Shown: in pieces, positions 1-64,000 of the stretch
Layout: every line of letters starts with the position of its first letter
Position numbering within the stretch: position 1 is the stretch's first letter
Origin: Acetobacter fabarum
GTDB lineage: Bacteria > Pseudomonadota > Alphaproteobacteria > Acetobacterales > Acetobacteraceae
Direction of reading: 5' to 3'
Assembly (NCBI RefSeq): GCF_011516925.1
Contig: NZ_WOTG01000009.1
Coordinates: 1-64,000, forward strand
Length of the DNA: 64,000 nucleotides
Notes under the pieces: generated by a model
The model's input: only the letters and a program-made list of their open reading frames with translations
The model's database searches: none
Told to the model about the DNA's origin: nothing
Program-made: the position numbers and the translations under genes

Positions 1-64
1 GCCGCCAGGTCTTCCAGTCTACCCTCACAAAACTAAGCCAAAACAAAATCAGCACTCTCTCAAC

Positions 65-141
<77 letters not shown>

Positions 142-174
142 GATGAAGCAACAAGTCCTCAATAGGATACGATA

Positions 175-202
175 AACCCGCCCAACCACGGCGGGTTTTT
201 TT
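175..202 (+). terminator. Intrinsic terminator of the tRNA
   Basis: The hairpin AACCCGCC (175-182) / GGCGGGTT (190-197) is followed by a run of T. It ends the tRNA transcript. A diverged copy of this whole trailer recurs near 1692-1745. The stretch from 206 to the next gene holds no coding sequence that I can support. Confidence 0.85.
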
Positions 203-408
203 GTGGCTTGAACACCGCAGGAAAAACGGAAAATCATCCCAGCCTCAGCAGCTAGATCACCGTGAAAAAATCTAGACACGAGGGAGGTAACAGATAACAT
301 CGTTTATTGCTTGCTGGGGCTGGGACAAAGTGACTGGAATATGTATCTGTCGCAGCCAAGATTGTCTCGGCTATGGTAGTCACCGAGCAACATGACAGGT
401 CTTGTATG

Positions 409-1547
409 GCTAACAACATTGGGCGTCTGAAAAAGGGAATGAGGCGAGTAGGCCAATGTATGCCTCTATTCTTGCTTTTTCTGATTATGACCGGGGTAGG
501 TCACGCCGCCACGCCATCTTATGATGAATACGGATCCTGGTTGGTTGCATGCGATAATATTTTAACCTGCGAAGCTAAGGGCTTCGTGCAGGGTGATGAC
601 GATGTTACTTCGACCACGCCGGATAACAGGCCAATCAACGGATCGGTTGATCTACGCTTTCTTCGTGATGCCGGACCGGATGGTGTGATTGAAGCGCGGC
701 TGATTGCCGGGTTTCCCTTTGATCTGGCAGATTTGCGTGTGGACGGCAGGTCGTTGCTGCTGGATCGTTCGGCATGGTCACTCAAGACACAGGACGGAAT
801 CACGACCTTGTCTGGAAAACAGCCTGAAGTCGTTGTGGCATTTGTGACGCAGTTGCGGAACGGAACAATGCTGCAGGTGCGTGATGGGATTGTGCCATTG
901 AACGGGTTAAGTGCTGCACTGTTGCATATGGATGATCGACAAGGAAGATTGGGCGGTGTAACGGCACTGATTCGCACGGGGACAAAACCAGCCAGCGTTG
1001 TCCCTCCTGCGCCATTACTGCCGCCTGCTCCATCCGCTCATCACTCCATCGTTCTTACCCGCAAAGAGCGGCCCACTTGCTGGCATGGACAGAAAGAACG
1101 CAGGCTAAGCTCATAAAAAAGCAGAGTTGTGATAGCCTGAATAAAGGAGCTGATAACCTTCTGGAAACAGGAGTTTACGGGTTGGACAAGAACAATGCAC
1201 TTATCTTGTTCGGGTGTTCGATGGCGGTATATCAGGGGACGTCCTTGGTTTTTGTCGTCCCGCGCACCGGTAATGGCCAACCTGAGCCCGCCGACTTGCC
1301 AAATCCCGTCCTGATCAAAGGGGATACAGGCGACGAAGGAAGTATTGTGACAAGCCCTGATTTTGACCTGGCGACTGGAACTTTTACGGACTTTTACAAA
1401 GGCATGGGGCTGGCTTATTGCGGTGCTTCTCATGAATGGCGGTGGGATGGCCACCATTTCGTTCTGACAAGGGTGACCTTTCAGCTTGGCTGTGGTGGCA
1501 GCATGTCGGGTGACTGGCCTGTTCTGTATCGATCGAGGGTCCAGTAA
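409..1547 (+). pseudogene. DUF1176 exported protein, split by a frameshift
   Basis: The first part has a hydrophobic signal segment (MPLFLLFLIMTGVGHA) followed by YGSWLVACDNILTCEAKGF, the typical N-terminal signature of DUF1176 periplasmic proteins. That frame ends at 1116 after a Pro-rich linker. The family's C-terminal half (LFGCSMAVYQ, YCGASHEWRWDG, LGCGGSMSGDWP) continues in another frame to 1547. The switch must lie at about 1030-1075, because the second frame is open and reads plausibly from there (AHLLAWTERTQAKLIKKQSC). Both halves together match the usual family length of about 350 residues. The start is uncertain; ATGs at 373, 409 and 439 all lack a well-placed ribosome binding site. 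Either a genuine recent pseudogene or a sequencing indel would explain it. The family's function is unknown. Confidence 0.75.
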
Positions 1548-1625
1548 AGAGAACAGAAGGCGGAGCAGGCCGGTTCTGTCTGGACGCTGCCGCTTGCCTG
1601 GTATTGTTGCCATGTCATGCAGCAA

Positions 1626-1673
1626 GCCGGGGAAGACAACCAATTGCAAGCATCGTTGGTTGCCTGCCCCGGC
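1626..1673 (+). other. Two-part hairpin after the DUF1176 gene
   Basis: Outer arms GCCGGGG (1626-1632) and CCCCGGC (1667-1673) enclose inner arms CAACCA (1637-1642) and TGGTTG (1657-1662). There is no T-run directly after it, so it is not a simple terminator. It sits in the 3' untranslated region, about 45 nt before the terminator at 1717-1741. Its role is unknown. Confidence 0.5.
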
Positions 1674-1716
1674 AATCATCTGAAATTGTGCATAAGTCCT
1701 TGGTAGGATACATCAC

Positions 1717-1741
1717 CCCGTCCACTCAAGGCGGGTTTTTT
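1717..1741 (+). terminator. Terminator, diverged copy of the tRNA trailer
   Basis: CCCGTC (1717-1722) pairs with GGCGGG (1730-1735), with one G-U pair, and is followed by TTTTTT. The surrounding bases 1692-1745 align with 151-206 downstream of the tRNA, sharing the words AAGTCCT, TAGGATAC and GGCGGGTTTTTT. The hairpin keeps its pairing despite substitutions. Confidence 0.65.
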
Positions 1742-2131
1742 GTGGTCAGGGCACGGCGGCTGAAGAATCCGGTTTTGTAAACAACTGTAATGTCTACTTC
1801 CGCGGTCAAGTTTTTGGCCGCCATGACGTCCCTTGCTTTTTCGGCATAGTGCTTTCAGCGAGCATAATACATGCGCTGATCCAGAGCTGGGGCATACTGG
1901 TGTTTGAGCATGTGATCTGGAAAAAAATAAAGTTCAGGGGAAAAAAGTGAGGTTCTGATCGTCTTTGTAGGTAAGGGAGTCGTTGTGTGCCGTTTGTAAG
2001 CAAGCGGTGAGCCATGAACCTCCTTGATTTCCGACCTGTTCGAAGGCGCGCAGATACATGGACCGGGCACAATTTTACGCACAACGGAGTTGCGACTTAC
2101 TCTTACGCGCATTTGTGTGCGTGCCGTGTTC
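1742..2131. other. 390-bp intergenic stretch
   Basis: I see no gene here. The centre (1915-1960) is A-rich and may hold the promoter for the exbB group, but no convincing -35/-10 pair or Fur box stands out. Confidence 0.4.
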
Positions 2132-2380
2132 ATGACTATCCGCCCATTATGCCCCTGTCTTGCGGCCCATAAATGGACGAGCCTGACCAGCACGCCGTCC
2201 CGGCTGATCGTGTGTGTGGTCGGTCTGTTTATTGCTTTCGGCCTGCTATCCGCCCCGTTGGGCCATTACGGCAGTTGGCTGGTCTTTTTCTGGGTTGCCC
2301 TGTTCATTCCCTCTATCGTTACGGTTATCTGCCTGACCCCGGATTGGCGCAGACCGTCTTCCAAAGGAGGTCTGTCATGA
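2132..2380 (+). CDS. Small two-helix membrane protein ahead of exbB
   Basis: An 82-residue protein with two predicted membrane spans, SRLIVCVVGLFIAFGLLSAP (about residues 19-38) and SWLVFFWVALFIPSIVTVIC (about 46-65), followed by a short basic tail. Its stop codon overlaps the exbB start (ATGA at 2377-2380), so the two are translationally coupled. The exbB ribosome binding site AAAGGAGG lies inside its last codons. I do not recognise a family. Position suggests an accessory of the TonB energising complex, which is inference. Translation could begin further upstream in the same frame (from 2024). Confidence 0.55.
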   Translation: MTIRPLCPCLAAHKWTSLTSTPSRLIVCVVGLFIAFGLLSAPLGHYGSWLVFFWVALFIPSIVTVICLTPDWRRPSSKGGLS

Positions 2381-3123
2381 CCGATCTTGCCCCTATTGCT
2401 TTTTCCCCGTGGGAGATGTTCCTCAACGCGGGGCCGGTGGTCCGTTGTGTGATGACCCTGCTGGTTGTGGCCAGCGTGCTGACCTGGACTATTCTCATTG
2501 CCAAATCGGTAGAGCTGCAACGGGTGCGGGTGAGGTTGACCAAGGCCGAGCAGGCGCTGGAGCAGGCCAGCACGCTGGAGCTTGGTGCGGCAGGCACGCG
2601 CCAGAGCAGCATAGCCCATACACTGGTTATGGCTGCTGAAACCGAACGCAAGCGCTCTGCTGATATTCCCGATGACCGCGAGGGCCTGAAGGAACGGATT
2701 GTTCTGCACCTTGAACGGCTGGAGGCAGCTGAAGGCCGCAGGCTTATGCGCGGCACAGGTGTGCTGGCCACAATTGGTGCAACGTCGCCCTTTATCGGCC
2801 TGTTTGGCACGGTCTGGGGTATTATGACCTCCTTTACCGGTATTGCTGCCAGCAAGGCCACCAGCCTTGCCGTTGTAGCTCCCGGTATTGCCGAGGCACT
2901 GCTGGCAACAGCCCTTGGGTTGGTCGCGGCTATTCCTGCTGTAGTGATTTACAACCATCTTGCCCGCCAAACGGCTACGTGCCGGGCACAGGTCGCGGAT
3001 ATTACAGCGCTGGTGATGCGCCTTGTCTCGCGCGATCTGGGACGCATGCAGGCGCTGAGTGCCAGCGGGCAGGTGGTGCGGCTTGGCGCTGCGCAGAATG
3101 CCCACACGGTTGCCGGGGAGTAA
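2377..3123 (+). CDS. exbB: TonB-system proton channel ExbB
   Basis: ExbB is the MotA/TolQ/ExbB proton-channel subunit of the inner-membrane motor that powers TonB-dependent outer-membrane transport. The 248-residue protein has a first membrane helix (VMTLLVVASVLTWTILIAK), a long cytoplasmic loop rich in charged residues, and two more helices. The second of these carries the family signature IGATSPFIGLFGTVWGIM. The ATG at 2377 is set by a strong AAAGGAGG and by overlap with the preceding small membrane gene. The ExbD-type reading frame begins 5 bp after its stop. No tonB gene is nearby; the only TonB-dependent receptor still intact in the window is the one at 9.8-12.2 kb. Confidence 0.93.
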   Translation: MTDLAPIAFSPWEMFLNAGPVVRCVMTLLVVASVLTWTILIAKSVELQRVRVRLTKAEQALEQASTLELGAAGTRQSSIAHTLVMAAETERKRSADIPDDREGLKERIVLHLERLEAAEGRRLMRGTGVLATIGATSPFIGLFGTVWGIMTSFTGIAASKATSLAVVAPGIAEALLATALGLVAAIPAVVIYNHLARQTATCRAQVADITALVMRLVSRDLGRMQALSASGQVVRLGAAQNAHTVAGE

Positions 3124-3128
3124 GCGGC

Positions 3129-4580
3129 ATGGTCCGTATCCGCCATACCGATGAAAACCCGCATGAAGCCAGCGAGATCAATGTTACGCCGTTTATTGAT
3201 GTCATGCTGGTTCTGCTGGTGATTTTTATGGTCACGGCTCCGCTGACCACGGTGAACGTGCCAGTGGACCTGCCCTCCTCGGCCGAGAAGCCAACACCGC
3301 GACCGGATGATCCAGTGTTCCTGACCGTCAAGGCCGACCATGGCCTGGCGCTGGGGGAGGATGACATCAGCATGGATGGTCTGGCGGGTGCATTGGACGG
3401 TGCGACCAAGGGCAACAAGGACGAGCGTATTTTTCTGCGGGCCGACAAAACGGTTGATTACGGCACATTGATGGGCGTGATGGATAAGCTGCGCGCTGCC
3501 GGTTACCTCAAGGTTGCCCTCGTGACCCTTCCCGAACTGGTGCGGGGCATGCTGGATGCAGGCTTTGAGGATTTTTCCCAGATTGCGCTGACCACCGATG
3601 ATCGTTCCGCAAGCGACACATTGCGCATGGGAGCCACAGACTATAATGTGCGCAGAGCCATGGAGGCTGGCCTGCCGCCAGAAATTGCCATTCAGTGTGT
3701 GACCATCAACCCCGCGCGGCATATGCGCCTGACCCCGTGGGTGGGCAGTCTGGCCCCCGGCCGCTTTGCTGATGTTGTGCTGCTGTCCGATGTGGCAGCG
3801 CTGGACATTGCGGAGGTCTGGGCAGATGGCCAGTGCGTGGCGCAGAACGGGCGTTATATTGCGCCCGTGCCCGCTATTGCATGGCCCGCATGGGCCAGCC
3901 AGACCATCAACATCACGCGGGAGCTTGTTGCGGAGGATTTTGCCATTCCGGCTGATCCGGGGCGGCAGACCATGCAGGCCGCCGTGCTGCGCCCGTTCCA
4001 CTGGGCGGATGATTTTCTGGTGGAAACCCTGCCCGTGCAGGACGGGCAGGTGCAGCGTGATACCAGCCAGTGCATTACCAAGTTTGCGGTTGTGGACCGC
4101 TATTCCGGGCAGGGCAGGGTCGGGCGTATGTTCTGGCGCGGCTGTGGCCCCAGCACGCCCGATACGGCTGTGGGCTGCTCGGTTGCGCATGACCAGCATA
4201 ATATATGGGTCGTCGGGTCGTCCGATGCCGCCATGGCGCAGGTGGTCAACCAGATCCGCAGGCAGCAGGGTGGTTGGGCACTGGTGCGGGACAATACCGT
4301 GCTGGCCACGGTCCGCTACGAGGTTGGCGGGTTAATGACCGCCCGCCCGGCCGAAGCACTGGACGCGGACATGCAGGAACTTTACGCACAGGCCCGGACA
4401 ATAGAGTGGATGCATGAGCCCACCTATTCCAAAAACTGGCCGGAGGGTTTTCCCGAGCGGCTGTGCTTTGCAACGCTTACCTGCTCGCCGTGGCGGTGGG
4501 TGCTGGTGGCCCCCAACCCCAGCGTGCCCGAAGGGTTTGTTAATGTTCAGACCGGGCAGACACACCCCATTGTCTGGTAG
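3129..4580 (+). CDS. ExbD fused in frame to the C-terminal part of adenine deaminase
   Basis: Residues 1-133 are a nearly complete ExbD: a short cytoplasmic start, one membrane helix with the functional aspartate in INVTPFIDVMLVLLVIFMV, then the periplasmic domain up to GYLKVALVT. From about residue 134 the protein becomes adenine deaminase (LTTDDRSASDTL, NVRRAMEAGLPPEIAIQC, INPARHMRLTPWVGSLAPGR) and runs to that family's C terminus. Adenine deaminase is normally about 590 residues. The missing 260-270 N-terminal residues include the His-x-His metal-binding strand and the other metal histidines, so the deaminase part cannot be catalytic as it stands. The reading frame is open across the junction near 3527. 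A purine permease follows, as expected for an ancestral ade-permease pair. A deletion that joined two operons is the simplest explanation. In the product, the deaminase remnant would sit in the periplasm. Confidence 0.85.
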   Translation: MVRIRHTDENPHEASEINVTPFIDVMLVLLVIFMVTAPLTTVNVPVDLPSSAEKPTPRPDDPVFLTVKADHGLALGEDDISMDGLAGALDGATKGNKDERIFLRADKTVDYGTLMGVMDKLRAAGYLKVALVTLPELVRGMLDAGFEDFSQIALTTDDRSASDTLRMGATDYNVRRAMEAGLPPEIAIQCVTINPARHMRLTPWVGSLAPGRFADVVLLSDVAALDIAEVWADGQCVAQNGRYIAPVPAIAWPAWASQTINITRELVAEDFAIPADPGRQTMQAAVLRPFHWADDFLVETLPVQDGQVQRDTSQCITKFAVVDRYSGQGRVGRMFWRGCGPSTPDTAVGCSVAHDQHNIWVVGSSDAAMAQVVNQIRRQQGGWALVRDNTVLATVRYEVGGLMTARPAEALDADMQELYAQARTIEWMHEPTYSKNWPEGFPERLCFATLTCSPWRWVLVAPNPSVPEGFVNVQTGQTHPIVW

Positions 4581-4649
4581 GGGCAACGGGCAGCGCGCCG
4601 GTGTGGCGGAGCAGCCCACTGGTCGCATAAAACTGGAGTGCTGTTGATT

Positions 4650-6002
4650 ATGAGAGCCGTTTTATCCCTGCAAAAGCTCTTCCGGTTTAATGTAGCGGGC
4701 CACCAGTCCAGCGTGGGCACGGAGGTGCTGGCCGGGCTCACAACCTTTGGCGCCATGGGGTATATTATTGCGGTCAATCCGGCCATTCTGGCAGCAACGG
4801 GTGCCAACCGGGCGGATATGATTACCGTAACCGTGTTGGCCGCCATGTGTGGCTCCCTGCTTATGGCGTTTTTGTCACGCCTGCCCATTGCGCTGGCACC
4901 GGGCATGGGGTCCAACGCGGTTTTTGCTCAGGTTGTCGTGGTTAAAATGGGCCTGTCCTATGGCACGGCGCTTACCATGGTGCTGGTGGGGGGTATTCTG
5001 TTTACCTGCCTGTCGCTCAGCAATGTGCGCCAGCATATTGTGCGGGGCTTTCCCGCCTCTATCCGTATTGGGTTACAGGCCGGTATTGGCCTGTTTATTG
5101 CCTATCTGGGCCTGCGCAGCGGGGGGCTGATTGTAACGGACCCAGACGGGGGCGTTGCCTTTGCGGATTTGCGCTCCCCCTCGGTTATGGTGGTTTTTCT
5201 CTCGCTTTTGCTTATCGCGGCACTGGTGGCGGCCCGTGTGCGGGGGGCCATGCTGTTGTCCATTCTGGCGGTTACGGTGGCGGGGCTGTTTATCCAGACC
5301 TCTCCGGGTCATGTCATGACCGTTCTGCCTGCGCAGGCGGTGGCCCTGCCCCATGCGCCCAGCGCGTACCTGTTTGCGTTTGATACGACCGAGTTCTTCC
5401 ACAACTTTTTTCTGGTCCTGCCCCTGACCCTTTATTTTTTCCTGTCCGACTTTTTCTCCGCCACAGCGACCATGATCGCGGTTACGCGGCGGGCGGGCAT
5501 GATGGATGCGCAAGGCAATTTCATGAACTCCCGGCGTGCGTTTCTGGCCGATGGGCTGGCCTCCATTGTGGGGGCGTGTCTGGGGAGCCCGACCGTGGGT
5601 GCGTATGTTGAATCCGCAACCGGGGTGGAGGCAGGCGGGCGCACGGGCCTGACAACCCTGACCGTAGCCATACTGTTTGGCCTGAGCGCGTTTTTCTGGC
5701 CCCTTATTGCCTGTATTCCCCCACAGGCCACCACCGCAGCGCTGGTGATGGTGGGGATTCTGATGATGGAAGGCCTGACGGAGCTGGATATATCCGACCC
5801 GCTCCAGAGTGTTTCTGCTGGCATGATCGTGCTGCTGACGGTCACAACCGCCAACCTCATGATCGGGATTTGCGCGGGGTGCTTTGCCTATACGGTCATG
5901 GCGGTTGCTACCCGGAGCTGGGCGCGGCTGACACCGGTTTTCCTGCTGACCAATGTCCTGCTGGTGATCTACCTTGTGCTGGTGACCTACACGGTCAACT
6001 AA
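4650..6002 (+). CDS. Adenine/guanine/hypoxanthine permease, AzgA type
   Basis: A 450-residue, roughly 12-helix inner-membrane carrier of the AzgA branch of nucleobase:cation symporters. Family marks include GTEVLAGLTTFGAMGYIIAVNP near the N terminus, the PGMGSNAVFA loop and the conserved SPTVGAYVESATGVEAGGRTG segment. The ATG at 4650 is preferred over the GTG at 4638 because CTGGAG lies 11 nt upstream of it. It follows the deaminase remnant by 69 bp. A purine carrier next to adenine deaminase is a common salvage pair, which supports the view that the deaminase was once complete here. Confidence 0.88.
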   Translation: MRAVLSLQKLFRFNVAGHQSSVGTEVLAGLTTFGAMGYIIAVNPAILAATGANRADMITVTVLAAMCGSLLMAFLSRLPIALAPGMGSNAVFAQVVVVKMGLSYGTALTMVLVGGILFTCLSLSNVRQHIVRGFPASIRIGLQAGIGLFIAYLGLRSGGLIVTDPDGGVAFADLRSPSVMVVFLSLLLIAALVAARVRGAMLLSILAVTVAGLFIQTSPGHVMTVLPAQAVALPHAPSAYLFAFDTTEFFHNFFLVLPLTLYFFLSDFFSATATMIAVTRRAGMMDAQGNFMNSRRAFLADGLASIVGACLGSPTVGAYVESATGVEAGGRTGLTTLTVAILFGLSAFFWPLIACIPPQATTAALVMVGILMMEGLTELDISDPLQSVSAGMIVLLTVTTANLMIGICAGCFAYTVMAVATRSWARLTPVFLLTNVLLVIYLVLVTYTVN

Positions 6003-6122
6003 CGCGCCCCTGTGCCAGACGTATTGATGTAAAAGGCCATGTGCGCAGCCTGCGCGTGGCCCCCTGTTGTCCACAGTGGTTAAGGCTGCGTGCCTGCCAC
6101 AATGCGGTAAAGATGATGAGCG

Positions 6123-7160
6123 ATGAACACGCGCCAGCAATTTACAAGCGATAACTACGCCGGGATGTGCCCCGAGGCATGGCAGGCCATGATGCAGGCC
6201 AATGTTGGCTCGTTGATCCCCTATGGGGAGGATGAATGGACCAGCCGGGCGGCAGACGCTTTTCGCGCCCTGTTTGAAAAGGAGTGCGAGGTCTTTTTTG
6301 TCTTTAACGGCACGGCGGCCAATTCACTGGCGCTGGCGGCTCTCTGCCAGTCCTATAACAGCGTGATCTGTTCCTCCTACGCGCATGTGGAAACGGATGA
6401 GTGTGGAGCACCCGAGTTTTTTTCCAACGGTTCCAAGCTGCTTGTCGCCCGGACGGAAAGTGCAAAGCTGACCGAGCAGGATGTCAGGCTGTTATCCACC
6501 TGCCGGAGCGATATTCATTACCCCAAGCCACGGGCCGTAACCATTACGCAACCGACCGAGACGGGGGAACTGTATTCCCTGTCCGAAATTCGCACACTGG
6601 CGCAGACATGCCGTGAACTCGGGCTGTATCTGCATATGGATGGCTCGCGCTTTGCCAATGCGTGCGCAGCCCTTGGCTGCACACCGGCCGACATGACATG
6701 GCGGGCCGGGGTGGATGTGCTGTGTTTTGGCGGCACCAAAAATGGCATGGCCGTAAGCGAGGCCGTTCTGTTCTTTGACCGCGCCCTGGCTGATGGTTTT
6801 GATTACCGCTGCAAGCAGGCCGGGCAACTGGCCTCCAAAATGCGGTTTTTATCCGCCCCATGGGTGGGTATGCTCGAGAGCGGGGCATGGCTGCGTAACG
6901 CCCGGCATGCCAATACCTGCGCACGCAGGCTGGCCGAACAGGTAGTGGGCCTGCCCGGTGTTTCGCTCATGTTTTCGGTGCAGGCCAATGGTGTTTTCAT
7001 TCATGCACAGCCTGCTGTGCTGGAGCGGCTCCGGGCCTGCGGCTGGCGCTTTTATACTTTTATCGGCGGAGGGGCGCGCTTTATGTTCGCATGGGATGCG
7101 GACATGGCGGAGGTGGACCGGCTGGCAGCAGACATAAAAGCCTGCGCCAGTGCGGCCTAA
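6123..7160 (+). CDS. PLP-dependent threonine-aldolase-like enzyme
   Basis: A 345-residue member of the beta-eliminating lyase / low-specificity threonine aldolase fold, which cleaves L-threonine or related beta-hydroxy amino acids to glycine plus aldehyde using PLP. Visible motifs are NGTAANSLAL (phosphate-binding region), HVETDECGAPE (ring-stacking His), HMDGSRFANA and GGTKNG, whose Lys (about residue 209) should form the Schiff base. A second, diverged copy at 56.3-57.3 kb has GGARNG instead. The gene follows the purine permease by 120 bp and is probably a separate transcript. The exact substrate cannot be told from sequence. Confidence 0.85.
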   Translation: MNTRQQFTSDNYAGMCPEAWQAMMQANVGSLIPYGEDEWTSRAADAFRALFEKECEVFFVFNGTAANSLALAALCQSYNSVICSSYAHVETDECGAPEFFSNGSKLLVARTESAKLTEQDVRLLSTCRSDIHYPKPRAVTITQPTETGELYSLSEIRTLAQTCRELGLYLHMDGSRFANACAALGCTPADMTWRAGVDVLCFGGTKNGMAVSEAVLFFDRALADGFDYRCKQAGQLASKMRFLSAPWVGMLESGAWLRNARHANTCARRLAEQVVGLPGVSLMFSVQANGVFIHAQPAVLERLRACGWRFYTFIGGGARFMFAWDADMAEVDRLAADIKACASAA

Positions 7161-7189
7161 CCCCCAAAGGGCAGGAGGGCAGGCAGCTT

Positions 7190-8467
7190 TTACGCTGCCG
7201 CCAGAGCCAGCCCTTCAGCGACCGAGACAAACTCCCCGCCCAGTTCCACCTTTTCGGCCCCAAAGCGGGAGGTAAACAGGGCGCGTACCGCAGGCACAAA
7301 CGATGTGCCACCGGTCAGGAACACGCGGTCGATCTGCTCGGGGGGGAGGGCTGCTTCCTGCAAGGCGGCATCTATGCCTGCGCCCAGCCTTGCAATGTCG
7401 GGCGCGATCCAGCGGTCAAAATCCTCACGCTGGATGGTGGTGTGAATATCCAGCCCCGGCTGCGTAAAGTGCAGGTCTGCCGATGTGTGGGTGGAGAGCG
7501 CGCGCTTGGTGGCCGATACGGCGTTGTAGAGTTCCTGCCCGCGCTGTTCACGCACGAGTTCGATCAGGTTCTTTAGCTTCTTGGGCTCGGTGGCAGTGCG
7601 CGCCACATCCTCGATTTCGTTCAGGATACGCGGTGTACGCATGAGCGAGAGCCGGTGCCAGCGCGCCAGTGCATGGTACCATTCAACCGGTACGGGTAAT
7701 GGTTCCCCCCCCATGATGCGGAAGGTGCAGTCCCGCCCAAGGTAGGGGGCCACCACGTTGTCTATGATCCGAAAATCAAACTGGTCCCCTGCAAGCCCAA
7801 CCCCTGCATGGCCCAGTGGCTGCGTTGCGGTCTGGCCTTTGGGGTCAAAACGCACGACGGAAAAATCGCTTGTGCCACCACCAAAATCCCCGACCAGAAC
7901 CGTTGCGGGCCGGTCCAGCCGCTGCATGAAGCGCCAGCCCGCGGCCTCTGGCTCCATCATAACCGTAACATCGGCAAAGCCTGCCTGGGCAAAGGCGGCG
8001 CGGAGCCGGGTTTCCCCCAGAGCATCATCGACATTATCCCCCACAAAATGCACGGGGCGGCCCACCGTAACATGGCACCGGGCGGGGGAAAGCCCACCAA
8101 GGGCCATGAGTTCCTGCAAAAAGGTGGCAATCAGGCTTTCAAGCGACAGGCGCTGGCCAAAAACCTGTGTCTCGCGAAAGCTGGCCTGTGCGAGATAGGA
8201 TTTCATGGACATGATCAGCCGCGTCTCGGCCGGGTCATCCAGATGTGCTTCAATGGCATGCGCGCCAACTGCGCGGTGCTGCACGCGCCGCCCGCCCTCC
8301 ATGTCCTGCCATAAGGCCAGCAGTGTGCGGCAGGTTTCCGAAGGCTCACCATCAGGCGTGGCAAAGCGGATGGTCTGGATCGTGCGGTCGGGGCGCGCAA
8401 TGACAATAACACTGTTGGTTGTGCCAAAATCAATGCCGATGCGGGTGGGGGCGGGTAAGGAGGTCAT
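7190..8467 (-). CDS. Hsp70-family protein, YegD-like
   Basis: A 425-residue actin-like ATPase of the Hsp70 superfamily. It has the phosphate-1 motif IGIDFGTTNS near residue 10, phosphate-2 VGDFGGGTSDFS and the adenosine motif VFLTGGTSFVP near the C terminus. It lacks the substrate-binding domain of DnaK, and at about 425-450 residues it matches the YegD group, whose role is poorly defined. The ATG at 8467 places the nucleotide-binding strand about 10 residues in; an upstream alternative would add 21 residues without homology. It is convergent with the aldolase-like gene. Confidence 0.85.
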   Translation of the reverse strand: MTSLPAPTRIGIDFGTTNSVIVIARPDRTIQTIRFATPDGEPSETCRTLLALWQDMEGGRRVQHRAVGAHAIEAHLDDPAETRLIMSMKSYLAQASFRETQVFGQRLSLESLIATFLQELMALGGLSPARCHVTVGRPVHFVGDNVDDALGETRLRAAFAQAGFADVTVMMEPEAAGWRFMQRLDRPATVLVGDFGGGTSDFSVVRFDPKGQTATQPLGHAGVGLAGDQFDFRIIDNVVAPYLGRDCTFRIMGGEPLPVPVEWYHALARWHRLSLMRTPRILNEIEDVARTATEPKKLKNLIELVREQRGQELYNAVSATKRALSTHTSADLHFTQPGLDIHTTIQREDFDRWIAPDIARLGAGIDAALQEAALPPEQIDRVFLTGGTSFVPAVRALFTSRFGAEKVELGGEFVSVAEGLALAAA

Positions 8468-8602
8468 AACCGGCGGAAAATAGAACCCGCTCCCCCTGCT
8501 TGTCCATGCCTTATATGCGCAGGCGGGCAAGCCATGCTGCCTTTTGTGCCGCCTGCATGGGGCATGCCTTACGCGGTGTGCCGTCTGGGGCTGGTTGTGG
8601 CT

Positions 8603-9823
8603 TTAGTCCGGGCCTGTGCCCGTGTTTGGCCCACAGGCGGAATAGGCGGGCTGGGTGGCCTGCTGCATGCCGGGCCTGCCCGCATGGGGGCGGGTTACGC
8701 GCAGGGTGGCCAGTGCCGCGCAAAGGCATAGGGCAAGGCTGAACAGGCCGGTCCACAGGTAAAGCCCATGTGTTTGGGTGGCGCTGGCAAAGAGCGTTGT
8801 TGCCGCCTGAGAGAACATCCACGCCCCTCCAGCGCGGGAGGCCAGCTTGCCCGTGGGGTCCACAAGGCAGGTCAGGCCGACAAGGCTGGGGTACACAAAG
8901 AACCACGCAGCATAATTCAGGACAAAGGCGGTGCAGAACAGCCATGGCGTGGGTGGGCAGGCCTGCACCACGCAAACGCCGCCTGCCAGCACAAGGGCGG
9001 GCACAAGCAGGGGGTTGGTTATGTGCCTGCGGCTTTGCAGCACCGTAGCAAGGCAGACCACAAGCCCCGCAATATTGGCAACAGCCGACAAAACCCCAAA
9101 AGAAGAGGGTGCCAGCCCAACAGAAAGGCCAATCCGCTGGGTAAAAGGCCATACCGCCAGACTGCCCCCGGTGTAAAACAGCACGGCCAGCAAAGCCCAC
9201 ACAGGGGCCGCATGAGCCGGGGCGGCATAACCGGCCTGCGGGTTGGCGCCGGGGGTGGGCAGAACCGTATCGGGCAGAAAAAACAGGAGTGGCAGCAGCA
9301 CAACAACAAGCCCTGCCAGTGCCAGAAAAATACCTTTCTGCCCCGCCAGTGCACTGGCATGGGGGAGCAGCAGGCTTGCCAGACTAAAAACAACAGTCTG
9401 CACCACCATAACAAACGCCAGCACAAACACAGGTTTGCCCAACCGGCTGGCTCCGATATTGACTACCGCATTCAACCCGCCAAGGCAGCCGCCGGAGAGC
9501 ACGCGCAGGGCCAGCAGGGGCCACACCCCCACAGCAAAGGCGGAGCCTGCCTGTGCGACAACCAGCCCAATGCCTGCCAGCAGGGCCACCAGACGCAGCC
9601 TTAACCGGGCAGACAGGGGGGCTATGGCGGTCATGGCCACGGCATAGGCCAGCATTTCCACACAGCTCCATAACCCGGCCTGCATGATGCTGAACCGCCC
9701 GCCACGGACCAGCTCGCCCACGGCAAACGGGCCAAGCGAGTTCATGCTATGGGCTGCGCAGTCTGCCGCACTGATTGCGGCCAGCACCAGCAGCCCGGCC
9801 CGGTTGCGTAGCCCCCCGACCAT
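8603..9823 (-). CDS. MFS transporter of the choline-sulfate cluster
   Basis: A 406-residue major-facilitator protein with about 12 hydrophobic spans. Its ATG overlaps the stop of the upstream TonB-dependent receptor by one base (TAATG), so it is the last gene of the sulfatase-receptor-carrier operon. By position it should move choline-O-sulfate, choline or another sulfatase-related solute across the inner membrane; that substrate is inferred from context only. I see no substrate-specific motif. The C-terminal tail is Pro/Ala/Gly-rich. Confidence 0.8.
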   Translation of the reverse strand: MVGGLRNRAGLLVLAAISAADCAAHSMNSLGPFAVGELVRGGRFSIMQAGLWSCVEMLAYAVAMTAIAPLSARLRLRLVALLAGIGLVVAQAGSAFAVGVWPLLALRVLSGGCLGGLNAVVNIGASRLGKPVFVLAFVMVVQTVVFSLASLLLPHASALAGQKGIFLALAGLVVVLLPLLFFLPDTVLPTPGANPQAGYAAPAHAAPVWALLAVLFYTGGSLAVWPFTQRIGLSVGLAPSSFGVLSAVANIAGLVVCLATVLQSRRHITNPLLVPALVLAGGVCVVQACPPTPWLFCTAFVLNYAAWFFVYPSLVGLTCLVDPTGKLASRAGGAWMFSQAATTLFASATQTHGLYLWTGLFSLALCLCAALATLRVTRPHAGRPGMQQATQPAYSACGPNTGTGPD

Positions 9824-12234
9824 TACAGCGCCCGCATGACTTCAAACCCGAAGGCGCGCAGGTCGCCCGGATAGCGGCTGATATTGCGATTGAAAAATTC
9901 GCCAAACGCGTTGGTGTAGGTCATCTGGTTGGTTACGTTATGGAGCCAGAAGGCCACTTCCGTTTTTTCATCCACCGAGTGCCATGCCACGCGCACATTG
10001 CCCGTAATAACCGGGTTTTGCGAAAAAGCATGCCGCACCAGAGCCTGCATCTGGGGGGATGCCAAAAAGGCGGCAGGGGTTGTGGCGTGGCTGTCCGACC
10101 ATGCCTGAAAACGGTAGCGGCTTGTGTAGCGCCAGTCTGTCTGCACCGTAAAATCCCCAAAGGAGACAGGGATTTTATAGCTAAGCAAAAAGTTGGCAGT
10201 TACGTGTGGTGCGCGTTCAAGCGGCTGGCCGGACAGGTCCACCGGGTTGCCGCCATTAAACGGCGTTGGCGCACTGGCGTTTTTGAAGTTGGTGTAGTGT
10301 GCGTCCTGGTAGGTTACGCCAAAGGAGCCAAACAGGTTTTGCAAGGGGCGTACCTGCCCTTCAAATTCAAAACCGTTCGATACCGCCTGTGCGGCATTGG
10401 TCGTGTGGGTTCCCGTATTTTGCAGGATGGTGACCTGCATGTTGTTGTAGTCGTAATGAAAGCCAGAAAGGTTGAGCTGCGCCTTGCCGCCCCAGATCCG
10501 TGCCTTTACCCCGCCTTCGTAGTCCGTCAGCTCTTCAGGGTTATACAGGCTGAAGTCGGATGTGGTGGCCACATAGGTGTTGTAGTTGCCGGTCCTGAAG
10601 CCACGGGCATAGCGCAGGTAGGCAATAATGCCCGGTGCTATGCGGTATTTAAGGCTGGCGTCCTCGCTGTCCTTGTTAAACGTCTTGCTTAGGGGTGGGC
10701 CAACCATGGCCTGCCCCGTATTGGGGTTGAGGTAGGTGTTGGTGCTTGTGTTGATGTAGGTGAGCGCACGGTTGCTGGTGTTGTAGGGGTTGGAAGGGTC
10801 CGTGTTATAAGCCCATGCCTCCCCATTGGCGCTGCGTGTTTCCGAGGTAAAGCGCCCGCCAATATCCAGTGTCAGGCGGGAGGTCAGGTCAAAGGACAGG
10901 GCCGAGAACACGGCAGCATCCTGCGTGCTGATGTTAAAGCTGGAGGCATTGCCCCCCGTGCCAAAGCTGCTGTCTATGGGGCTGTACAGGGGCTGCTGGC
11001 TATAGGACTGGGTGAGGTTGCGCATGTAATAGACGCCGCCCACATAACGTATTTTTTTGTTCTGGGGAGAAACAACCCGGACCTCGTTGCTCAGAACCCG
11101 TGCAACGCCGCCTATGTTTTCCTGATAATCCACGGGGGCGGGGCTTGCATCATCATCCGAAAAAACGTTGAAGTGGTTCCACTCCAGCGCAAAAATGTTG
11201 GCAAGGCTCCAGCCGTTTTCAAAATCATATTTGGCATTGACCGACAGGCCCGCACGCCGGGTGGTGGCATCCGTGCGCCCGTTGTTCTGGATATTACGGG
11301 TGGAGGTCTGGGTATAACCCTGTGCATCCTCCCCACCGGGCAGCAGGCCCACATGGTCTATGGGCACCTTGGTCTTGTTGCGGCCAAGGTGCATTTTAAC
11401 CAGAATGGACAAATTATCGACAGGCTTGGCCAGAATCTGCCCGCGCATATCGTAATACTGGTAGCCTCCCGTGGGATTCTTGTGGCTGCCATTATAGTAC
11501 TGTCCGTCGTAATCCCGGTTGACTATGGCAAAGCGGGCCATCAGCTTGTCTTTTATAATAGGCCCGCCCAAGGCACCTTCTTCCCCCCACAGGCCGTAAT
11601 TGCCTGCTGTGCCACGTACGTAACCATCCAGTTTATTAGTGGGTTTTTTGGTATAGTAGGAAACCATGCCCGCCGTGGTGTTCTTGCCCTGCAAGGTGCC
11701 CTGTGGACCCCTGAAAACCTCTACGTGGTCCAGGTCATAAATCGGCACACCCTGCGATGCCCCGCTATCGAGGAACACATCATCCTCGGAAACACCAACG
11801 GCGGTTGTCATGTTGGCCGAAAAATCGTTGGTGCCAATACCGCGCAGGCGGTAGCGCGGGTTGGCTGAACCGGATGTGGTTTCCGCCATAAGGCCGGGTA
11901 CATCCCGTGCAAGGCTGAGTGCGTCACGCACCCCGGTTGTTTGCAGGGTTTTGCCACTGAGTGCCACAATGGATGCGGGCGTTGTATTGGCCTGCTGCGC
12001 GCGCTTGTTGGAGCGGACCGTTATTTCCTCCAGCTTGCCTGTGTTCTGCGGCGCGGTAGCCTGTGCCACAGCGGATTTGGCGGCTGTAGGGCGTGGGGCG
12101 GTTTTGGGCGCGTTGGCCTTGGCCTGCTGTTGTGCGCTGGGCAGGCTCTGCTGGGCCGCACTGGCCGCGTAAACCGTACCGGTGGAGAGCACCAGAGCAA
12201 AGGTGATCCGGTGCGTAAAAGGGGTGTGAACCAT
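9823..12234 (-). CDS. TonB-dependent outer-membrane receptor
   Basis: An 803-residue receptor with a signal peptide (about residues 1-26), an Ala/Gln/Pro-rich linker, a TonB-box-like EEITVRS (about 69-75), a plug domain (RLRGIGTND; EVFRGPQGTLQGKNTTAG) and a long beta-barrel ending in an aromatic strand. The plug wording resembles the FhuA/FecA-like 'iron complex' class, but that class also takes up other ligands. It lies 7 bp after the choline-sulfatase gene and overlaps the MFS gene, so its ligand is probably a sulfate ester such as choline-O-sulfate. Energy would come from TonB-ExbBD. Confidence 0.88.
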   Translation of the reverse strand: MVHTPFTHRITFALVLSTGTVYAASAAQQSLPSAQQQAKANAPKTAPRPTAAKSAVAQATAPQNTGKLEEITVRSNKRAQQANTTPASIVALSGKTLQTTGVRDALSLARDVPGLMAETTSGSANPRYRLRGIGTNDFSANMTTAVGVSEDDVFLDSGASQGVPIYDLDHVEVFRGPQGTLQGKNTTAGMVSYYTKKPTNKLDGYVRGTAGNYGLWGEEGALGGPIIKDKLMARFAIVNRDYDGQYYNGSHKNPTGGYQYYDMRGQILAKPVDNLSILVKMHLGRNKTKVPIDHVGLLPGGEDAQGYTQTSTRNIQNNGRTDATTRRAGLSVNAKYDFENGWSLANIFALEWNHFNVFSDDDASPAPVDYQENIGGVARVLSNEVRVVSPQNKKIRYVGGVYYMRNLTQSYSQQPLYSPIDSSFGTGGNASSFNISTQDAAVFSALSFDLTSRLTLDIGGRFTSETRSANGEAWAYNTDPSNPYNTSNRALTYINTSTNTYLNPNTGQAMVGPPLSKTFNKDSEDASLKYRIAPGIIAYLRYARGFRTGNYNTYVATTSDFSLYNPEELTDYEGGVKARIWGGKAQLNLSGFHYDYNNMQVTILQNTGTHTTNAAQAVSNGFEFEGQVRPLQNLFGSFGVTYQDAHYTNFKNASAPTPFNGGNPVDLSGQPLERAPHVTANFLLSYKIPVSFGDFTVQTDWRYTSRYRFQAWSDSHATTPAAFLASPQMQALVRHAFSQNPVITGNVRVAWHSVDEKTEVAFWLHNVTNQMTYTNAFGEFFNRNISRYPGDLRAFGFEVMRAL

Positions 12235-12241
12235 GGCTGTT

Positions 12242-13780
12242 CTATCCGTTCCTCTGGTAAGGCAGCCGTGATTCGGCTTCGAGCTGTTCCAGAGGTTTGT
12301 GATTTCTGATGTATTGGCGGTGTGCGTTTGCGGGGGGCTGGTAGTCCCATGGCGTACAGTGCCCCGTGGCCAGTGCCTGTTTGATCAGGGCGCGCCGCTG
12401 CTGGCTGGCCAGCACGTTGCGGTGCAGGGCGGCAAAGTTCCAGCGTTGGTAGGCTTCGTGCAAAAATGCGGCGGCGGTCTGGGCGTGCTCGGGGTGGGCG
12501 GCCAGATTACGGGTTTCGTCCGCATCATGGTGGATGTTGTACAGCTGGTCCGGGTCTTCGGGGGTGTGGACAAACTTCCATGGGCCACGGCGGATCATGA
12601 CGGTTGGCGCAAAGGTGCCTTCGCCCAGATATTCCCCAAAAATCTCGTCTTTTTCCAGAGGTTTGCCTTCAAGGCAGGGGCTCAGGTCGCGACCATGAGT
12701 GGAGGGGGCCGCCGGGGCATTGGCCAGAGCGCACAGGGTTTCCCCCACATCGGCCAGGCTGACAGCCTGCGCAATGCGGTGGGCCTGCGCCTGCTCTGGC
12801 AGGGCAATAATAAGCGGCACGCGGCCTGCTCCCTCGCGGAAGGACATTTTGTACCACTGGCCGTGTTCGCCCAGCATTTCACCATGATCACTGGTGAAAA
12901 TAATGGCGGTTGTCTTGTCCAGCCCGGTTTCGGCCAATGTGTCCAGCAGCTGTTTGAGCTGATGATCTATGTAGGAAATCGCTCCAAAATAGGCGCGGCG
13001 GGCGCGCAGGATGTCTGCCTCCGTTGGCGGGGCTGCGTTAATGCCGCAGGCTTCGCGGATGCGCAGCTCGGCCGGGTGCGTAGGATCGGGCGCAGCCACA
13101 CGTGGGAGGGGGATGGGGGTGTTCTCGTAAAGATCCCACCATCTGGGGGTAATGTTGAACGGGTCGTGCGGGTGGGTAAAGGAAGCCACAAGGCAAAAGG
13201 GGCGCTGCTGGTTTTTTGTGCGGGCCAGATCGTACAGTTTGCGCCGGGTGGCAAAGGCAACTTCTTCATCAAAATCGAGCTGGTTGCTGCGCAGGACAGG
13301 CCCGGCATTGAGCACGGAATCCATGGAATGGTACCAGTCCGGGCGGGTATTGCGGTCGCTCCAGTCGGGCACCCATGTAAAGTCGGCGGGGTAAATGTCC
13401 GTTGTCAGGCGCTCTTCAAACCCGTGGAGCTGGTCCGCCCCGACAAAGTGCATCTTGCCGGCCAGAATGGTCTGGTAGCCGCCAAGGCGCAGGCGGTGGC
13501 CAAAGGTTGGAATGTCGGAATGCCATTCGCAGCCATTGTCATACACACCATTGGCGGAGGGCAGCAGCCCGGTCATGAATGCGCTGCGGGAGGGCCCGCA
13601 CAGGGGGCTGGCCGTATAGGCATTGGCAAAAACCGTGCCGTTTTTTGCCAGCCTGCTGAGCGTGGGCACCTTAACAACGCTGGGGTCCTGCCCGCCCAGC
13701 AGCGCAGGCAAAACGCAGGCCGTAAGCTGGTCGGCCACAACCACAAGAAAGTTCAGAGGCGCTGCGGACTGCTTGCTCAT
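12242..13780 (-). CDS. betC: Choline sulfatase
   Basis: A 512-residue cytoplasmic sulfatase that hydrolyses choline-O-sulfate to choline and sulfate. The catalytic motif PLCGPSR carries the Cys that becomes formylglycine (C-x-P-x-R). Segments typical of choline sulfatases are GKMHFVGADQLHGFEERLT, TDIYPADFTWVPDW, RPFCLVASFTHPHDPF and IIFTSDHGEMLGEHGQWYK. There is no signal peptide, in line with known BetC enzymes. The ATG at 13780 is chosen over an upstream TTG. It is the first gene of a three-gene operon and faces a LysR regulator. A formylglycine maturase is not in the window. Confidence 0.9.
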   Translation of the reverse strand: MSKQSAAPLNFLVVVADQLTACVLPALLGGQDPSVVKVPTLSRLAKNGTVFANAYTASPLCGPSRSAFMTGLLPSANGVYDNGCEWHSDIPTFGHRLRLGGYQTILAGKMHFVGADQLHGFEERLTTDIYPADFTWVPDWSDRNTRPDWYHSMDSVLNAGPVLRSNQLDFDEEVAFATRRKLYDLARTKNQQRPFCLVASFTHPHDPFNITPRWWDLYENTPIPLPRVAAPDPTHPAELRIREACGINAAPPTEADILRARRAYFGAISYIDHQLKQLLDTLAETGLDKTTAIIFTSDHGEMLGEHGQWYKMSFREGAGRVPLIIALPEQAQAHRIAQAVSLADVGETLCALANAPAAPSTHGRDLSPCLEGKPLEKDEIFGEYLGEGTFAPTVMIRRGPWKFVHTPEDPDQLYNIHHDADETRNLAAHPEHAQTAAAFLHEAYQRWNFAALHRNVLASQQRRALIKQALATGHCTPWDYQPPANAHRQYIRNHKPLEQLEAESRLPYQRNG

Positions 13781-13874
13781 AACGTGAATTATCCCGAACC
13801 ACAAAACAACACTATGATGATCGTTGGTTTTTATATAAGCACATAAAATATGTTATTTGTGATGTATGTTCATA

Positions 13875-13891
13875 CTTATCCGTGGTATAAG
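13875..13891. promoter_or_regulatory. Candidate LysR operator
   Basis: CTTATCCGTGGTATAAG is an inverted repeat (CTTAT / ATAAG, 7-bp spacer) containing the LysR-type T-N11-A arrangement. It lies in the 119-bp divergent region, 8 bp before the LysR start, so it could serve autoregulation and activation of the sulfatase operon. No experimental support is visible. Confidence 0.45.
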
Positions 13892-13899
13892 CTGGCGTT

Positions 13900-14829
13900 A
13901 TGACCCCCAACCAGACCGAGTATCTGCTCCGCTCCCTGCGGATTCTGGAAACCATAGGCAGGCGCGGCAGCTTTAGTGCCGCGGCAACAGAGCTGGGCAT
14001 GACCCAGCCCGCCATAAGCCAGCAGATTGCCCAGTTGGAGGGGGTTCTGGGCCTGACCCTGTTCCGCCGGATTCATAGGGGGGTTACCCCCAGTGATGCG
14101 GGGCAGGTTCTGCACGCTGTGGCGGCAGATGTGCTCAGCCGGTTGCAGGCCGCCATGCAGACCATAGATGCCCGCAACACGCCCAAAAGCCTGACCGTGC
14201 TGACCGATTACGGGTTTGCCGCTAACTGGCTGCTCCCCCGTCTGGCGGATTTTGAGAGCCGACACCCCGAACTGGACCTGTGCCTGCTAACCACACAGGC
14301 CCGCCAGATGGGGGGCGTGGCTGATCAGGCGGATATTTCCATCCTGTTTGGTAAAAAACCCGAGGCCGCAGGGGGGGAGAGCCTCCGCTTGTTCGCCGAG
14401 GAAGCCTACCCCATATGCAGCCCCCGCTATCTGGCGCAAATGGGTGCGCTGTCCACCACCGCCGATCTGGCGCGTGGCCGCCTGCTGGACCTGGATAGCC
14501 CGGCCCAGCACTGGTTTACGTGGGAGGACTGGTTCAGGCTTGTAGGGCAGTCTGCCCGGCCTGCGGCCCGCACCAAAAATTCCATGCTGTTTGGGAATTA
14601 CCCCTTGCTGTTACAGGCTATTTTGCAAGGGCAGGGTATTGGCCTTGGCTGGCGGCCGTTAATAGATGACTATCTGCAAAGCGGGCAGATTGTGCTGGCA
14701 TGGCCTGTGCCGATCTGTAGCGAGAGAGGGTATTTTTTAACCATCAATCCCGATAAGCAGAACCGTGCCGCCGCCTTTAAGCTCTGGCTGCTGGAGCAGG
14801 CGCAAACCAGCCCGTTTGCACCGGCATAA
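13900..14829 (+). CDS. LysR-family regulator of the choline-sulfate operon
   Basis: A 309-residue LysR protein: an N-terminal helix-turn-helix (RRGSFSAAATELGMTQPAISQQIAQLE, about residues 25-51), then a co-inducer domain beginning around LTVLTDYGFAANWLLPRL. The domain wording resembles the regulators that accompany betC in Rhizobiales and pseudomonads. It is divergent from betC across 119 bp, the classic arrangement for a dedicated activator. It converges with the YeeE/YedE gene that ends at 14854. Confidence 0.85.
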   Translation: MTPNQTEYLLRSLRILETIGRRGSFSAAATELGMTQPAISQQIAQLEGVLGLTLFRRIHRGVTPSDAGQVLHAVAADVLSRLQAAMQTIDARNTPKSLTVLTDYGFAANWLLPRLADFESRHPELDLCLLTTQARQMGGVADQADISILFGKKPEAAGGESLRLFAEEAYPICSPRYLAQMGALSTTADLARGRLLDLDSPAQHWFTWEDWFRLVGQSARPAARTKNSMLFGNYPLLLQAILQGQGIGLGWRPLIDDYLQSGQIVLAWPVPICSERGYFLTINPDKQNRAAAFKLWLLEQAQTSPFAPA

Positions 14830-14853
14830 GTGCAGCCCCAATGGGCTGTGGGG

Positions 14854-15315
14854 TTAAGGGGGTGTGCCTTGCCCGTGTGGGCCTGCGGGCGCTGCGGGGC
14901 TGTAAAGGCGTTCCCACCCCAGCTTTCCCACCAGCCAGCCGAGTGCAATGCAGGTTATCAGCAGTACGGCCTTTGCGCCGTCCAGCCCGAGCAGGACCAG
15001 AGCCGGGCCGGGGCAAACCCCACTCAGCCCCCAACCCACACCAAACAGCACGGACCCTGCGACCAGTCCCTTATCGGGTGGCCAGCGCCGCGGCCAGTTG
15101 AGTGTCTGCCCGCTGGCATCCCGCCCTTTACGGCGCAACAGCCAGAAGCCGGGCAGGGTTACGCCAACCGCGCCCCCCAGAACGCCTGCCAGAATGGGGT
15201 TCCAGTGCCCCGCCACATCCAGAAAACCCAGAACATTGGCAGGGTCCGCCATGCCGGAAAGCCACAGGCCGCCCCCAAACAGCAGGCCGCAAAAAAACGC
15301 GATAGCCACGTTCAT
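14854..15315 (-). CDS. YeeE/YedE-family sulfur transport protein, second half
   Basis: A 153-residue membrane protein of the YeeE/YedE (DUF395) family, with the conserved cysteine segment GWGLSGVCPGPAL and about four helices. Single-domain pairs of this family act together as importers of thiosulfate or other sulfur compounds; one conserved Cys relays sulfur. The start overlaps the stop of the partner gene (ATGA at 15312-15315). It is the last gene of the encapsulin-desulfurase operon, so a role in feeding or draining sulfur for that compartment is likely by context. Confidence 0.85.
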   Translation of the reverse strand: MNVAIAFFCGLLFGGGLWLSGMADPANVLGFLDVAGHWNPILAGVLGGAVGVTLPGFWLLRRKGRDASGQTLNWPRRWPPDKGLVAGSVLFGVGWGLSGVCPGPALVLLGLDGAKAVLLITCIALGWLVGKLGWERLYSPAAPAGPHGQGTPP

Positions 15316-15731
15316 AACGCCCACCCTTCCAGCCGGGATATAAACACCGTGGCTACGGCTACCGCCATAAAAATGGCAACCGCTACCAGCGATCGGCCAG
15401 ACCTGTTACCCAGCCCGCAAACACCGTGCCCGCTGGTGCAGCCATTGGCCAGCGCGGTGCCAAGGCCAATCAGCACGCCCGAAACAGCAAGGCGGAGCCA
15501 GCCAGTCTGGGCAAATTGTGTTGGCACGGCCGCACCTGCCATACGGGCCAGCACGCCGGTTGCAACCAGACCGGCCAGCACGGCCCAGCGCCAGTTGCGG
15601 GTGGGGTGGCGCAAGGCATTGCCCAGTATGCCACTCACCCCCAGAATGTGGCCTTCAAAGGCCATAAGCAATACGGCGGCTGTGCCAATAAGCACGCCGC
15701 CGCCCAGTGCTGCCAGCCACGCTGCGCTCAT
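15312..15731 (-). CDS. YeeE/YedE-family sulfur transport protein, first half
   Basis: A 139-residue membrane protein with the family motif ANGCTSGHGVCGL, carrying the two cysteines seen in YeeE/YedE half-proteins. It begins 2 bp after the cysteine-desulfurase stop and overlaps the second half-protein, so all are one operon. The likely role is sulfur-compound import across the inner membrane together with its partner. Pairs like this also occur beside BigR/persulfide-dioxygenase genes, which are absent here. Confidence 0.85.
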   Translation of the reverse strand: MSAAWLAALGGGVLIGTAAVLLMAFEGHILGVSGILGNALRHPTRNWRWAVLAGLVATGVLARMAGAAVPTQFAQTGWLRLAVSGVLIGLGTALANGCTSGHGVCGLGNRSGRSLVAVAIFMAVAVATVFISRLEGWAL

Positions 15732-15733
15732 GC

Positions 15734-17368
15734 CTACCGCACCAGTTGTCTAAGGGATGTTATCAAGGCGTCCACATCTTCAAAGCTGTTATACAGGCCA
15801 AAGGAAGCCCGCACTGTGGCCTCTACACCAAACCTGCGCAAGGCTGGTTGCGCGCAATGATGGCCAGAGCGCGCGGCAATGCCGTGCCGGTCAAGATGTT
15901 TGGCAACATTCCCCACGCTGTGCCCATCCACAATAAAGGAAAGCACACTGGCCTTGGCCTGCGCCGTTCCAATAATATGCACACCCGGCAGGTGCTCAAA
16001 CTGCTGCGTGGCATATTCGAGCAGAGCGTGCTCGTGCGCGGCAATGGCGGGCAGGCCAATGCCCTGCAGGTAGTCCACCGCCGCTCCAAGCCCGACCGCA
16101 CCGGCTATATCGGGGGTTCCGGCCTCAAACTTTTCTGGCAGACCCTGGAACTCGGTATGGGCAAAGGTTACATCGCGGATCATATGCCCACCTCCCTGCC
16201 AGGGGGGCATGGCTTCCAGCAGGTGGCGTTTGCCATACAGAATGCCAATGCCTGTTGGCCCGTATATTTTATGGCCCGAAAGAACCAGAAAATCCGCATC
16301 CAGGGCCGCCACATTGAGCGGCAGATGCGGGGAGGACTGCGCCGCATCAACCAGCACAGGCACCCCGGCTGCGTGCGAAAGGGCTATGATCTGCTCAACC
16401 GGGTTAATGGTGCCCAGCGCATTGGCAACATGCGTGACCGAAACCAGCTTTGTGCGGCCAGAAAGGAGTGCTGCAAAATGTTCCAGCAGCAGTTCCCCCC
16501 GGTCATTGACCGGAGCAACCTTGAGCACGGCCCCCGTCTGGCGGGCAAGGAGCTGCCAGGGCACAATATTGGCATGGTGCTCTATGGTGGTGATCAGTAT
16601 TTCATCACCCGGGCCAATGTTGGCCCGGCCATAGCTCTGGGCCACAAGATTTATGGCCTCGGTTGTGCCGCGCACAAATACAATTTCCGCTGCCTCACGC
16701 GCGCCAATAAAATGCTGGAGCTTTGTGCGTGCCCCCTCAAACGCATCGGTCGCACGGGCGGCCAGCGTATGGGCCGCGCGGTGGATGTTGGAGTTGTCCT
16801 GCTCATAAAATGCGGAGGTGGCGTCAATGACCGCGCGGGGTTTCTGGGTTGTGGCCGCGTTGTCCAGCCAGATCAGTTTATGGCCGTTAACCCTTTGGTG
16901 CAGGATGGGAAAATCCGCCTGAATACGCGCCACATCGTACCCACCCAGTGCGGGGTGGGGCGCATGCTGGGGGGCGGCGTTGGCGGCACCTTTTGCGTGG
17001 CGTAAAAAATACGGCACGGAATGGTGTGGTGCCTCCGCTATGGCCGGCGCGGGGGCTGGGGGTGTTGTGGTGCGTGGGAGCGCGAATGTGCCGCTAAAAA
17101 AGGGCGATGTTGCGGGTTCCTCCCACAAAGGGGGACGTTCTTCCGCCTTGTTTTGTGAAACCGGGTGCCTGGACCAGACAGGTTCGTAAATAGAGGCATC
17201 CGCCCCCGAGGCAAACGGGTGGGGGGTGTTGCCCCCCTGTGTGGGGGGCAGGGGCGTGCGTGGAGCGGCAGGTGCCGCCCCATGCCCCAGCACATCGCGG
17301 AATGCCTGCTCCACCGCATGCTGCTGTGCCAGCGCCTGCGGGTCTGCAAATGTGTCAGGTGTAGTCAT
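15734..17368 (-). CDS. SufS-like cysteine desulfurase with N-terminal encapsulin-targeting region
   Basis: The C-terminal 400 residues (from about 144) are a class V aminotransferase-fold cysteine desulfurase of the SufS/CsdA group, releasing sulfur from cysteine as a persulfide. Visible sites are TIEHHANIVPWQ, DAAQSSPH (PLP Asp), SGHKIYGPTG (PLP Lys about 367) and RSGHHCAQP (catalytic Cys about 505). The first 140 residues are Pro/Ala-rich and low in order, with short conserved-looking pieces (EQAFRDVLG, SIYEPVW, SVPYFLRH). That fits the disordered cargo-loading domain of desulfurases packaged in family 2 encapsulins. The ATG at 17368 overlaps the shell gene by 14 bp. Confidence 0.92.
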   Translation of the reverse strand: MTTPDTFADPQALAQQHAVEQAFRDVLGHGAAPAAPRTPLPPTQGGNTPHPFASGADASIYEPVWSRHPVSQNKAEERPPLWEEPATSPFFSGTFALPRTTTPPAPAPAIAEAPHHSVPYFLRHAKGAANAAPQHAPHPALGGYDVARIQADFPILHQRVNGHKLIWLDNAATTQKPRAVIDATSAFYEQDNSNIHRAAHTLAARATDAFEGARTKLQHFIGAREAAEIVFVRGTTEAINLVAQSYGRANIGPGDEILITTIEHHANIVPWQLLARQTGAVLKVAPVNDRGELLLEHFAALLSGRTKLVSVTHVANALGTINPVEQIIALSHAAGVPVLVDAAQSSPHLPLNVAALDADFLVLSGHKIYGPTGIGILYGKRHLLEAMPPWQGGGHMIRDVTFAHTEFQGLPEKFEAGTPDIAGAVGLGAAVDYLQGIGLPAIAAHEHALLEYATQQFEHLPGVHIIGTAQAKASVLSFIVDGHSVGNVAKHLDRHGIAARSGHHCAQPALRRFGVEATVRASFGLYNSFEDVDALITSLRQLVR

Positions 17369-18728
17369 AATAGCTCCCGATCTGCACGTTATCGAGCCGG
17401 GCAATGGCGTCTTCCACCAGAACAGCGGCGGAGAAGTAGCGTGTGATCAGGTGCGATGCCACGGAATGCTGGTCCGTGCCGCTATACCGCACGGAAAGAC
17501 CGGGCTCCACTTCCCCCGTAACGCCTGTATTGTGCAGGCCCACAACGCCCTGTTCTTCCTCACCCACACGCAGGAGCAGGATGCTGGTCCGGCCATCGGG
17601 CGTGACGGGAATTTTGTCTGAGGGCACAAGGGGAATACCGCGCCAGGTAATAAAGGGTGAACCAAACAGGTTAATGGTCGGCGGTGGCACGCCACGGCGC
17701 GTGGCCTCGCGCCCAAAGGCCGCTATGGCTTTGGGGTGGGCAAGGAAAAAGCCCGGTTTTTTCCAGACCTTTGTCAGCAGTTCATCCAGATCATCCGGGG
17801 TGGGTGGGCCGCCGCGTGTGGGCACGCGCTGGGCAATGGCTGTTTCGTTCAGCAGCCCGAATTCGGGGTTGTTGAGCAGCTCCCATTCCTCGCGCTCGCG
17901 GATAACGTCAATCACCACACGCACCTGTTCACGCAACTGGTCAAATTCGTTGCTGTACAGGTCGGTAATACGGGTATGCGTGCGCAGAACGGTTTGAATG
18001 GAATGGATATAGTATTCGCGCGGGTGGTCCTGATAATCGACAAAAGTGGTGGGGAGTTTTGGCTCTCCATCCACGCTGGAAAGGACCTGAATGGCGGCCT
18101 CTCCATACTGGTTTACGTCGGCGCGGCTGGCCACGTCCTGCGCGGTCAGGGCGGTTTTCAGCCACGGAGTGCTGGCGATCTGCTCGGGGGGGAGGGTGAG
18201 CAGGGTTGTTTTGCCAACGGCGCGCAGGTCTTTGCCACTCAGGCCGGAGGGCGCAAGAAAATGCTGCCCCGGTGCCGCAAACAGGTGCCGCACGGCGCGT
18301 GCTGCTCCGTTGTTGGTATGGTGCTGCACGGCACCGCTGGCAACAAGGGCCAGAGTGCCTTCGGGCAAGGTAAAATCGGCCCCATCGGGGTGGGTGTGGT
18401 GCTGGAACTTGCTTACAAGTTCATGAATCTGGGCATCCGTTGCCTGCGAAAACTCGGGAAGTGCCCGCAGGCTTTCAGGCACGGGGCGTGCAGCATCCCC
18501 TTCACCCGTAAAGAGCACACCTCCAAAACGGGAGGAAACAAGACGCCGGCGGTTAACGCGGAATACGCCCCCGCCAACATTCACCCAGGGGAGCAGAAGG
18601 TGCAGCCAGCGCGGGCTGCGCTCCAGATTTTGCACACGGGTGACATGGGCGGTGGAAAGCTGGCGGGCAGACAGGTTGCGGTCCAGTGCAGAGGCACTGA
18701 CGGCACGGGTGGACTGTGCTTCAGTCAC
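17355..18728 (-). CDS. Family 2 encapsulin shell protein, SrpI-like
   Basis: A 457-residue HK97-fold nanocompartment shell protein. Its N-terminal arm (ARQLSTAHVTRVQNLERSPRWLHLLLPWVNV) and C-terminal half (TRGGPPTPDDLDELLTKVWKKPGFFLAHPKAIAAFGREATRRG; IPLVPSDKIP) match SrpI-like shells. Residues about 88-190 look like an inserted cyclic-nucleotide-binding-type beta-barrel (EGTLALVASGAVQHHT; LFAAPGQHFLAP), without an obvious phosphate-binding arginine. Minimal SrpI shells are about 310 residues, so the extra length fits that insert. The start is GTG. The next gene encodes the desulfurase cargo and overlaps by 14 bp. The compartment is expected to hold desulfurase and store sulfur. Confidence 0.9.
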   Translation of the reverse strand: MTEAQSTRAVSASALDRNLSARQLSTAHVTRVQNLERSPRWLHLLLPWVNVGGGVFRVNRRRLVSSRFGGVLFTGEGDAARPVPESLRALPEFSQATDAQIHELVSKFQHHTHPDGADFTLPEGTLALVASGAVQHHTNNGAARAVRHLFAAPGQHFLAPSGLSGKDLRAVGKTTLLTLPPEQIASTPWLKTALTAQDVASRADVNQYGEAAIQVLSSVDGEPKLPTTFVDYQDHPREYYIHSIQTVLRTHTRITDLYSNEFDQLREQVRVVIDVIREREEWELLNNPEFGLLNETAIAQRVPTRGGPPTPDDLDELLTKVWKKPGFFLAHPKAIAAFGREATRRGVPPPTINLFGSPFITWRGIPLVPSDKIPVTPDGRTSILLLRVGEEEQGVVGLHNTGVTGEVEPGLSVRYSGTDQHSVASHLITRYFSAAVLVEDAIARLDNVQIGSYYDYT

Positions 18729-18973
18729 GGCAAATAGTCTTTCATAAAGAGGTATTATTTAAAGATGTGCTGTGCTGGAAATGGGTTTCCGAGCGTTATG
18801 GCCCGGTCAACATCGATTTATGAAAAGTAAAATAGGATACATGGTCATGCTCCTTTTTAATAACCGACCAGATGGCCTGATTCGGTTTGTCTGTTCAGCC
18901 TAGCACCCACAAAAAGAAGGTCAACATTAAACGGAAGAAAAATGTTAATTATTATTATTCACTAAAATATGGG

Positions 18974-19789
18974 TTATAATAGATAGTCAATGGCCGGGAA
19001 GGATAGGTCCATTGTCAAAACAGGCCAATGGGTATGGCTGTTTACATACCGTGCCGGGTTGCCAGCAACAGCGGTAAACGGGCTGACCGGTTTGACAACC
19101 ACAGCCCCCGCACCAATTTTTGCCCCTTCCCCAATTTCTATTGCCCCCAGAATTTGCGTGCCCGGCCCAACCAGCACGCCACGGCGGAGCGTAGGGTGCC
19201 GCCTGCCAGCCTGTTTGCCCGTCCCGCCCAATGTTATGTCCGACATAAGAACAACATCGTTTTCCACCAATGCAGTTTCACCAATGACAAGGCCGTATCC
19301 GGGGGCCAGTACAAGCCGGTGCCCCAGAACAGCGGCGGGGTGAATATCTATGCCCATGACTTCAGAAACACGGCTTTGCAGGTGTAACGCGGAAAGGCGT
19401 TGCCCGTTCCGCCACAAAACATGGGCTATCCGGTACGCCTGCACGGCCTGAAAACCTTTGAGGTGCAAAAACGGCGCAACATATCCCTCACGCGCTGGGT
19501 CCATGGTGGCGTAGGCGTGCAGGTCCTGTGCTGCGGCTGCCATAATGGCGGGTGATTGCTGCAAAATCTGGCAGAACAGAGGGTGCAGGCTTGCAAAAGG
19601 TATAATGGGTTCGGCAAGTTTTTCGGCCAAAAGCCGCGCCAGAAGGGACTGGGGCGTGCTGTGTTCCGCCCATAAAGGAGTCTGCGCGGCTTGCAGTTCA
19701 TGGCACAGTTTGCGCCATACCGTGTGGGCAAACGTGTCGGTTTGTCCGTCGGTTCTGGCGGGCTGTGCAAAGAGCATCGTATCAACCAT
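18974..19789 (-). CDS. Serine O-acetyltransferase (SrpH/EpsC type)
   Basis: A 271-residue left-handed beta-helix acetyltransferase that makes O-acetylserine, the carbon precursor of cysteine. It has the N-terminal helical domain and the motif GIDIHPAAVLGHRLVLAPGYGLVIGE, followed by hexapeptide repeats (GVLVGPGTQILGAIEIGEGAKIGAGAVV). It is shorter at the C terminus than CysE. It lies 245 bp upstream of the encapsulin gene on the same strand, as serine acetyltransferase often does in desulfurase-encapsulin loci. The start at 19789 has AGGCAGG upstream. The intergenic gap to the shell gene is AT-rich and may carry its own promoter. Confidence 0.9.
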   Translation of the reverse strand: MVDTMLFAQPARTDGQTDTFAHTVWRKLCHELQAAQTPLWAEHSTPQSLLARLLAEKLAEPIIPFASLHPLFCQILQQSPAIMAAAAQDLHAYATMDPAREGYVAPFLHLKGFQAVQAYRIAHVLWRNGQRLSALHLQSRVSEVMGIDIHPAAVLGHRLVLAPGYGLVIGETALVENDVVLMSDITLGGTGKQAGRRHPTLRRGVLVGPGTQILGAIEIGEGAKIGAGAVVVKPVSPFTAVAGNPARYVNSHTHWPVLTMDLSFPAIDYLL

Positions 19790-20165
19790 GATGCCTGCCT
19801 TTTTCCGAAAACAGGGTCGGAAACTGTATTGGGCCAGACATCCCGGTTCCTACGTATGCGTGGCGGGAGCCAGCCTGGGCATGGGGCGGGGCAAGCCCCT
19901 GTTAGTCAGGGCTGCGTTGGGTGGCCCGACATCGGGCGGTCAGGGGAATGTGCTGATGAACAAGCATGAAAAAACCCGCTTACGCCTTGCCTGTGGTTGT
20001 TGTGCTCCAAAACTGTATAGGCAATTTAGCGCCATGAAATAGGGAGTCAATATAAATACGCAAGATCGTGAGTTATTTTGAAGGCGGAAATGTACGCAAT
20101 AAATTAGTTTATTTGGCGGGGTGCGCATAGGCCATGTGTGGCGGGGGGTTGAAAGCGCTTGCGCT
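19790..20165. other. Intergenic stretch / leader of the acetyltransferase gene
   Basis: I see no convincing protein gene. On the minus strand this would be the 5' leader of the serine acetyltransferase. It contains a hairpin at about 19894-19914 (AGCCCTG / CAGGGGCT) and a GC-rich GGGGCTTGCCCC. The right part (20040-20110) is AT-rich and probably holds promoters. A cysteine- or SAM-responsive leader is conceivable, but I could not match a known riboswitch. Confidence 0.3.
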
Positions 20166-20199
20166 CTGGTTTAATTCCATCTGGACGGAATTAAACCAG
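20166..20199. promoter_or_regulatory. Perfect TetR-type operator
   Basis: CTGGTTTAATTCC (20166-20178) and GGAATTAAACCAG (20187-20199) form a perfect 13-bp inverted repeat with an 8-bp spacer. It lies 19 bp before the TetR start, a standard place for autorepression. The serine acetyltransferase gene on the other side is 376 bp away. Confidence 0.8.
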
Positions 20200-20218
20200 C
20201 TAAGGGTATTGCAAAGGT

Positions 20219-20782
20219 ATGGCCCGTCCCAGAACCATAGACCGCGAAAAAGTGCTGGCCTGTGCCGAGCACCTTGTGCAGCGCAATGGCGCAACCGCCC
20301 TTACGCTGGATGCCGTGGCGCGCGAGGCGGGGATTACCAAAGGCGGCCTGCAATACTGCTTTGGCAGCAAGGATGACCTGATAGCAGCGCTGATCGAACG
20401 CTGGATTCTGGTGTTTGATACCCATGTAGCGCGTTGCCGTAGTGCTGCCGCAGGCCCGGCCAGCCTTGCCCGCGCCTATGTGCAGGCCTGTGCCCGCATA
20501 GATGATGCCGCACGTGCGCGCATGGTGGGTATGTTGGTGACGCTGCTCCAGTCCCCCCGGCATCTGGCCCCGATCAAGGCGTGGTATGCGCGCTGGCTGG
20601 GTCTGGGGCAGGGGGAAGGCCATACCGTGGAAGCACGGCAGATACGCACAATGATTTTTGCCGCTGAAGGGGCTTTTTTTCTAAGAAGTCTCGGGTTTGT
20701 CGATATGCAGGATGCAGAATGGACCAGCGTTTTTGCGGATATTCAAAAACTGGCTTTACCCATGGAAGCCAGTCTCGCATAA
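20219..20782 (+). CDS. TetR-family regulator
   Basis: A 187-residue TetR protein with an N-terminal helix-turn-helix (ALTLDAVAREAGITKGGLQYCFGSKDDLIAALIERW, about residues 27-62) and a TetR C-terminal ligand domain. The Tyr-to-Cys wording at GGLQYCFGSK is a minor departure from the usual GxLYxHFxSK. It is preceded by a perfect operator and followed 52 bp later by squalene-hopene cyclase on the same strand. No efflux pump or oxidoreductase, the usual TetR target, is adjacent, so its target may be itself, the cyclase or a distant gene. Confidence 0.88.
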   Translation: MARPRTIDREKVLACAEHLVQRNGATALTLDAVAREAGITKGGLQYCFGSKDDLIAALIERWILVFDTHVARCRSAAAGPASLARAYVQACARIDDAARARMVGMLVTLLQSPRHLAPIKAWYARWLGLGQGEGHTVEARQIRTMIFAAEGAFFLRSLGFVDMQDAEWTSVFADIQKLALPMEASLA

Positions 20783-20834
20783 GCGCAGGGCCTTGCATGA
20801 CTGAACTTTGTATAGTGTGTTCGGGTCACCACCA

Positions 20835-22934
20835 ATGAATACGATTTCTCACCCCTCGAAAGTGAAGGCGGCCGTGTCTGCTACAGTTCCTCCCACTCCC
20901 TCCTGTGTAACTCCCACACCGTTTACGGGCATGGGCAACAGTCTGGCCCACACCGTGGCAGCCGCCTGCGACTGGCTGATAGGGGAGCAGAAAGCCGATG
21001 GGCACTGGGTGGGGCCTGTGGCGTCCAACGCCTCCATGGAGGCGGAGTGGTGCCTGGCCCTGTGGTACCTTGGGCTGGAAGACCACCCCCTGCGCCCCCG
21101 CCTTGGCAAAGCCCTGCTGCACATGCAGCGCGAGGATGGGTCTTGGGGCACATACTGGGGTGCTGGTAATGGCGACATTAACGCAACGGTGGAAGCCTAC
21201 GCCGCCCTGCGCTCGCTCGGTTACGCAGCCGATACACCAGAACTGAGCAAGGCATGTGCATGGATCATGCGCATGGGGGGCTTGCGCAACGTACGGGTGT
21301 TTACCCGCTACTGGCTGGCGCTGATTGGTGAATGGCCGTGGGAGCAGACCCCCAACCTCCCGCCCGAGGTTATCTGGTTCCCGAACAAATTTGTTTTTTC
21401 CATCTATAACTTTGCACAATGGGCGCGGGCAACGTTGGTGCCGCTGGCCATTCTTTCCGCCCGCAGGCCAAGCCGCCCCCTGCGCCCGCAGGACCGGCTG
21501 GATGCGCTCTTCCCCCAGGGGCGTGAGAACTTTGATTACGTTCTGCCCAAAAAGGAAGGGGTGGATCTGTGGTCAAGCTTTTTCCGCACCACAGACAAGG
21601 GGCTGCACTGGCTCCAGAGCCGGTTCCTCAAACGGAATACGGTGCGTGAGGCGGCTATCCGCCATATGCTGGAATGGATTATCCGCCATCAGGATGCCGA
21701 TGGCGGATGGGGTGGGATTCAACCCCCGTGGGTTTACGGCCTGATGGCCCTGCATGGGGAGGACTACCAGTTCCATCACCCGGTTATGGCCAAGGCTCTG
21801 GCCGCACTGGATGACCCGGGCTGGCGGCGTGATCAGGGCGACGCCTCATGGGTGCAGGCCACCAACAGCCCGGTATGGGACACAATGCTGGCCCTTATGG
21901 CCTTGCATGATGCCAATGCCGAGGAACGCTACACCCCACAGATGGACAAGGCACTGGACTGGCTGCTCGCGCGGCAGGTGCGTGTTAAAGGGGACTGGTC
22001 GATCAAGCTGCCGGATGTGGAACCGGGCGGCTGGGCGTTTGAATACGCCAATGACCGTTACCCCGATACGGACGATACAGCCGTAGCCCTGATTGCCCTT
22101 TCCTCCTGCCGTAATCGGGAGGAATGGAAGGAAAAAGGTGTTGAAGACGCCATAACCCGCGGTGTGAACTGGCTGATTGCCATGCAGAGCAGTTGCGGCG
22201 GCTGGGGTGCGTTTGACAAGGACAATAACCGCAGCCTGCTTTCCAAAATCCCGTTCTGTGACTTTGGTGAGGCCCTTGATCCACCTTCGGTCGATGTGAC
22301 CGCCCATGTGCTGGAAGCCTTTGGCCTGCTGGGTGTGTCCCGCCAGACCCCCGCCCTCCAGCGCGGGCTTGCGTATATTCGTGCCGAGCAGGAAGCATCG
22401 GGCGCATGGTTCGGGCGTTGGGGTGTGAACTACCTGTACGGCACCGGCGCCGTACTGCCCGCCCTTGCCGCCATTGGCGAGGACATGACCCAGCCCTACA
22501 TTGCCCGCGCGTGTGACTGGCTGATTGCCCACCAGCAGGAAGATGGCGGCTGGGGTGAAAGTTGTGCATCCTATATGGATGTTTCCTCCATCGGGTGGGG
22601 CACAACCACGCCATCGCAAACCGCGTGGGCGCTTATGGGGCTGATTGCTGCCAACCGTGAGCAGGACCACCCCGCCATTGCGCGCGGCTGCCGCTACCTG
22701 ATCGACCGGCAGGAAACCGATGGTAGCTGGACGGAAGAAGAGTTTACCGGCACTGGCTTCCCCGGTTACGGGGTGGGGCAGACCATCAAGCTTGATGACC
22801 CGGCAGTGGCCAAACGCCTGCAGCAGGGGGCTGAACTCTCCCGCGCGTTCATGCTGCGGTATGACCTGTATCGCCAGTTCTTCCCGCTTATGGCGCTTAG
22901 CCGTGCGGCACGGATTATGCCCGTGGGCCAGTAA
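20835..22934 (+). CDS. shc: Squalene-hopene cyclase
   Basis: A 699-residue class II triterpene cyclase that turns squalene into hopene/hopanol, the first committed step of hopanoid membrane lipids, which acetic acid bacteria use for acid and ethanol tolerance. The catalytic DxDD is seen as PDTDDTAV (about residue 415). Several QW repeats are visible (QREDGSWGTYW, HQEDGGWGESC, RQETDGSWTEEEFTGTGFP), as is the C-terminal GVGQTIKLDDP. Known cyclases are 630-720 residues. The ATG at 20835 is chosen over an upstream TTG. No other hopanoid gene is adjacent. Confidence 0.95.
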   Translation: MNTISHPSKVKAAVSATVPPTPSCVTPTPFTGMGNSLAHTVAAACDWLIGEQKADGHWVGPVASNASMEAEWCLALWYLGLEDHPLRPRLGKALLHMQREDGSWGTYWGAGNGDINATVEAYAALRSLGYAADTPELSKACAWIMRMGGLRNVRVFTRYWLALIGEWPWEQTPNLPPEVIWFPNKFVFSIYNFAQWARATLVPLAILSARRPSRPLRPQDRLDALFPQGRENFDYVLPKKEGVDLWSSFFRTTDKGLHWLQSRFLKRNTVREAAIRHMLEWIIRHQDADGGWGGIQPPWVYGLMALHGEDYQFHHPVMAKALAALDDPGWRRDQGDASWVQATNSPVWDTMLALMALHDANAEERYTPQMDKALDWLLARQVRVKGDWSIKLPDVEPGGWAFEYANDRYPDTDDTAVALIALSSCRNREEWKEKGVEDAITRGVNWLIAMQSSCGGWGAFDKDNNRSLLSKIPFCDFGEALDPPSVDVTAHVLEAFGLLGVSRQTPALQRGLAYIRAEQEASGAWFGRWGVNYLYGTGAVLPALAAIGEDMTQPYIARACDWLIAHQQEDGGWGESCASYMDVSSIGWGTTTPSQTAWALMGLIAANREQDHPAIARGCRYLIDRQETDGSWTEEEFTGTGFPGYGVGQTIKLDDPAVAKRLQQGAELSRAFMLRYDLYRQFFPLMALSRAARIMPVGQ

Positions 22935-22944
22935 TGGCGGCTAT

Positions 22945-22981
22945 GGCCTGCCCCGCCTGCCAGTAAAGGGCGGGGCAGGCC
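22945..22981 (+). other. Strong GC hairpin after shc
   Basis: GGCCTGCCCCGCC (22945-22957) and GGCGGGGCAGGCC (22969-22981) are perfect 13-bp arms with an 11-nt loop. No T-run follows directly, so it may stabilise the mRNA 3' end or act together with the terminator 24 nt downstream. Confidence 0.6.
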
Positions 22982-23004
22982 ACCATACCGTATGGTTCAG
23001 GATG

Positions 23005-23029
23005 ACCGCCCTTTTTGGGGCGGTTTTTT
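23005..23029 (+). terminator. Intrinsic terminator after shc
   Basis: ACCGCCC (23005-23011) pairs with GGGCGGT (23018-23024) and is followed by TTTTTT. Confidence 0.85.
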
Positions 23030-23065
23030 CTTGCGAATCAAAACGCGGACTAATATGGTCTGCGT

Positions 23066-23608
23066 ATGGCACTTTATGGCGCAAGCACTGAATACGTTTT
23101 GCACAGCCTGCTCTGGCTGGTGGAACACACCGAGCCGGTGAGCAGTCTGGACCTGGCGGACATGCAGGGGATTCCCGCAGCTTTTATGGCTAAGCTCATG
23201 CCCCGGCTGGAAAAAGCCGGGCTGCTCATTGCCGCGGAAGGGCTGCGTGGGGGCTACCAGCTTGCACGTCCCGCCGCACAGATTAGCGTGCTGGATGTAG
23301 TGGATGCGGCAGAAGGGCGCAAAGCGCTTTTTACCTGTCAGGAAATCCGTGGGCGTTGTGCCCTGTTTGGCAATTGCCCGCCAGAATGGGCCGAGCGGGG
23401 CGTATGCAGTATTCATGCCGCCATGTTGCAGGCCGAGCAGGCCATGCGTGCCCAACTGGCCCAGACCACACTGGCCGATCTGGCGCAGACCGTGCGCAAT
23501 AAAGCCCCCACGGCTTTTATGGGGGAGGCAGAACATTGGTTTGGGGAGCGGGCCCGCACCCGCAGAACCAGCAGGGTGCGGCAGAAAAAACGTGTGGCAT
23601 CCGCCTGA
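23066..23608 (+). CDS. Rrf2-family regulator with a cysteine cluster
   Basis: A 180-residue Rrf2 protein: a winged-helix domain (MALYGASTEYVLHSLLWLVE; RGGYQLARPAAQISVLDVVDA), then the segment CQEIRGRCALFGNCPPEWAERGVC, whose cysteines could bind an Fe-S cluster or sense redox/NO as in IscR, NsrR and RsrR. It is longer at the C terminus than most Rrf2 proteins, with a basic tail. It heads a same-strand group with a cupin and an SDR protein, which it probably controls. Confidence 0.87.
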   Translation: MALYGASTEYVLHSLLWLVEHTEPVSSLDLADMQGIPAAFMAKLMPRLEKAGLLIAAEGLRGGYQLARPAAQISVLDVVDAAEGRKALFTCQEIRGRCALFGNCPPEWAERGVCSIHAAMLQAEQAMRAQLAQTTLADLAQTVRNKAPTAFMGEAEHWFGERARTRRTSRVRQKKRVASA

Positions 23609-23642
23609 TAGCCCAGACAGATTTTGTAAAAAAGGTTCGATT

Positions 23643-24038
23643 ATGCGTCAATTCATGGCCCTTTGCGGCATGGTGCTTTGTGTTGTGGCCGGAGGAGCAC
23701 ATGCCGCTCCCGCTACCGGCGTGACCCCTTTGCTGACCCACGACCTGCCCGGCCTTGCAGGCAAGGAGGGGGCTATGGTGCTGGTGGATTACCCACCCGG
23801 TGGGGCAGACCCTGTGCACCGGCATAATGCCTCTGTTTTTGTGTATGTGCTTCAGGGCAGTGTGATTATGCAGGTCAAAGGGCAGGCTGCTGTAACACTG
23901 CATGAGGGACAAAGCTTTTTTGAAGGCCCGGCAGATGTGCATCTTGTGGGGCGTAATGCCAGTACTATTGCACCTGCGCGGTTTATTGCCTTTTTCGTCA
24001 AGAACAAGGCTGCTCCCTTTGTTGCTCCCGCCCCTTGA
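23643..24038 (+). CDS. Exported cupin-domain protein
   Basis: A 131-residue protein with a signal peptide (about residues 1-21, ending AHA) and a single cupin barrel: motif 1 PGGADPVHRHNASVFVYVLQG with metal-type His pairs, motif 2 PADVHLVGRNAS. Small periplasmic cupins of this kind often accompany Rrf2-type regulators and NAD(P)-binding proteins, but no activity is defined. The start at 23643 has AAAAAAGG upstream. It lies 34 bp after the Rrf2 gene and 18 bp before the SDR gene. Confidence 0.8.
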   Translation: MRQFMALCGMVLCVVAGGAHAAPATGVTPLLTHDLPGLAGKEGAMVLVDYPPGGADPVHRHNASVFVYVLQGSVIMQVKGQAAVTLHEGQSFFEGPADVHLVGRNASTIAPARFIAFFVKNKAAPFVAPAP

Positions 24039-24056
24039 ACAGACGGATAAACAGGC

Positions 24057-24965
24057 ATGAAGATTCTTGTAGCCGGAGCCAGTGGTGCGCTGGGCCGTCC
24101 CCTGATCACGCAGTTGCGCCATGCAGGGCATACAGTATGGGGCATGGCACAAAGCCCGTGTGGGGTGGAGGTGGTTGGCGCGCTTGGTGCGGGGGTAGTG
24201 CAGGGGAATGCGCTGGACCGCTCAGCAGTTTTTGCCATTATGGAGCAGGTGCGCCCCGACTGCGTGGTGGACCAGCTAACATCGCTCCCGGCCAGTCCGT
24301 TTGACCTGCCCCAAAGGCTGCCTGCCGACCGGGTTATACGCCTGCAAGGGGGCGGCAACCTGTTTGATGCGGCACAGGCCTGTGGCGTAAAGCGATATAT
24401 CCAGCAGTCCTGCGGCTTTTATCTTGATGGAGCCGGTGCGCTGGCGGACGATACGGCTGCACTCAAAACCACAGCCCCCGGCCATGTGGGGGAGAGTGCA
24501 CGCATGTATGCTGCGTTGGAAAACCGGGTTATCAACACAACAGATATGCAGGGAATAGCCCTGAGATACGGCTTTTTTTATGGCCCCCATACATGGTACG
24601 ACCCCGAAGGGGCCTTTACCACCCATATGCGCCGGGGCGAGGTGGCCATAATTGGGGCAGGGCGGAGCGTGTTCTCCTTTATTCATGTAGAGGATGCCGC
24701 AGCAGCAACCGTATCTGCCCTGACTGCGTCAAAGGGTATTTACAATGTGGTGGATGACCAGCCAGTACGGGTGCAGGCATGGCTACCAGCCTATGCCCGG
24801 TGGGTTGGTGCTCCCCCGCCGGGGCATATGGATGAGCAAACTGCCATGCAGCAACTGGGGCCGGAAAGTGTATATTACCAGAACCAGCTTGATGGTGCGA
24901 GCAACCACAAGGCGCGGCGTGTTCTGGGCCTTAACCCACGTCCGCAGCCATGGGGCGTAGTGTAG
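24057..24965 (+). CDS. NAD(P)-binding SDR / epimerase-family protein
   Basis: A 302-residue extended SDR or NmrA-like Rossmann protein. It starts KILVAGASGALGRPL, a G-x-x-G-x-x-G dinucleotide site, and has a later RYGFFYGPHTWYDPEGAF segment typical of the NAD-dependent epimerase family. The catalytic Tyr-x-x-x-Lys is not clear (YAALENR occurs at the expected place), so it may be an atypical or redox-sensing member. It is the last gene of the Rrf2-cupin-SDR group. Confidence 0.8.
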   Translation: MKILVAGASGALGRPLITQLRHAGHTVWGMAQSPCGVEVVGALGAGVVQGNALDRSAVFAIMEQVRPDCVVDQLTSLPASPFDLPQRLPADRVIRLQGGGNLFDAAQACGVKRYIQQSCGFYLDGAGALADDTAALKTTAPGHVGESARMYAALENRVINTTDMQGIALRYGFFYGPHTWYDPEGAFTTHMRRGEVAIIGAGRSVFSFIHVEDAAAATVSALTASKGIYNVVDDQPVRVQAWLPAYARWVGAPPPGHMDEQTAMQQLGPESVYYQNQLDGASNHKARRVLGLNPRPQPWGVV

Positions 24966-24992
24966 GTACTGGTAAAAATACGGCCTTGTAAA

Positions 24993-25406
24993 TCAGTTTT
25001 CGGTGCCGCTTGCGGTATTTATGGCCTGCGCGGCAACGTAGCCTGCGCTCACACTGAGCATGCACAGCCCGACAGACAGACCGATATTGAGAAGTGCCCG
25101 CCCGGGTGCTCCGTTTTTAAGCAGGTCAAGCGTTTGCAGGCTGAAGGAGGAAAACGTGGTGTACCCCCCGCATAGCCCGACCATAAACACCAGCCTTCCG
25201 GTTTCGGACACGGGCAGGCGGCCGCCTGCTGCGGTCAGGGTGCCAAAAAAGGCAATGGCAAACGAACCGGATACATTAATGGCAATTGTCCCCCATGGCA
25301 GAACCTGGCTCCAGCGCAGGGTTGCCAGCCCCACCCAGTAACGCAGCAATGTGCCAGCAGCCCCGGCCAGACCGATAAGAAGAGAGGGTAAAATGTTGGT
25401 CAACAT
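24993..25406 (-). CDS. crcB: Fluoride channel CrcB/FluC
   Basis: A 137-residue, four-helix fluoride exporter that works as a dual-topology dimer in the inner membrane. Family marks include GAAGTLLRYWVG near the N terminus, GTIAINVSGSFAIAFF and GLCGGYTTFSSFSLQT, the last holding the Phe residues that line the pore. It lies 31 bp after the universal-stress gene on the same strand, and both are behind a fluoride riboswitch. Confidence 0.93.
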   Translation of the reverse strand: MLTNILPSLLIGLAGAAGTLLRYWVGLATLRWSQVLPWGTIAINVSGSFAIAFFGTLTAAGGRLPVSETGRLVFMVGLCGGYTTFSSFSLQTLDLLKNGAPGRALLNIGLSVGLCMLSVSAGYVAAQAINTASGTEN

Positions 25407-25437
25407 GGAAAACTCTGTGCCTGTGGTTCTGTGTTTA

Positions 25438-26256
25438 TCAATGGTGGGTCAGTATTGGCCATGTGGCATGGGCAAGCAGGTCCACGGTGGGGCCGCCAAA
25501 TAGCCATTCAATAAAATGCGGTCGGCCGTATGCTCCCATAACCAGCAGGTCTGCCCCCGCCTGCGTGGCGCGTGCGCGAAGTTGCTCGCCCACGCTTTGT
25601 TCTGTCAGAACAAACCGCTCCAGCGTGACCGCCACGCCAAGCGTGCGCAGTGTGGCCAGTAATGTGGGGTCTGCAACCGCGTTGGGGTGGTGTTCCCCTA
25701 ACAGAATGCTCACGCGCTCAGCCGTGCGGAGCAGGGGCATGGCGGCGGCGGTGGCGCGGTGCAGGTTGGGGGTGTCCTGCCAGGCTATAACGGGGTGTTG
25801 GCCAAAGCCCGGCTGTGGTGTGGGTGGGGCAATAAGCACCGTTGCCTGTGCATCGTACAGGGCAGCGGCAAAGCTCTGCCGGGTTGTTGGTGTAGTGGCT
25901 GCGCTGGCCGGGCCGAGAACAACAAAATCGGCTTTGCTGGCGGCAAGGCTCAGGGTTGTGCGCGGTGGGCCTGCCTGTTCCACCCATTGGGCATGGGGGC
26001 TGCCCTGCGCTGTGCTGCGCCAGTGTTCAAAAATCTGGCGGATGGCGCGGGCACGGGTGGCAACCGTTTGCGCAAAGTGGGCCTGTTGTGCGGGGTCTGG
26101 CAGCCCTTCATCCGGGCTTTGAAAATCAGGGTCCGTGGCGGGCATGGGGTGGAAGGCGCAAATATCCGCCCCTCCCAGCCGGGCAGCCAGTTGGCCTGCG
26201 GTGTGCAGGGTCAAGGCTGCGGTCTGGGCATCGTCCAGAACAGCGATCAGGCGCAT
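25438..26256 (-). CDS. Tandem universal stress protein under fluoride control
   Basis: A 272-residue protein with two UspA-type domains. The second has the nucleotide-binding wording GADLLVMGAYGRPHFIEWLFGG. UspA-like genes are known members of fluoride-riboswitch operons. The ATG at 26256 begins the first domain (MRLIAVLDD); the frame is open further upstream, but that stretch carries the riboswitch. It is the first gene of the usp-crcB operon. Confidence 0.85.
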   Translation of the reverse strand: MRLIAVLDDAQTAALTLHTAGQLAARLGGADICAFHPMPATDPDFQSPDEGLPDPAQQAHFAQTVATRARAIRQIFEHWRSTAQGSPHAQWVEQAGPPRTTLSLAASKADFVVLGPASAATTPTTRQSFAAALYDAQATVLIAPPTPQPGFGQHPVIAWQDTPNLHRATAAAMPLLRTAERVSILLGEHHPNAVADPTLLATLRTLGVAVTLERFVLTEQSVGEQLRARATQAGADLLVMGAYGRPHFIEWLFGGPTVDLLAHATWPILTHH

Positions 26257-26365
26257 TGCAAGGGGTTCCTGCCTGTGCGGTTGGTGGGGGTGGGGCAAAG
26301 CCCGGTCTGGTTGTGTATGCGGGGCATGGTTTTGGACGCACTCCTCCCTCACGCATGGTTTTGCG

Positions 26366-26433
26366 GGGTAGGAATCATCAGCCAGTAAGGCGGTTCGATT
26401 TTGGCGGGCCAAAATCCGGCAGAGTCCATTGCC
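26366..26433 (-). ncRNA. Fluoride riboswitch (crcB motif)
   Basis: Read on the minus strand, GGCAATGGACTCTGCC (26433-26418) matches the first conserved block of the crcB motif, then a hairpin (TTTTGGCCCGCCAAAA), then AACCGCC, and finally GGCTGATGATTCCTAC ending at 26368, the conserved 3' block. It lies about 110 nt upstream of the universal-stress start and ahead of crcB, exactly its expected context. Fluoride binding would switch on expression of both genes. Confidence 0.9.
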
Positions 26434-26551
26434 GTGCCTGAGTATGAATAAAACACGCCTACCAAGTCAATCCTGCCTGTATTGGCACGGCGTGCGCGGG
26501 GGAGTCTCTGGCGGATTTGCAGGGGTTAGGGACGGATTTTAAAAACATATC

Positions 26552-26592
26552 CCGATATATCTTTACTTACGATATATCGGAATGTATATCGG
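26552..26592. promoter_or_regulatory. Operator of the YqjI-like regulator
   Basis: CCGATATATC (26552-26561) and GATATATCGG (26571-26580) form a perfect inverted repeat with a 9-bp spacer. A third half-site, ATATCGG, lies at 26586-26592. The array abuts the PadR start, which fits autorepression of the regulator and its downstream reductase. Confidence 0.75.
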
Positions 26593-26596
26593 AGTT

Positions 26597-27193
26597 ATGA
26601 AACACAAAAACAGACACGCAGGCGGTCGCTACCGCCACCAGTTTTTTGCCCCCGAAGGTCGGTCCGATCTGGCAGGGCATGGCCGCCACCACCACGGGCG
26701 GGGCGGCGGCGGACGGCGGGGTGGCCGCCACAGACTGTTCGATTACGGGGAGATGCGTCTGCTCGTACTGAGCCTGATCGGGGAAAACCCGACCTATGGG
26801 TATGAACTGATCAAAACCATAGAAGACAAGTTTGCAGGCAGCTACACGCCCAGCCCCGGTGTGATTTACCCCACACTCACATGGCTGGAAGAAGCCGGGC
26901 ACATCCGCCCCGCAGAGCAGAGTGGGCGCAAGACGTACCACATCACGCCCGAAGGGGAGGCGTATCTGGCGGCTAATAGTGCGGACCTGCACGCCATTCT
27001 TACCCGTGCTGCCAGCACCGATGCGCCAGAACATGGCGGGCGGCGGAATGCACCGGTACCCGTGCTGCGCGCGATGGAAAACCTGAAAACCGCCCTTCGC
27101 CTGAAGCTGCGCAACGGCGGGCTAAGTGCGCAGGAAGCGGAACAGATTGCCGCCCTGCTGGACGAGGCCGCCCGCGCAATCAGCCAGACATAA
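26597..27193 (+). CDS. PadR-family metal-responsive regulator, YqjI-like
   Basis: A 198-residue protein with a His/Gly/Arg-rich N-terminal extension (GHGRHHHGRGGGG), then a PadR winged helix (LVLSLIGENPTYGYELIKTIED; GVIYPTLTWLEEAGHI) and a C-terminal helical part. E. coli YqjI has the same plan: its His-rich tail binds nickel or iron, and it represses the adjacent ferric reductase yqjH. Here too a siderophore-interacting reductase follows, 45 bp downstream. The start could instead be the ATG at 26582; both lie against the operator repeats. Confidence 0.87.
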   Translation: MKHKNRHAGGRYRHQFFAPEGRSDLAGHGRHHHGRGGGGRRGGRHRLFDYGEMRLLVLSLIGENPTYGYELIKTIEDKFAGSYTPSPGVIYPTLTWLEEAGHIRPAEQSGRKTYHITPEGEAYLAANSADLHAILTRAASTDAPEHGGRRNAPVPVLRAMENLKTALRLKLRNGGLSAQEAEQIAALLDEAARAISQT

Positions 27194-27238
27194 GCGCCAT
27201 TGGAGCATCCTCCACGCTCATTCAGGGACCAGACAGAG

Positions 27239-28021
27239 ATGAACAACACAGCTAAAGAACAGGCATGGCCATCTGCACCAGCAAGTGAGTCCGTGCGCCA
27301 CCCGCTACGCAGGCGTAGCCTGAGCGTGGTGGCTGTGGAGCGCCTGACCCCCCATATGATCCGTATAACCCTGAGCGGGCCGGATATGGCGGATTTTGTC
27401 AGTGCTTCCCCCGATGACCATATTAAAATCTTCCTGCTCGGAGCCGATGGTGTGGAAGTGCGCAGGGATTACACACCACGCCGCTATAACCGGCAGAATG
27501 CAACGCTGGTGCTGGACTTTGTGGACCATCACGCAGGCCCGGCCGCGGCATGGGCGCGCACGGCCAGCGTAGGTGCACAACTGGATATTGGTGGGCCAAA
27601 AGGTTCGCGCGTTATTGCAGGCCCGGTCGCGCAATGGCTCCTTGTGGGGGATGAAACAGCTTTGCCAGCCATTGGCCGCAGGGTGGAGGAACTTCCCGCC
27701 CATGCAGCAGTAACAACCGTTGTTGCCGTGCCCGGGCCGCAAGATGAGCAGAGTTTTGCAACCTCTGCCAGCCATGGCGCGTACTGGGTACACCGGCCCA
27801 TGGCGCAGGCGGATCAGGCACAGGCCCTTGTGGCGGCACTGGACAAGGTCTGTATTGAACCGGGCACCTTTGTCTGGGTTGGGGCAGAAGCGCATGTTGC
27901 CCGGGCCGTGCGGCAGTACCTGCTGGAAGAACGTTGCGTACCCGCCCAGTGGATAAAGGCAGCGGGATACTGGATTATGGGGCAGGGGGATGCCTCGGTC
28001 CGGGATGTCGCGGAGTTTTAA
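27239..28021 (+). CDS. Siderophore-interacting protein / ferric reductase, YqjH-like
   Basis: A 260-residue FAD-binding reductase of the SIP family, which releases iron from ferric siderophores in the cytoplasm. It has the flavin motif RRDYTPRRYN, then GPKGSRV and the NAD-binding-like half starting WLLVGDETALPAIGRR. The start at 27239 is chosen because the in-frame TTG upstream lacks support. It is the second gene of the PadR-SIP-monooxygenase group. Confidence 0.9.
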   Translation: MNNTAKEQAWPSAPASESVRHPLRRRSLSVVAVERLTPHMIRITLSGPDMADFVSASPDDHIKIFLLGADGVEVRRDYTPRRYNRQNATLVLDFVDHHAGPAAAWARTASVGAQLDIGGPKGSRVIAGPVAQWLLVGDETALPAIGRRVEELPAHAAVTTVVAVPGPQDEQSFATSASHGAYWVHRPMAQADQAQALVAALDKVCIEPGTFVWVGAEAHVARAVRQYLLEERCVPAQWIKAAGYWIMGQGDASVRDVAEF

Positions 28022-28066
28022 GGATCAGGCCACCCCGCCACCTGTATGGAAAGGAACAGACAGACC

Positions 28067-28387
28067 ATGCCCCATTACATTGCCATGAACCGTTTTGTGG
28101 TCCCGCCTGAAAACGAGGAGGCCTTCCGCCAGCGCTGGCTGGAGCGCGAGGTGCTGTTGCAGAGTGTGCCCGGTTTTATCAGCTTCCAGTTTCTGCAAGG
28201 CCCGGAAAAGGAAGGCGGCAGGCTTTATGCCTCCCATACCGTATGGGCGTCATACGATGCGTTTGTAGGCTGGACCCAGTCCGAGCAGTTCCGTCAGGCC
28301 CATGCGGGGGCCGGGCAGGGGCGTGCCCTGACCGCAGGCCCGCCGGTGTTTGAAGGCTTTACGGTGTTACAGAACGTACCGGCCTGA
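28067..28387 (+). CDS. Antibiotic-biosynthesis-monooxygenase-fold protein
   Basis: A 106-residue ABM/HmoA-like ferredoxin-fold protein (MNRFVVPPENEEAFRQRWLERE; GFISFQFLQGPE; YASHTVWASYDAFVGWTQSEQF). Related small proteins degrade heme (IsdG/HmoA), and a heme- or iron-linked role fits its place after the siderophore reductase. Catalytic residues are too variable to decide. AAGGA precedes the ATG by 11 bp. Confidence 0.82.
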   Translation: MPHYIAMNRFVVPPENEEAFRQRWLEREVLLQSVPGFISFQFLQGPEKEGGRLYASHTVWASYDAFVGWTQSEQFRQAHAGAGQGRALTAGPPVFEGFTVLQNVPA

Positions 28388-28422
28388 GCGGGAACCAACC
28401 CCTGTTCCTGCGTGTGCGGGGG

Positions 28423-29091
28423 TTAGTTTGAATGCAGGTTGTCGGGGAGCTTGTTCCCCATTTTTTCCCACGCGTAATCGGCATTCCAGACTTCCAGCAG
28501 GTCATCCAGATGGGTGGCGCACAAAAGGGCCAGCTTGGGTTCAAACGCGCGCCCGGCTTCTTGTTGCAGAATTTTCCTGACCGCTTCGGGTGTCCAGGAG
28601 TGCTTGTAATTGCGCTTGGACAGGCAGGCATCAATGGTATCCGCCACGGATATAACCTGCACCCATAGCGGAATATGTGCCCCTTTAAGCCCAAGCGGGT
28701 AGCCTGTGCCATCCCACCGTTCATGGTGGAGCAGGGCGGCATCCATGACTTCACGCGGGAATTCGTGCTCGTACCATTGCAGCACGCCAAGCCCCAGCAG
28801 AGGGTGCTTGCGAATAACGCCTTTTTCTTCCGGGGTCAGTGGGCGTGGTGCGTGCAGGATGTCCCGCCCGGTCAGCACCTTGCCTGTGTCGTGCAGTTCC
28901 CCGGCAAGCTGGATAATGTCCTGGTCCAGCCCCAGTCCCGCCAGTTCGTTGATCCGCGTAGCCAGCAACCCAACGCGACGACCATGCCCGTTCTGGATAT
29001 TGCTCACACCCTTAATAAACTCCTTGTGGGGGAGTGATGGAGGGGGAAGCGTTCCGGCATCCCACATAGGGGCAATGGTACAGTCAGGCAT
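28423..29091 (-). CDS. HD-GYP domain protein (putative c-di-GMP phosphodiesterase)
   Basis: A 222-residue stand-alone HD-GYP domain. HGRRVGLLA, LAGELHDTGK (HD metal pair), KHPLLGLGVL, HHERWDGTGYP (GYP signature) and VADTIDAC give nearly all metal and substrate residues. It lacks a receiver or membrane sensor, so its input is unknown. It would hydrolyse c-di-GMP made by cyclases such as the one encoded 330 bp upstream on the same strand. No good ribosome site marks the start. Confidence 0.85.
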   Translation of the reverse strand: MPDCTIAPMWDAGTLPPPSLPHKEFIKGVSNIQNGHGRRVGLLATRINELAGLGLDQDIIQLAGELHDTGKVLTGRDILHAPRPLTPEEKGVIRKHPLLGLGVLQWYEHEFPREVMDAALLHHERWDGTGYPLGLKGAHIPLWVQVISVADTIDACLSKRNYKHSWTPEAVRKILQQEAGRAFEPKLALLCATHLDDLLEVWNADYAWEKMGNKLPDNLHSN

Positions 29092-29418
29092 ACATAGTTT
29101 ACTCGTGGAGATTGAATGCGATTTATTCAGTTTTCGTTGGGTGATTTTATAAGCAATAAAATACGCAGTAAACTCAGAAAAAAAATTATTACCAAGAAAA
29201 CATGGCGCTTCTGCACTGCAATTGTTGCAATGCCAGAAGGGAAACACAGCCCAGCGTACAGGAAAAACGCGGGAAAAGGCATATAAAATTGTTTTTATTC
29301 AATGCACTGTGCATAAATCCGCCATGCGCGGGATGCAGCCTCCCGCCTCCGTTCCTTTTGTGTGTAGCAAGGAACGCGAGCAGCAATGCTGATATATTCG
29401 TAATATAATCAGGCGTTT
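29092..29418. other. Intergenic stretch with a long dyad
   Basis: An AT-rich region without a supportable gene. The dyad CTTCTG...CAGAAG (29208-29239) encloses GCACTGCAA / TTGCAATGC (one mismatch). It lies about 120 bp upstream of the HD-GYP start and could be an operator or a weak terminator of the upstream cyclase transcript. Confidence 0.35.
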
Positions 29419-30735
29419 TTAAGAGGCGTGGTGCGTTGTTACAATGCGGTTGCGGCCATTGTTCTTGGCTTTGTAAAGCGCCTCATCCGCCTGATGGATC
29501 AGCAGGCGGGCATTGGTTTCGCCCTCGAACGTGGTGACCCCGCCAGAGAGAGTGACATGCACCTGATCATTGGAGGAGAGCGTAAGCGCCTGTTCCGCCA
29601 GCGCATGACGGATACGCTCCGCACAGGCCAGACCATCCGCCAGTGGGGCCTCGGTCAGGACAATCAGGAACTCCTCGCCCCCGTAGCGGAAGATAAAGTC
29701 GTTGGCGCGGACGTTGGCAGCAATAATCTCGGCCACAAAGCATAGCACTTCATCGCCCACCAGATGGCCAAAGCGGTCATTGATTTTTTTGAAGTGGTCA
29801 ATGTCCAGAATAACCAGACTGAATGGTTTTTCGTGCGTCAGGGCAAAGGTAATTTCGTTCTGGATCACCACATCAAGGAACCGGCGGTTGAACACCTTGG
29901 TCAGCGGGTCGCGCCCGTTTTCCACTTCCTCCAGATGCCGGAACACGCGCCCGATCAGGAACGTGAGTTTGGTAATGGCCTTGTGGAGTTCGGTGGGGAA
30001 GTCCGACGGAATAACACCGGATTGGCGGATGGCCGTAATCTTGGCATCCAGCTCACGCACCTTGCGCTGGATTTCATTGGCCTCGTGCGTACCTTTGAAC
30101 AGGCTCATGCCTTTATGGGTCAGCCACAGACCGAACTCGGATTCCGCAATGGTGGGCAGGTCTTCGGGGTGGCCTTTGCACAGGCAGTAGAATGCCTGCG
30201 TGCTCCAGCCCGAGAAGGTGCTGATCTGTGTTTCTTTTTCGTAGGAAATATTGTGCCCGAGCGAGACAAGGCGGAAGGCCTCGTCACTTTCCACCTTCTT
30301 GCGGAAGCTGACGTCATAGGCCTTGATCATGAACTTGAAGGCAAAGTCCATCATGTTGTTCAGGTAGATAATGGCGGCAATAACGTCGTCTTTATCTGAT
30401 GTGGCGGCTTTTATGCCCTCAATCAGTGCCTGTTTGATAATGTAGATCCCGTACACCACAATATCGGTCGGAATCTCAAGCTGGGCATGAACTGCCCCCA
30501 CACGGCACTGGAGTTCGCTCAGGTCCTCAACATGGTCGGCATCGGTAAAGAACAGGCTCTGGATCCAGGCCAGAAGCTGGGGCCGCATTTTGACCTCAAC
30601 CGTTTCCTTTTCCAGAAAAATAGCGGCGCGTTTGTGCTGGAACAGTGCGGAGTAAAAAAGGTTTACGCAGGTCGGCCCGGATTGTGTGACCACAGCGCGC
30701 AACAGCTCGCGAACATGCGCCGGTGTCTCGTTCAT
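29419..30735 (-). CDS. Globin-coupled diguanylate cyclase, DosC-like
   Basis: A 438-residue protein with an N-terminal sensor globin (residues about 1-150; heme-region wording CRVGAVHAQLEIPTDIVVYG), a middle helical domain and a C-terminal GGDEF domain (LDIDHFKKINDRFGHLVGDE; RYGGEEFLIVL). The I-site RxxD (RAND) sits five residues before GGEEF, so product inhibition is expected. Length and order match E. coli DosC (460). It should make c-di-GMP in response to oxygen. The ATG at 30735 follows GAAGGAGACA; longer in-frame starts exist. Confidence 0.92.
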   Translation of the reverse strand: MNETPAHVRELLRAVVTQSGPTCVNLFYSALFQHKRAAIFLEKETVEVKMRPQLLAWIQSLFFTDADHVEDLSELQCRVGAVHAQLEIPTDIVVYGIYIIKQALIEGIKAATSDKDDVIAAIIYLNNMMDFAFKFMIKAYDVSFRKKVESDEAFRLVSLGHNISYEKETQISTFSGWSTQAFYCLCKGHPEDLPTIAESEFGLWLTHKGMSLFKGTHEANEIQRKVRELDAKITAIRQSGVIPSDFPTELHKAITKLTFLIGRVFRHLEEVENGRDPLTKVFNRRFLDVVIQNEITFALTHEKPFSLVILDIDHFKKINDRFGHLVGDEVLCFVAEIIAANVRANDFIFRYGGEEFLIVLTEAPLADGLACAERIRHALAEQALTLSSNDQVHVTLSGGVTTFEGETNARLLIHQADEALYKAKNNGRNRIVTTHHAS

Positions 30736-31123
30736 TGTCTCCTTCATTTGATCGAGGGGGGACAAGGTAATGAATGCGGGAGACATATGTGAACGGAACC
30801 CTTTGAAAGCACTATATAAAATATGATTCGGCACGGAGTGTTAATAACGCGGGACAAGAACCAAATCAGTTGACGAACGGCACAGTATAATACCAACCGC
30901 GTTTATAATACAAAGCACAGCCTGTGGTATTTATGCATATCACAACCAATGTGCCTGTGTGGCTGTTGTGGTTTGGTGTTTATAACATGGCTCTATGCTT
31001 TTTGTGCTGTGTGGTCGGGGGCATGCGGCATGCCGTGCAAGGGGGCGGACTTTATACCCTAACGGCATGGATGCAAGGGGTGCGTGCATGGCGGGAGCAG
31101 GTGGGTGACTGCTAATTTTTATT
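30736..31123. other. Intergenic stretch before the Fur box
   Basis: It holds the cyclase promoter side (AT-rich, 30790-30910, with TATAAT-like words at 30886 and 30904) and a 60-codon open frame from 30933 to 31115 (hydrophobic start, Cys-rich). That frame lacks a ribosome site or recognisable homology, and I do not call it a gene. Confidence 0.35.
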
Positions 31124-31142
31124 GATAATCATTCTCATAATC
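31124..31142. promoter_or_regulatory. Fur box of the PKHD hydroxylase gene
   Basis: GATAATCATTCTCATAATC matches 15 of 19 positions of the classical Fur consensus. It lies 44 bp before the hydroxylase start, so iron-replete Fur would repress the gene. Confidence 0.8.
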
Positions 31143-31185
31143 ACCTATAAGCGGCCCACATAGCCAACCCAAGGAGCACAGGCGC

Positions 31186-31869
31186 ATGCTGGTCCATATT
31201 CCCAAAGTTCTGACGGAGGAGGAGGTCGCGCGTTTCCGCCAGATTCTGGAGCAGCAGAACTGGGTGGATGGCAAGGTAACCGCGGGGGACCAGTCCGCCA
31301 AAGCCAAATACAACCTCCAGATTCCGCAGGACAGTGAGGCCAGTAAATATCTGGGGGACCTGATTTTGCAGGCACTGGGCCGCAACCCGCTGTTCCACAG
31401 TGCGGCCCTGCCACTGCGTGTTTATCCTCCCCTGTTCAATCGTTACGATCAGGGCATGCAGTTTGACATGCATGTGGATAATGCCGTTCGGCCCGTGCCC
31501 GGCACGGGGTTCCGCCTGCGCACGGATGTTTCCTCCACCCTGTTTTTAAGTGGACCGGATGAGTATGACGGAGGGGAGCTGGTTATTCAGGACACGTACG
31601 GCCAGCAGAGTGTCAAGCTGCCAGCGGGGGATATGGTGGTGTACCCGTCCACCAGCCTGCATGCGGTCAGCCCCATTACGCGGGGGAGCCGCTGGGCATC
31701 ATTCTTCTGGACCCAGTCCATGGTGCGGGACGACACACAACGTGCGTTACTGTACCAGTTTGACTGCTCGATTATGGAAACACGCAAGGCCCTGCCCGAT
31801 AACCACCCCGCCGTACTGGAGCTGACCGCAACCTACCACAACCTCATGCGCCAGTGGGCGGAGCTGTAA
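31186..31869 (+). CDS. Fe(II)/2-oxoglutarate PKHD-type hydroxylase, PiuC-like
   Basis: A 227-residue dioxygenase of the PiuC/YbiX family. The iron triad is visible as FDMHVDN (His-x-Asp) and [16 protein letters not shown] (distal His and the 2-oxoglutarate Arg). Proteins of this family are Fur-regulated and usually neighbour TonB-dependent siderophore receptors; their substrate is not established. Here it is monocistronic behind a Fur box. Confidence 0.92.
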
Positions 31870-31986
31870 CGCATCAGGCACCGCCACAGATGGCGCACCA
31901 TGGACCGGGCAGCCTTTTGGCCCATGGAGCGTTAACAGGGGGTATGGAGCGGCCCAATGGCTGGATGCCGCCATGAGGGAGGTTTT

Positions 31987-32592
31987 ATGGCAAGACGTAC
32001 AGCTCAGGCAGTATTGCTTATGGGGGTCGCTTGTGCAGGCATGGCCCTGCCATATGCGCGCGCGCTGGCTCAGCCCCAGCATGTGGTGCTGGGGCCGGCC
32101 AATACACAGGCCCACCTGTACGCCAAAACAGCCGTGACCAGTATTGAAGGGAGCTTTGAACAGCTCAAAGGCAACCTGACCTACAACCCCGAGGACCAGA
32201 GCTGCCATGTGGAGCTGAGCATGGCTGTGCAGTCTCTCAAGGTCGGGTCGTCCGCGCTGCGGGGGATCATGCTTTCAGGCATCATGCTGGATGGGGACGA
32301 CCACCCGAGCATGACGTTTGTCGGGGATTGCAAACCCACAATCCGCCAGGGCAAACCGCACACCCAGCTTGTGGGCCAGCTGAGCATGCGGGGGCAGACC
32401 CACCCGCTCACCTTTGATGTGGCCATGCATTTTACAGGCAATACCCTCACCCAGATCCAGAGTGATGCCACGTTTGACCAACGCCAGTGGGGGGTCAGTA
32501 CGCTCCTGCATACAGTGGACCCCATGGTGCGCACGCAAACGCTTATAAACCTTGGCCCAAGCCCGGCCTGCCCGCCTGCCACACCCCGCTGA
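31987..32592 (+). CDS. YceI-family periplasmic protein
   Basis: A 201-residue exported lipocalin-like protein of the YceI family, which binds polyprenoid lipids. It has a signal peptide (about residues 1-27), the typical SIEGSFEQLKGNLTYNPEDQ near the N terminus, and MRGQTHPLTFDVAMHF. The start is fixed by GGGAGG five bases upstream. The family is often acid- or osmotically induced, in line with an acetic acid bacterium. Confidence 0.88.
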   Translation: MARRTAQAVLLMGVACAGMALPYARALAQPQHVVLGPANTQAHLYAKTAVTSIEGSFEQLKGNLTYNPEDQSCHVELSMAVQSLKVGSSALRGIMLSGIMLDGDDHPSMTFVGDCKPTIRQGKPHTQLVGQLSMRGQTHPLTFDVAMHFTGNTLTQIQSDATFDQRQWGVSTLLHTVDPMVRTQTLINLGPSPACPPATPR

Positions 32593-32612
32593 GTGCGGGC
32601 CTGAGCAGCAGC

Positions 32613-33032
32613 CTACAGGTTTGCCTGTTCGTCCATGCCTGTGCGGTGGTGGGGAGGGATTTGCGGGCGGATGCGGAGGTAGGCATCCTCCTCCGTTTCG
32701 TCCGGTTCTATGCCCAGCCAGTGGGGTTTGCGCTTGATAACCCAGTCCAGCATATGGGCGCAAACCTTGCGGCACAGGGCAAAGTCCTCTGCCAGCAGGG
32801 CAATGCCCAAGGGGAGCATCCACAACCCCAGCACGGGCAGGAAGGAAAACAGCCCCCCTACAACCAGCAATGAGCCAGCGGGCAGGCGCAGCCACTTCTG
32901 CCTCGGTTCGCGTAGCCAGAACAGCCAGCCCCGTGTTTTGTCCGGTAGCCGCACAAGCAGCAGCGCCATGCGGCGCTGGCGCAGGAGTTCGGTGGGGTGG
33001 GCCGCCCCGGTTGGGGTCCGTGCATCGGTCAT
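32613..33032 (-). CDS. Small membrane protein, PGPGW-like
   Basis: A 139-residue protein with a hydrophobic centre (LPAGSLLVVGGLFSFLPVLG; LWMLPLGIALLAEDF) and a basic C-terminal part. The arrangement LPVLGxWxLPLGxxLLAxDF resembles putative transmembrane PGPGW proteins of unknown function. It is convergent with YceI and lies 75 bp after the phosphatase stop on the same strand. Confidence 0.65.
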   Translation of the reverse strand: MTDARTPTGAAHPTELLRQRRMALLLVRLPDKTRGWLFWLREPRQKWLRLPAGSLLVVGGLFSFLPVLGLWMLPLGIALLAEDFALCRKVCAHMLDWVIKRKPHWLGIEPDETEEDAYLRIRPQIPPHHRTGMDEQANL

Positions 33033-33107
33033 GGTACAGATATGGGGTGTGAGCGGGGTGTTTGCAAAGGCACCTCGCCCCCCCCCATATGCGCGGTGGT
33101 GTGGTGC

Positions 33108-34310
33108 CTATCGGGTAGGCTGCAAGGTCTGGAGGGACGTGCCAGCGGCAATGACCTGCATGGCCAGTGCCGGAGTGGGTGGGGCCAGAGTGCGTAGGGC
33201 TTCCAGCCCTTGGTGGAACAGCCGGACAACAATGTAGGGGCCATGTGCCGTGCGCCACAGCTCAAAGGCCAGCGTTGTGTTGGGGGCTGTGGGGTCTGGC
33301 TGGTCGGCAAAGGACCAGTCCAGCCCGTACAGCGTGGCCAGTGCATCCAGATTGGTGTCGTGCCCGGCCAGCACGAACAGTTTTGTCTGCCCGGTTACTG
33401 CGGGCACACCCTCCACTGGTTTGCCGTCCAGCGCATTTTGCACGGCTGCGGCCATGGGGGCACCTTTGTGTGCGGCCAGTGTGGGCAGGCGGCGGACAAG
33501 CCAGCTTTCCTCCGTATGGAGGGGGAACACCTGCCCGATCAGGGTTGCGGGGTCATGCCCCCCAAACGGTTCGGCCTGTGCGGGCATGCCCTGTGTATAT
33601 TCCAGCAGCAGGTTTTCGGCCGCTGTGCCGCCGGTGGCAATGCCGCCTTCCAGGTGGGGTTTGCCCTTTTTCCATGCCAGCCTGGCTTTGTTGGCGCTCA
33701 GGCAGTGGGGGGTATCGGTTGTGCAGGCGGTGGGGGCCAGAACGGCCTGCAACGTGCTCATGCTGGCTTCCACCGTGGGGGGCAGGGTGCGCGCGCGCTG
33801 GTCAAACTCCCGCGTGATGGCGCTTTGTTCCTGCGTGCTGAGTGGTGCTGGTGAGCCTGCAAAAATGGGGTCTTCCTGCCCATCGGGCAGGCCTCTGGCG
33901 CGCAAGCCGCAGGCCGGTGCAAGCTGGTCGGCCCAGATGCTCCCGCTCTCGCGCGTGCGGTGGTCCTTGGCATCGGCCCATATGGCAATGCTGGCAGGTG
34001 CGGGGCAGTTGCCCTGCTGGAGCAGGCCCGCCTGCGTGTAGTGCTGGCGCACCAGCTCCACCATCTGGGCCAGTGCCTGCTTGCCGTGCGCGGTTAACTC
34101 ACCGGGAGCTGCGGGCCATTGTGCCCATGCGTGGCCGGTCTGGGCCTGCAGGGTCTGGGGTGGTTTGGTGGGGCTGCGTATGCCGTGGCGGGCAAGCAGC
34201 ACCACCCGTTCCAGCACAGCTCCGTGCTGTGTGGAGGGAAGGGGGGTAGAGGGTGCTGCAAGGGCGGGCGTTGCCACAAACAGTGCGCAGAACAGGGCAA
34301 GATGTCTCAT
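33108..34310 (-). CDS. Histidine acid phosphatase (AppA/Agp type)
   Basis: A 400-residue periplasmic phosphatase with a signal peptide (about 1-18, ending LAA), the active-site LLARHGIRSPTK (RHGxRxP) and the distal catalytic LAGHDTN. Relatives cleave phytate or glucose 1-phosphate. Cys pairs are present, as expected for the disulfide-bonded family. It overlaps the TonB-receptor remnant by four bases (ATGA at 34307-34310), so it was probably the last gene of that iron-uptake operon. Confidence 0.9.
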   Translation of the reverse strand: MRHLALFCALFVATPALAAPSTPLPSTQHGAVLERVVLLARHGIRSPTKPPQTLQAQTGHAWAQWPAAPGELTAHGKQALAQMVELVRQHYTQAGLLQQGNCPAPASIAIWADAKDHRTRESGSIWADQLAPACGLRARGLPDGQEDPIFAGSPAPLSTQEQSAITREFDQRARTLPPTVEASMSTLQAVLAPTACTTDTPHCLSANKARLAWKKGKPHLEGGIATGGTAAENLLLEYTQGMPAQAEPFGGHDPATLIGQVFPLHTEESWLVRRLPTLAAHKGAPMAAAVQNALDGKPVEGVPAVTGQTKLFVLAGHDTNLDALATLYGLDWSFADQPDPTAPNTTLAFELWRTAHGPYIVVRLFHQGLEALRTLAPPTPALAMQVIAAGTSLQTLQPTR

Positions 34311-34760
34311 GGTACGGTCATAGCAAGGTTGAAGAATACGCTGCGCCCGGGGTTGCGCCAGTAAAGGGGGGCATCACCATAGCTCTGGTTCCCCGCAAAG
34401 TTGGTGATGGCGCGGGTGTTGAACAGAGTGCCAATTTTAAGGCTGGGCGTAATCTCGCGGAACACGCTGCCAGCATTGCGGATGCGCCAGCCCGGCGCAA
34501 GGTCGGCTGTTACGTTGCTGCCAATCTTGTACTGGTTGGCAAACTGTGTATTGCCTGCGGCGTTGGTCACGCTGTTCAAGCCCCAGTGTTTGCCAACATA
34601 TTTGCCAATAATGGAAAAATAGGCCTCTTTTTCGCTCTCATAGAGCAGGCCAAAAGAAGCCAGCATATTGGGGCTGGAACTTGATGATGTCGTCCATGCT
34701 GGCTAGCGGAATAATGTTATTGTTGATGACGTTGCTTTGAATGCGCGACGTGGGTTCCTT
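34307..34760 (-). pseudogene. Remnant of a TonB-dependent receptor (3' end)
   Basis: The last 120 residues read as the final barrel strands of a TonB-dependent receptor (MLASFGLLYESEKEAYF; GDAPLYWRNPGRSVFFNLAMTVP). Upstream, more receptor sequence (SRIQSNVINNNIIPLASMDD) lies in a different frame, with the shift near 34680. The plug, signal peptide and most of the barrel are gone; the sequence runs straight into a FecR remnant. Confidence 0.8.
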
Positions 34761-35010
34761 AATACCCAGCGGCACAACCGTGGGGGGCAGGCGTATGGCA
34801 TGGCCCAGAAGGGTCATGTGTTCGTCTGTATTCTTTTCTTTTGTTGCGCTGGCATACCATATGGCTCTGGCACGCAGGAAGGTGCTTTTGTGGCGTATAT
34901 CCTGCTCAAGCCATTACTGGAATGCCTGCTGCTCGCTTGCGCAAAGGAGAGGGATTTATCCAGTCTGGGCTGTCCATTGCGCCGCAGCCTCGTCAGGGCT
35001 GGTGCTTGCG
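34761..35010 (-). pseudogene. Remnant of a FecR-type anti-sigma regulator
   Basis: On the minus strand, in broken frames with internal stops, the text DEAAAQW ... ASEQQAFQ(stop)WLEQDIRHKSTFLRARAIWYA matches the N-terminal domain of FecR proteins. It starts by overlapping the end of the FecI sigma gene, as in intact fecI-fecR loci. The membrane helix and periplasmic domain are missing; a deletion joins it to the receptor 3' end. Confidence 0.75.
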
Positions 35011-35622
35011 AGAGTGGACAAGACGCGGGCGCTGCTCCACCTCAACGGTCATTTCCCTCTCTGATTGCGCATATTCTCTGGAAAGAAAAACAAGTGCGCG
35101 GGCAAGCTGTTTTTCTACAATATTTTCAGAAACACTCAATTGCGCGGCACATTCCTTTTGTGTCAGGCCACGTGCGCGGCGCAGAACAAAAATATCCCGG
35201 CACCGGGCGGGAAGTTTTGCAATGGCTTTTTCAAGGAAGCGCATTTCCTGCCGGGCAGATACTACCTGCTCGGCGGAGGGGGCCGTATCTGCCAGCGTAT
35301 CTGCCTGTATAAGAGCAAGGCTGGTAACCGGCACAACTCGTGCGCGCCTGTAATGCTGCATAACAAGGTTACGGCAGACCGAAACAAAATAGGCGCGCGG
35401 GTTGGTAATGGATGACCACTGCGCCTGCGCCATAACAACATAGGCTTCATGAATAATGTCGTCAGCTTCAATATTGGCGTAGCGGCGTAACCCGGCGCGG
35501 ATATGGCCTTCATGCGGGAGAATATAGGTAGCCAGCCAGATGCTGCACTCGTCTGTCGTGTGTAACAATCGAACCCTCTGCCCCGCCGGTGTGGTTGATT
35601 GGCAGGCATGTAGCAAGCGCAT
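34993..35622 (-). CDS. ECF sigma factor, FecI-like
   Basis: A 209-residue ECF sigma factor of the FecI group. Region 2 is seen as RRYANIEADDIIHEAYVVMAQ with NPRAYFVSVCRNLVMQHYRR, and region 4 as LEKAIAKLPARCRDIFVLRRARGLTQKECAAQLSVSENIVEKQL. Such factors respond through FecR and a siderophore receptor. Both partners are decayed here, so the factor is an orphan; it may be dead, or act without its normal regulator. The ATG at 35622 has AGGG upstream. Confidence 0.87.
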   Translation of the reverse strand: MRLLHACQSTTPAGQRVRLLHTTDECSIWLATYILPHEGHIRAGLRRYANIEADDIIHEAYVVMAQAQWSSITNPRAYFVSVCRNLVMQHYRRARVVPVTSLALIQADTLADTAPSAEQVVSARQEMRFLEKAIAKLPARCRDIFVLRRARGLTQKECAAQLSVSENIVEKQLARALVFLSREYAQSEREMTVEVEQRPRLVHSRKHQP

Positions 35623-36060
35623 ACCCTGTGCAGTGTGACACTTGCATGACAAGGGGTGCCCGATGGGGTGGTGTGCCTGCACGGTGGATGCGCGGCATTC
35701 ACACCAACTGTACACATTATCCACAGGCTTATGCACCGGAGCATCCGCAGAATCTGTGGACGAATCTAACGCAAAGGGCTTTTTTTGCGCGTCAACAGGG
35801 CACAGGGGGGCTGGGGAGAGCAGGGCCGCAGCCGTGCCTGTCTGGGGTGCTGTGCCTGTTTTTACAACATGGCAGTGTTGCGTAATGGTTGGTCAGTTCA
35901 GGACTTGCACGGCCAGTAAAGCAAAGTTTTCAAAAATAATAAATTTTTTAATGCTCTTTCTTTTGCATTCAACACCTTGAGAAACGTATTTTGCTAACCA
36001 GATATTGAGTTTGAATCCTTAATACTTTGGTGTTCAACATTTTCGGTCAGGATTGTTTTT
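35623..36060. other. 438-bp intergenic stretch
   Basis: I see no gene. The left part (35640-35900) is G+C-rich without conserved reading. The right part (35925-36050) is AT-rich and should contain the promoter for yfdX. Confidence 0.4.
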
Positions 36061-36897
36061 ATGCGTTTTAAGGCATCTCTTGCGGCAGTGGCCGCTCTTA
36101 TGGTCAGTGCTTCGGCAGCGCATGCCGGGGCCATTCACACGGATTGGGAAAAGTTCAAGGCCGGGCGCGCCCTGCACCACCTGTCTGTGGATGGGCAGAA
36201 AGCCTTGCAGGATGTGCTGGTCGCGCGTGACCTGCTGGCACAGGGCAAAACGGATGCCGCCATCCCCCCGATTTACGATGCGCAAAAGCGCTTTGTTGCG
36301 GCACAAAAGGATAACCGGCGGTTTTATGCGGCGGAAGACCAGTTGCAGCCTGCTCCCCAGCACCCTGTTTCTGCCACCCATAAGCCCACAACCGGCGCTG
36401 TGACGTGGATTCCCGTTGGTGGTGAGTTCATTCTGACCGAAACTCTGGCCCCCGATAAAAAAGCCGCTGCCCAGCAGGCCAACAAAGCTCTCAAGGCCGG
36501 GCAGAACGCGCAGGCCCAGCAGAACCTGCAGGTAGTGGGCGAAGATGCCGACTTTATTATCGCGCTTGCCCCGCTGGAACAGACCAAAAGCACCCTGTAC
36601 CGCGCCCGGGTGCTGACCGAGGGCCGACAGGCCGCACAGGCAAAGGAGGCACTGGACCAGCTGCTGGATAGCATTGTGTTTGTCTCGGACGATTTTGTGG
36701 ACCAGTCCGCAAATGCCCAGTCCCCGGCACAAGCCCCAACGCAGGCTCCGGCCAAGGCGGCAACTCAGGGGAGCGCTGCTGAGACGCCAGCCCCGGCTAC
36801 AGCCCCCGCGCCGGCGGCTGCTCCCAGTGTTGCAGCCCCGGCTGCCGCAACCCCGGATGCCCCCAAGGCCGATTCCGCTACGGGAAGTGCCCACTAA
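36061..36897 (+). CDS. YfdX-family exported protein
   Basis: A 278-residue protein with a signal peptide (about 1-22, ending AHA), then a YfdX domain (SVDGQKALQDVLVARDLLAQGKTDAAIPPIYDAQKRF; WIPVGGEFILTE; EDADFIIALAPLEQT). E. coli YfdX belongs to the acid-response (EvgA) regulon and is periplasmic. The last 60 residues are an Ala/Pro/Gln-rich tail not seen in the enteric form. A strong terminator follows at 36935. Confidence 0.88.
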   Translation: MRFKASLAAVAALMVSASAAHAGAIHTDWEKFKAGRALHHLSVDGQKALQDVLVARDLLAQGKTDAAIPPIYDAQKRFVAAQKDNRRFYAAEDQLQPAPQHPVSATHKPTTGAVTWIPVGGEFILTETLAPDKKAAAQQANKALKAGQNAQAQQNLQVVGEDADFIIALAPLEQTKSTLYRARVLTEGRQAAQAKEALDQLLDSIVFVSDDFVDQSANAQSPAQAPTQAPAKAATQGSAAETPAPATAPAPAAAPSVAAPAAATPDAPKADSATGSAH

Positions 36898-36934
36898 AAG
36901 CACTGATAAACCAAAGGCTTGTAAGAATAACGCG

Positions 36935-36972
36935 AGGGGTGGCGAAAAAAAATTCGCCACCCCTTGTTTTTT
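36935..36972 (+). terminator. Terminator of yfdX
   Basis: AGGGGTGGCGAA (36935-36946) and TTCGCCACCCCT (36953-36964) form a perfect 12-bp stem with a 6-nt loop, followed by TTGTTTTTT. It isolates yfdX from the RNA region downstream. Confidence 0.93.
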
Positions 36973-36975
36973 CGC

Positions 36976-37006
36976 TTGCTCTTTAATGAGAATCGTTCTT
37001 ATTATC
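36976..37006 (+). promoter_or_regulatory. Fur box overlapping a promoter
   Basis: AATGAGAA (36985-36992) and TTCTTATT (36996-37003) form a Fur-like palindrome (one mismatch, 3-bp centre). A -35 TTGCTC (36976-36981) and -10 TATTAT (37000-37005) are 18 bp apart, so the box covers the promoter. Transcription would start near 37012, going right. Convergent yfdX on one side and the antisense regulator gene on the other leave only the RNA at 37012-37211 as its target. Confidence 0.7.
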
Positions 37007-37011
37007 ATCTT

Positions 37012-37211
37012 GTCGCGGTGATGAAGGCGTTTCTGCTGGTGGGGCAAGGGGCATCACCGCGACAATCTGTGGTTGTCGTGACTACCGTAAAAAACTATCC
37101 CCCCTAAACTTCCGGGCTGTTTTGCATCCCCGGTCAGTCCGGAAGGTTCTTTCTTCTCCTCCTACCCCTTGCCCTACCAGCACCCAACCCGCTCATCGAG
37201 CGGGTTTTTTA
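37012..37211 (+). ncRNA. Candidate Fur-controlled small RNA
   Basis: A region of about 200 nt between a Fur-boxed promoter and a strong terminator, with no plausible protein. Stem 1 has perfect 14-bp arms TTGTCGCGGTGATG (37010-37023) and CATCACCGCGACAA (37052-37065). Stem 2 is CTTCCGG (37109-37115) / CCGGAAG (37139-37145). Then comes an unpaired CU-rich tract containing CTCCTCCT (37156-37163), complementary to Shine-Dalgarno sequences. The end is AACCCGCT / AGCGGGTT plus T-run (37186-37210). This layout is that of a RyhB/PrrF-like iron-sparing RNA, but I recognise no known family. A 28-codon frame from 37021 lacks a ribosome site. Confidence 0.65.
37186..37210 (+). terminator. Terminator of the candidate small RNA
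   Basis: AACCCGCT (37186-37193), loop CATCG, AGCGGGTT (37199-37206), then TTTTTT. Only the rightward direction has a T-run. yfdX already ends at its own terminator 220 bp earlier, so this one has no protein-gene owner. Confidence 0.88.
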
Positions 37212-38627
37212 GTGTTCGGGCACGGCCCTGTAGGGCACAACCCCGCGCGCATTGCTGCCTGTATCCAGCACCCTGCCAGAAACAGGGAGCGAGCGGTGGC
37301 TGCATAGTTCCCGCCCACAGGCCCGGCATCCGGGGCCAATAGGTACAACCAATGTGTGGTCCGCCAGATCAAGCCCGGCGGCGTAAACGGTTTTTGCCGC
37401 ATCTGCTATGGTGCAGCCCAGCACAATGGCAATCTGCCGGGGGCGGTCGGCGTAGCTCAGTCCTTCCCGCCCGACGGTACGTGCGACATTCAGGTAAATG
37501 GAATCATCGGTGGTCTGCGAAAGCTGGACCTGAATCTGCCCCGGTGTTGCAAAGGCGCGGAACACGTTCCACAACGGGCAGGGCCCGCCAAAACGGGCCT
37601 GAGAAAAACGGTTGGCCGAAAAACTTTTAAGAATATTGCCAGCAATATCCAGTTTAAGAAAATAGAACGGAATCCCTTCCGCACCAAAGCGCTGCATGGT
37701 GCTCAGGCGGTGGCAGACCTGCTCAAAACTGACGCCAAAGTGGCGGCGCAGGTCGTCCACATCATACCGCATGTTCTGGGCCTTATGCAGGAAGCGCGTA
37801 TAGGGCAGGATGAGTGCTCCGGCAAAATAATTGCCCAGATACACCCGTGCGAGTTCCTGCGCATTGCGCTCCTTTGGGCCTTCGCGGCGCAAAATGTCAG
37901 TCATCAGGCGGGTGTGTTCCAGCTGGCCTATAATCTGGGCCAGAAAAAACAGTGTGCTTTCCGGCGGCTGGTTATGGGGGAGCTGCACCTGGCGTTTATG
38001 CCGGTCAATCCGCCAGACCAGCCCGCGTTCCTGCATATCCGTATTATGGGTTATACCCAGCCCGTGCTGGTTGCGCAGGTGTTGGGCAAGGGCTACGTCC
38101 AGCGATGTATCCGTGCGGATAAGACGTTCGTAAAATGCCTCGGCTGCACAATCAAGTTCATGAAAATAGTTGTTGTGGTCCTGCACCCAGTTACCAACGG
38201 CCTCGTAAGGTTCAAGCGGGGGTGTGCTGGCCAAGGGGGCGTGTGCGTGCCGCTCCTGTTCAAACGTGTATGCACGGTAGAGGGTTAAAAAAGCCTCGCA
38301 CAGTTCGGGGGTCTGGCGGGCGGCTTCCGCCATTTTGGTAAGTGGTAGTGGTGAGTTTTTAAAAATCGGGTCGGCCATGGTTTCGCGCAGTGCCTGCACG
38401 ACATGGGCTTCGCGCGTGTCGGCAAACCATGCGGGGCTCAGGGCAAAGCGTTCGCACAGGTTTTGCAAAAGGTGGTCGGGTAGGGGGCGGTGGTTGCGCT
38501 CAAGCTGGTTAAGGTAGCTGAGCGAGACGCCAACACGTTCCGCCAGCACGGCCTGTGTCATGCCTTCGCGCTGGCGGAGCTGGCGCAGCCGGTTGCCAGC
38601 AAACAGCTTGGTTTTGGTTCTGGGCAT
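37209..38627 (-). CDS. Short-chain fatty-acyl regulator (ScfR/RamB/PrpR-like)
   Basis: A 472-residue regulator: an N-terminal Xre helix-turn-helix ([33 protein letters not shown], about residues 12-44), an IrrE/ImmA-like middle, and a C-terminal domain ending in the Cys segment [18 protein letters not shown]. The same plan is found in RamB and the mycobacterial PrpR, which bind acyl-CoA and switch on the methylcitrate cycle. It is divergent from prpD across 130 bp. Its 3' end touches the terminator of the small RNA. Confidence 0.88.
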
Positions 38628-38645
38628 GCTCACCAACCTTCACAG

Positions 38646-38724
38646 ACTTTGCAACGGGCGCGAATTCCTTCGCTTCTTTTTACTCTTATTCCTCTGCTGC
38701 TTTACGCAACAGTCTGCAACTGTT
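38646..38724. promoter_or_regulatory. Candidate regulator sites between scfR-like gene and prpD
   Basis: ACTTTGCAA at 38646-38654 resembles the RamB operator core (ACTTTGCAAA). Further on, AACAGT (38708-38713) and ACTGTT (38719-38724) form a perfect dyad around CTGCA. Both lie in the divergent region and are plausible sites for propionate-responsive control; which protein binds which is not known. Confidence 0.45.
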
Positions 38725-38757
38725 TCCCCAGATCACAAGATGGCAAGGGCCGGAACA

Positions 38758-40320
38758 ATGCAAAATCATGAAGTGCGCGTACACCCAGAGAGTGAACGCC
38801 TGAACCGCGCAGACCAGCTGGCCTGGAAAATTGCACAGGTCGCGGCCGACCCGGTTGCGGTGGAACCTGCCGTGGCAGATATGATCATCAACCGCATGAT
38901 TGACAATGCCGCCGTAGCCATGGCCTCGGTCAACCGCCATTCGGTCATGAGTGCCCGGACAGAAGCGCTCGCCCACCGCAGGCCCGGCGGGGCTACGGTG
39001 TTTGGCATGGGGCCGGATGTACGGGTCCATGCGGAGTGGGCGGCATGGGCCAACGGTACCGCTGTGCGCGAACTGGACTACCACGATACCTTTCTGGCGG
39101 CTGAATACTCCCATCCGGGGGACAATATTCCCGGTATTCTGGCCGTGGCGCAGCAGTGTAACCGCAGCGGTGCGGACCTGATCCGCGGCATTGCCACTGG
39201 GTATGAAATCCAGATTGATCTGGCCCGCGCCATATGCCTGCACAAGCACAAGATTGACCATGTGGCCCATCTTGGCCCATCGGTTGCGGCGGGTATTGGC
39301 ACGTTGCTGCGCCTGCCGCCTTCGGTCATTTATCAGGCTATCGGGCAGGCGCTGCATGTCACCACCGCCACGCGCCAGAGCCGCAAGGGCGAGATTTCGT
39401 CCTGGAAGGCATACGCCCCGGCCCATGCAGGCAAAATGGCTGTGGAATCAGTCGATCGCGCCATGCTGGGCGAAACATCCCCAACCCCGATCTATGAAGG
39501 GGAGGATGGGGTTATTGCATGGATGCTTGATGGTAAAGATGCGCATTACACCGTGCCCCTGCCGGGTATGGGCGAACCCAAGCGGGCCATCCTGTCTTCC
39601 TTTACCAAGGAACATTCAGCCGAATACCAAAGTCAGGCGCTGATCGACCTTGCCTTCCGCATGGGCAAAAAAATCAGCAACTGGGAGGATGTGGAAGATG
39701 TGCTGATCGAAACCAGCCACCACACCCACTACGTGATCGGCACCGGCTCCAACGACCCGCAGAAGTTTGACCCACAGGCCACGCGGGAAACACTGGACCA
39801 TTCCATCATGTATATTGTGGCTGTGGCATTGCAGGATGGATGCTGGCACCACGTGCGCTCCTACGAACCCGAACGGGCGCGCAGGCCCGATACGGTGCGG
39901 CTGTGGAAAAAAATCCACACGATTGAAAAACCCGAATGGACACAACGCTACCATGAGAGCGACCCCGACAAAAAAGCCTTTGGCGGGCGTATTGTCATCC
40001 GCCTGAAAAACGGCACCGTGCTGGCAGACGAGCTGGCCGTGGCCAATGCCCATACGCTGGGGGCAACGCCGTGGCAGCGTGCGGATTACATTCAAAAGTT
40101 CCGCACCCTGTCGGAAGGTATTGTAGCTCCGGCGGAAGTTGAGCGTTTTCTGGCCGCTGTGCAGCGCCTGCCAGAACTCGGGGCGGGGGAACTCCACCAG
40201 CTTGAACTGCATATTCCGCCACAGGACATGCAGATCAACAAGGTGGAAGGCATTTTCAACTTCGGCCAGTCTGCTCTGGGTGCCAAAAATACCCGGCAGA
40301 CCGGGGCCCTCACGTCCTGA
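38758..40320 (+). CDS. prpD: 2-methylcitrate dehydratase PrpD
   Basis: A 520-residue MmgE/PrpD enzyme that dehydrates 2-methylcitrate in propionate oxidation. Typical segments are [37 protein letters not shown] and [24 protein letters not shown]. Bacterial PrpD is about 480-500 residues; the extra length is at the N terminus. The ATG at 38758 is taken, with the one at 38740 an alternative. It is the first gene of prpD-prpC-prpB-acyl-CoA synthetase. Confidence 0.93.
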
Positions 40321-40356
40321 CAGACACATAAAGACCAAGGCAGGGGAGCAACAGTA

Positions 40357-41526
40357 ATGCACACCGAACTGCACCGCACAAAACCCAAAAAATCCGTGGC
40401 CCTGTCCGGCACCGTGGCGGGCAACACGGCCCTGAGCACCGTCGGCCATAGCGGGAATGACCTGCATTACCGTGGGTATGACATAAAAGACCTTGCCCGT
40501 GCCTGCACGTTTGAGGAGGTCGCCTACCTGCTGATTTACGGCTTTTTGCCCAACACGGCAGAGCTGGAAGGATATAAACGCCACCTGATGAGCCTGCGCG
40601 ATATTCCCGATATTGTAAGGGCAGCTCTGGAACGCCTGCCAGCTTCTACCCACCCTATGGATGTCCTGCGGACGGCGGTGTCCGTTCTTGGGTGTGCCCT
40701 GCCCGAGCGGAGCGACTGCCCCACCGCGGGTGCGCGGGAAATCGCGGACAGGCTGGTGGCCTCCACCGCATCCATGCTGCTGTATTGGTACCATTATTCC
40801 AACCACGGGCGGCGGATAGACACCCATACGGATGATGCCAGTGCAGGCGGGCATTTTTTGCACCTTCTGCATGGGACCACTCCCCCCGATAGCTGGGTGC
40901 AGGCCATGCACACATCGCTCATCCTGTATGCCGAACATGAGTTTAACGCTTCCACCTTTGCCGCGCGCGTTGTGGCGGGCACCGGGTCGGACATGTATTC
41001 CGCCGTAACGGCTGCCATTGGTGCGCTGCGTGGCCCCAAACATGGGGGTGCGAACGAAGTGGCGCTGGACATCCAGCAACGCTACCACACGGCGGACGAA
41101 GCCGAGGCGGATATCCGCCGCAGGCTGGAGGCCAGAGAGGTGATTATCGGCTTTGGTCACCCGGTGTACACTCTGGCCGACCCGCGGAACGAAATTATCA
41201 AGGAAACGGCAAGGGACCTCTCCCGCCGCAACGGCACCATGCGGCTCTATACCGTAGCCGAGCGCATAGAGCGGGTTATGGCTGAACAGAAAAAGATGTT
41301 CCCTAACCTCGACTGGTTCAGTGCTGTTTCCTACAACGCCATGAACATTCCCACGGCCATGTTCACGCCTGTTTTTGTCATGGCCCGTGTGACCGGCTGG
41401 TGCGCGCATATTATGGAGCAGCGCATGGATGGAAAAATCATCCGTCCCTCTGCCAATTATACCGGGCCAGATGCCCGCCCGCTCATCCCTTTGCGTGAAC
41501 GTGATGGACTGGAGTTCGCCGCATGA
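40357..41526 (+). CDS. prpC: 2-methylcitrate synthase PrpC
   Basis: A 389-residue citrate-synthase-family enzyme that condenses propionyl-CoA with oxaloacetate. Visible are [27 protein letters not shown] near the N terminus, [12 protein letters not shown] (substrate His), IIGFGHPVY (catalytic His) and the catalytic Asp region [13 protein letters not shown]. The length is that of PrpC rather than the longer citrate synthase GltA. AGGGGAGC precedes the ATG, and the stop overlaps prpB. Confidence 0.93.
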
Positions 41527-42455
41527 CCTATCTGGTAGGCAAGGACCTGCCCGCAACGCCTGCGGGCCAGCGTTTTAAGGACATGATGCACCGCAAGGGC
41601 ATTATGCAAATTCCCGGTGCACATAACGGGCAGGCGGCCCTGCAGGCAAAAGACTGTGGGTTTGGCGCGCTCTATCTTTCGGGCGCGGCCATGACCGCCA
41701 GCATGGGGCTGCCGGATCTTGGTATTATTACCATAGACGAGGTGTGTTTTTTCATCCGTCAGGTTGTGCGTGCCACGGGCCTGCCCGTGCTGGTGGATGG
41801 AGATACCGGGTATGGTGAAACCCTGAACGTGATGAACATGGTCCGCGCGTTTGAAGAGGCCGGGGCCGCCGCCGTGCATATTGAAGATCAGGTTCTGCCC
41901 AAAAAATGCGGCCACCTGAATGACAAAAAACTCGTCTCCCCTCAGGAGATGGCGCAAAAAGTGGCCGCCGCCGTCCGGGCCCGGCGCGATATGGTGGTGA
42001 TTGCGCGCACGGATGCCGCTGGCTCGGAAGGGCTGGATGGCGCGGTAGCCCGTGCAAGGCTGTATTATGAGGCCGGGGCAGACGCCATCTTCCCCGAGGC
42101 TTTGATATCGGAAGATATGTTCAGGGAGTTTGCGCGCCGCCTGCCTGATGTGCCCCTGCTGGCCAATATGACCGAATTTGGCCGGTCCCCCTATTTTACC
42201 GCCTCCGAGTTCGAGGCCATGGGGTACAGCATGGTCATATGGCCGGTCAGTTCCCTGCGGGCGGCCAACCGGGCACAGGCGGACCTGTATGCCACCATTG
42301 CCCGCACGGGGGGCACACAGGCCATGCTTGAGCGGATGCAAACCCGCGAGGAGCTGTACAAAACGCTTCGGTATTATGATTATGAAACACTCGATGCAGG
42401 CATTGTGGCCACGGTTCTCCCGCACATTGGACAGCCCGACCGCAACGCAGCCTGA
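41523..42455 (+). CDS. prpB: 2-methylisocitrate lyase PrpB
   Basis: A 310-residue isocitrate-lyase-family enzyme that splits 2-methylisocitrate into pyruvate and succinate. It carries the catalytic KKCGH ([15 protein letters not shown]) and the Mg-binding VDGDTGYGE. The start overlaps the prpC stop (ATGA at 41523-41526), so the two are coupled. Confidence 0.94.
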
Positions 42456-42507
42456 AAACCGCAGACTTCTGTCCCACACAAACAACAAGAACAGGGGATA
42501 CAAGACC

Positions 42508-44490
42508 ATGACGGATCAAACACTCATCCCGGCGCGTGCCTACCCCCATTACCCGGCCATTATGTCTCCGGAGCAGTTGCAGGCCATGCGTGAACATGCC
42601 CGGCGCGACCCGGACGGGTTCTGGCTGCAACAGGCGCGGCGCATCCACTGGTGCTCGCGCCCCACACAGGGCTTTGCCGGCAGTTTTGAAAAAGACGTGT
42701 CCATAAGCTGGTTTGCAGATGGCACGCTGAATGCGTCGGTCTGCTGCATAGACCGCCACCTGACCGAGCGGGGCGACCAGGTTGCCCTGATCAGCCAGCG
42801 CGAGGCCGCAGGCCGCTCGGAAAGCCTGACCTACAAGGACCTGCACGAACGGGTCTGCCGTCTGGCCAATGCCCTGACCCATCTGGGGGTGGAAAAAGGG
42901 CACCGCGTGGCCATCTGCCTGCCTATGGTGGCAGAGGCGGTTGTGTCCATGCTGGCCTGCGCGCGCATTGGTGCGGTGCATGTGGTGTTGTTTGGCGGGT
43001 TCTCGGCCGAAGGTATTGCCGAACGTCTGGTGGATAGCGGGGCTGTGGCTGTTATTACCGCCAATATGGCATGGCGTGGCAACAAGCCCGTGGCGTACAA
43101 GCAGAGCATGGATGAAGCCCTGCGCAAGGCCGGGGGTAATAGTGGCGTGCACTCCATGCTGGTCGTGCGCACATCGGAAGAAGCCGTGCCCATGCTGCCG
43201 GGCCGGGACTACGATTTTCATGATTTTGTAGATAATTTCGAGGCGGATTTTGTGCCTGCCGTCATGCGGGCGGAAGACCCGCTGTTCATGCTCTATACCT
43301 CGGGTAGCACGGGCAAGCCCAAGGCGGTTGTGCATGCAACGGGTGGGTATATGGTCTGGGCGGCCTACACCATGGGCATGGTCTATACCCACCAGCCGGG
43401 CGATGTGTTGTGGTGCACGGCGGATGTGGCCTGGATTACGGGGCACACCTCGGTTGTGTATGGCCCGCTGGCCAATGGTGGCACCACCATGATCTCGGAC
43501 AGTCTGCCTACTCACCCCCAGCCGGGGCGGTGGTTTGAACTGATTGATGAATACAAGGTGAGCATGCTCTTTACCGCGCCCACAGCCGTACGCGCCATGA
43601 TGGCCGAAGGCGATGCGGTGGTGAACCGGTATAACCTTGGCTCCCTGCGCCTGCTGGGTGTTGCGGGTGAACCCATAAGCCCCGATGCGTGGCTGTGGTA
43701 CCATGATGTCGTGGGCAAAAAACGCTGCCCCGTGGCCGATACGTGGTGGCAGACGGAAACCGCAGGCATTGTGCTTGGCCCCATACCCGGTGTGCATTCG
43801 CTCAAGCCCGGTTCGGCCACCATGCCTCTGCCGGGGGTGGAAATGGCCATACTCGACCAGCAGGGCAAGGTGGAGCAGGGTGCCGCAGAAGGTGCTTTGT
43901 GCATTGCGCGCTCATGGCCCGGTCAGGCGCGCACCATATGGGGTGATCATGCCCGCTTCTGCCAGACGTATTTTGCCCTTGCACCGGGCCTGTATTTTAC
44001 AGGCGATGGCGCAAGGCGGGATGAGGACGGGTATTACTGGATAACCGGCCGCATGGATGATGTGATCAACATTGCCGGGCACCGCCTTGGCACGGCAGAG
44101 GTGGAGGACGCTCTGGGCGCGGACCACAGGATTGTGGAATGCGCGGCCGTGGGGGTGGAGCACCCGGTCAAGGGGCAGGCGCTGGTTGTGTTTGCCATCC
44201 CCCGCAAGGATGTAACCTCCGGGCTGGATGAGGAGGGCATAAGCCGCCTTGTGGTGCAGTTGATCGGGCGGTACGCAGCACCGGAGGCCGTGTATCTGGT
44301 GCCCGATCTGCCCCGCACACGCTCTGGCAAAATCGTGCGCCGCCTGTTGCGCAAGATCGCAAGTGGGGATACCAATGAACTGGGTGATCTGTCTGCCCTG
44401 AGCGATCAGTCCATTGTGCCCATGCTGCGCGAGCGCGTGTGGGGGCAAATGGCCTTTGGGCAGCCAGAAGCAGTGCAGGCCCGAGCCTGA
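42508..44490 (+). CDS. Propionyl/acetyl-CoA synthetase
   Basis: A 660-residue AMP-forming acyl-CoA synthetase: FMLYTSGSTGKPKAVVHATGGY (P-loop), DTWWQTETAG (acyl pocket), YFTGDGARRDEDGYYWITGRMDD and the C-terminal LPRTRSGKIVRR with the regulatory lysine. Length and wording fit both PrpE and Acs. Its place as the fourth gene of the methylcitrate operon, 52 bp after prpB, points to propionate activation; acetate use is also likely, since the two activities overlap. Confidence 0.88.
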   Translation: MTDQTLIPARAYPHYPAIMSPEQLQAMREHARRDPDGFWLQQARRIHWCSRPTQGFAGSFEKDVSISWFADGTLNASVCCIDRHLTERGDQVALISQREAAGRSESLTYKDLHERVCRLANALTHLGVEKGHRVAICLPMVAEAVVSMLACARIGAVHVVLFGGFSAEGIAERLVDSGAVAVITANMAWRGNKPVAYKQSMDEALRKAGGNSGVHSMLVVRTSEEAVPMLPGRDYDFHDFVDNFEADFVPAVMRAEDPLFMLYTSGSTGKPKAVVHATGGYMVWAAYTMGMVYTHQPGDVLWCTADVAWITGHTSVVYGPLANGGTTMISDSLPTHPQPGRWFELIDEYKVSMLFTAPTAVRAMMAEGDAVVNRYNLGSLRLLGVAGEPISPDAWLWYHDVVGKKRCPVADTWWQTETAGIVLGPIPGVHSLKPGSATMPLPGVEMAILDQQGKVEQGAAEGALCIARSWPGQARTIWGDHARFCQTYFALAPGLYFTGDGARRDEDGYYWITGRMDDVINIAGHRLGTAEVEDALGADHRIVECAAVGVEHPVKGQALVVFAIPRKDVTSGLDEEGISRLVVQLIGRYAAPEAVYLVPDLPRTRSGKIVRRLLRKIASGDTNELGDLSALSDQSIVPMLRERVWGQMAFGQPEAVQARA

Positions 44491-44687
44491 GGCTTGGTGG
44501 CCAGCACACAGCGGAATCTTGCTAAGCGCGGCAAGACCGGGGGGGTCGAGGCGGTAACGCCCCGGCCCTTCTGCTTATTCAGGCCATAGTCTGCGCGTGG
44601 GTCTGGCGTATTCGTGATTATTCCTGCGTGGCAAAGCCAATGGCGGGCATGCCACAAGGTGGGTAACCGGCAAGCAGGAGTACCCCC

Positions 44688-45917
44688 ATGGCCGCCACTG
44701 CTCTCTCCCCCATTGACCGTACAACAGCCCGGCATGTTGTGGCCGCCTCCTTTTTGGGGTGGATGCTTGATGCTTGCGATTTTTTTATTGTCCTGTTCAC
44801 GCTTGATAATGTGGCCCGCAGTTTTTCCACCTCGCTGGAGGTAGTGCTACTGGCCCCCACACTAACCCTTATTACCCGGCCCATAGGGGCTTTTGTATGC
44901 GGGCGCGCCGCAGATGCGTACGGGCGCAAACCGGTGCTGATCGGCACAATTACCATTTACTCGCTGATCGAGGTCTTATCGGCCTTTGCGCCCACGCTTA
45001 CGGTTTTTCTGGTTCTGCGTGCCCTGTTTGGTGTGGCCCTTGGGGGGGAATGGGGGGTTGGCACCTCCCTGATCATGGAAAGTGTTCCTCCGTCATGGCG
45101 GGGCACGGCATCGGGCATTTTGCAGGCCGGGTATCCGGCCGGGTATCTGCTGGCCTCGCTTATGTTCCTGCTCCTGCCCGTACTGGGCTGGCGGGGGCTG
45201 TTTGTGCTGGGGGGCGGGGCTATTGTGTCGGCCCTTTACATCTGGCTGTGTGTGCCCGAAAGCCCGGACTGGCTGGCCCGTCAGGCACAGGGGGTGGGGG
45301 CCGAGCGCCCGCCGGGCATGCTGGCGGTTGCACGCCAGAACATGGCCCTGTGCGTGTTTGCGGTGGCGCTTATGGCGGCCTTTAACTTCATGAGCCACGG
45401 CTCGCAGGATTTGTATCCCAAGGTATTTCTGGCACTTGAGCGGCATGTGCCTCCTCCCTCCATTACCCTGCTGGCTGTGCTGTACAATCTGGCGGCCATT
45501 GCGGGCGGGGTGGTGTTTGGCGTGCTCTCCCAGCGTATCGGACGGCAGTATGCCATTGCTGTGGCCGCAGCGCTGACTATTCCGCTGCTGCCGTTATGGA
45601 CCCTGCCGCATTCCATTTTCTGGCTTGGGGTGGGGGCTGTGTGCATCCAGTTCTGTATTCAGGGAGCGTGGGGGGTGGTACCGGCGTATCTGAGCGAACT
45701 CTCCCCTGCTTCTGTCCGTGCCACGTTTCCGGGGCTGGCGTATCAGTGCGGTAATCTTATTGCGGCTAGCAACGCACTTGTGCAAACCCGGCTTGCAGGG
45801 TGGATCGGGGCAGGGCTTGCTCCCGCCCTTATGCTCACTGTAGGGGGAGCAGCACTGGGAGTGCTGGTGCTGACCCTGCTGAACGCCCGCCTGCACCCGC
45901 AAAGCAGGCTGGGCTGA
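44688..45917 (+). CDS. JEN-like monocarboxylate carrier (MFS)
   Basis: A 409-residue, 12-helix MFS protein. NFMSHGSQDLYPK near residue 236 matches the signature of fungal JEN lactate/pyruvate/acetate/propionate permeases, except for the final Thr. The loop GRAADAYGRKPVLIG is the MFS motif between helices 2 and 3. It begins about 200 bp after the acyl-CoA synthetase on the same strand, so uptake of propionate, lactate or acetate is the natural reading. Prokaryotic relatives include sialate/shikimate-type carriers. Confidence 0.82.
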   Translation: MAATALSPIDRTTARHVVAASFLGWMLDACDFFIVLFTLDNVARSFSTSLEVVLLAPTLTLITRPIGAFVCGRAADAYGRKPVLIGTITIYSLIEVLSAFAPTLTVFLVLRALFGVALGGEWGVGTSLIMESVPPSWRGTASGILQAGYPAGYLLASLMFLLLPVLGWRGLFVLGGGAIVSALYIWLCVPESPDWLARQAQGVGAERPPGMLAVARQNMALCVFAVALMAAFNFMSHGSQDLYPKVFLALERHVPPPSITLLAVLYNLAAIAGGVVFGVLSQRIGRQYAIAVAAALTIPLLPLWTLPHSIFWLGVGAVCIQFCIQGAWGVVPAYLSELSPASVRATFPGLAYQCGNLIAASNALVQTRLAGWIGAGLAPALMLTVGGAALGVLVLTLLNARLHPQSRLG

Positions 45918-45942
45918 AAACCACAGACACGGAGAGGCATGC

Positions 45943-47118
45943 ATGTACCGCCCAAACATCTGGTTCGCCCGGCTGCGTGGCCTTCTGTCGCTTGGTCTGT
46001 GTGGTGTGCTGCTGGCTACTGTTGCCAGCACTGCGGCCCCTGCCGCAACCAAGGTGGGGGTGGATGACCCGCGTGACCCGGCCCCGGTTAGGCCCTTGGC
46101 CAGCGCATTGGTATTTGACAGGTTTGAGCACATAAAACCCCGTTCCATGGAGCTGAAGTTTACAGATGCCTCCGCGCAGGTGGAGTTAGCAGAGCACCAG
46201 CCCTGCCCGACCCGTGGTATTCTGATGGATGATGAGGAGGGCGGAACCTCCCCCGAGCCAGGACAGTTCTGCACGGTTGCCACACTGGTTGCACAGGCCC
46301 CGAACCATCCGGAGTTCCGGCAGGTTATTGCCTCCCTGCTGACCGGGGATAACGGGGCGCTGGCTACGCTGCATCTTGCCCTTTACCAGTTGGAGGCGGG
46401 CGATGGGCCACCTCAGCTCCTGCTCTCTGGTTACACGGGTGGCGCGCATTGCTGCACGGTCAGTGCTCTTGTTGGCACAGACCGCACTGGCACATGGCAT
46501 GTGAGCGCACTGCCACCTCAGGATGGAGATGGCGTGTCCGGTGCCGTAGACATAAAACACGATAACGGGCGGCAGCTTATTTTTCTGGACGAGCGCTTCA
46601 ATTACAGGTTTGAAAGCTATGTCTGGTCGGTCAAGCCGATTGTGATTTATGAATACGCACAGGGGCAGTTACGAAATGTCACCACGCAGGCGGCTTACCG
46701 GCCTTTCCTGCGCGCGTATTTCAGGCACGACTTTACCGCCAATGACATGAACAGGTTTGACCATGGGGCCGTGAATGGCTTTTTGGCCGCATATGTGGCC
46801 AATAGTGCCAACCTTGGCCAGTTGCAGGCCGGGTGGCAGTTCATGTTACGCCATTATAACCGCAAGACGGACAATACCGGTGTCGTCTGGTGCGCGCTGG
46901 ACAAGTCCGTATGGAGCCGAGCGGGGCAGGAGGATTGCCCGGCACCATACGTGCGCACGGTGCCATACCCACAGCAACTGGCCCTGTTTTTGCTGCAAAC
47001 AGGGTATATTACGCACGCCCAATGCGTGGCCCTTGGGTATGATCCGGAAAAAATACAGCAGGCGCAGGAGCAGGTTATTACGCGCACAACGGCCCGGTGG
47101 AAAGCAGCGCACCCGTAA
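45943..47118 (+). CDS. Exported protein of unknown function, tandem copy 1
   Basis: A 391-residue protein with a signal peptide (about 1-30). The body has paired cysteines (ELAEHQPCPTRG; QFCTVATLV; GGAHCCTVS; LDKSVWSRAGQEDCP) that suggest disulfides in the periplasm. The C terminus carries APYVRTVPYPQQLALFLLQT followed by GYITHAQCVALGYDPEKIQ. A diverged paralogue follows directly. I recognise no named family; the DUF1176 gene at the window start is not a visible relative. It starts 26 bp after the JEN-like carrier. Confidence 0.75.
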   Translation: MYRPNIWFARLRGLLSLGLCGVLLATVASTAAPAATKVGVDDPRDPAPVRPLASALVFDRFEHIKPRSMELKFTDASAQVELAEHQPCPTRGILMDDEEGGTSPEPGQFCTVATLVAQAPNHPEFRQVIASLLTGDNGALATLHLALYQLEAGDGPPQLLLSGYTGGAHCCTVSALVGTDRTGTWHVSALPPQDGDGVSGAVDIKHDNGRQLIFLDERFNYRFESYVWSVKPIVIYEYAQGQLRNVTTQAAYRPFLRAYFRHDFTANDMNRFDHGAVNGFLAAYVANSANLGQLQAGWQFMLRHYNRKTDNTGVVWCALDKSVWSRAGQEDCPAPYVRTVPYPQQLALFLLQTGYITHAQCVALGYDPEKIQQAQEQVITRTTARWKAAHP

Positions 47119-47215
47119 AAGAAGTGTCTTTAATTTATAACAATCTATTCAAAACCTTCTGCATGCGCCTGCAAAGCGGGTCGGGCAGAGAAGATACAAA
47201 AAGAGATATGTGTTC

Positions 47216-48352
47216 ATGCGTTATTTAAGGCTTCCCCTTCATCTGTGCCTGTTTCTGGCGGCTGTCTGCGGCACGCAGGCTCTGGCTGCTCCCGCGCAGG
47301 ATGATTTTTCCGCTGTCGCTCGGGATGTTGGGCCGTTTGCCAGTGCAATTGTTTTTAACGCTGCGGATCGGTCATTTTCTCAACCTCTGAGTGTCACTGT
47401 CGGGGAGTTGAGCATGCGGGTGGAGTTTGCCGAGCACCAGCCCTGCCCCTCCCATGGCCTGCTGGAGTGGGAGGAGCAGGCTACGCTTTCACGCTCAGGG
47501 GGGCTTTGCAAGGTTGCCACACTGGTGGCCAGTGCTCCGGGTCACCCTGATTTCAGGCAGGTTATTGCAGCGCTCGGAGGCGGAGGAAAAGGGACACTTA
47601 GTGATCTCAACCTGTCTTTTTACTATCTGGAGCAAGGGGCAGTGCTGCCACAGCTTCTCCTGTCCGGTTTTACGGGGGGAACGCATTGCTGTCTGGTCAG
47701 TGCTATTGTGGGGGCAGGGGATGCGGGTCAGTGGTATGCGGTTCAGCTACCCAAACAGAATGGGTTCGGGCCGCCCTCGGTGGTGGATGTTGCTCATGAT
47801 GGCGGGCGGCAGTTCATTTTTCCGGATAAACGGTTTGATGCCGTTTTTCCCTCGCATGATCTGTCTGTAGGGCCGGACGTTATTTATGAATACGCGCAGG
47901 GGAAGCTTAATGTCATCACCCGGCAGCCCCGCTTCAGGCCGTACATGGAACTGTCCGTCAGGATCTTGCCAACTGAGGAGGATGTACCTGCTCCCAGAAG
48001 CCGCGAGGTTAACGGGTATCTGGCAGGTTATGTGGCAACCAGTGCTAACGCCGGGCAATTGCAGGCCGGGTGGCGCTATATGCTGGCACGTTATAACCCG
48101 CAATCACCTTATCTGCTAAAATGGTGCACGCTGGATAAATCCGCGTGGGGTAAAGGGCGTACGGCCTGCCCGGCACCGTATGTGCGTACGGTGCCATACC
48201 CGCAGCAACTGGCCCTGTTTTTGCTGCAAACCGGGTATATTACGCACGCCCAATGTGTGGCCCTTGGGTATGATCCGGAAAAAATACAGCATGAACAGGA
48301 TGCAATCCGGGCGGCCACCACGGCACACTGGCACGCAACACACCCCGGCTAG
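47216..48352 (+). CDS. Exported protein of unknown function, tandem copy 2
   Basis: A 378-residue paralogue of the preceding gene, with the same plan: a signal peptide (about 1-25), the segments AEHQPCPSHG, GLCKVATLVA and GGTHCCLVSAIVG, and the same C-terminal block. Over most of the length the two proteins are only moderately similar, but the final 40 residues before PEKIQ are identical. The ATG at 47216 is preferred over a GTG six bases upstream. Confidence 0.75.
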   Translation: MRYLRLPLHLCLFLAAVCGTQALAAPAQDDFSAVARDVGPFASAIVFNAADRSFSQPLSVTVGELSMRVEFAEHQPCPSHGLLEWEEQATLSRSGGLCKVATLVASAPGHPDFRQVIAALGGGGKGTLSDLNLSFYYLEQGAVLPQLLLSGFTGGTHCCLVSAIVGAGDAGQWYAVQLPKQNGFGPPSVVDVAHDGGRQFIFPDKRFDAVFPSHDLSVGPDVIYEYAQGKLNVITRQPRFRPYMELSVRILPTEEDVPAPRSREVNGYLAGYVATSANAGQLQAGWRYMLARYNPQSPYLLKWCTLDKSAWGKGRTACPAPYVRTVPYPQQLALFLLQTGYITHAQCVALGYDPEKIQHEQDAIRAATTAHWHATHPG

Positions 48353-48418
48353 GCCTGCGTGCACCCTTTTGCGCCCCGTTGTTGGGTCAGAGGCCGGAGG
48401 TAGGGAGAATGGCACGGT

Positions 48419-49009
48419 ATGACGTTGGAAAACCACATGGCGTTCATGCGCACTGGCGCAATGTACAATGACCTAGCACCAGAACTGGTGCAGGCCCGTG
48501 CGGATGCCGTTGTGCTGAGCAACCGTTACAATGCAAGTTTTGGCCGCCCGGCCGTCGAGCGGGAGGCGCTTTTACGCACCCTGCTGGGCCGTGTTGGCCA
48601 GCAGGTGCATTTTGAACCGGCATTACGGTGTGAATTCGGGCGTAATATTAGCATTGGCAATAATTTTTACGCCAATTTTGACTGCATCCTGCTCGATGCG
48701 GCCCCCATTACAATTGGGGATAATGTTCTGTTTGGCCCGCGTGTGGGCCTGTACACAGCCAACCATGCGCTGGATATGCACGAGCGCGCGGCAGGGGGCT
48801 GTTACGCGCAGCCCATTAGCATTGGCAGCGGTGTCTGGCTGGGGGCAGGGGTGCATGTTACCCCCGGTGTGAGCATTGGCGAGGGCAGCGTTATTGGTGC
48901 GGGCAGCGTGGTTACGCGTGATGTGCCCGCAGGTGTGGTGGCGGCTGGTGTGCCGTGCCGGGTGCTGCGCGCACTCACCCCGGCTGACCGTACCGGGTTT
49001 GCCCCCTAG
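48419..49009 (+). CDS. Maltose/galactoside O-acetyltransferase-type enzyme
   Basis: A 196-residue left-handed beta-helix acetyltransferase of the Maa/LacA/NodL group, which acetylates sugars from acetyl-CoA. It shows YNDLAPELVQARADA near the N terminus, FEPALRCEFGRNISIGNNFYANFDCILLD, the catalytic His in YTANHALD, and hexapeptide repeats to the end (GVWLGAGVHVTPGVSIGEGSVIGAGSVV). The substrate is undefined. Confidence 0.9.
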   Translation: MTLENHMAFMRTGAMYNDLAPELVQARADAVVLSNRYNASFGRPAVEREALLRTLLGRVGQQVHFEPALRCEFGRNISIGNNFYANFDCILLDAAPITIGDNVLFGPRVGLYTANHALDMHERAAGGCYAQPISIGSGVWLGAGVHVTPGVSIGEGSVIGAGSVVTRDVPAGVVAAGVPCRVLRALTPADRTGFAP

Positions 49010-49097
49010 TTCCGCGCATGCGGGTTTGTGCCACACGCCAATGCACCGTAAACGAGGGGGAGAAAGCCGTGCCTAACCCTCTGCCAGCCGGAGTATC

Positions 49098-49652
49098 ATG
49101 AACGATCTGTTTGCAGGCCACCATGTAGGCCAGTCCCGCCCGCTCAAACTGTCGGGGGATGTTGTCAGTACTGCCACTTATGGCGGGCCGGATGACTGCT
49201 ACCGCTACACCCTGCGCCGGGTGTGGGATGCGGACAAGCCGCTGGTCATGTGGCTGATGATGAACCCATCGGTCGCAACCGAACACGGGGATGACCGGAC
49301 CGTAGCCAAGTGCCAGCGTTATGCGCGCGCATGGGGCTATGGTGGCCTGTATGTTGGCAATACCTTTGCCTACCGCTGCACGGACCAGCTCCGCCTGCTG
49401 GAAACCCCGGACCCCATAGGCCCCGGCAACGATGCCGCTTTGCTGGACATGGCGCGCAAGGCCGATCGGGTCGTGGCGGCTTATGGCTCGCCCCACCACA
49501 AGGCGTTGCTCGCCCGTGGGCCGCAGGTTGTGCAGATGCTTCAGGACCACGGCATTGCGGTGTGTGCGCTACGGCTGAGCAACGCTGGGCGGCCGTGCCA
49601 CCCGCTTTACCTGCCAGCGGAATTAAAACCGTTTGAACTGCCCGTGGCGTAA
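49098..49652 (+). CDS. DUF1643 protein
   Basis: A 184-residue protein typical of DUF1643: CYRYTLRRVWDADKPLVMWLMMNPSVATEHGDDRTVAKC near the N terminus and GNTFAYRCTD in the centre. The family's function is unknown; members occur both in housekeeping and mobile-element contexts. It stands alone between an acetyltransferase and a peptidase. Confidence 0.85.
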   Translation: MNDLFAGHHVGQSRPLKLSGDVVSTATYGGPDDCYRYTLRRVWDADKPLVMWLMMNPSVATEHGDDRTVAKCQRYARAWGYGGLYVGNTFAYRCTDQLRLLETPDPIGPGNDAALLDMARKADRVVAAYGSPHHKALLARGPQVVQMLQDHGIAVCALRLSNAGRPCHPLYLPAELKPFELPVA

Positions 49653-49843
49653 GCCGGGGCACCCGGCAGGCTTTGCCCGGCTGGCCAGCAAAAAAGGCAG
49701 GTCTTGCGGGTTTGCAGCATGCGTTGGCCCATAATGGAGCCTGCCAGCAGGGCAGGGCGTAAAAACCCGGAGTTGACGGACGCGCTCCATACGTATCCCA
49801 TAAGCACCAAAGGGTTACGCCACAAAAAAGGACAGGCATAAAC

Positions 49844-51124
49844 GTGACAGAACGCAACACGCAGGCCCATGGTGGCTATCTGGCTTCGGCCGAATTTGCA
49901 GCCCAGCTTGACCGGCTGGGCGAGGTTGCGGCCCGCACGGGGCTGAATGTGGCTCCGGGGCAGCAGGTTATCATGACCGCTCCCCTGCATGCCGTGCCGC
50001 TGGTGCGCCGTATTACGGAACATGCGTACAAGGCTGGGGCATCGCTGGTCACCACATTCTATTCGGATGAGGAAACCACGCTGGCCCGCTACAAATATGG
50101 TGCGGAAAACACGTTTGATACGGCATCGGGCTGGCTGTCCGCCGGCATGGCGGAGGGCTTTCGCGCGGGGGCTGCGCGTATGGCCATTACCGGCTCCAAC
50201 CCGGCCCTGCTGGCGGGGCAGAACCCGGACCACGTCTCCCGCGCCAGCAAGGCGGCGGCACGGGTTAACCGCCCGGCCATGGAGATCATTACCAATTTTG
50301 ATGTGAACTGGTGCATTGTGGCGGCCGCCACCCCGGCATGGGCCATGCAGGTGTTCCCGGACCTGCCCGAACAGCAGGCGGTGGAAAAACTCTGGCAGGC
50401 CATTTTTGCCGTCTCCCGCCTTACGGGGGATGACCCCGTAGCCCAGTGGGAGGCCCACAACGCCATTCTGCACCGCCGCGCAGCCTACCTGAACGATGTG
50501 CGCTACGACGCGCTGCATTTTTCCGGCCCCGGTACGGACCTGCTTGTCGGGCTGGCCGATGGGCATGACTGGGCTGGCGGCGCGGAAAAAGCAGGCAACG
50601 GCATTGTGTGCAACCCCAACATCCCGACCGAGGAGGTGTTCACCACCCCCCACCGCCTGCGGGTGGAAGGGACCGTGGCCAGCACCAAGCCCCTCTCGCA
50701 TCAGGGTACGCTGATTGATGGGATCAGGGTCCGGTTTGAGGCCGGGCGTATTGTGGAAATGCACGCAACCCGTGGGCAGGATGTGCTGGAGCGCGTGCTG
50801 GATACGGATGAAGGAGCCAGAAGGCTGGGCGAGGTCGCGCTTGTGCCCCATTCCTCCCCCATCTCGCGTAGCGGCTTGCTGTTCCAGAACACGTTGTTTG
50901 ATGAAAACGCCGCCAGCCACATAGCCCTTGGCCAGTCCTACACCAAATGCATGCGCGACACGCAGGGACAGGACGAAGCCGCACTGGCCGCACGTGGGGC
51001 CAATACCAGCATGATCCACATAGACTGGATGATCGGTTCGGGTGAGATTGATGTGGATGGGCTGGACGCACAGGGTGGCCGCGTGCCGCTCATGCGGAAG
51101 GGCGAATGGGTGATTGAAGCATGA
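49844..51124 (+). CDS. M29-family aminopeptidase
   Basis: A 426-residue metallopeptidase of the thermophilic-aminopeptidase (M29, AmpS/PepS) family, releasing N-terminal residues in the cytoplasm. The N-terminal half has GLNVAPGQQVIMTAPLHAVPLVR, and metal-site regions are EVFTTPHRLRVEG, HSSPISRSGLLFQNTLFDENAASHIALG and NTSMIHIDWMIGSGEIDVDG. The start is GTG, with AAAGGA upstream. Its stop overlaps the next gene (ATGA at 51121-51124). Confidence 0.92.
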   Translation: MTERNTQAHGGYLASAEFAAQLDRLGEVAARTGLNVAPGQQVIMTAPLHAVPLVRRITEHAYKAGASLVTTFYSDEETTLARYKYGAENTFDTASGWLSAGMAEGFRAGAARMAITGSNPALLAGQNPDHVSRASKAAARVNRPAMEIITNFDVNWCIVAAATPAWAMQVFPDLPEQQAVEKLWQAIFAVSRLTGDDPVAQWEAHNAILHRRAAYLNDVRYDALHFSGPGTDLLVGLADGHDWAGGAEKAGNGIVCNPNIPTEEVFTTPHRLRVEGTVASTKPLSHQGTLIDGIRVRFEAGRIVEMHATRGQDVLERVLDTDEGARRLGEVALVPHSSPISRSGLLFQNTLFDENAASHIALGQSYTKCMRDTQGQDEAALAARGANTSMIHIDWMIGSGEIDVDGLDAQGGRVPLMRKGEWVIEA

Positions 51125-51681
51125 AAAGGTTGAAAAACATGGTTTTTATTCGCAAGGCATCCACTGTTCTGGGGGCTATGGCCCTGCTGCTGGCCGGGGC
51201 TGCACAGGCCCAGAGCGTTGCCCCCGTTGGCGAGAGCAGGCCGCAGGCCCCCTCCCTCACGCCCGAGCAGGTTGCCACCATGCAGCATGACATGGATACA
51301 GCCCTGCACTACAAACTGGCCCCCGATGTGCTGCCCCGGCTGAGTGCCGCACTCCGGGCTATTCAGGCTGCCAAAATACAGCCGCCGGGGCATGTGGGCA
51401 TGTCGCTTGACCAGCAGATCGCCCTTGTGGGGCAGGTGCCGGGGCTGGATGCCATTCTCAAGGCGCACGGGCTGGATGCGCGCAGCTTTGTCATGAGCCT
51501 GACCTGTGTGGGGCTGACCGGCAGCCTGCTCAATATTCCACCCGGCCAGGGGGGCGCGCAAATGCCTGTGCCCGATGCGGCCAATGTGGCTATTCTCAAG
51601 AACAACCCGCAGGCTTTGCAGGAACTGGTGGGTGTTCTGCGCGAGGGTGCGCCCGCCAGCAGCAGCGCGCAGGTCCACTAA
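51121..51681 (+). CDS. Exported protein coupled to the aminopeptidase
   Basis: A 186-residue protein with a signal peptide (about 1-31, ending AQA) and a helical body (LTPEQVATMQHDMDTALHYKLAPDVLPRL). Start and aminopeptidase stop overlap by four bases, so the pair is translationally coupled. I do not recognise a family. One conserved-looking piece is SFVMSLTCVGLTGSLLNIPP. Confidence 0.7.
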   Translation: MKRLKNMVFIRKASTVLGAMALLLAGAAQAQSVAPVGESRPQAPSLTPEQVATMQHDMDTALHYKLAPDVLPRLSAALRAIQAAKIQPPGHVGMSLDQQIALVGQVPGLDAILKAHGLDARSFVMSLTCVGLTGSLLNIPPGQGGAQMPVPDAANVAILKNNPQALQELVGVLREGAPASSSAQVH

Positions 51682-51788
51682 GCCGCTTAATCCTGTTGGC
51701 CTGAGCCTGCGCGGTGTGGCAGGGTAATGCACCGCGCAGGGGCATGGCGGGTTTTGTCCACCATGCCATAAAGGCTACGGAGCAGGCC

Positions 51789-53330
51789 ATGACAGCAACC
51801 ACAGGATCAGGCGGCCTGCCCGGCGTGGGTAACTGGCTGGGGCAGGCTGTACAAAGTGCCGGGCAAGGCACCAGCATGGCCGATGGCGGGGCCGGGCAGG
51901 CTACCGCGCAGTCCCGCCTTGCCGGGGCTTTGCCCTCTGCCACAGCACTGGTGCAGAGTGCGCGCACGGCACTGGTTGCAGCACAGGCCCAGCAGGCCGA
52001 GGTTATGCTCACATTATCCGAAGGGGCAAAAACCCTGCTTGGCGGGACCTCCTCTGCCAGACAGCCCACGGCCAGTGCGGATAATACGGCCACTGCGGCA
52101 GCAACCAGCCAGAATACCGCCGCCAGCATGGCAGGGCGTGTGCCCACAGGGGCCGGGACCACAAGCCTTGTTGCGGATCTTATGCAGGCCGCAAATACGG
52201 TGCTGAATGACCCTGCCGCCACAGCAGACCAGAAAGCCATGGCCAGCAGGCTTGTGCAGTTGGCCACAGCCATGGCGGGCCAGTCCGCTGGTGGGGGAGG
52301 CAATGCGCTTGCGGGTGGAATTGCCGCGGCCTTGCCCCTGCTCCAGTCCCTTGGGGCGCAGCTGGAAGCACCGGGCGCGCTGGGTGGGGCGGTTGTGACC
52401 ACGGCAGGGCTGTACGGGCTGGTTGGCAACACCGCGCAGGACGGCAGGCTGGCCAGCGCCCTGCAAGGTATGGCAGGCGCTCAGGAGGAGGAAATCGTGC
52501 TGCCCGGCGGTATTGTGCAGCTCCCGCAGGACGTGGAGGCCGGGACTGTGGCCGCACTCATGCCCGCATCCTCCGCAGGAGTGGGGGGGAGTTTGACCAA
52601 CGCCCTTAGCAGCGCCCTGCTCCCAGACCTGTTCAGAGCGCTTTCTGCCGTGCTGACAAACACCAATGCAACGGATGAGCAAAAAGCCGCCGCCACCGCC
52701 CTGCTCCAGATGCTGGAGACGGCAGACAACACGCTCGATATTCCTCAGGCCCTGCTTAACCCGCTGGTTGCTGCAGCCCTTATGCCCGCACTCAGCCCCT
52801 CCCAGCGCGGGCGGCTGGTCCGCGCTGCTCTGGCGGAGGAGGTGGAGGATATGGGGCAACTGGCAGATACCGAACAGACAGCCCAGCCGGGTGTGGCGGG
52901 GTTGCGGGCTGCTTTGCGCAAAAATGCTGCGTATCTGGCAGCGGTGCAGACCCCCTTGCTGGACCACGCGCTCCAGTTAACCCGCAAGCAGGAGGCCGAA
53001 GCCGTGGCCGCCGCACTGGCAGGGTGGGGTTTTGCAGGTCGCAGCCGTGAGCAGTGGATGGATGAGGCACTGGATGTGTCCTCCATCATGGCTTTGTCCC
53101 AGAACCTTATGGCAGATTCCCCCTATATGGGGGCTTTGGCCAGCACCAGCCTGACCCCGATCCTGATCATGAGCTGGGCGGCACTTCTGTCCGGCTGCCT
53201 GCCTCGGGCCTACCCGTTTGTGCCGCGTGTGTGGCGGCGGGCAGATAAAAAGAAGTGGCGCAGAAAAAGCCCGAACCAGAAAATGGATTTCCAGAACCTG
53301 CTGTTCATGGGCGACGCGGTGGAGGCATAG
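51789..53330 (+). CDS. Large Ala-rich protein of unknown function
   Basis: A 513-residue protein, strikingly rich in Ala, Gly, Leu and Gln and largely helical. Two stretches repeat a theme: LMQAANTVLNDPAATADQKAMASRLVQLATAMAG (about 138-171) and LFRALSAVLTNTNATDEQKAAATALLQMLETADN (about 281-314), which suggests an internal duplication. The C terminus has one hydrophobic segment (LTPILIMSWAALLSGCLPRAYPF) and a basic tail. No signal peptide is visible. The ATG at 51789 follows GGAG at good spacing; a longer frame begins at 51714. I recognise no family. Confidence 0.65.
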   Translation: MTATTGSGGLPGVGNWLGQAVQSAGQGTSMADGGAGQATAQSRLAGALPSATALVQSARTALVAAQAQQAEVMLTLSEGAKTLLGGTSSARQPTASADNTATAAATSQNTAASMAGRVPTGAGTTSLVADLMQAANTVLNDPAATADQKAMASRLVQLATAMAGQSAGGGGNALAGGIAAALPLLQSLGAQLEAPGALGGAVVTTAGLYGLVGNTAQDGRLASALQGMAGAQEEEIVLPGGIVQLPQDVEAGTVAALMPASSAGVGGSLTNALSSALLPDLFRALSAVLTNTNATDEQKAAATALLQMLETADNTLDIPQALLNPLVAAALMPALSPSQRGRLVRAALAEEVEDMGQLADTEQTAQPGVAGLRAALRKNAAYLAAVQTPLLDHALQLTRKQEAEAVAAALAGWGFAGRSREQWMDEALDVSSIMALSQNLMADSPYMGALASTSLTPILIMSWAALLSGCLPRAYPFVPRVWRRADKKKWRRKSPNQKMDFQNLLFMGDAVEA

Positions 53331-53367
53331 GCCCACCCCGCCGTGTGCGCCCTCGCTGTGCGGGTGC

Positions 53368-54225
53368 TTACGGTGCGGTATCCTGCGTGCAGGTGGGGGT
53401 GGGGGGCAGGTCGAGCGTGCTGAGCGTGCCCTGCATTTTAAAATCGCCAAAATCCAGATGCAGCTGGTCAGACACGCCATTGGCAAAATAGCGCATGCCC
53501 ATTTCGTATTCAGGCATCATGGTGTGGGCGTTGCGGTCGTAAAAGGCGATATGCACGTGCCCGGAGGCCAGTTTCTGCAAGGGCTGGTACGGCGTGTTGC
53601 CAGCCGGAGGGGGCGACCATGTGAGCAGGGTCACATAGGTGTCTTCCGGCCCATCAGGCAGGGTGCCGTCAAACAGGGGGGTGGTCAGGTCTTTTTCACC
53701 TTGCCGGGCGGCACTTAAAATACGGGCCGTATGGGTTACGGGGAACAGGGTGCCCACGGGCAGGCGCAGCGTTTTGGCCAGCGGCTGGCGATACTGCACA
53801 ACCCCGGACCCATCGGGGGTAAGGCTTGCCTCCCCGCTGACAACGCGCAGCAGTTTGCCGTTGCGTGTTTCCTGGCTTTTAAAGGTCAGGTGGCGGCCAT
53901 CCAGACTTTCCTGCGCCGCATAGTCGGAGAGCAGGTGCTCCTCGCCCTGCTTGCGGGTGACACTCTGTATGTCCAGCCTCTGGTGGGAGGACCAGCCAAG
54001 GCAGGTCTTGAGTACGGAGTAGCTCATGCGCCCGGTAGCAGAGAGCGTTTGCCCGCCCGCAGATTCCACCAGCCCCAGATCATATACCGCCTGTTGTGAC
54101 ACAAGGGGGGATGTGGGGGCTGCCGCGCGTGCAGCCGGGCACAGCAGGGCAAGGGTAAGGGTAAGGCAGGCTGGGGCAAGGGCTGCCAGCAGGGTGGTCT
54201 GGTGGCGCGGGGGACGTATGGTCAT
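53368..54225 (-). CDS. EipB-like envelope integrity protein (DUF1849)
   Basis: A 285-residue periplasmic protein with a signal peptide (about 1-35) and the family's body: YDLGLVESAGGQTLSATGRMSY, a conserved Cys in LKTCLGWSSHQRLDI, ESLDGRHLTFKSQETRNGKLL, and a last Cys near the C terminus. The Brucella homologue EipB forms a beta-spiral closed by a disulfide between such cysteines and supports envelope integrity. The start at 54225 removes a 12-residue extension. It lies downstream of nothing else on its strand except aspS, read in the same direction and separated by 74 bp. Confidence 0.85.
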   Translation of the reverse strand: MTIRPPRHQTTLLAALAPACLTLTLALLCPAARAAAPTSPLVSQQAVYDLGLVESAGGQTLSATGRMSYSVLKTCLGWSSHQRLDIQSVTRKQGEEHLLSDYAAQESLDGRHLTFKSQETRNGKLLRVVSGEASLTPDGSGVVQYRQPLAKTLRLPVGTLFPVTHTARILSAARQGEKDLTTPLFDGTLPDGPEDTYVTLLTWSPPPAGNTPYQPLQKLASGHVHIAFYDRNAHTMMPEYEMGMRYFANGVSDQLHLDFGDFKMQGTLSTLDLPPTPTCTQDTAP

Positions 54226-54299
54226 ACCCCCTACAAAAAAACATCCGGCGTGGTCATGCAACCAGCCGGATGAATGTTTGTGGTCTCAAAAAACGGTTA

Positions 54300-56096
54300 T
54301 CAGTCTTTTTTAACCGTTGGTTTGGGCTTGGGCAGGTTGAGCGCGAGGGAGAGTTCCTTCATGCGCTCAGGGGCTACGGGGGCGGGGGCACCCATCATCA
54401 GGTCTTCACCCTGCTGGTTGAGCGGGAACAGAATAACCTCGCGGATGTTTGGTTCATCGGCCAGCAGCATCACAATGCGGTCCACGCCGGGGGCGGAACC
54501 ACCATGCGGGGGTGCTCCGTAGCGGAAGGCGTTGAGCATGCCGCCAAAGCGGGCTTCCACCTCGCTTTCGGGATAGCCTGCAATTTCAAACGCCCGCACC
54601 ATCACGTCTGGCAGGTGGTTACGCACCGCACCGGAGGAGAGTTCGATCCCGTTGCATACAATGTCGTACTGGTAGGCCAGAATATCCAGCGGGTCCTTGG
54701 TGTTCAGGGCTTCCAGCCCACCCTGCGGCATGGAGAACGGGTTGTGGGAGAAGTCCACCAGCCCCGTTTCCTCATTCAGCTCGTACATGGGGAAGTCCGT
54801 GATCCAGCAGAAGCGGAAGGCGTTCTTTTCGATCAGGTCCAGTTCTTCGGCAATGCGGGTGCGCACAAGGCCGGAGAACTTGTCTACCTCATGCCCCTTG
54901 CCTGCGGCAAAGAACACGGCATCGCCCGCCTTAAGCCCCAGCTTGGCGCGAATGGCTTCTGCCCGGTCGGCTTCAAGGTTCTTGGCAATCGGGCCCTGCC
55001 CACCTTCGGCGTTGAAGGTGATGTAGCCCAGGCCACCAGCCCCGTTCTCACGCGCCCAGGCATTGAGCTTGTCAAAGAACGAGCGGGGCTTGTCCCCCGC
55101 GCCGGGGGCGGGAATGGCGCGGATTTCACCACCATCGGCGGCAATGCGGGCAAACAGGCCAAAGCCGGAGCCTGCAAAGTCTTCCGTGACGTCCGTAATC
55201 AGCAGCGGGTTGCGCAGGTCCGGCTTGTCGGAACCATAAACCTTCATGGCGCGGGCGTAGGGAATACGCTCGAACGGCGCGGTGCTGACCGTGCGGCCAT
55301 TACCGAATTCGGTAAACAGCCCGCTCATGACTTCTTCCATCACCGCAAAAATTTCGTCCTGCGTGGCAAAGGCCATTTCAAAGTCAAGCTGGTAGAACTC
55401 ACCGGGGGAGCGGTCCGCGCGGGAGGCTTCATCGCGGAAGCACGGAGCAATCTGGAAGTAGCGGTCAAACCCCGCCACCATGGCCAGCTGCTTGAACTGC
55501 TGCGGTGCCTGCGGCAGCGCGTAGAACTTGCCGGGGTGGTTGCGTGAGGGCACCAGAAAGTCGCGCGCCCCTTCGGGGGAGGAGGCGGTCAGGATAGGGG
55601 TTTGCAGTTCTACAAAGTTCAGGTCCGTCATGCGCTTGCGCATGCTGGCAATAACGGCGCAGCGCAGGCGGATGTTGGCGTGCACTTTTTCACGCCGCAG
55701 GTCGATGTAGCGGTAGCGCAGGCGCAGCTCGTCCGAATAATGTTCCTGCCCGGCTACCTGCAGGGGCAGCACGGCGGCGTGGGACTGCACGACAAAGTCT
55801 TTTGCGCGCACTTCAATATCACCCGTGGCAAGGTCGGGGTTGCGCGTGCCTTCCTCGCGCAGGACCACTTCACCGGTTACGGTAATCACGCTTTCTACCC
55901 GGATGTGTTCGGCTGTTGCCATGACATCCGACCCGGCGGGGATGACAATCTGGGTCATGCCCGTTTCGTCCCGCAGGTCAATAAACAGCAGGCCGCCATG
56001 GTCGCGCTTGCTATGCACCCAGCCGGACAGGCGCGCGGTGGTGCCAGCATCGCTTGCGCGAAGGGCCGAGCAGCTATGGGTACGGTAAGGGTGCAT
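54300..56096 (-). CDS. aspS: Aspartyl-tRNA synthetase
   Basis: A 598-residue class II bacterial aspartyl-tRNA synthetase: an N-terminal OB fold ([21 protein letters not shown]), motif 2 ([24 protein letters not shown]), the bacterial GAD insertion in the centre, and motif 3 ([14 protein letters not shown]). E. coli AspS is 590 residues. The ATG at 56096 (MHPYRTH) matches the usual N terminus; the ATG at 56150 has no ribosome site. Confidence 0.96.
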
Positions 56097-56251
56097 GGTC
56101 TTGTCCCACAAATTGTGGCCCGGCCTGCGGGCGGGCACGTGTTTTGCCATAGAGAATTGGGGTGGAGGAAGCAGGGGCAGGGGCGTTATGTCAAGGCTGG
56201 TGCAGGCTTAGCCTGCCTGTTTTAGCGCTTGTGGGGCATTTTACGCGTTAT

Positions 56252-57331
56252 TCAGCCCTGTGTGCTGCGGCGCAGGTCTGCGGCAAGGGCGGTAATGGAG
56301 TCTGCGCGCGTGTCCCATGCACAGACAAAGCGGTAAACACCCCCGAACAGGGTATGGAATCGCCACCCCTGCGCGCGCAGGGTGTTGGCCACATGCTCGG
56401 GCATGAGCGCAAACACGGTATTGCTCTGCACGGGCCATGCCAGTTCCACCCCATCCAGCGCCGTTATGGCCTGTGCCAGAGCCTGCGCGCTGGCATTGGC
56501 ATGGCGGGCATTGGCCAGCCATGCGCCGGACTGGAGCATGCCCCGCCACGGGGCGGACAGGAGCCGCATTCTGGCAGCCATCTGCCCGGCCTGCATGGCG
56601 CGCTCGGCAAAGCCCTGAGCCAGCTGGGGGGTAAAAAACACCACCGCATCCCCCATGGCCATGCCGTTGCGGGCACCACCAAAGCTGAGCGCATCCACGC
56701 CGGATTGCCATGTCATGGCGGCGGGGGTGCATTCCAGCGCGGCCACGGCGTTGGCAAAGCGTGCGCCATCCATGTGCAGGCGTAACCCGTTGTCGTGGCA
56801 GGCATTGGCAATGGCGCGTATTTCGTCCAGCGAGTAGAGCAGGCCGTTCTCGGTCGGCTGGCTTATGCTCACGGCCGCCGGGGTGGAGGCTCCGGGGCCA
56901 CGTGCGCGGCGCATGGCCTGCGTAATGGCGGCGGGGGTCAGCTTGCCATCCTGCGTGGGAGGGGTGACCAGCTTTGCCCCACCGGAGAAAAATTCCGTCG
57001 CCCCCCGCTCGGATGTGTCCGCGTGGGCAATTTCGGAGGCAATAATGCTGCAATAGGGCGGGCAGAGCGTTGCCAGCACCAGCGCATTGGCCGCCGCACC
57101 GCTGAACACAAAAAACACGCGGGCCTGCGGGGCGGCAAACAGGTCCGCCACGGCCTTGGCCCCAAGGCGGGTCCATGCGTCATCCCCATAAGGTGGGGCG
57201 CTGGCGGAGGCTGCGCGGTTTATGGCTTCCAGCGCTTGGGGGCACAGGCCCGTATCATGGTCACTGCCAAATTGCTGCGTGGGTGTGGGGGCAGCAGGCT
57301 GGTGGGGGACGGGCTGAAAAGGCGGGTTCAT
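56252..57331 (-). CDS. Threonine-aldolase-like protein lacking the PLP lysine
   Basis: A 359-residue paralogue of the enzyme at 6123-7160, with the same landmarks in order: [68 protein letters not shown]. At the Schiff-base position it has GGARNG (codon CGC, Arg) where the first copy has GGTKNG (AAA, Lys). Without that lysine, normal PLP chemistry is not expected. The reading frame is otherwise intact and shows no decay. GGAG sits eight bases before the ATG at 57331. It may be a regulatory or non-catalytic relative. Confidence 0.85.
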
Positions 57332-57501
57332 GGCGGAGGCTCCGGCCGGGGGTGGGGTGTGCCAGATGGGGCACAGGGCGGGATAAAGGTGCCACAAGCC
57401 AAGCCGGACCTTGCCTGTGGCGGGGTTTTGCTGTAAGGCCGCAGCCACCGCGCAGGCACCCCTGGAGGCCTGCGTGCTCAAGTTTTTCAGGAGAAGTCAA
57501 G

Positions 57502-58107
57502 GTGTCCAAAATTACAACAATCCAAGCTTCTGCGCGCGCGAAGGCTGGTAAGGGGGCAGCGCGTGCGACGAGGCGTGAAGGCCTGGTGCCCGGCGTTGTG
57601 TACGGTGGCAAGCAGGAATCCACGCTGATCGCGCTCGACCCGCGTCTGGTTGTCAAGGCAATCCAGACCTCTGGCTGGCGCTCACGCGTGTATGACATCC
57701 AGATCGAAGGTGGCAAGAACGAACGCGCTCTGGTGCGTGACGTGCAGCTCCACCCGGTCAAGGATTCGCCCGTTCACATCGACTTCCTGCGTCTGGCCGC
57801 TGGCTCGCGCGTGCATGTTGAAGTGGCCGTGCACTTTGTGGGCGAAGACAAGTGCCCCGGTATCAAGCGTGGTGGCATGCTCAACATCGTGCGTCACACG
57901 GTTGACGTGGAAGTGGCAGCAGAGAACATCCCCGAGTTCTTTACTGTTGACCTGACCAAGCTCGACATCAACGACAACGTGCGTTGGGACGATGTGCAGG
58001 GCACGGCAGGTGCAACGCCTGTTTCCCACGAAGCCAACTTTGTGGTTGCCTCCATTGCCGCACCGCTGGTTGACACCACTCCGGCAGAAGGTGCTGACGC
58101 TTCCTAA
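57502..58107 (+). CDS. rplY: 50S ribosomal protein L25 (CTC form)
   Basis: A 201-residue L25/TL5/CTC protein: a 5S-rRNA-binding N-terminal domain ([46 protein letters not shown]) plus the C-terminal beta domain of the long form. The start is GTG with AGGAG nine bases upstream. It is followed by pth, a common pairing. Confidence 0.95.
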
Positions 58108-58203
58108 TCGGGAGTTCAGGCAATCTGAAGCTTATGGAACGCGGGGGCACGTGCAGGCGCATGTGCCCCCCTTTCTGTTCATAAACACAAGGCAGAATCC
58201 GCA

Positions 58204-58785
58204 ATGCTGCTCTGGGTCGGACTGGGTAACCCCGAGTCCTCCATGCGCCGGCACCGGCACAATGTTGGCTTTATGGCGGTCGAGGCCATTGCCGCCAGAT
58301 ACGGCTTTACGCCATGGCGCAACCGCTTCAAGGGTGAGGTAGCCGAAGGGCGCATAGGCGGCCACAAGGTGCTTGCACTGCTGCCCATGACCTACATGAA
58401 CCGCTCGGGCGAGAGTGTGCAGGAAGCTGCGGCCTTTTACAAAATAGCCCCCGAGCAGATAACGCTTTTCCATGATGAGCTGGATCTGGAACCGGGCAGG
58501 CTGCGCATCAAGCGTGGCGGCGGTGCAGCGGGCCATAACGGCCTGCGCTCGACAGACAAGATGCTGGGCACGCCCGATTACTGGCGTGTTCGTATTGGCA
58601 TAGGCCACCCCGGCGCCAAGGAACGGGTGCATGGCTGGGTGCTGGGTAATTTTACACAAACAGACCAGCAGGACTGGCTCGACCCCATGCTCACCAGCAT
58701 GGCCGATGCCGCCCCCCTGCTGGCGGATGGGCATGCCGACCGGTTTATGACCAAGGTTGCACTGCCACAAGGGAGCAAGGGCTGA
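58204..58785 (+). CDS. pth: Peptidyl-tRNA hydrolase
   Basis: A 193-residue hydrolase that recycles peptidyl-tRNA. It has VGLGNPESSMRRHRHNVGFMAV with the catalytic His, LLPMTYMNRSGESVQ, HDELDLEPGRLRIKRGGGAAGHNGLRS and RIGIGHPG. The stop overlaps the ychF start (TGATG at 58783-58787). Confidence 0.96.
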   Translation: MLLWVGLGNPESSMRRHRHNVGFMAVEAIAARYGFTPWRNRFKGEVAEGRIGGHKVLALLPMTYMNRSGESVQEAAAFYKIAPEQITLFHDELDLEPGRLRIKRGGGAAGHNGLRSTDKMLGTPDYWRVRIGIGHPGAKERVHGWVLGNFTQTDQQDWLDPMLTSMADAAPLLADGHADRFMTKVALPQGSKG

Positions 58786-59879
58786 TGGGTTTTAACTGCG
58801 GTATTGTTGGTCTGCCCAATGTGGGCAAGTCCACCCTGTTCAACGCGCTTACGGCCACGGCCACGGCGCAGGCCGCCAACTACCCGTTCTGCACGATCGA
58901 GCCCAATGTGGGCCGCGTTGCGGTGCCGGACCCACGGCTGGACAAGCTGGTGGCTATTGGCAAATCCCAGCGTGAAGTGCCCACAAGCCTTGAGTTTGTG
59001 GACATTGCGGGCCTTGTGCGCGGTGCCTCCAAGGGGGAAGGGCTGGGCAACCAGTTTCTGGCCAATATCCGTGAGGTGGACGCCATTATCCACGTCCTGC
59101 GCTGCTTTGAGGATGATGATATTACCCATGTGGAAGGGGGCGTGGACCCCGTCCGGGATGCGGAGATCATTGAAACCGAGCTGATGCTGGCTGATCTGGA
59201 TTCGCTGGAAAAACGCCTGCCCGCGCTGGAAAAACGTGCCCGCAACCGCGACAGCGAAGCCGTGGCCCAGATCGAGATCATGCAGCCCATTCTTGCGGCC
59301 CTGCGTGATGGCCGCCCTGCGCGCACCGCCATTCCCGCCGGGGAGGAGGAGACTGTCCGCCGCCTGCAGCTCATGACCAGCAAGCCCGTGCTGTATGTGT
59401 GCAACGTGGATGAAGACTCGGCCTCCACCGGCAATGCGTTCTCCGAAAAGGTGAAGGCCAAGGCTGAAGCCGAAGGGGCAGCGGTTGTTATTGTTTCCGC
59501 CGCGATCGAAGCTGAGGTGAGCCAGCTCGAAAACGAGGAACGCCGTGAATTCCTGGAAGGGCTGGGCCTGAGCGATAGCGGTCTGGACCGTGTGATTGCC
59601 GCAGGGTACAAACTGCTGGGCCTGAGCACCTACTTTACCGTAGGCCCCAAGGAGGCACGTGCATGGACCATTACGGTCGGCACCAAGGCCCCGCAGGCTG
59701 CTGCCGTTATTCACAATGATTTTGAACGTGGCTTTATTGCCTGCGAAACCATCGCATTTGACGATTATGTTCGATATAATGGGGAAGCAGGTGCCAAGGA
59801 AGCAGGACGCCTGCGGATTGAAGGCCGTGACTACGTTGTGAAGGACGGCGACATTCTGCTCTTCCGCTTTAATGTCTGA
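58785..59879 (+). CDS. ychF: Redox-regulated P-loop ATPase YchF/OLA1
   Basis: A 364-residue OBG-family protein with P-loop GLPNVGKSTLFNAL, the G3-like DIAGLVRGASKGEGLGNQFLANIR, a coiled-coil middle and the C-terminal TGS domain (FTVGPKEARAWTI; RDYVVKDGDILLFRFNV). YchF prefers ATP and associates with ribosomes. It is translationally coupled to pth. Confidence 0.96.
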   Translation: MGFNCGIVGLPNVGKSTLFNALTATATAQAANYPFCTIEPNVGRVAVPDPRLDKLVAIGKSQREVPTSLEFVDIAGLVRGASKGEGLGNQFLANIREVDAIIHVLRCFEDDDITHVEGGVDPVRDAEIIETELMLADLDSLEKRLPALEKRARNRDSEAVAQIEIMQPILAALRDGRPARTAIPAGEEETVRRLQLMTSKPVLYVCNVDEDSASTGNAFSEKVKAKAEAEGAAVVIVSAAIEAEVSQLENEERREFLEGLGLSDSGLDRVIAAGYKLLGLSTYFTVGPKEARAWTITVGTKAPQAAAVIHNDFERGFIACETIAFDDYVRYNGEAGAKEAGRLRIEGRDYVVKDGDILLFRFNV

Positions 59880-59973
59880 TACGGCACTCTAAAGCGCATG
59901 ATCAGGTCCGCCCCGGTGGGCGGACCACACACGATAAAAAGAAAACCGGACAATGGAGATAAGGGACGCCAGC

Positions 59974-61287
59974 ATGAATACGGAGGAAGACAGTCGGCAG
60001 CATGTGGCCACGGCAGATATGCGCGCACCAGCACAGGGTGTGCCATCGCCATGCTCCATGCACGATCTGGCACACAGGGCCAGACTGGCCGTGCGCACGC
60101 TGGCGCAGAGTTCCTCCTCCGAGCGGGACAAGGCCCTATGGGCTGCGGCCAGCGCATTGCGGGCGTCTGCTCCGGCCATTCTGGCGGCCAATGCGCTTGA
60201 CCTTGCCGCATCTACCGCCAAGGACGCATTCCGTGACCGGCTGACCCTGACCCCCGAGCGGGTCGAGGCCATGGCCCGTGGGCTGGAAGACATTGCCGAC
60301 CTGCCCGACCCCGTAGGGCAGGTGCTGGAGGAATGGTCCCGCCCCAACGGCCTGCGCATTCGCAAGGTGGCAACGGCTGTTGGCGTTATTGGCGTTATTT
60401 ACGAAAGCCGCCCCAATGTAGGGGCCGATGCGGCCGGGCTGTGCATCAAGTCCGGCAATGCCGTGCTGCTGCGTGGCGGGTCGGAAAGCCTGCATAGCGC
60501 GCGCGCCATTCATGCCGCCATGCAGACCGGCTTGCGCAATGCGGGCCTGCCGGAAGATGCCGTGCTGATCGCCCCGGATGCTGATCGCAAACACGTGGCG
60601 GACATGCTGACCGCTGCTGGCCTTGTGGACCTGATTATTCCACGGGGTGGCCGCTCGCTGGTGGAGCGCGTGCAGCGTGAGGCCCGCGTGCCTGTGCTGG
60701 CGCATGCGGAAGGGCTGTGCCACACCTATGTCCATTCCGCAGCCGACCATGCCATGGCCCGCCGGATTGTGCTGAACGCCAAAATGCGCCGTGTGGGCAT
60801 TTGCGGCGCAACCGAAACCCTGCTGATAGACGCAGCCATTGCTTCGGTCCTGCTGCCCCAGATTGTGGTTGACCTGGCTGAGCAGGGCTGCACGTTCAAG
60901 GCGGATGCCGCCGCAAGGCAGATCATGCCCGACCTGCCCGCCGGTACCGAAAAAGACTTTGCCACCGAATGGCTGGATGCCGTGCTGAACGTAGCCGTAG
61001 TGGATGGTGTGGACGAGGCACTCGACCACATTGCCCGCTTTGGCTCCTCCCACACCGAAGCCATTGTTACGGCGGACGAAGCCGTTGCTGCGCGGTTCAT
61101 GAATGGTGTGAGCAGCGCGGTTGTCATGTGGAATGCCTCCACCCAGTTCTGTGATGGTGGGGAGTTCGGGTTCGGGGCGGAAATTGGCATTGCCACAGGG
61201 CGCTTCCATGCCCGTGGGCCAGTTGGCGTGGAACAGCTGACAACCTTCCGCTACGAGGTGCTTGGTAGCGGTCAGGTCCGTACCTGA
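59974..61287 (+). CDS. proA: Gamma-glutamyl phosphate reductase
   Basis: A 437-residue aldehyde-dehydrogenase-fold enzyme of proline synthesis: VGVIGVIYESRPNVGADAAGLCIKSGNAVLLRGG, IIPRGGRSLVERV, catalytic Cys in RRVGICGATETLL, and FGSSHTEAIVT. AAGGGA precedes the ATG at 59974. It begins the proA-nadD-rsfS-rlmH order typical of Alphaproteobacteria. Confidence 0.96.
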   Translation: MNTEEDSRQHVATADMRAPAQGVPSPCSMHDLAHRARLAVRTLAQSSSSERDKALWAAASALRASAPAILAANALDLAASTAKDAFRDRLTLTPERVEAMARGLEDIADLPDPVGQVLEEWSRPNGLRIRKVATAVGVIGVIYESRPNVGADAAGLCIKSGNAVLLRGGSESLHSARAIHAAMQTGLRNAGLPEDAVLIAPDADRKHVADMLTAAGLVDLIIPRGGRSLVERVQREARVPVLAHAEGLCHTYVHSAADHAMARRIVLNAKMRRVGICGATETLLIDAAIASVLLPQIVVDLAEQGCTFKADAAARQIMPDLPAGTEKDFATEWLDAVLNVAVVDGVDEALDHIARFGSSHTEAIVTADEAVAARFMNGVSSAVVMWNASTQFCDGGEFGFGAEIGIATGRFHARGPVGVEQLTTFRYEVLGSGQVRT

Positions 61288-61379
61288 GCGCGCAGGCCCA
61301 TAACAGGCCAGTGGCGCACACCGGCCCCCGCATACTTGGGGCGGGCAGTGCGCGCGGCCTGCATGGGCCACAACGGTAT

Positions 61380-62099
61380 ATGCCAGTTACAAAAGCAGAT
61401 ACGGCGGCCATAACGGGCAGGGGAGTGCAGCCCGCAGGGTGCCGGATTCCCACATGGGGGGATAACCGCCACAGCCGCGTGGGGCTTCTGGGTGGGTCAT
61501 TCAACCCTGCGCACAGATGGCATCAGGCCATAGCCCGGCGGGCTATGCTGGAGCTACGGCTGGATCAGGTCTGGCTTATGGTGTCTCCGGGTAATCCGCT
61601 CAAGGCCGGGCGGGAGATGGCCTCTTTTGCCACCCGTCTGGCCACTGCGCGCCAACTGGCGGATGGGCGCAGGATTGTGGCCACCGATCTGGAGGCCCGA
61701 CTCGGCACCCGTTATACGGTGGACACGCTTGCCCGGCTCAAGGCCCGCTTCCCCCATGTTCGGTTTGTATGGCTGATGGGGGCGGATGGTCTGGTAACAT
61801 TGCCGCGCTGGAAGCACTGGCACCAACTGGTGCGGCAGGTACCTGTGGCGGTTTTCCCCCGTCCGGGGCAGAATGTGCGGGCTTTGGGCGGGTTGGCGGC
61901 GCAGTATCTGGCGCGCTGGCGTGTGCCTGCACGGCAGGCAGCACGGCTTGCCACACTTTCTCCCCCAGCTTGGGCTTTCCTTCCGGGGGCACAAAACAGT
62001 ATATCTGCAACAGCCATTCGTCAGCGGGGCGGGTTTGACGCCACTACGGATCAGCCCATCACCCCAAAGAGTAGTCAGTTTTCAGGAGAACGGTCATAA
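61380..62099 (+). CDS. nadD: Nicotinate-nucleotide adenylyltransferase with altered HxGH motif
   Basis: A 239-residue NadD, essential for NAD synthesis: VGLLGGSFNPAH, VWLMVSPGNPLK, GTRYTVDTLARLKARFP, FVWLMGAD and the C-terminal SISATAIRQ. The nucleotidyl-transfer motif H-x-G-H reads HRWH here: TGG at the position where GGG (Gly) would be one base away. Both histidines are kept. The change could weaken the enzyme, or be a sequencing error. The start is chosen at 61380, though the fold proper begins about 33 residues in. Confidence 0.88.
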   Translation: MPVTKADTAAITGRGVQPAGCRIPTWGDNRHSRVGLLGGSFNPAHRWHQAIARRAMLELRLDQVWLMVSPGNPLKAGREMASFATRLATARQLADGRRIVATDLEARLGTRYTVDTLARLKARFPHVRFVWLMGADGLVTLPRWKHWHQLVRQVPVAVFPRPGQNVRALGGLAAQYLARWRVPARQAARLATLSPPAWAFLPGAQNSISATAIRQRGGFDATTDQPITPKSSQFSGERS

Positions 62100-62644
62100 C
62101 CACCAAGCCACCCGCCGAGACGCCCGCACGCACCCGCACGTCCACGGCCACCGCTCGCGGGGGCCGTGCGGCCTCCACCCGTGCAGCCGCAGTCCCCAAA
62201 GCGGCGGCAGCCCCCGGCTCTGTGCGCAAAAAAGCAGCCGCAGCAGGGCCAAAAACCCGCACCAAGCGTGAGGCCATTGCCCCCGATCTGCTCGAACAGT
62301 CCCTTGCGCTGATTACCGCCAGTCTGGAGGATGACAAGGCGGAAGATCTGGTTGTGATCAACCTTGCCGGCCGTGCCTCCTTTGCCGATAAAATGGTGAT
62401 CGCAACCGGTCTGGCCGACCGCCAGATTGCCGCCATGGCCCAGCATATTGAACGCAAGCTGCGTGATATTGGTATCAAGCGCGTGCTGGTTGAAGGGGCT
62501 AATGGGTCCGACTGGGTTTTGCTGGATACGGGCGATATTGTGGTCCACCTGTTCAAGCCCGAAGCGCGTGCGCTCTATGGGCTGGAAAAAATGTGGGGTG
62601 CGGAACTGGATGAAAGCAACGAAGACGGCGTGACCCGTCTGTAA
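62096..62644 (+). CDS. rsfS: Ribosomal silencing factor RsfS
   Basis: The core (APDLLEQSLALITASLEDDKAEDLVVINLAGRASFADKMVIATG ... GANGSDWVLLDTGDIVVHLF) is RsfS, which binds L14 and blocks subunit joining in starvation. The nearest standard start in frame is GTG at 62222 (140 residues), without a ribosome site. The frame continues upstream through a Thr/Ala/Arg-rich tail to 62096, where an ATA codon stands six bases after AGGAGA and overlaps the nadD stop. One base change (ATG to ATA) would explain this. I give the longer form; the true start is open. Confidence 0.85.
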   Translation: MTTKPPAETPARTRTSTATARGGRAASTRAAAVPKAAAAPGSVRKKAAAAGPKTRTKREAIAPDLLEQSLALITASLEDDKAEDLVVINLAGRASFADKMVIATGLADRQIAAMAQHIERKLRDIGIKRVLVEGANGSDWVLLDTGDIVVHLFKPEARALYGLEKMWGAELDESNEDGVTRL

Positions 62645-62697
62645 GTGCTGATGTCTGGTTTACAGGGCATACGATTCTGCCGCCACAGGTGCCGGGT

Positions 62698-63156
62698 ATG
62701 AGGCTTGTGGCGGTAGGGCGCATGAAGGACAAATCCGAGCGTGCGCTGGTGGAGCGGTATCTCAAGCGCCTGCGTCCGGCGCTGGATATTGTGGAACTGC
62801 CGGACGGGCGCGGCAGCCCCGATGAGATCAAACGGCGTGAGGCACAGGCCATTCTGGCCGCCTGCCCCGCACACAGCCATGTTGTGGCGCTGGATGAAGG
62901 TGGGCGCACGTATAGCAGTGTTGCCTTTGCCACCAGCCTTGCCGCATGGCAGGACGCGGGGCGCACGCCCTGCTTTGTTATTGGCGGGGCGGAAGGGCTG
63001 GATAGTTCCGTTCTGCAACGCGCAGATGCCTCCCTGTCTTTTGGCACGCTCACATGGCCGCATATGCTGGTACGGATTATGCTGGTCGAGCAGGTTTACC
63101 GCGCGCAGGCCATTGCTGCGGGCCACCCGTACCACCGGGCGGGCAGACCGGATTAA
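62698..63156 (+). CDS. rlmH: 23S rRNA pseudouridine-1915 N3-methyltransferase
   Basis: A 152-residue SPOUT-family methyltransferase acting on assembled 70S ribosomes: MRLVAVGRMKDKSERALVERYLKRL at the start, ALDEGGRTYSSVAFA, FVIGGAEGLDSSVL (SAM knot), and LVEQVYRAQAIAAGHPYHR at the end. The ATG at 62698 is preferred over a GTG nine bases upstream. Confidence 0.95.
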   Translation: MRLVAVGRMKDKSERALVERYLKRLRPALDIVELPDGRGSPDEIKRREAQAILAACPAHSHVVALDEGGRTYSSVAFATSLAAWQDAGRTPCFVIGGAEGLDSSVLQRADASLSFGTLTWPHMLVRIMLVEQVYRAQAIAAGHPYHRAGRPD

Positions 63157-63239
63157 ACCCAACGCCAAACGGCTATGATCTCGACAAACTTCCGCCACAT
63201 CATGGTAGGCTCAATGGGGTGGAAGGAAGGAGATTCAGC

Positions 63240-63746
63240 ATGATCTTCAAAGCAAAACGTTCAATGGCGCTTCTTATGGGGCTGCTTGTTGCCACAGCAC
63301 CGCTTGCGGCTTACGCCCAGCGCGGCCCAGGTGGGCCGGGCGGTGGTGGTCACGGCGGACCTGGTGGACCGGGTGGCCCGGGCAGAGGGCCTGGCGGTGG
63401 CCATGGTGGTGGTTTTCGGGGCGGGCCGGGTGGCGGCCCAGGCTGGGGTGCAGGCCCACGCGGTGGCCCGCATGGCGGCTCATGGCGGCGGGGAGACCGG
63501 TATGATGGCGGCGGTATTTTTGTAGATAACTGGCGCGGTTACCGTGGCCTGTATGCCCCACCACCGGGTTATCGCTGGATCAGCTACGGCGGTAGCTTTT
63601 TGCTGGCGGCAGTGGCAACGGGCATTATTTCCAATGTCATTGCGGGCAGTGTTTATCCGGCAACGCCCTACCCGGTGGCGACACCTTACCCGGCATACCC
63701 GGTGGTGCCGGCCCCCGTACCTTACCCACCCCCGCCGGGTTACTAG
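63240..63746 (+). CDS. Gly-rich exported protein with RcnB-like C-terminal part
   Basis: A 168-residue protein: a signal peptide (about 1-27), then a Gly/Pro/His/Arg-rich repeat zone (runs of GGPGGPGG and GGHGGG, about 28-85), then a segment NWRGYRGLYAPPPGYRWISYGGSFLLAAVATGII, which resembles the RcnB/YohN fold of periplasmic proteins linked to nickel and cobalt. The tail is Tyr/Pro/Val-rich. A strong ribosome site (GGAAGGAG) precedes the start. The His-containing Gly repeats could bind metal, which is inference. Confidence 0.75.
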   Translation: MIFKAKRSMALLMGLLVATAPLAAYAQRGPGGPGGGGHGGPGGPGGPGRGPGGGHGGGFRGGPGGGPGWGAGPRGGPHGGSWRRGDRYDGGGIFVDNWRGYRGLYAPPPGYRWISYGGSFLLAAVATGIISNVIAGSVYPATPYPVATPYPAYPVVPAPVPYPPPPGY

Positions 63747-63770
63747 GTGGGCTGTGTGGTTCAGTAAAAA

Positions 63771-63798
63771 AGGGGAGCCATACGGCTCCCCTTTTTTT
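63771..63798 (+). terminator. Intrinsic terminator
   Basis: AGGGGAGCC (63771-63779) and GGCTCCCCT (63784-63792) with a 4-nt loop. The A-run before and T-run after make it work in both directions, which suits the convergent gene at the window edge. Confidence 0.9.
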
Positions 63799-63850
63799 GT
63801 ATTCCGTGCTCCCTGCGGGGCGTATGCCGCAGGGAAGAGCGTGCCGGTGT

Positions 63851-64000
63851 TTACTCCGCACAGGGTGGGGTAAAATCGGCATCATCGGTTAATTCAGCCG
63901 AAGGTATGGTCTGGGGCACAACGTTAAGGGGCGTGTGGCTTGCGGCTTTCCAGCCCACAAACAGCAGGGCGGCAAGGGCCGGAATGGCCATAATGGAATA
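63851..64000 (-). CDS. Partial gene at the window edge
   Basis: On the minus strand a frame is open from the window edge to a TAA at 63853-63851, reading MAIPALAALLFVGWKAASHT from an ATG at 63991, then a polar tail ending CAE. It could be a 46-residue small membrane protein or the end of a longer one. The preceding terminator works for this strand too. No family is recognised. Confidence 0.4.
   Translation of the reverse strand, partial: YSIMAIPALAALLFVGWKAASHTPLNVVPQTIPSAELTDDADFTPPCAE

Follow-up and report, generated by a model that had tools for sequence, protein, structure and literature searches.

In the window (the whole stretch of 64,000 nucleotides of Acetobacter fabarum DNA that was analysed), a yfdX gene and an scfR-type gene are separated by an intergenic stretch of 236 nt (36976-37211) without a conserved open reading frame. 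The features of the locus are:

36061..36897, plus strand: yfdX-family gene, upstream context (Pfam YfdX, E 9.3e-33)
36932..36967, plus strand: terminator of the yfdX gene itself, separating yfdX from the RNA (terminator scan)
36976..37005, plus strand: promoter with -35 TTGCTC (36976-36981), 18-nt spacer and -10 TATTAT (37000-37005) (sequence reading, conservation)
36987..37001, plus strand: Fur-type operator TGAGAATCGTTCTTA, between -35 and -10 and overlapping the start of the -10
37012..37211, plus strand: predicted RNA (fold; covariance-model match 37010-37181)
37186..37211, plus strand: intrinsic terminator (stem 37186-37206 and T run)
37209..38636, minus strand: ScfR-type regulator, convergent neighbour (Pfam ScfRs, Peptidase_M78, HTH_3)

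The 5' end of the RNA was inferred from the promoter and the 3' end from the terminator. An initial annotation of this DNA had described a Fur-like palindrome over a promoter (TTGCTC, 18 nt, TATTAT), a rightward terminator of the RNA and a separate terminator of the upstream gene; all of these were found again, the palindrome being read directly at 36987-37001. The scfR-type gene is divergent from prpD-, citrate-synthase- and PEP-mutase/ICL-type genes, and by Pfam family names the gene set at 37209-42455 is that of the 2-methylcitrate pathway. The prpD-type gene is the next plus-strand gene 3' of the RNA and lies about 1.3 kb further on; since the terminator and the antisense scfR gene are in between, a function as leader or attenuator was rejected for the window. 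Elsewhere in the window, a fluoride riboswitch (Rfam RF01734, 41.2 bits) was found on the minus strand at 26362-26442, and a nearby minus-strand open reading frame from 25406 resembles CrcB by eye.

Of 61 genomes searched at the DNA level, 13 contain the element, and all 13 belong to the genus Acetobacter. A covariance model was built from the sequences of these 13 genomes and relatives were searched with it, as the initial annotation had proposed. The RNA was found in 16 of 49 Acetobacter genomes with E values from 2.3e-33 to 3.7e-46, 13 of the 16 being members used to build the model, which match by construction. Since the remaining 33 of the 49 genomes gave no match, the RNA is not a means of iron sparing common to the whole genus. 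Across the family, 397 genomes were searched and six matched, four being members of the genus and two, with weak matches, belonging to other genera (G384 and G075; 27.7 and 28.9 bits); the latter were rejected because the core was absent on reading. Stricter filters were used in both the genus and the family-wide model search. An exact scan of a genome collection of 84,980 species with the invariant 20-mer GCTGGTGGGGCAAGGGGCAT returned 12 records, 11 from Acetobacter (A. pasteurianus, A. suratthaniensis, A. okinawensis twice, A. syzygii, A. papayae, A. pomorum, A. lambici, A. lovaniensis, A. peroxydans and one uncultured) and one from Novosphingobium (L020), which was rejected since the 3' partner of the long helix S2 (see below) is absent in the stretch examined. 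An aconitase gene tree was made for 39 genomes, 12 of them carriers, four of 43 genomes being omitted because of split or short loci (G005, G025, G029 and G010); the carriers fell into three clades. A single origin of the RNA with later losses is possible. At one locus (L123, genome G003), yfdX and scfR are adjacent without the RNA or a Fur box, representing an empty version of the site; this genome stands next to the peroxydans clade in the aconitase tree.

According to the coordinates, scfR is the immediate neighbour of the RNA in 11 of 13 carriers, and in the window the coding end of scfR (37209) falls within the terminator region of the RNA. Both observations would suit an RNA that acts mainly in cis, as antisense to the convergent scfR transcript, and so ties propionate control (prpDCB-type genes) to iron. 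In two genomes of A. okinawensis (G005 and G022), however, the RNA was kept, with about 2.6 kb between it and scfR. In the two A. okinawensis records this space is occupied by a TonB-dependent receptor gene on the strand of the RNA, identified as an open reading frame in both and by Pfam in L027 only:

L027 4854-7214, strand of the RNA: TonB-dependent receptor gene beside the RNA
L023 6018-8000, strand of the RNA: TonB-dependent receptor gene beside the RNA

Because the RNA persists where it is separated from scfR, we give the antisense function very little credence; furthermore, the covarying structure described below would be unneeded for simple antisense. The receptor gene starts about 180 nt past the terminator of the RNA, and since this terminator is kept before it, the A. 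okinawensis RNA is still read as stand-alone.

Folding of the RNA (37012-37211) gave -87.2 kcal/mol compared to a shuffle mean of -59.1 (sd 4.0; z -7.0), a value reached by none of 200 shuffles. The structural elements are:

37010..37065, plus strand: hairpin S1, perfect 14-bp stem (arms 37010-37023/37052-37065), the loop of which holds the S2 5' arm
37035..37051, plus strand: S2 5' arm GCTGGTGGGGCAAGGGG in the S1 loop, invariant (one variant in 15 distinct rows)
37165..37181, plus strand: S2 3' arm CCCCTTGCCCTACCAGC, pairing with 37035-37051 and crossing S1
37109..37145, plus strand: hairpin S3, 11 bp with one G.U (arms 37109-37119/37135-37145)
37122..37132, plus strand: invariant S3 loop TTGCATCCCCG, candidate seed

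S1 is the perfect 14-bp stem of the initial annotation. The second stem, given there as 7 bp, is actually the 11-bp stem of S3, and the 17-nt complementarity of S2, which dominates the predicted fold, had been missed.

To quantify covariation, the members were aligned in two ways. In the model-fitted alignment (16 rows, 15 distinct), which was fitted to S1 and S3 and hence favours them, 96.3% of 630 cells pair and 12 pairs are changed on both sides, four in S1 (96.7% of cells paired) and eight in S3 (94.5%). The covariation score was 0.247 versus 0.111 in shuffles and was reached by none of 500, a test that is inflated by related rows, as is its counterpart on the plain MAFFT alignment of 13 rows, which gave a similar result (92.1% paired, 11 pairs, 0 of 500 shuffles). 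When the partners were slid by 1-3 columns, pairing fell to 37-56%. Further pair types did not exceed the shuffles, 85 of 500 being as high with the model-fitted and 322 of 500 with the MAFFT alignment. Conservation of the stems, on which the initial annotation had made its reading depend, is thus borne out by the 12 double-changed pairs, and that of the Fur box by exact identity in 15 of 16 members.

S2 lies outside the covariance model and was predicted independently by the single-sequence fold and by RNAalifold, which picked S2 and S3 unaided. Its 16 inner pairs are paired in 240 of 240 cells; the nine changed cells are all wobbles, arise from the 3' arm and include no double change. The outermost pair is kept in 8 of 15 rows and fails in 7. 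The 5' arm occurs in one variant and the 3' arm in seven, and the two arms resemble each other on opposite strands. A purely structural helix is expected to change by wobble in its C-rich arm and to leave its G-rich arm unchanged, since transitions in the G-rich arm break pairs and those in the C-rich arm keep a wobble; an extra function of the invariant 5' arm is therefore unnecessary and was rejected. In isolation, the S1 segment has an energy of -28.4 kcal/mol and the S2 duplex one of -38.7. As the 5' arm of S2 is the loop of S1, the two helices cross and, given these energies, would give either a pseudoknot or a switch in which an early S1 is later replaced by S2. With a linker of 11 nt spanning S2, the pseudoknot is, on the geometry that we assume, presumably feasible.

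The terminator differs between clades. A GC-rich hairpin is present in the clade of the window; in the other two, pasteurianus and peroxydans, S2 is followed by T runs and the hairpin is, by reading, weak or absent. The RNA is non-coding, conserved and bounded by a terminator that is weaker in two of three clades. In three loci of the peroxydans clade (L011, L012 and L013) no GC-rich terminator hairpin follows S2 and the T runs closely trail its 3' arm; for this reason S2 itself may serve in termination there.

We also considered a small protein as the product of the locus. An ATG at 37021 opens a frame of 28 amino acids (MKAFLLVGQGA...), the first 11 residues of which are common to 13 of 16 members. 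Against this, the frame varies from 14 to at least 60 amino acids across members with unrelated later residues, the three members of the peroxydans clade are in a different frame after a 1-nt deletion, no Shine-Dalgarno sequence was seen by eye, and the sequence changes are accounted for by covariation of the stems. A protein product deserves next to no belief, and the small frame was rejected.

No Rfam 15 family, including RyhB, PrrF and NrrF, matched 37012-37211 at its gathering score. With a lax threshold the best match inside the RNA was Trp_leader with 23.6 bits versus a cut-off of 41 (E 0.012); such sub-threshold matches to Trp and Phe leaders most likely reflect hairpins plus a terminator. 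The suggestion of a new family was therefore upheld: judged by its sequence, the RNA represents an undescribed family that is found in part of the genus Acetobacter and matches none of the described RNA families tested.

The promoter elements TTGC and TATTAT are retained in 16 of 16 members with a spacing of 17-18 nt. A consensus promoter scan did not list this promoter, TTGCTC agreeing with TTGACA in three of six positions, and the promoter is claimed because it is conserved across members. The Fur box TGAGAAT-NN-TTCTTATTAT carries its single change in L013. A conserved Fur-type operator thus overlaps the RNA's own promoter, as is characteristic of the functional class of RyhB and PrrF, and an RNA family with such an operator is well supported. 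In its own genome the operator is the only exact match to TGAGAATNNTTCTYA. Allowing up to one mismatch gave 11 matches (nine distinct sites), compared to one for the reversed pattern, and three of the eight other distinct sites, each with one mismatch, are at iron-related loci:

window 31123-31137: Fur-type palindrome TGATAATCATTCTCA, 48 nt before a gene for a PKHD-type Fe2+-dependent dioxygenase (PiuC/YbiX; 31186-31869)
C4:2237-2251: Fur-type box ahead of two genes in a row, for a cupredoxin and then for an FTR1 iron permease
C14:42067-42081: Fur-type box between a TonB-dependent receptor and ExbB/ExbD

At the remaining five sites no clear iron gene was found among the nearby open reading frames; Pfam, applied to one neighbour each at three of them, gave LysR, dihydroorotate dehydrogenase and PepSY.

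The box could also be served by an Irr-, Mur- or Zur-like regulator, with haem, manganese or zinc as signal instead of Fe-Fur. GAA-N3-TTC cores are common to several Fur-superfamily operators, and of the three FUR-family proteins encoded in the genome, one Fur-like and two Zur-like, the Fur-like one is under every NCBIfam equivalog cut-off listed (76.3 versus 146 bits for the ferric uptake regulator). On the other hand, ferric uptake regulator is the top NCBIfam match of this protein (111.5 bits in Pfam), the Irr models score lower (45.7 and 43.1 bits), the other two proteins match Zur best, also under its cut-off, and the same type of box stands before iron-related genes. Another metal regulator is thus improbable and the protein acting on the operator is most likely Fur; repression by Fur is inferred from the operator box and from the presence of this box type before iron-related genes.

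As to the element that might contact mRNAs, the initial annotation had pointed to a CU-rich tract as anti-Shine-Dalgarno sequence:

37156..37163, plus strand: CTCCTCCT tract

The tract is present, but its proposed function did not stand. It is exact in only 4 of 16 members; CTCCTCC occurs in 8 of 16 and neither sequence in the other 8, and the tract was rejected as functional core because it is not conserved. A better candidate for a seed is the invariant UUGCAUCCCCG loop, which sits atop S3, the stem of which covaries. A second AUCCCC element is present upstream of the S3 loop in 13 of 16 members; the other three have GUACCCCCG.

Aconitase is a classical iron-sparing target and was therefore tested first. 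Indeed, TCCCCGGTCA / UCCCCGGUCA at 37127-37136 is complementary to the Shine-Dalgarno region of acnA, UGAUCGGGGA, over 10 nt with one G.U. In the own genome the duplex has an energy of -20.1 and ranks 6th among 339 start regions (mean -12.8, sd 3.4), which is weaker than rank 1 of 110 in a first, smaller screen. The open reading frames behind the 339 regions were predicted with a script, which was run on the acnA and sdh loci, on 0.4 Mb of the genome and on the window; some of these starts are certainly spurious and the true starts of the sdh genes lie outside the scored set. In 12 of 15 carriers the pairing with acnA amounts to -18.6 to -21.0 kcal/mol, with 4-16 of 500 shuffled loops as good, and in the three carriers of the peroxydans clade to -14.3, with 106-110 of 500 as good. 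All 15 of 15 carriers have the ten-letter site, but so do 11 of 28 non-carriers, and its occurrence therefore does not track that of the RNA; together with the weak pairing in the peroxydans clade, this gives no support for co-evolution of the RNA and acnA. AcnA is therefore a weakly supported, yet the leading, candidate target. Directly before the Shine-Dalgarno sequence of acnA, about 15-60 nt before the start, the leader contains a hairpin, which in carriers reads ATCACCAGCC, loop, GGCTGTGAT; it is common to carriers and many non-carriers (loci L140-L187), has another sequence in another clade, and may be a separate cis-regulatory element.

Exact complements of the 11-nt S3 loop were found at 33 places in the 15 carriers, 15 of which are the RNA itself. 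Among 16 of the 18 others, one place each in G005 and G300 being left out of the reading, no nameable recurring sense target was found: four are integrase-like genes by eye, three lie in one stretch of the pasteurianus group and the rest are single. By eye, the sdhC leaders of 14 loci contain no long match to the S3 loop.

These results bear on the possibility that the Fur-controlled RNA does not act by base pairing at all, and that scaffold and C-rich loops bind a protein (sponge or scaffold), with the conserved loop as protein site. The most conserved features are indeed structural (S1, S2 and S3) plus one loop, 13 of 16 members have both AUCCCC elements, and apart from acnA there is no convincing conserved mRNA complement. 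Nevertheless, an invariant loop over a changing stem is the usual mark of a seed, as is argued for RusT in the part of PMC11005374 consulted, and the match to the acnA Shine-Dalgarno sequence ranks 6th of 339. We regard a protein-binding RNA as unlikely.

Our preferred reading, which we consider likely, is a Fur-repressed, trans-acting base-pairing sRNA that resembles RyhB and PrrF in function, belongs to a separate family and lowers the translation of iron-using proteins. In the presence of iron, Fur would occupy the operator between -35 and -10 and block transcription. Under iron shortage, transcription would yield an RNA of about 200 nt, from around 37012 to around 37211. Hairpin S1 would form first, and its loop would then be captured by the 3' part of the RNA through the 16-17 bp of S2, giving a stable pseudoknot or an S1/S2 switch. 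This scaffold would hold out hairpin S3, and the UUGCAUCCCCG loop and the second AUCCCC-type element in the linker could pair with G-rich ribosome-binding sites of mRNAs, reducing the translation of iron-using proteins, with acnA as leading candidate. The TonB-dependent receptor gene beside the RNA in the two A. okinawensis genomes agrees with this reading. Iron sparing under scarcity is probably the function of the RNA, and the earlier view that it is this organism's iron-sparing RNA is plausible. Overall, the observations of the initial annotation were confirmed and its interpretation was partly supported.

RyhB of E. coli, PrrF1/2 of Pseudomonas, NrrF of Neisseria, FsrA of Bacillus and IsrR of Staphylococcus are Fur-repressed iron-sparing sRNAs. 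The Acetobacter RNA is like them in having a Fur-type operator on its own promoter, a stand-alone gene and a terminator, and in that an iron enzyme is a candidate for repression at its ribosome-binding site. Unlike them, it has a length of about 200 nt, a long-range helix of 16-17 bp crossing the 5' stem and a C-rich candidate seed loop, and it is present in only part of Acetobacter and matches no Rfam family. RusT of Caulobacter crescentus is, according to the available part of PMC11005374, an alphaproteobacterial sRNA of iron starvation with a conserved hairpin-loop seed, 118 nt long, controlled by NtrYX and encoded between lolA and xth. Both RNAs are alphaproteobacterial and have a conserved hairpin loop, but the Acetobacter RNA has other neighbours and a Fur-type operator; this distinction is drawn from the description of RusT, not from its sequence. 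The alphaproteobacterial sRNAs of the ar14 type have CU-rich loops. C-rich single-stranded elements suited to Shine-Dalgarno pairing are shared with them, but the score with the ar14 model was 12.7 bits versus a cut-off of 58.8, and the CU tract is not conserved here.

Fur-responsive alphaproteobacterial sRNAs are already reported. Of the iron-responsive Caulobacter sRNAs in the consulted part of PMC6120978, R0117 increased both on chelation and in a fur mutant, and R0088 solely in the fur mutant; the part of PMC11475020 seen is in agreement with such sRNAs, and that of PMC3751524 contains the speculation that two sRNAs are processed from a Fur-repressed operon. The portions of main text consulted of PMC5756330 (Gluconobacter RNA-seq), PMC6691051 (A. 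pasteurianus RNA-seq) and PMC8102297 do not describe the RNA. In the open-access literature covered, neither an alphaproteobacterial sRNA with a Fur operator of its own nor a Fur-repressed sRNA of Acetobacter was found. Tentatively, the RNA might be the first alphaproteobacterial sRNA family that is directly repressed by Fur via its own operator and has two states, the crossing helices S1 and S2 both being preserved in evolution. Target binding or an RNase would then shift it between the S1 form, with the C-rich 3' arm free, and a closed form, S2 or pseudoknot, in which the S3 loop is presented.

In many bacteria, Fur-repressed sRNAs explain the silencing of iron-using enzymes at iron starvation. 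If true, an sRNA family of acetic acid bacteria that covaries and has a Fur box would fill in the missing case among culturable food bacteria, and the crossing of S1 and S2 poses a clear structural question.
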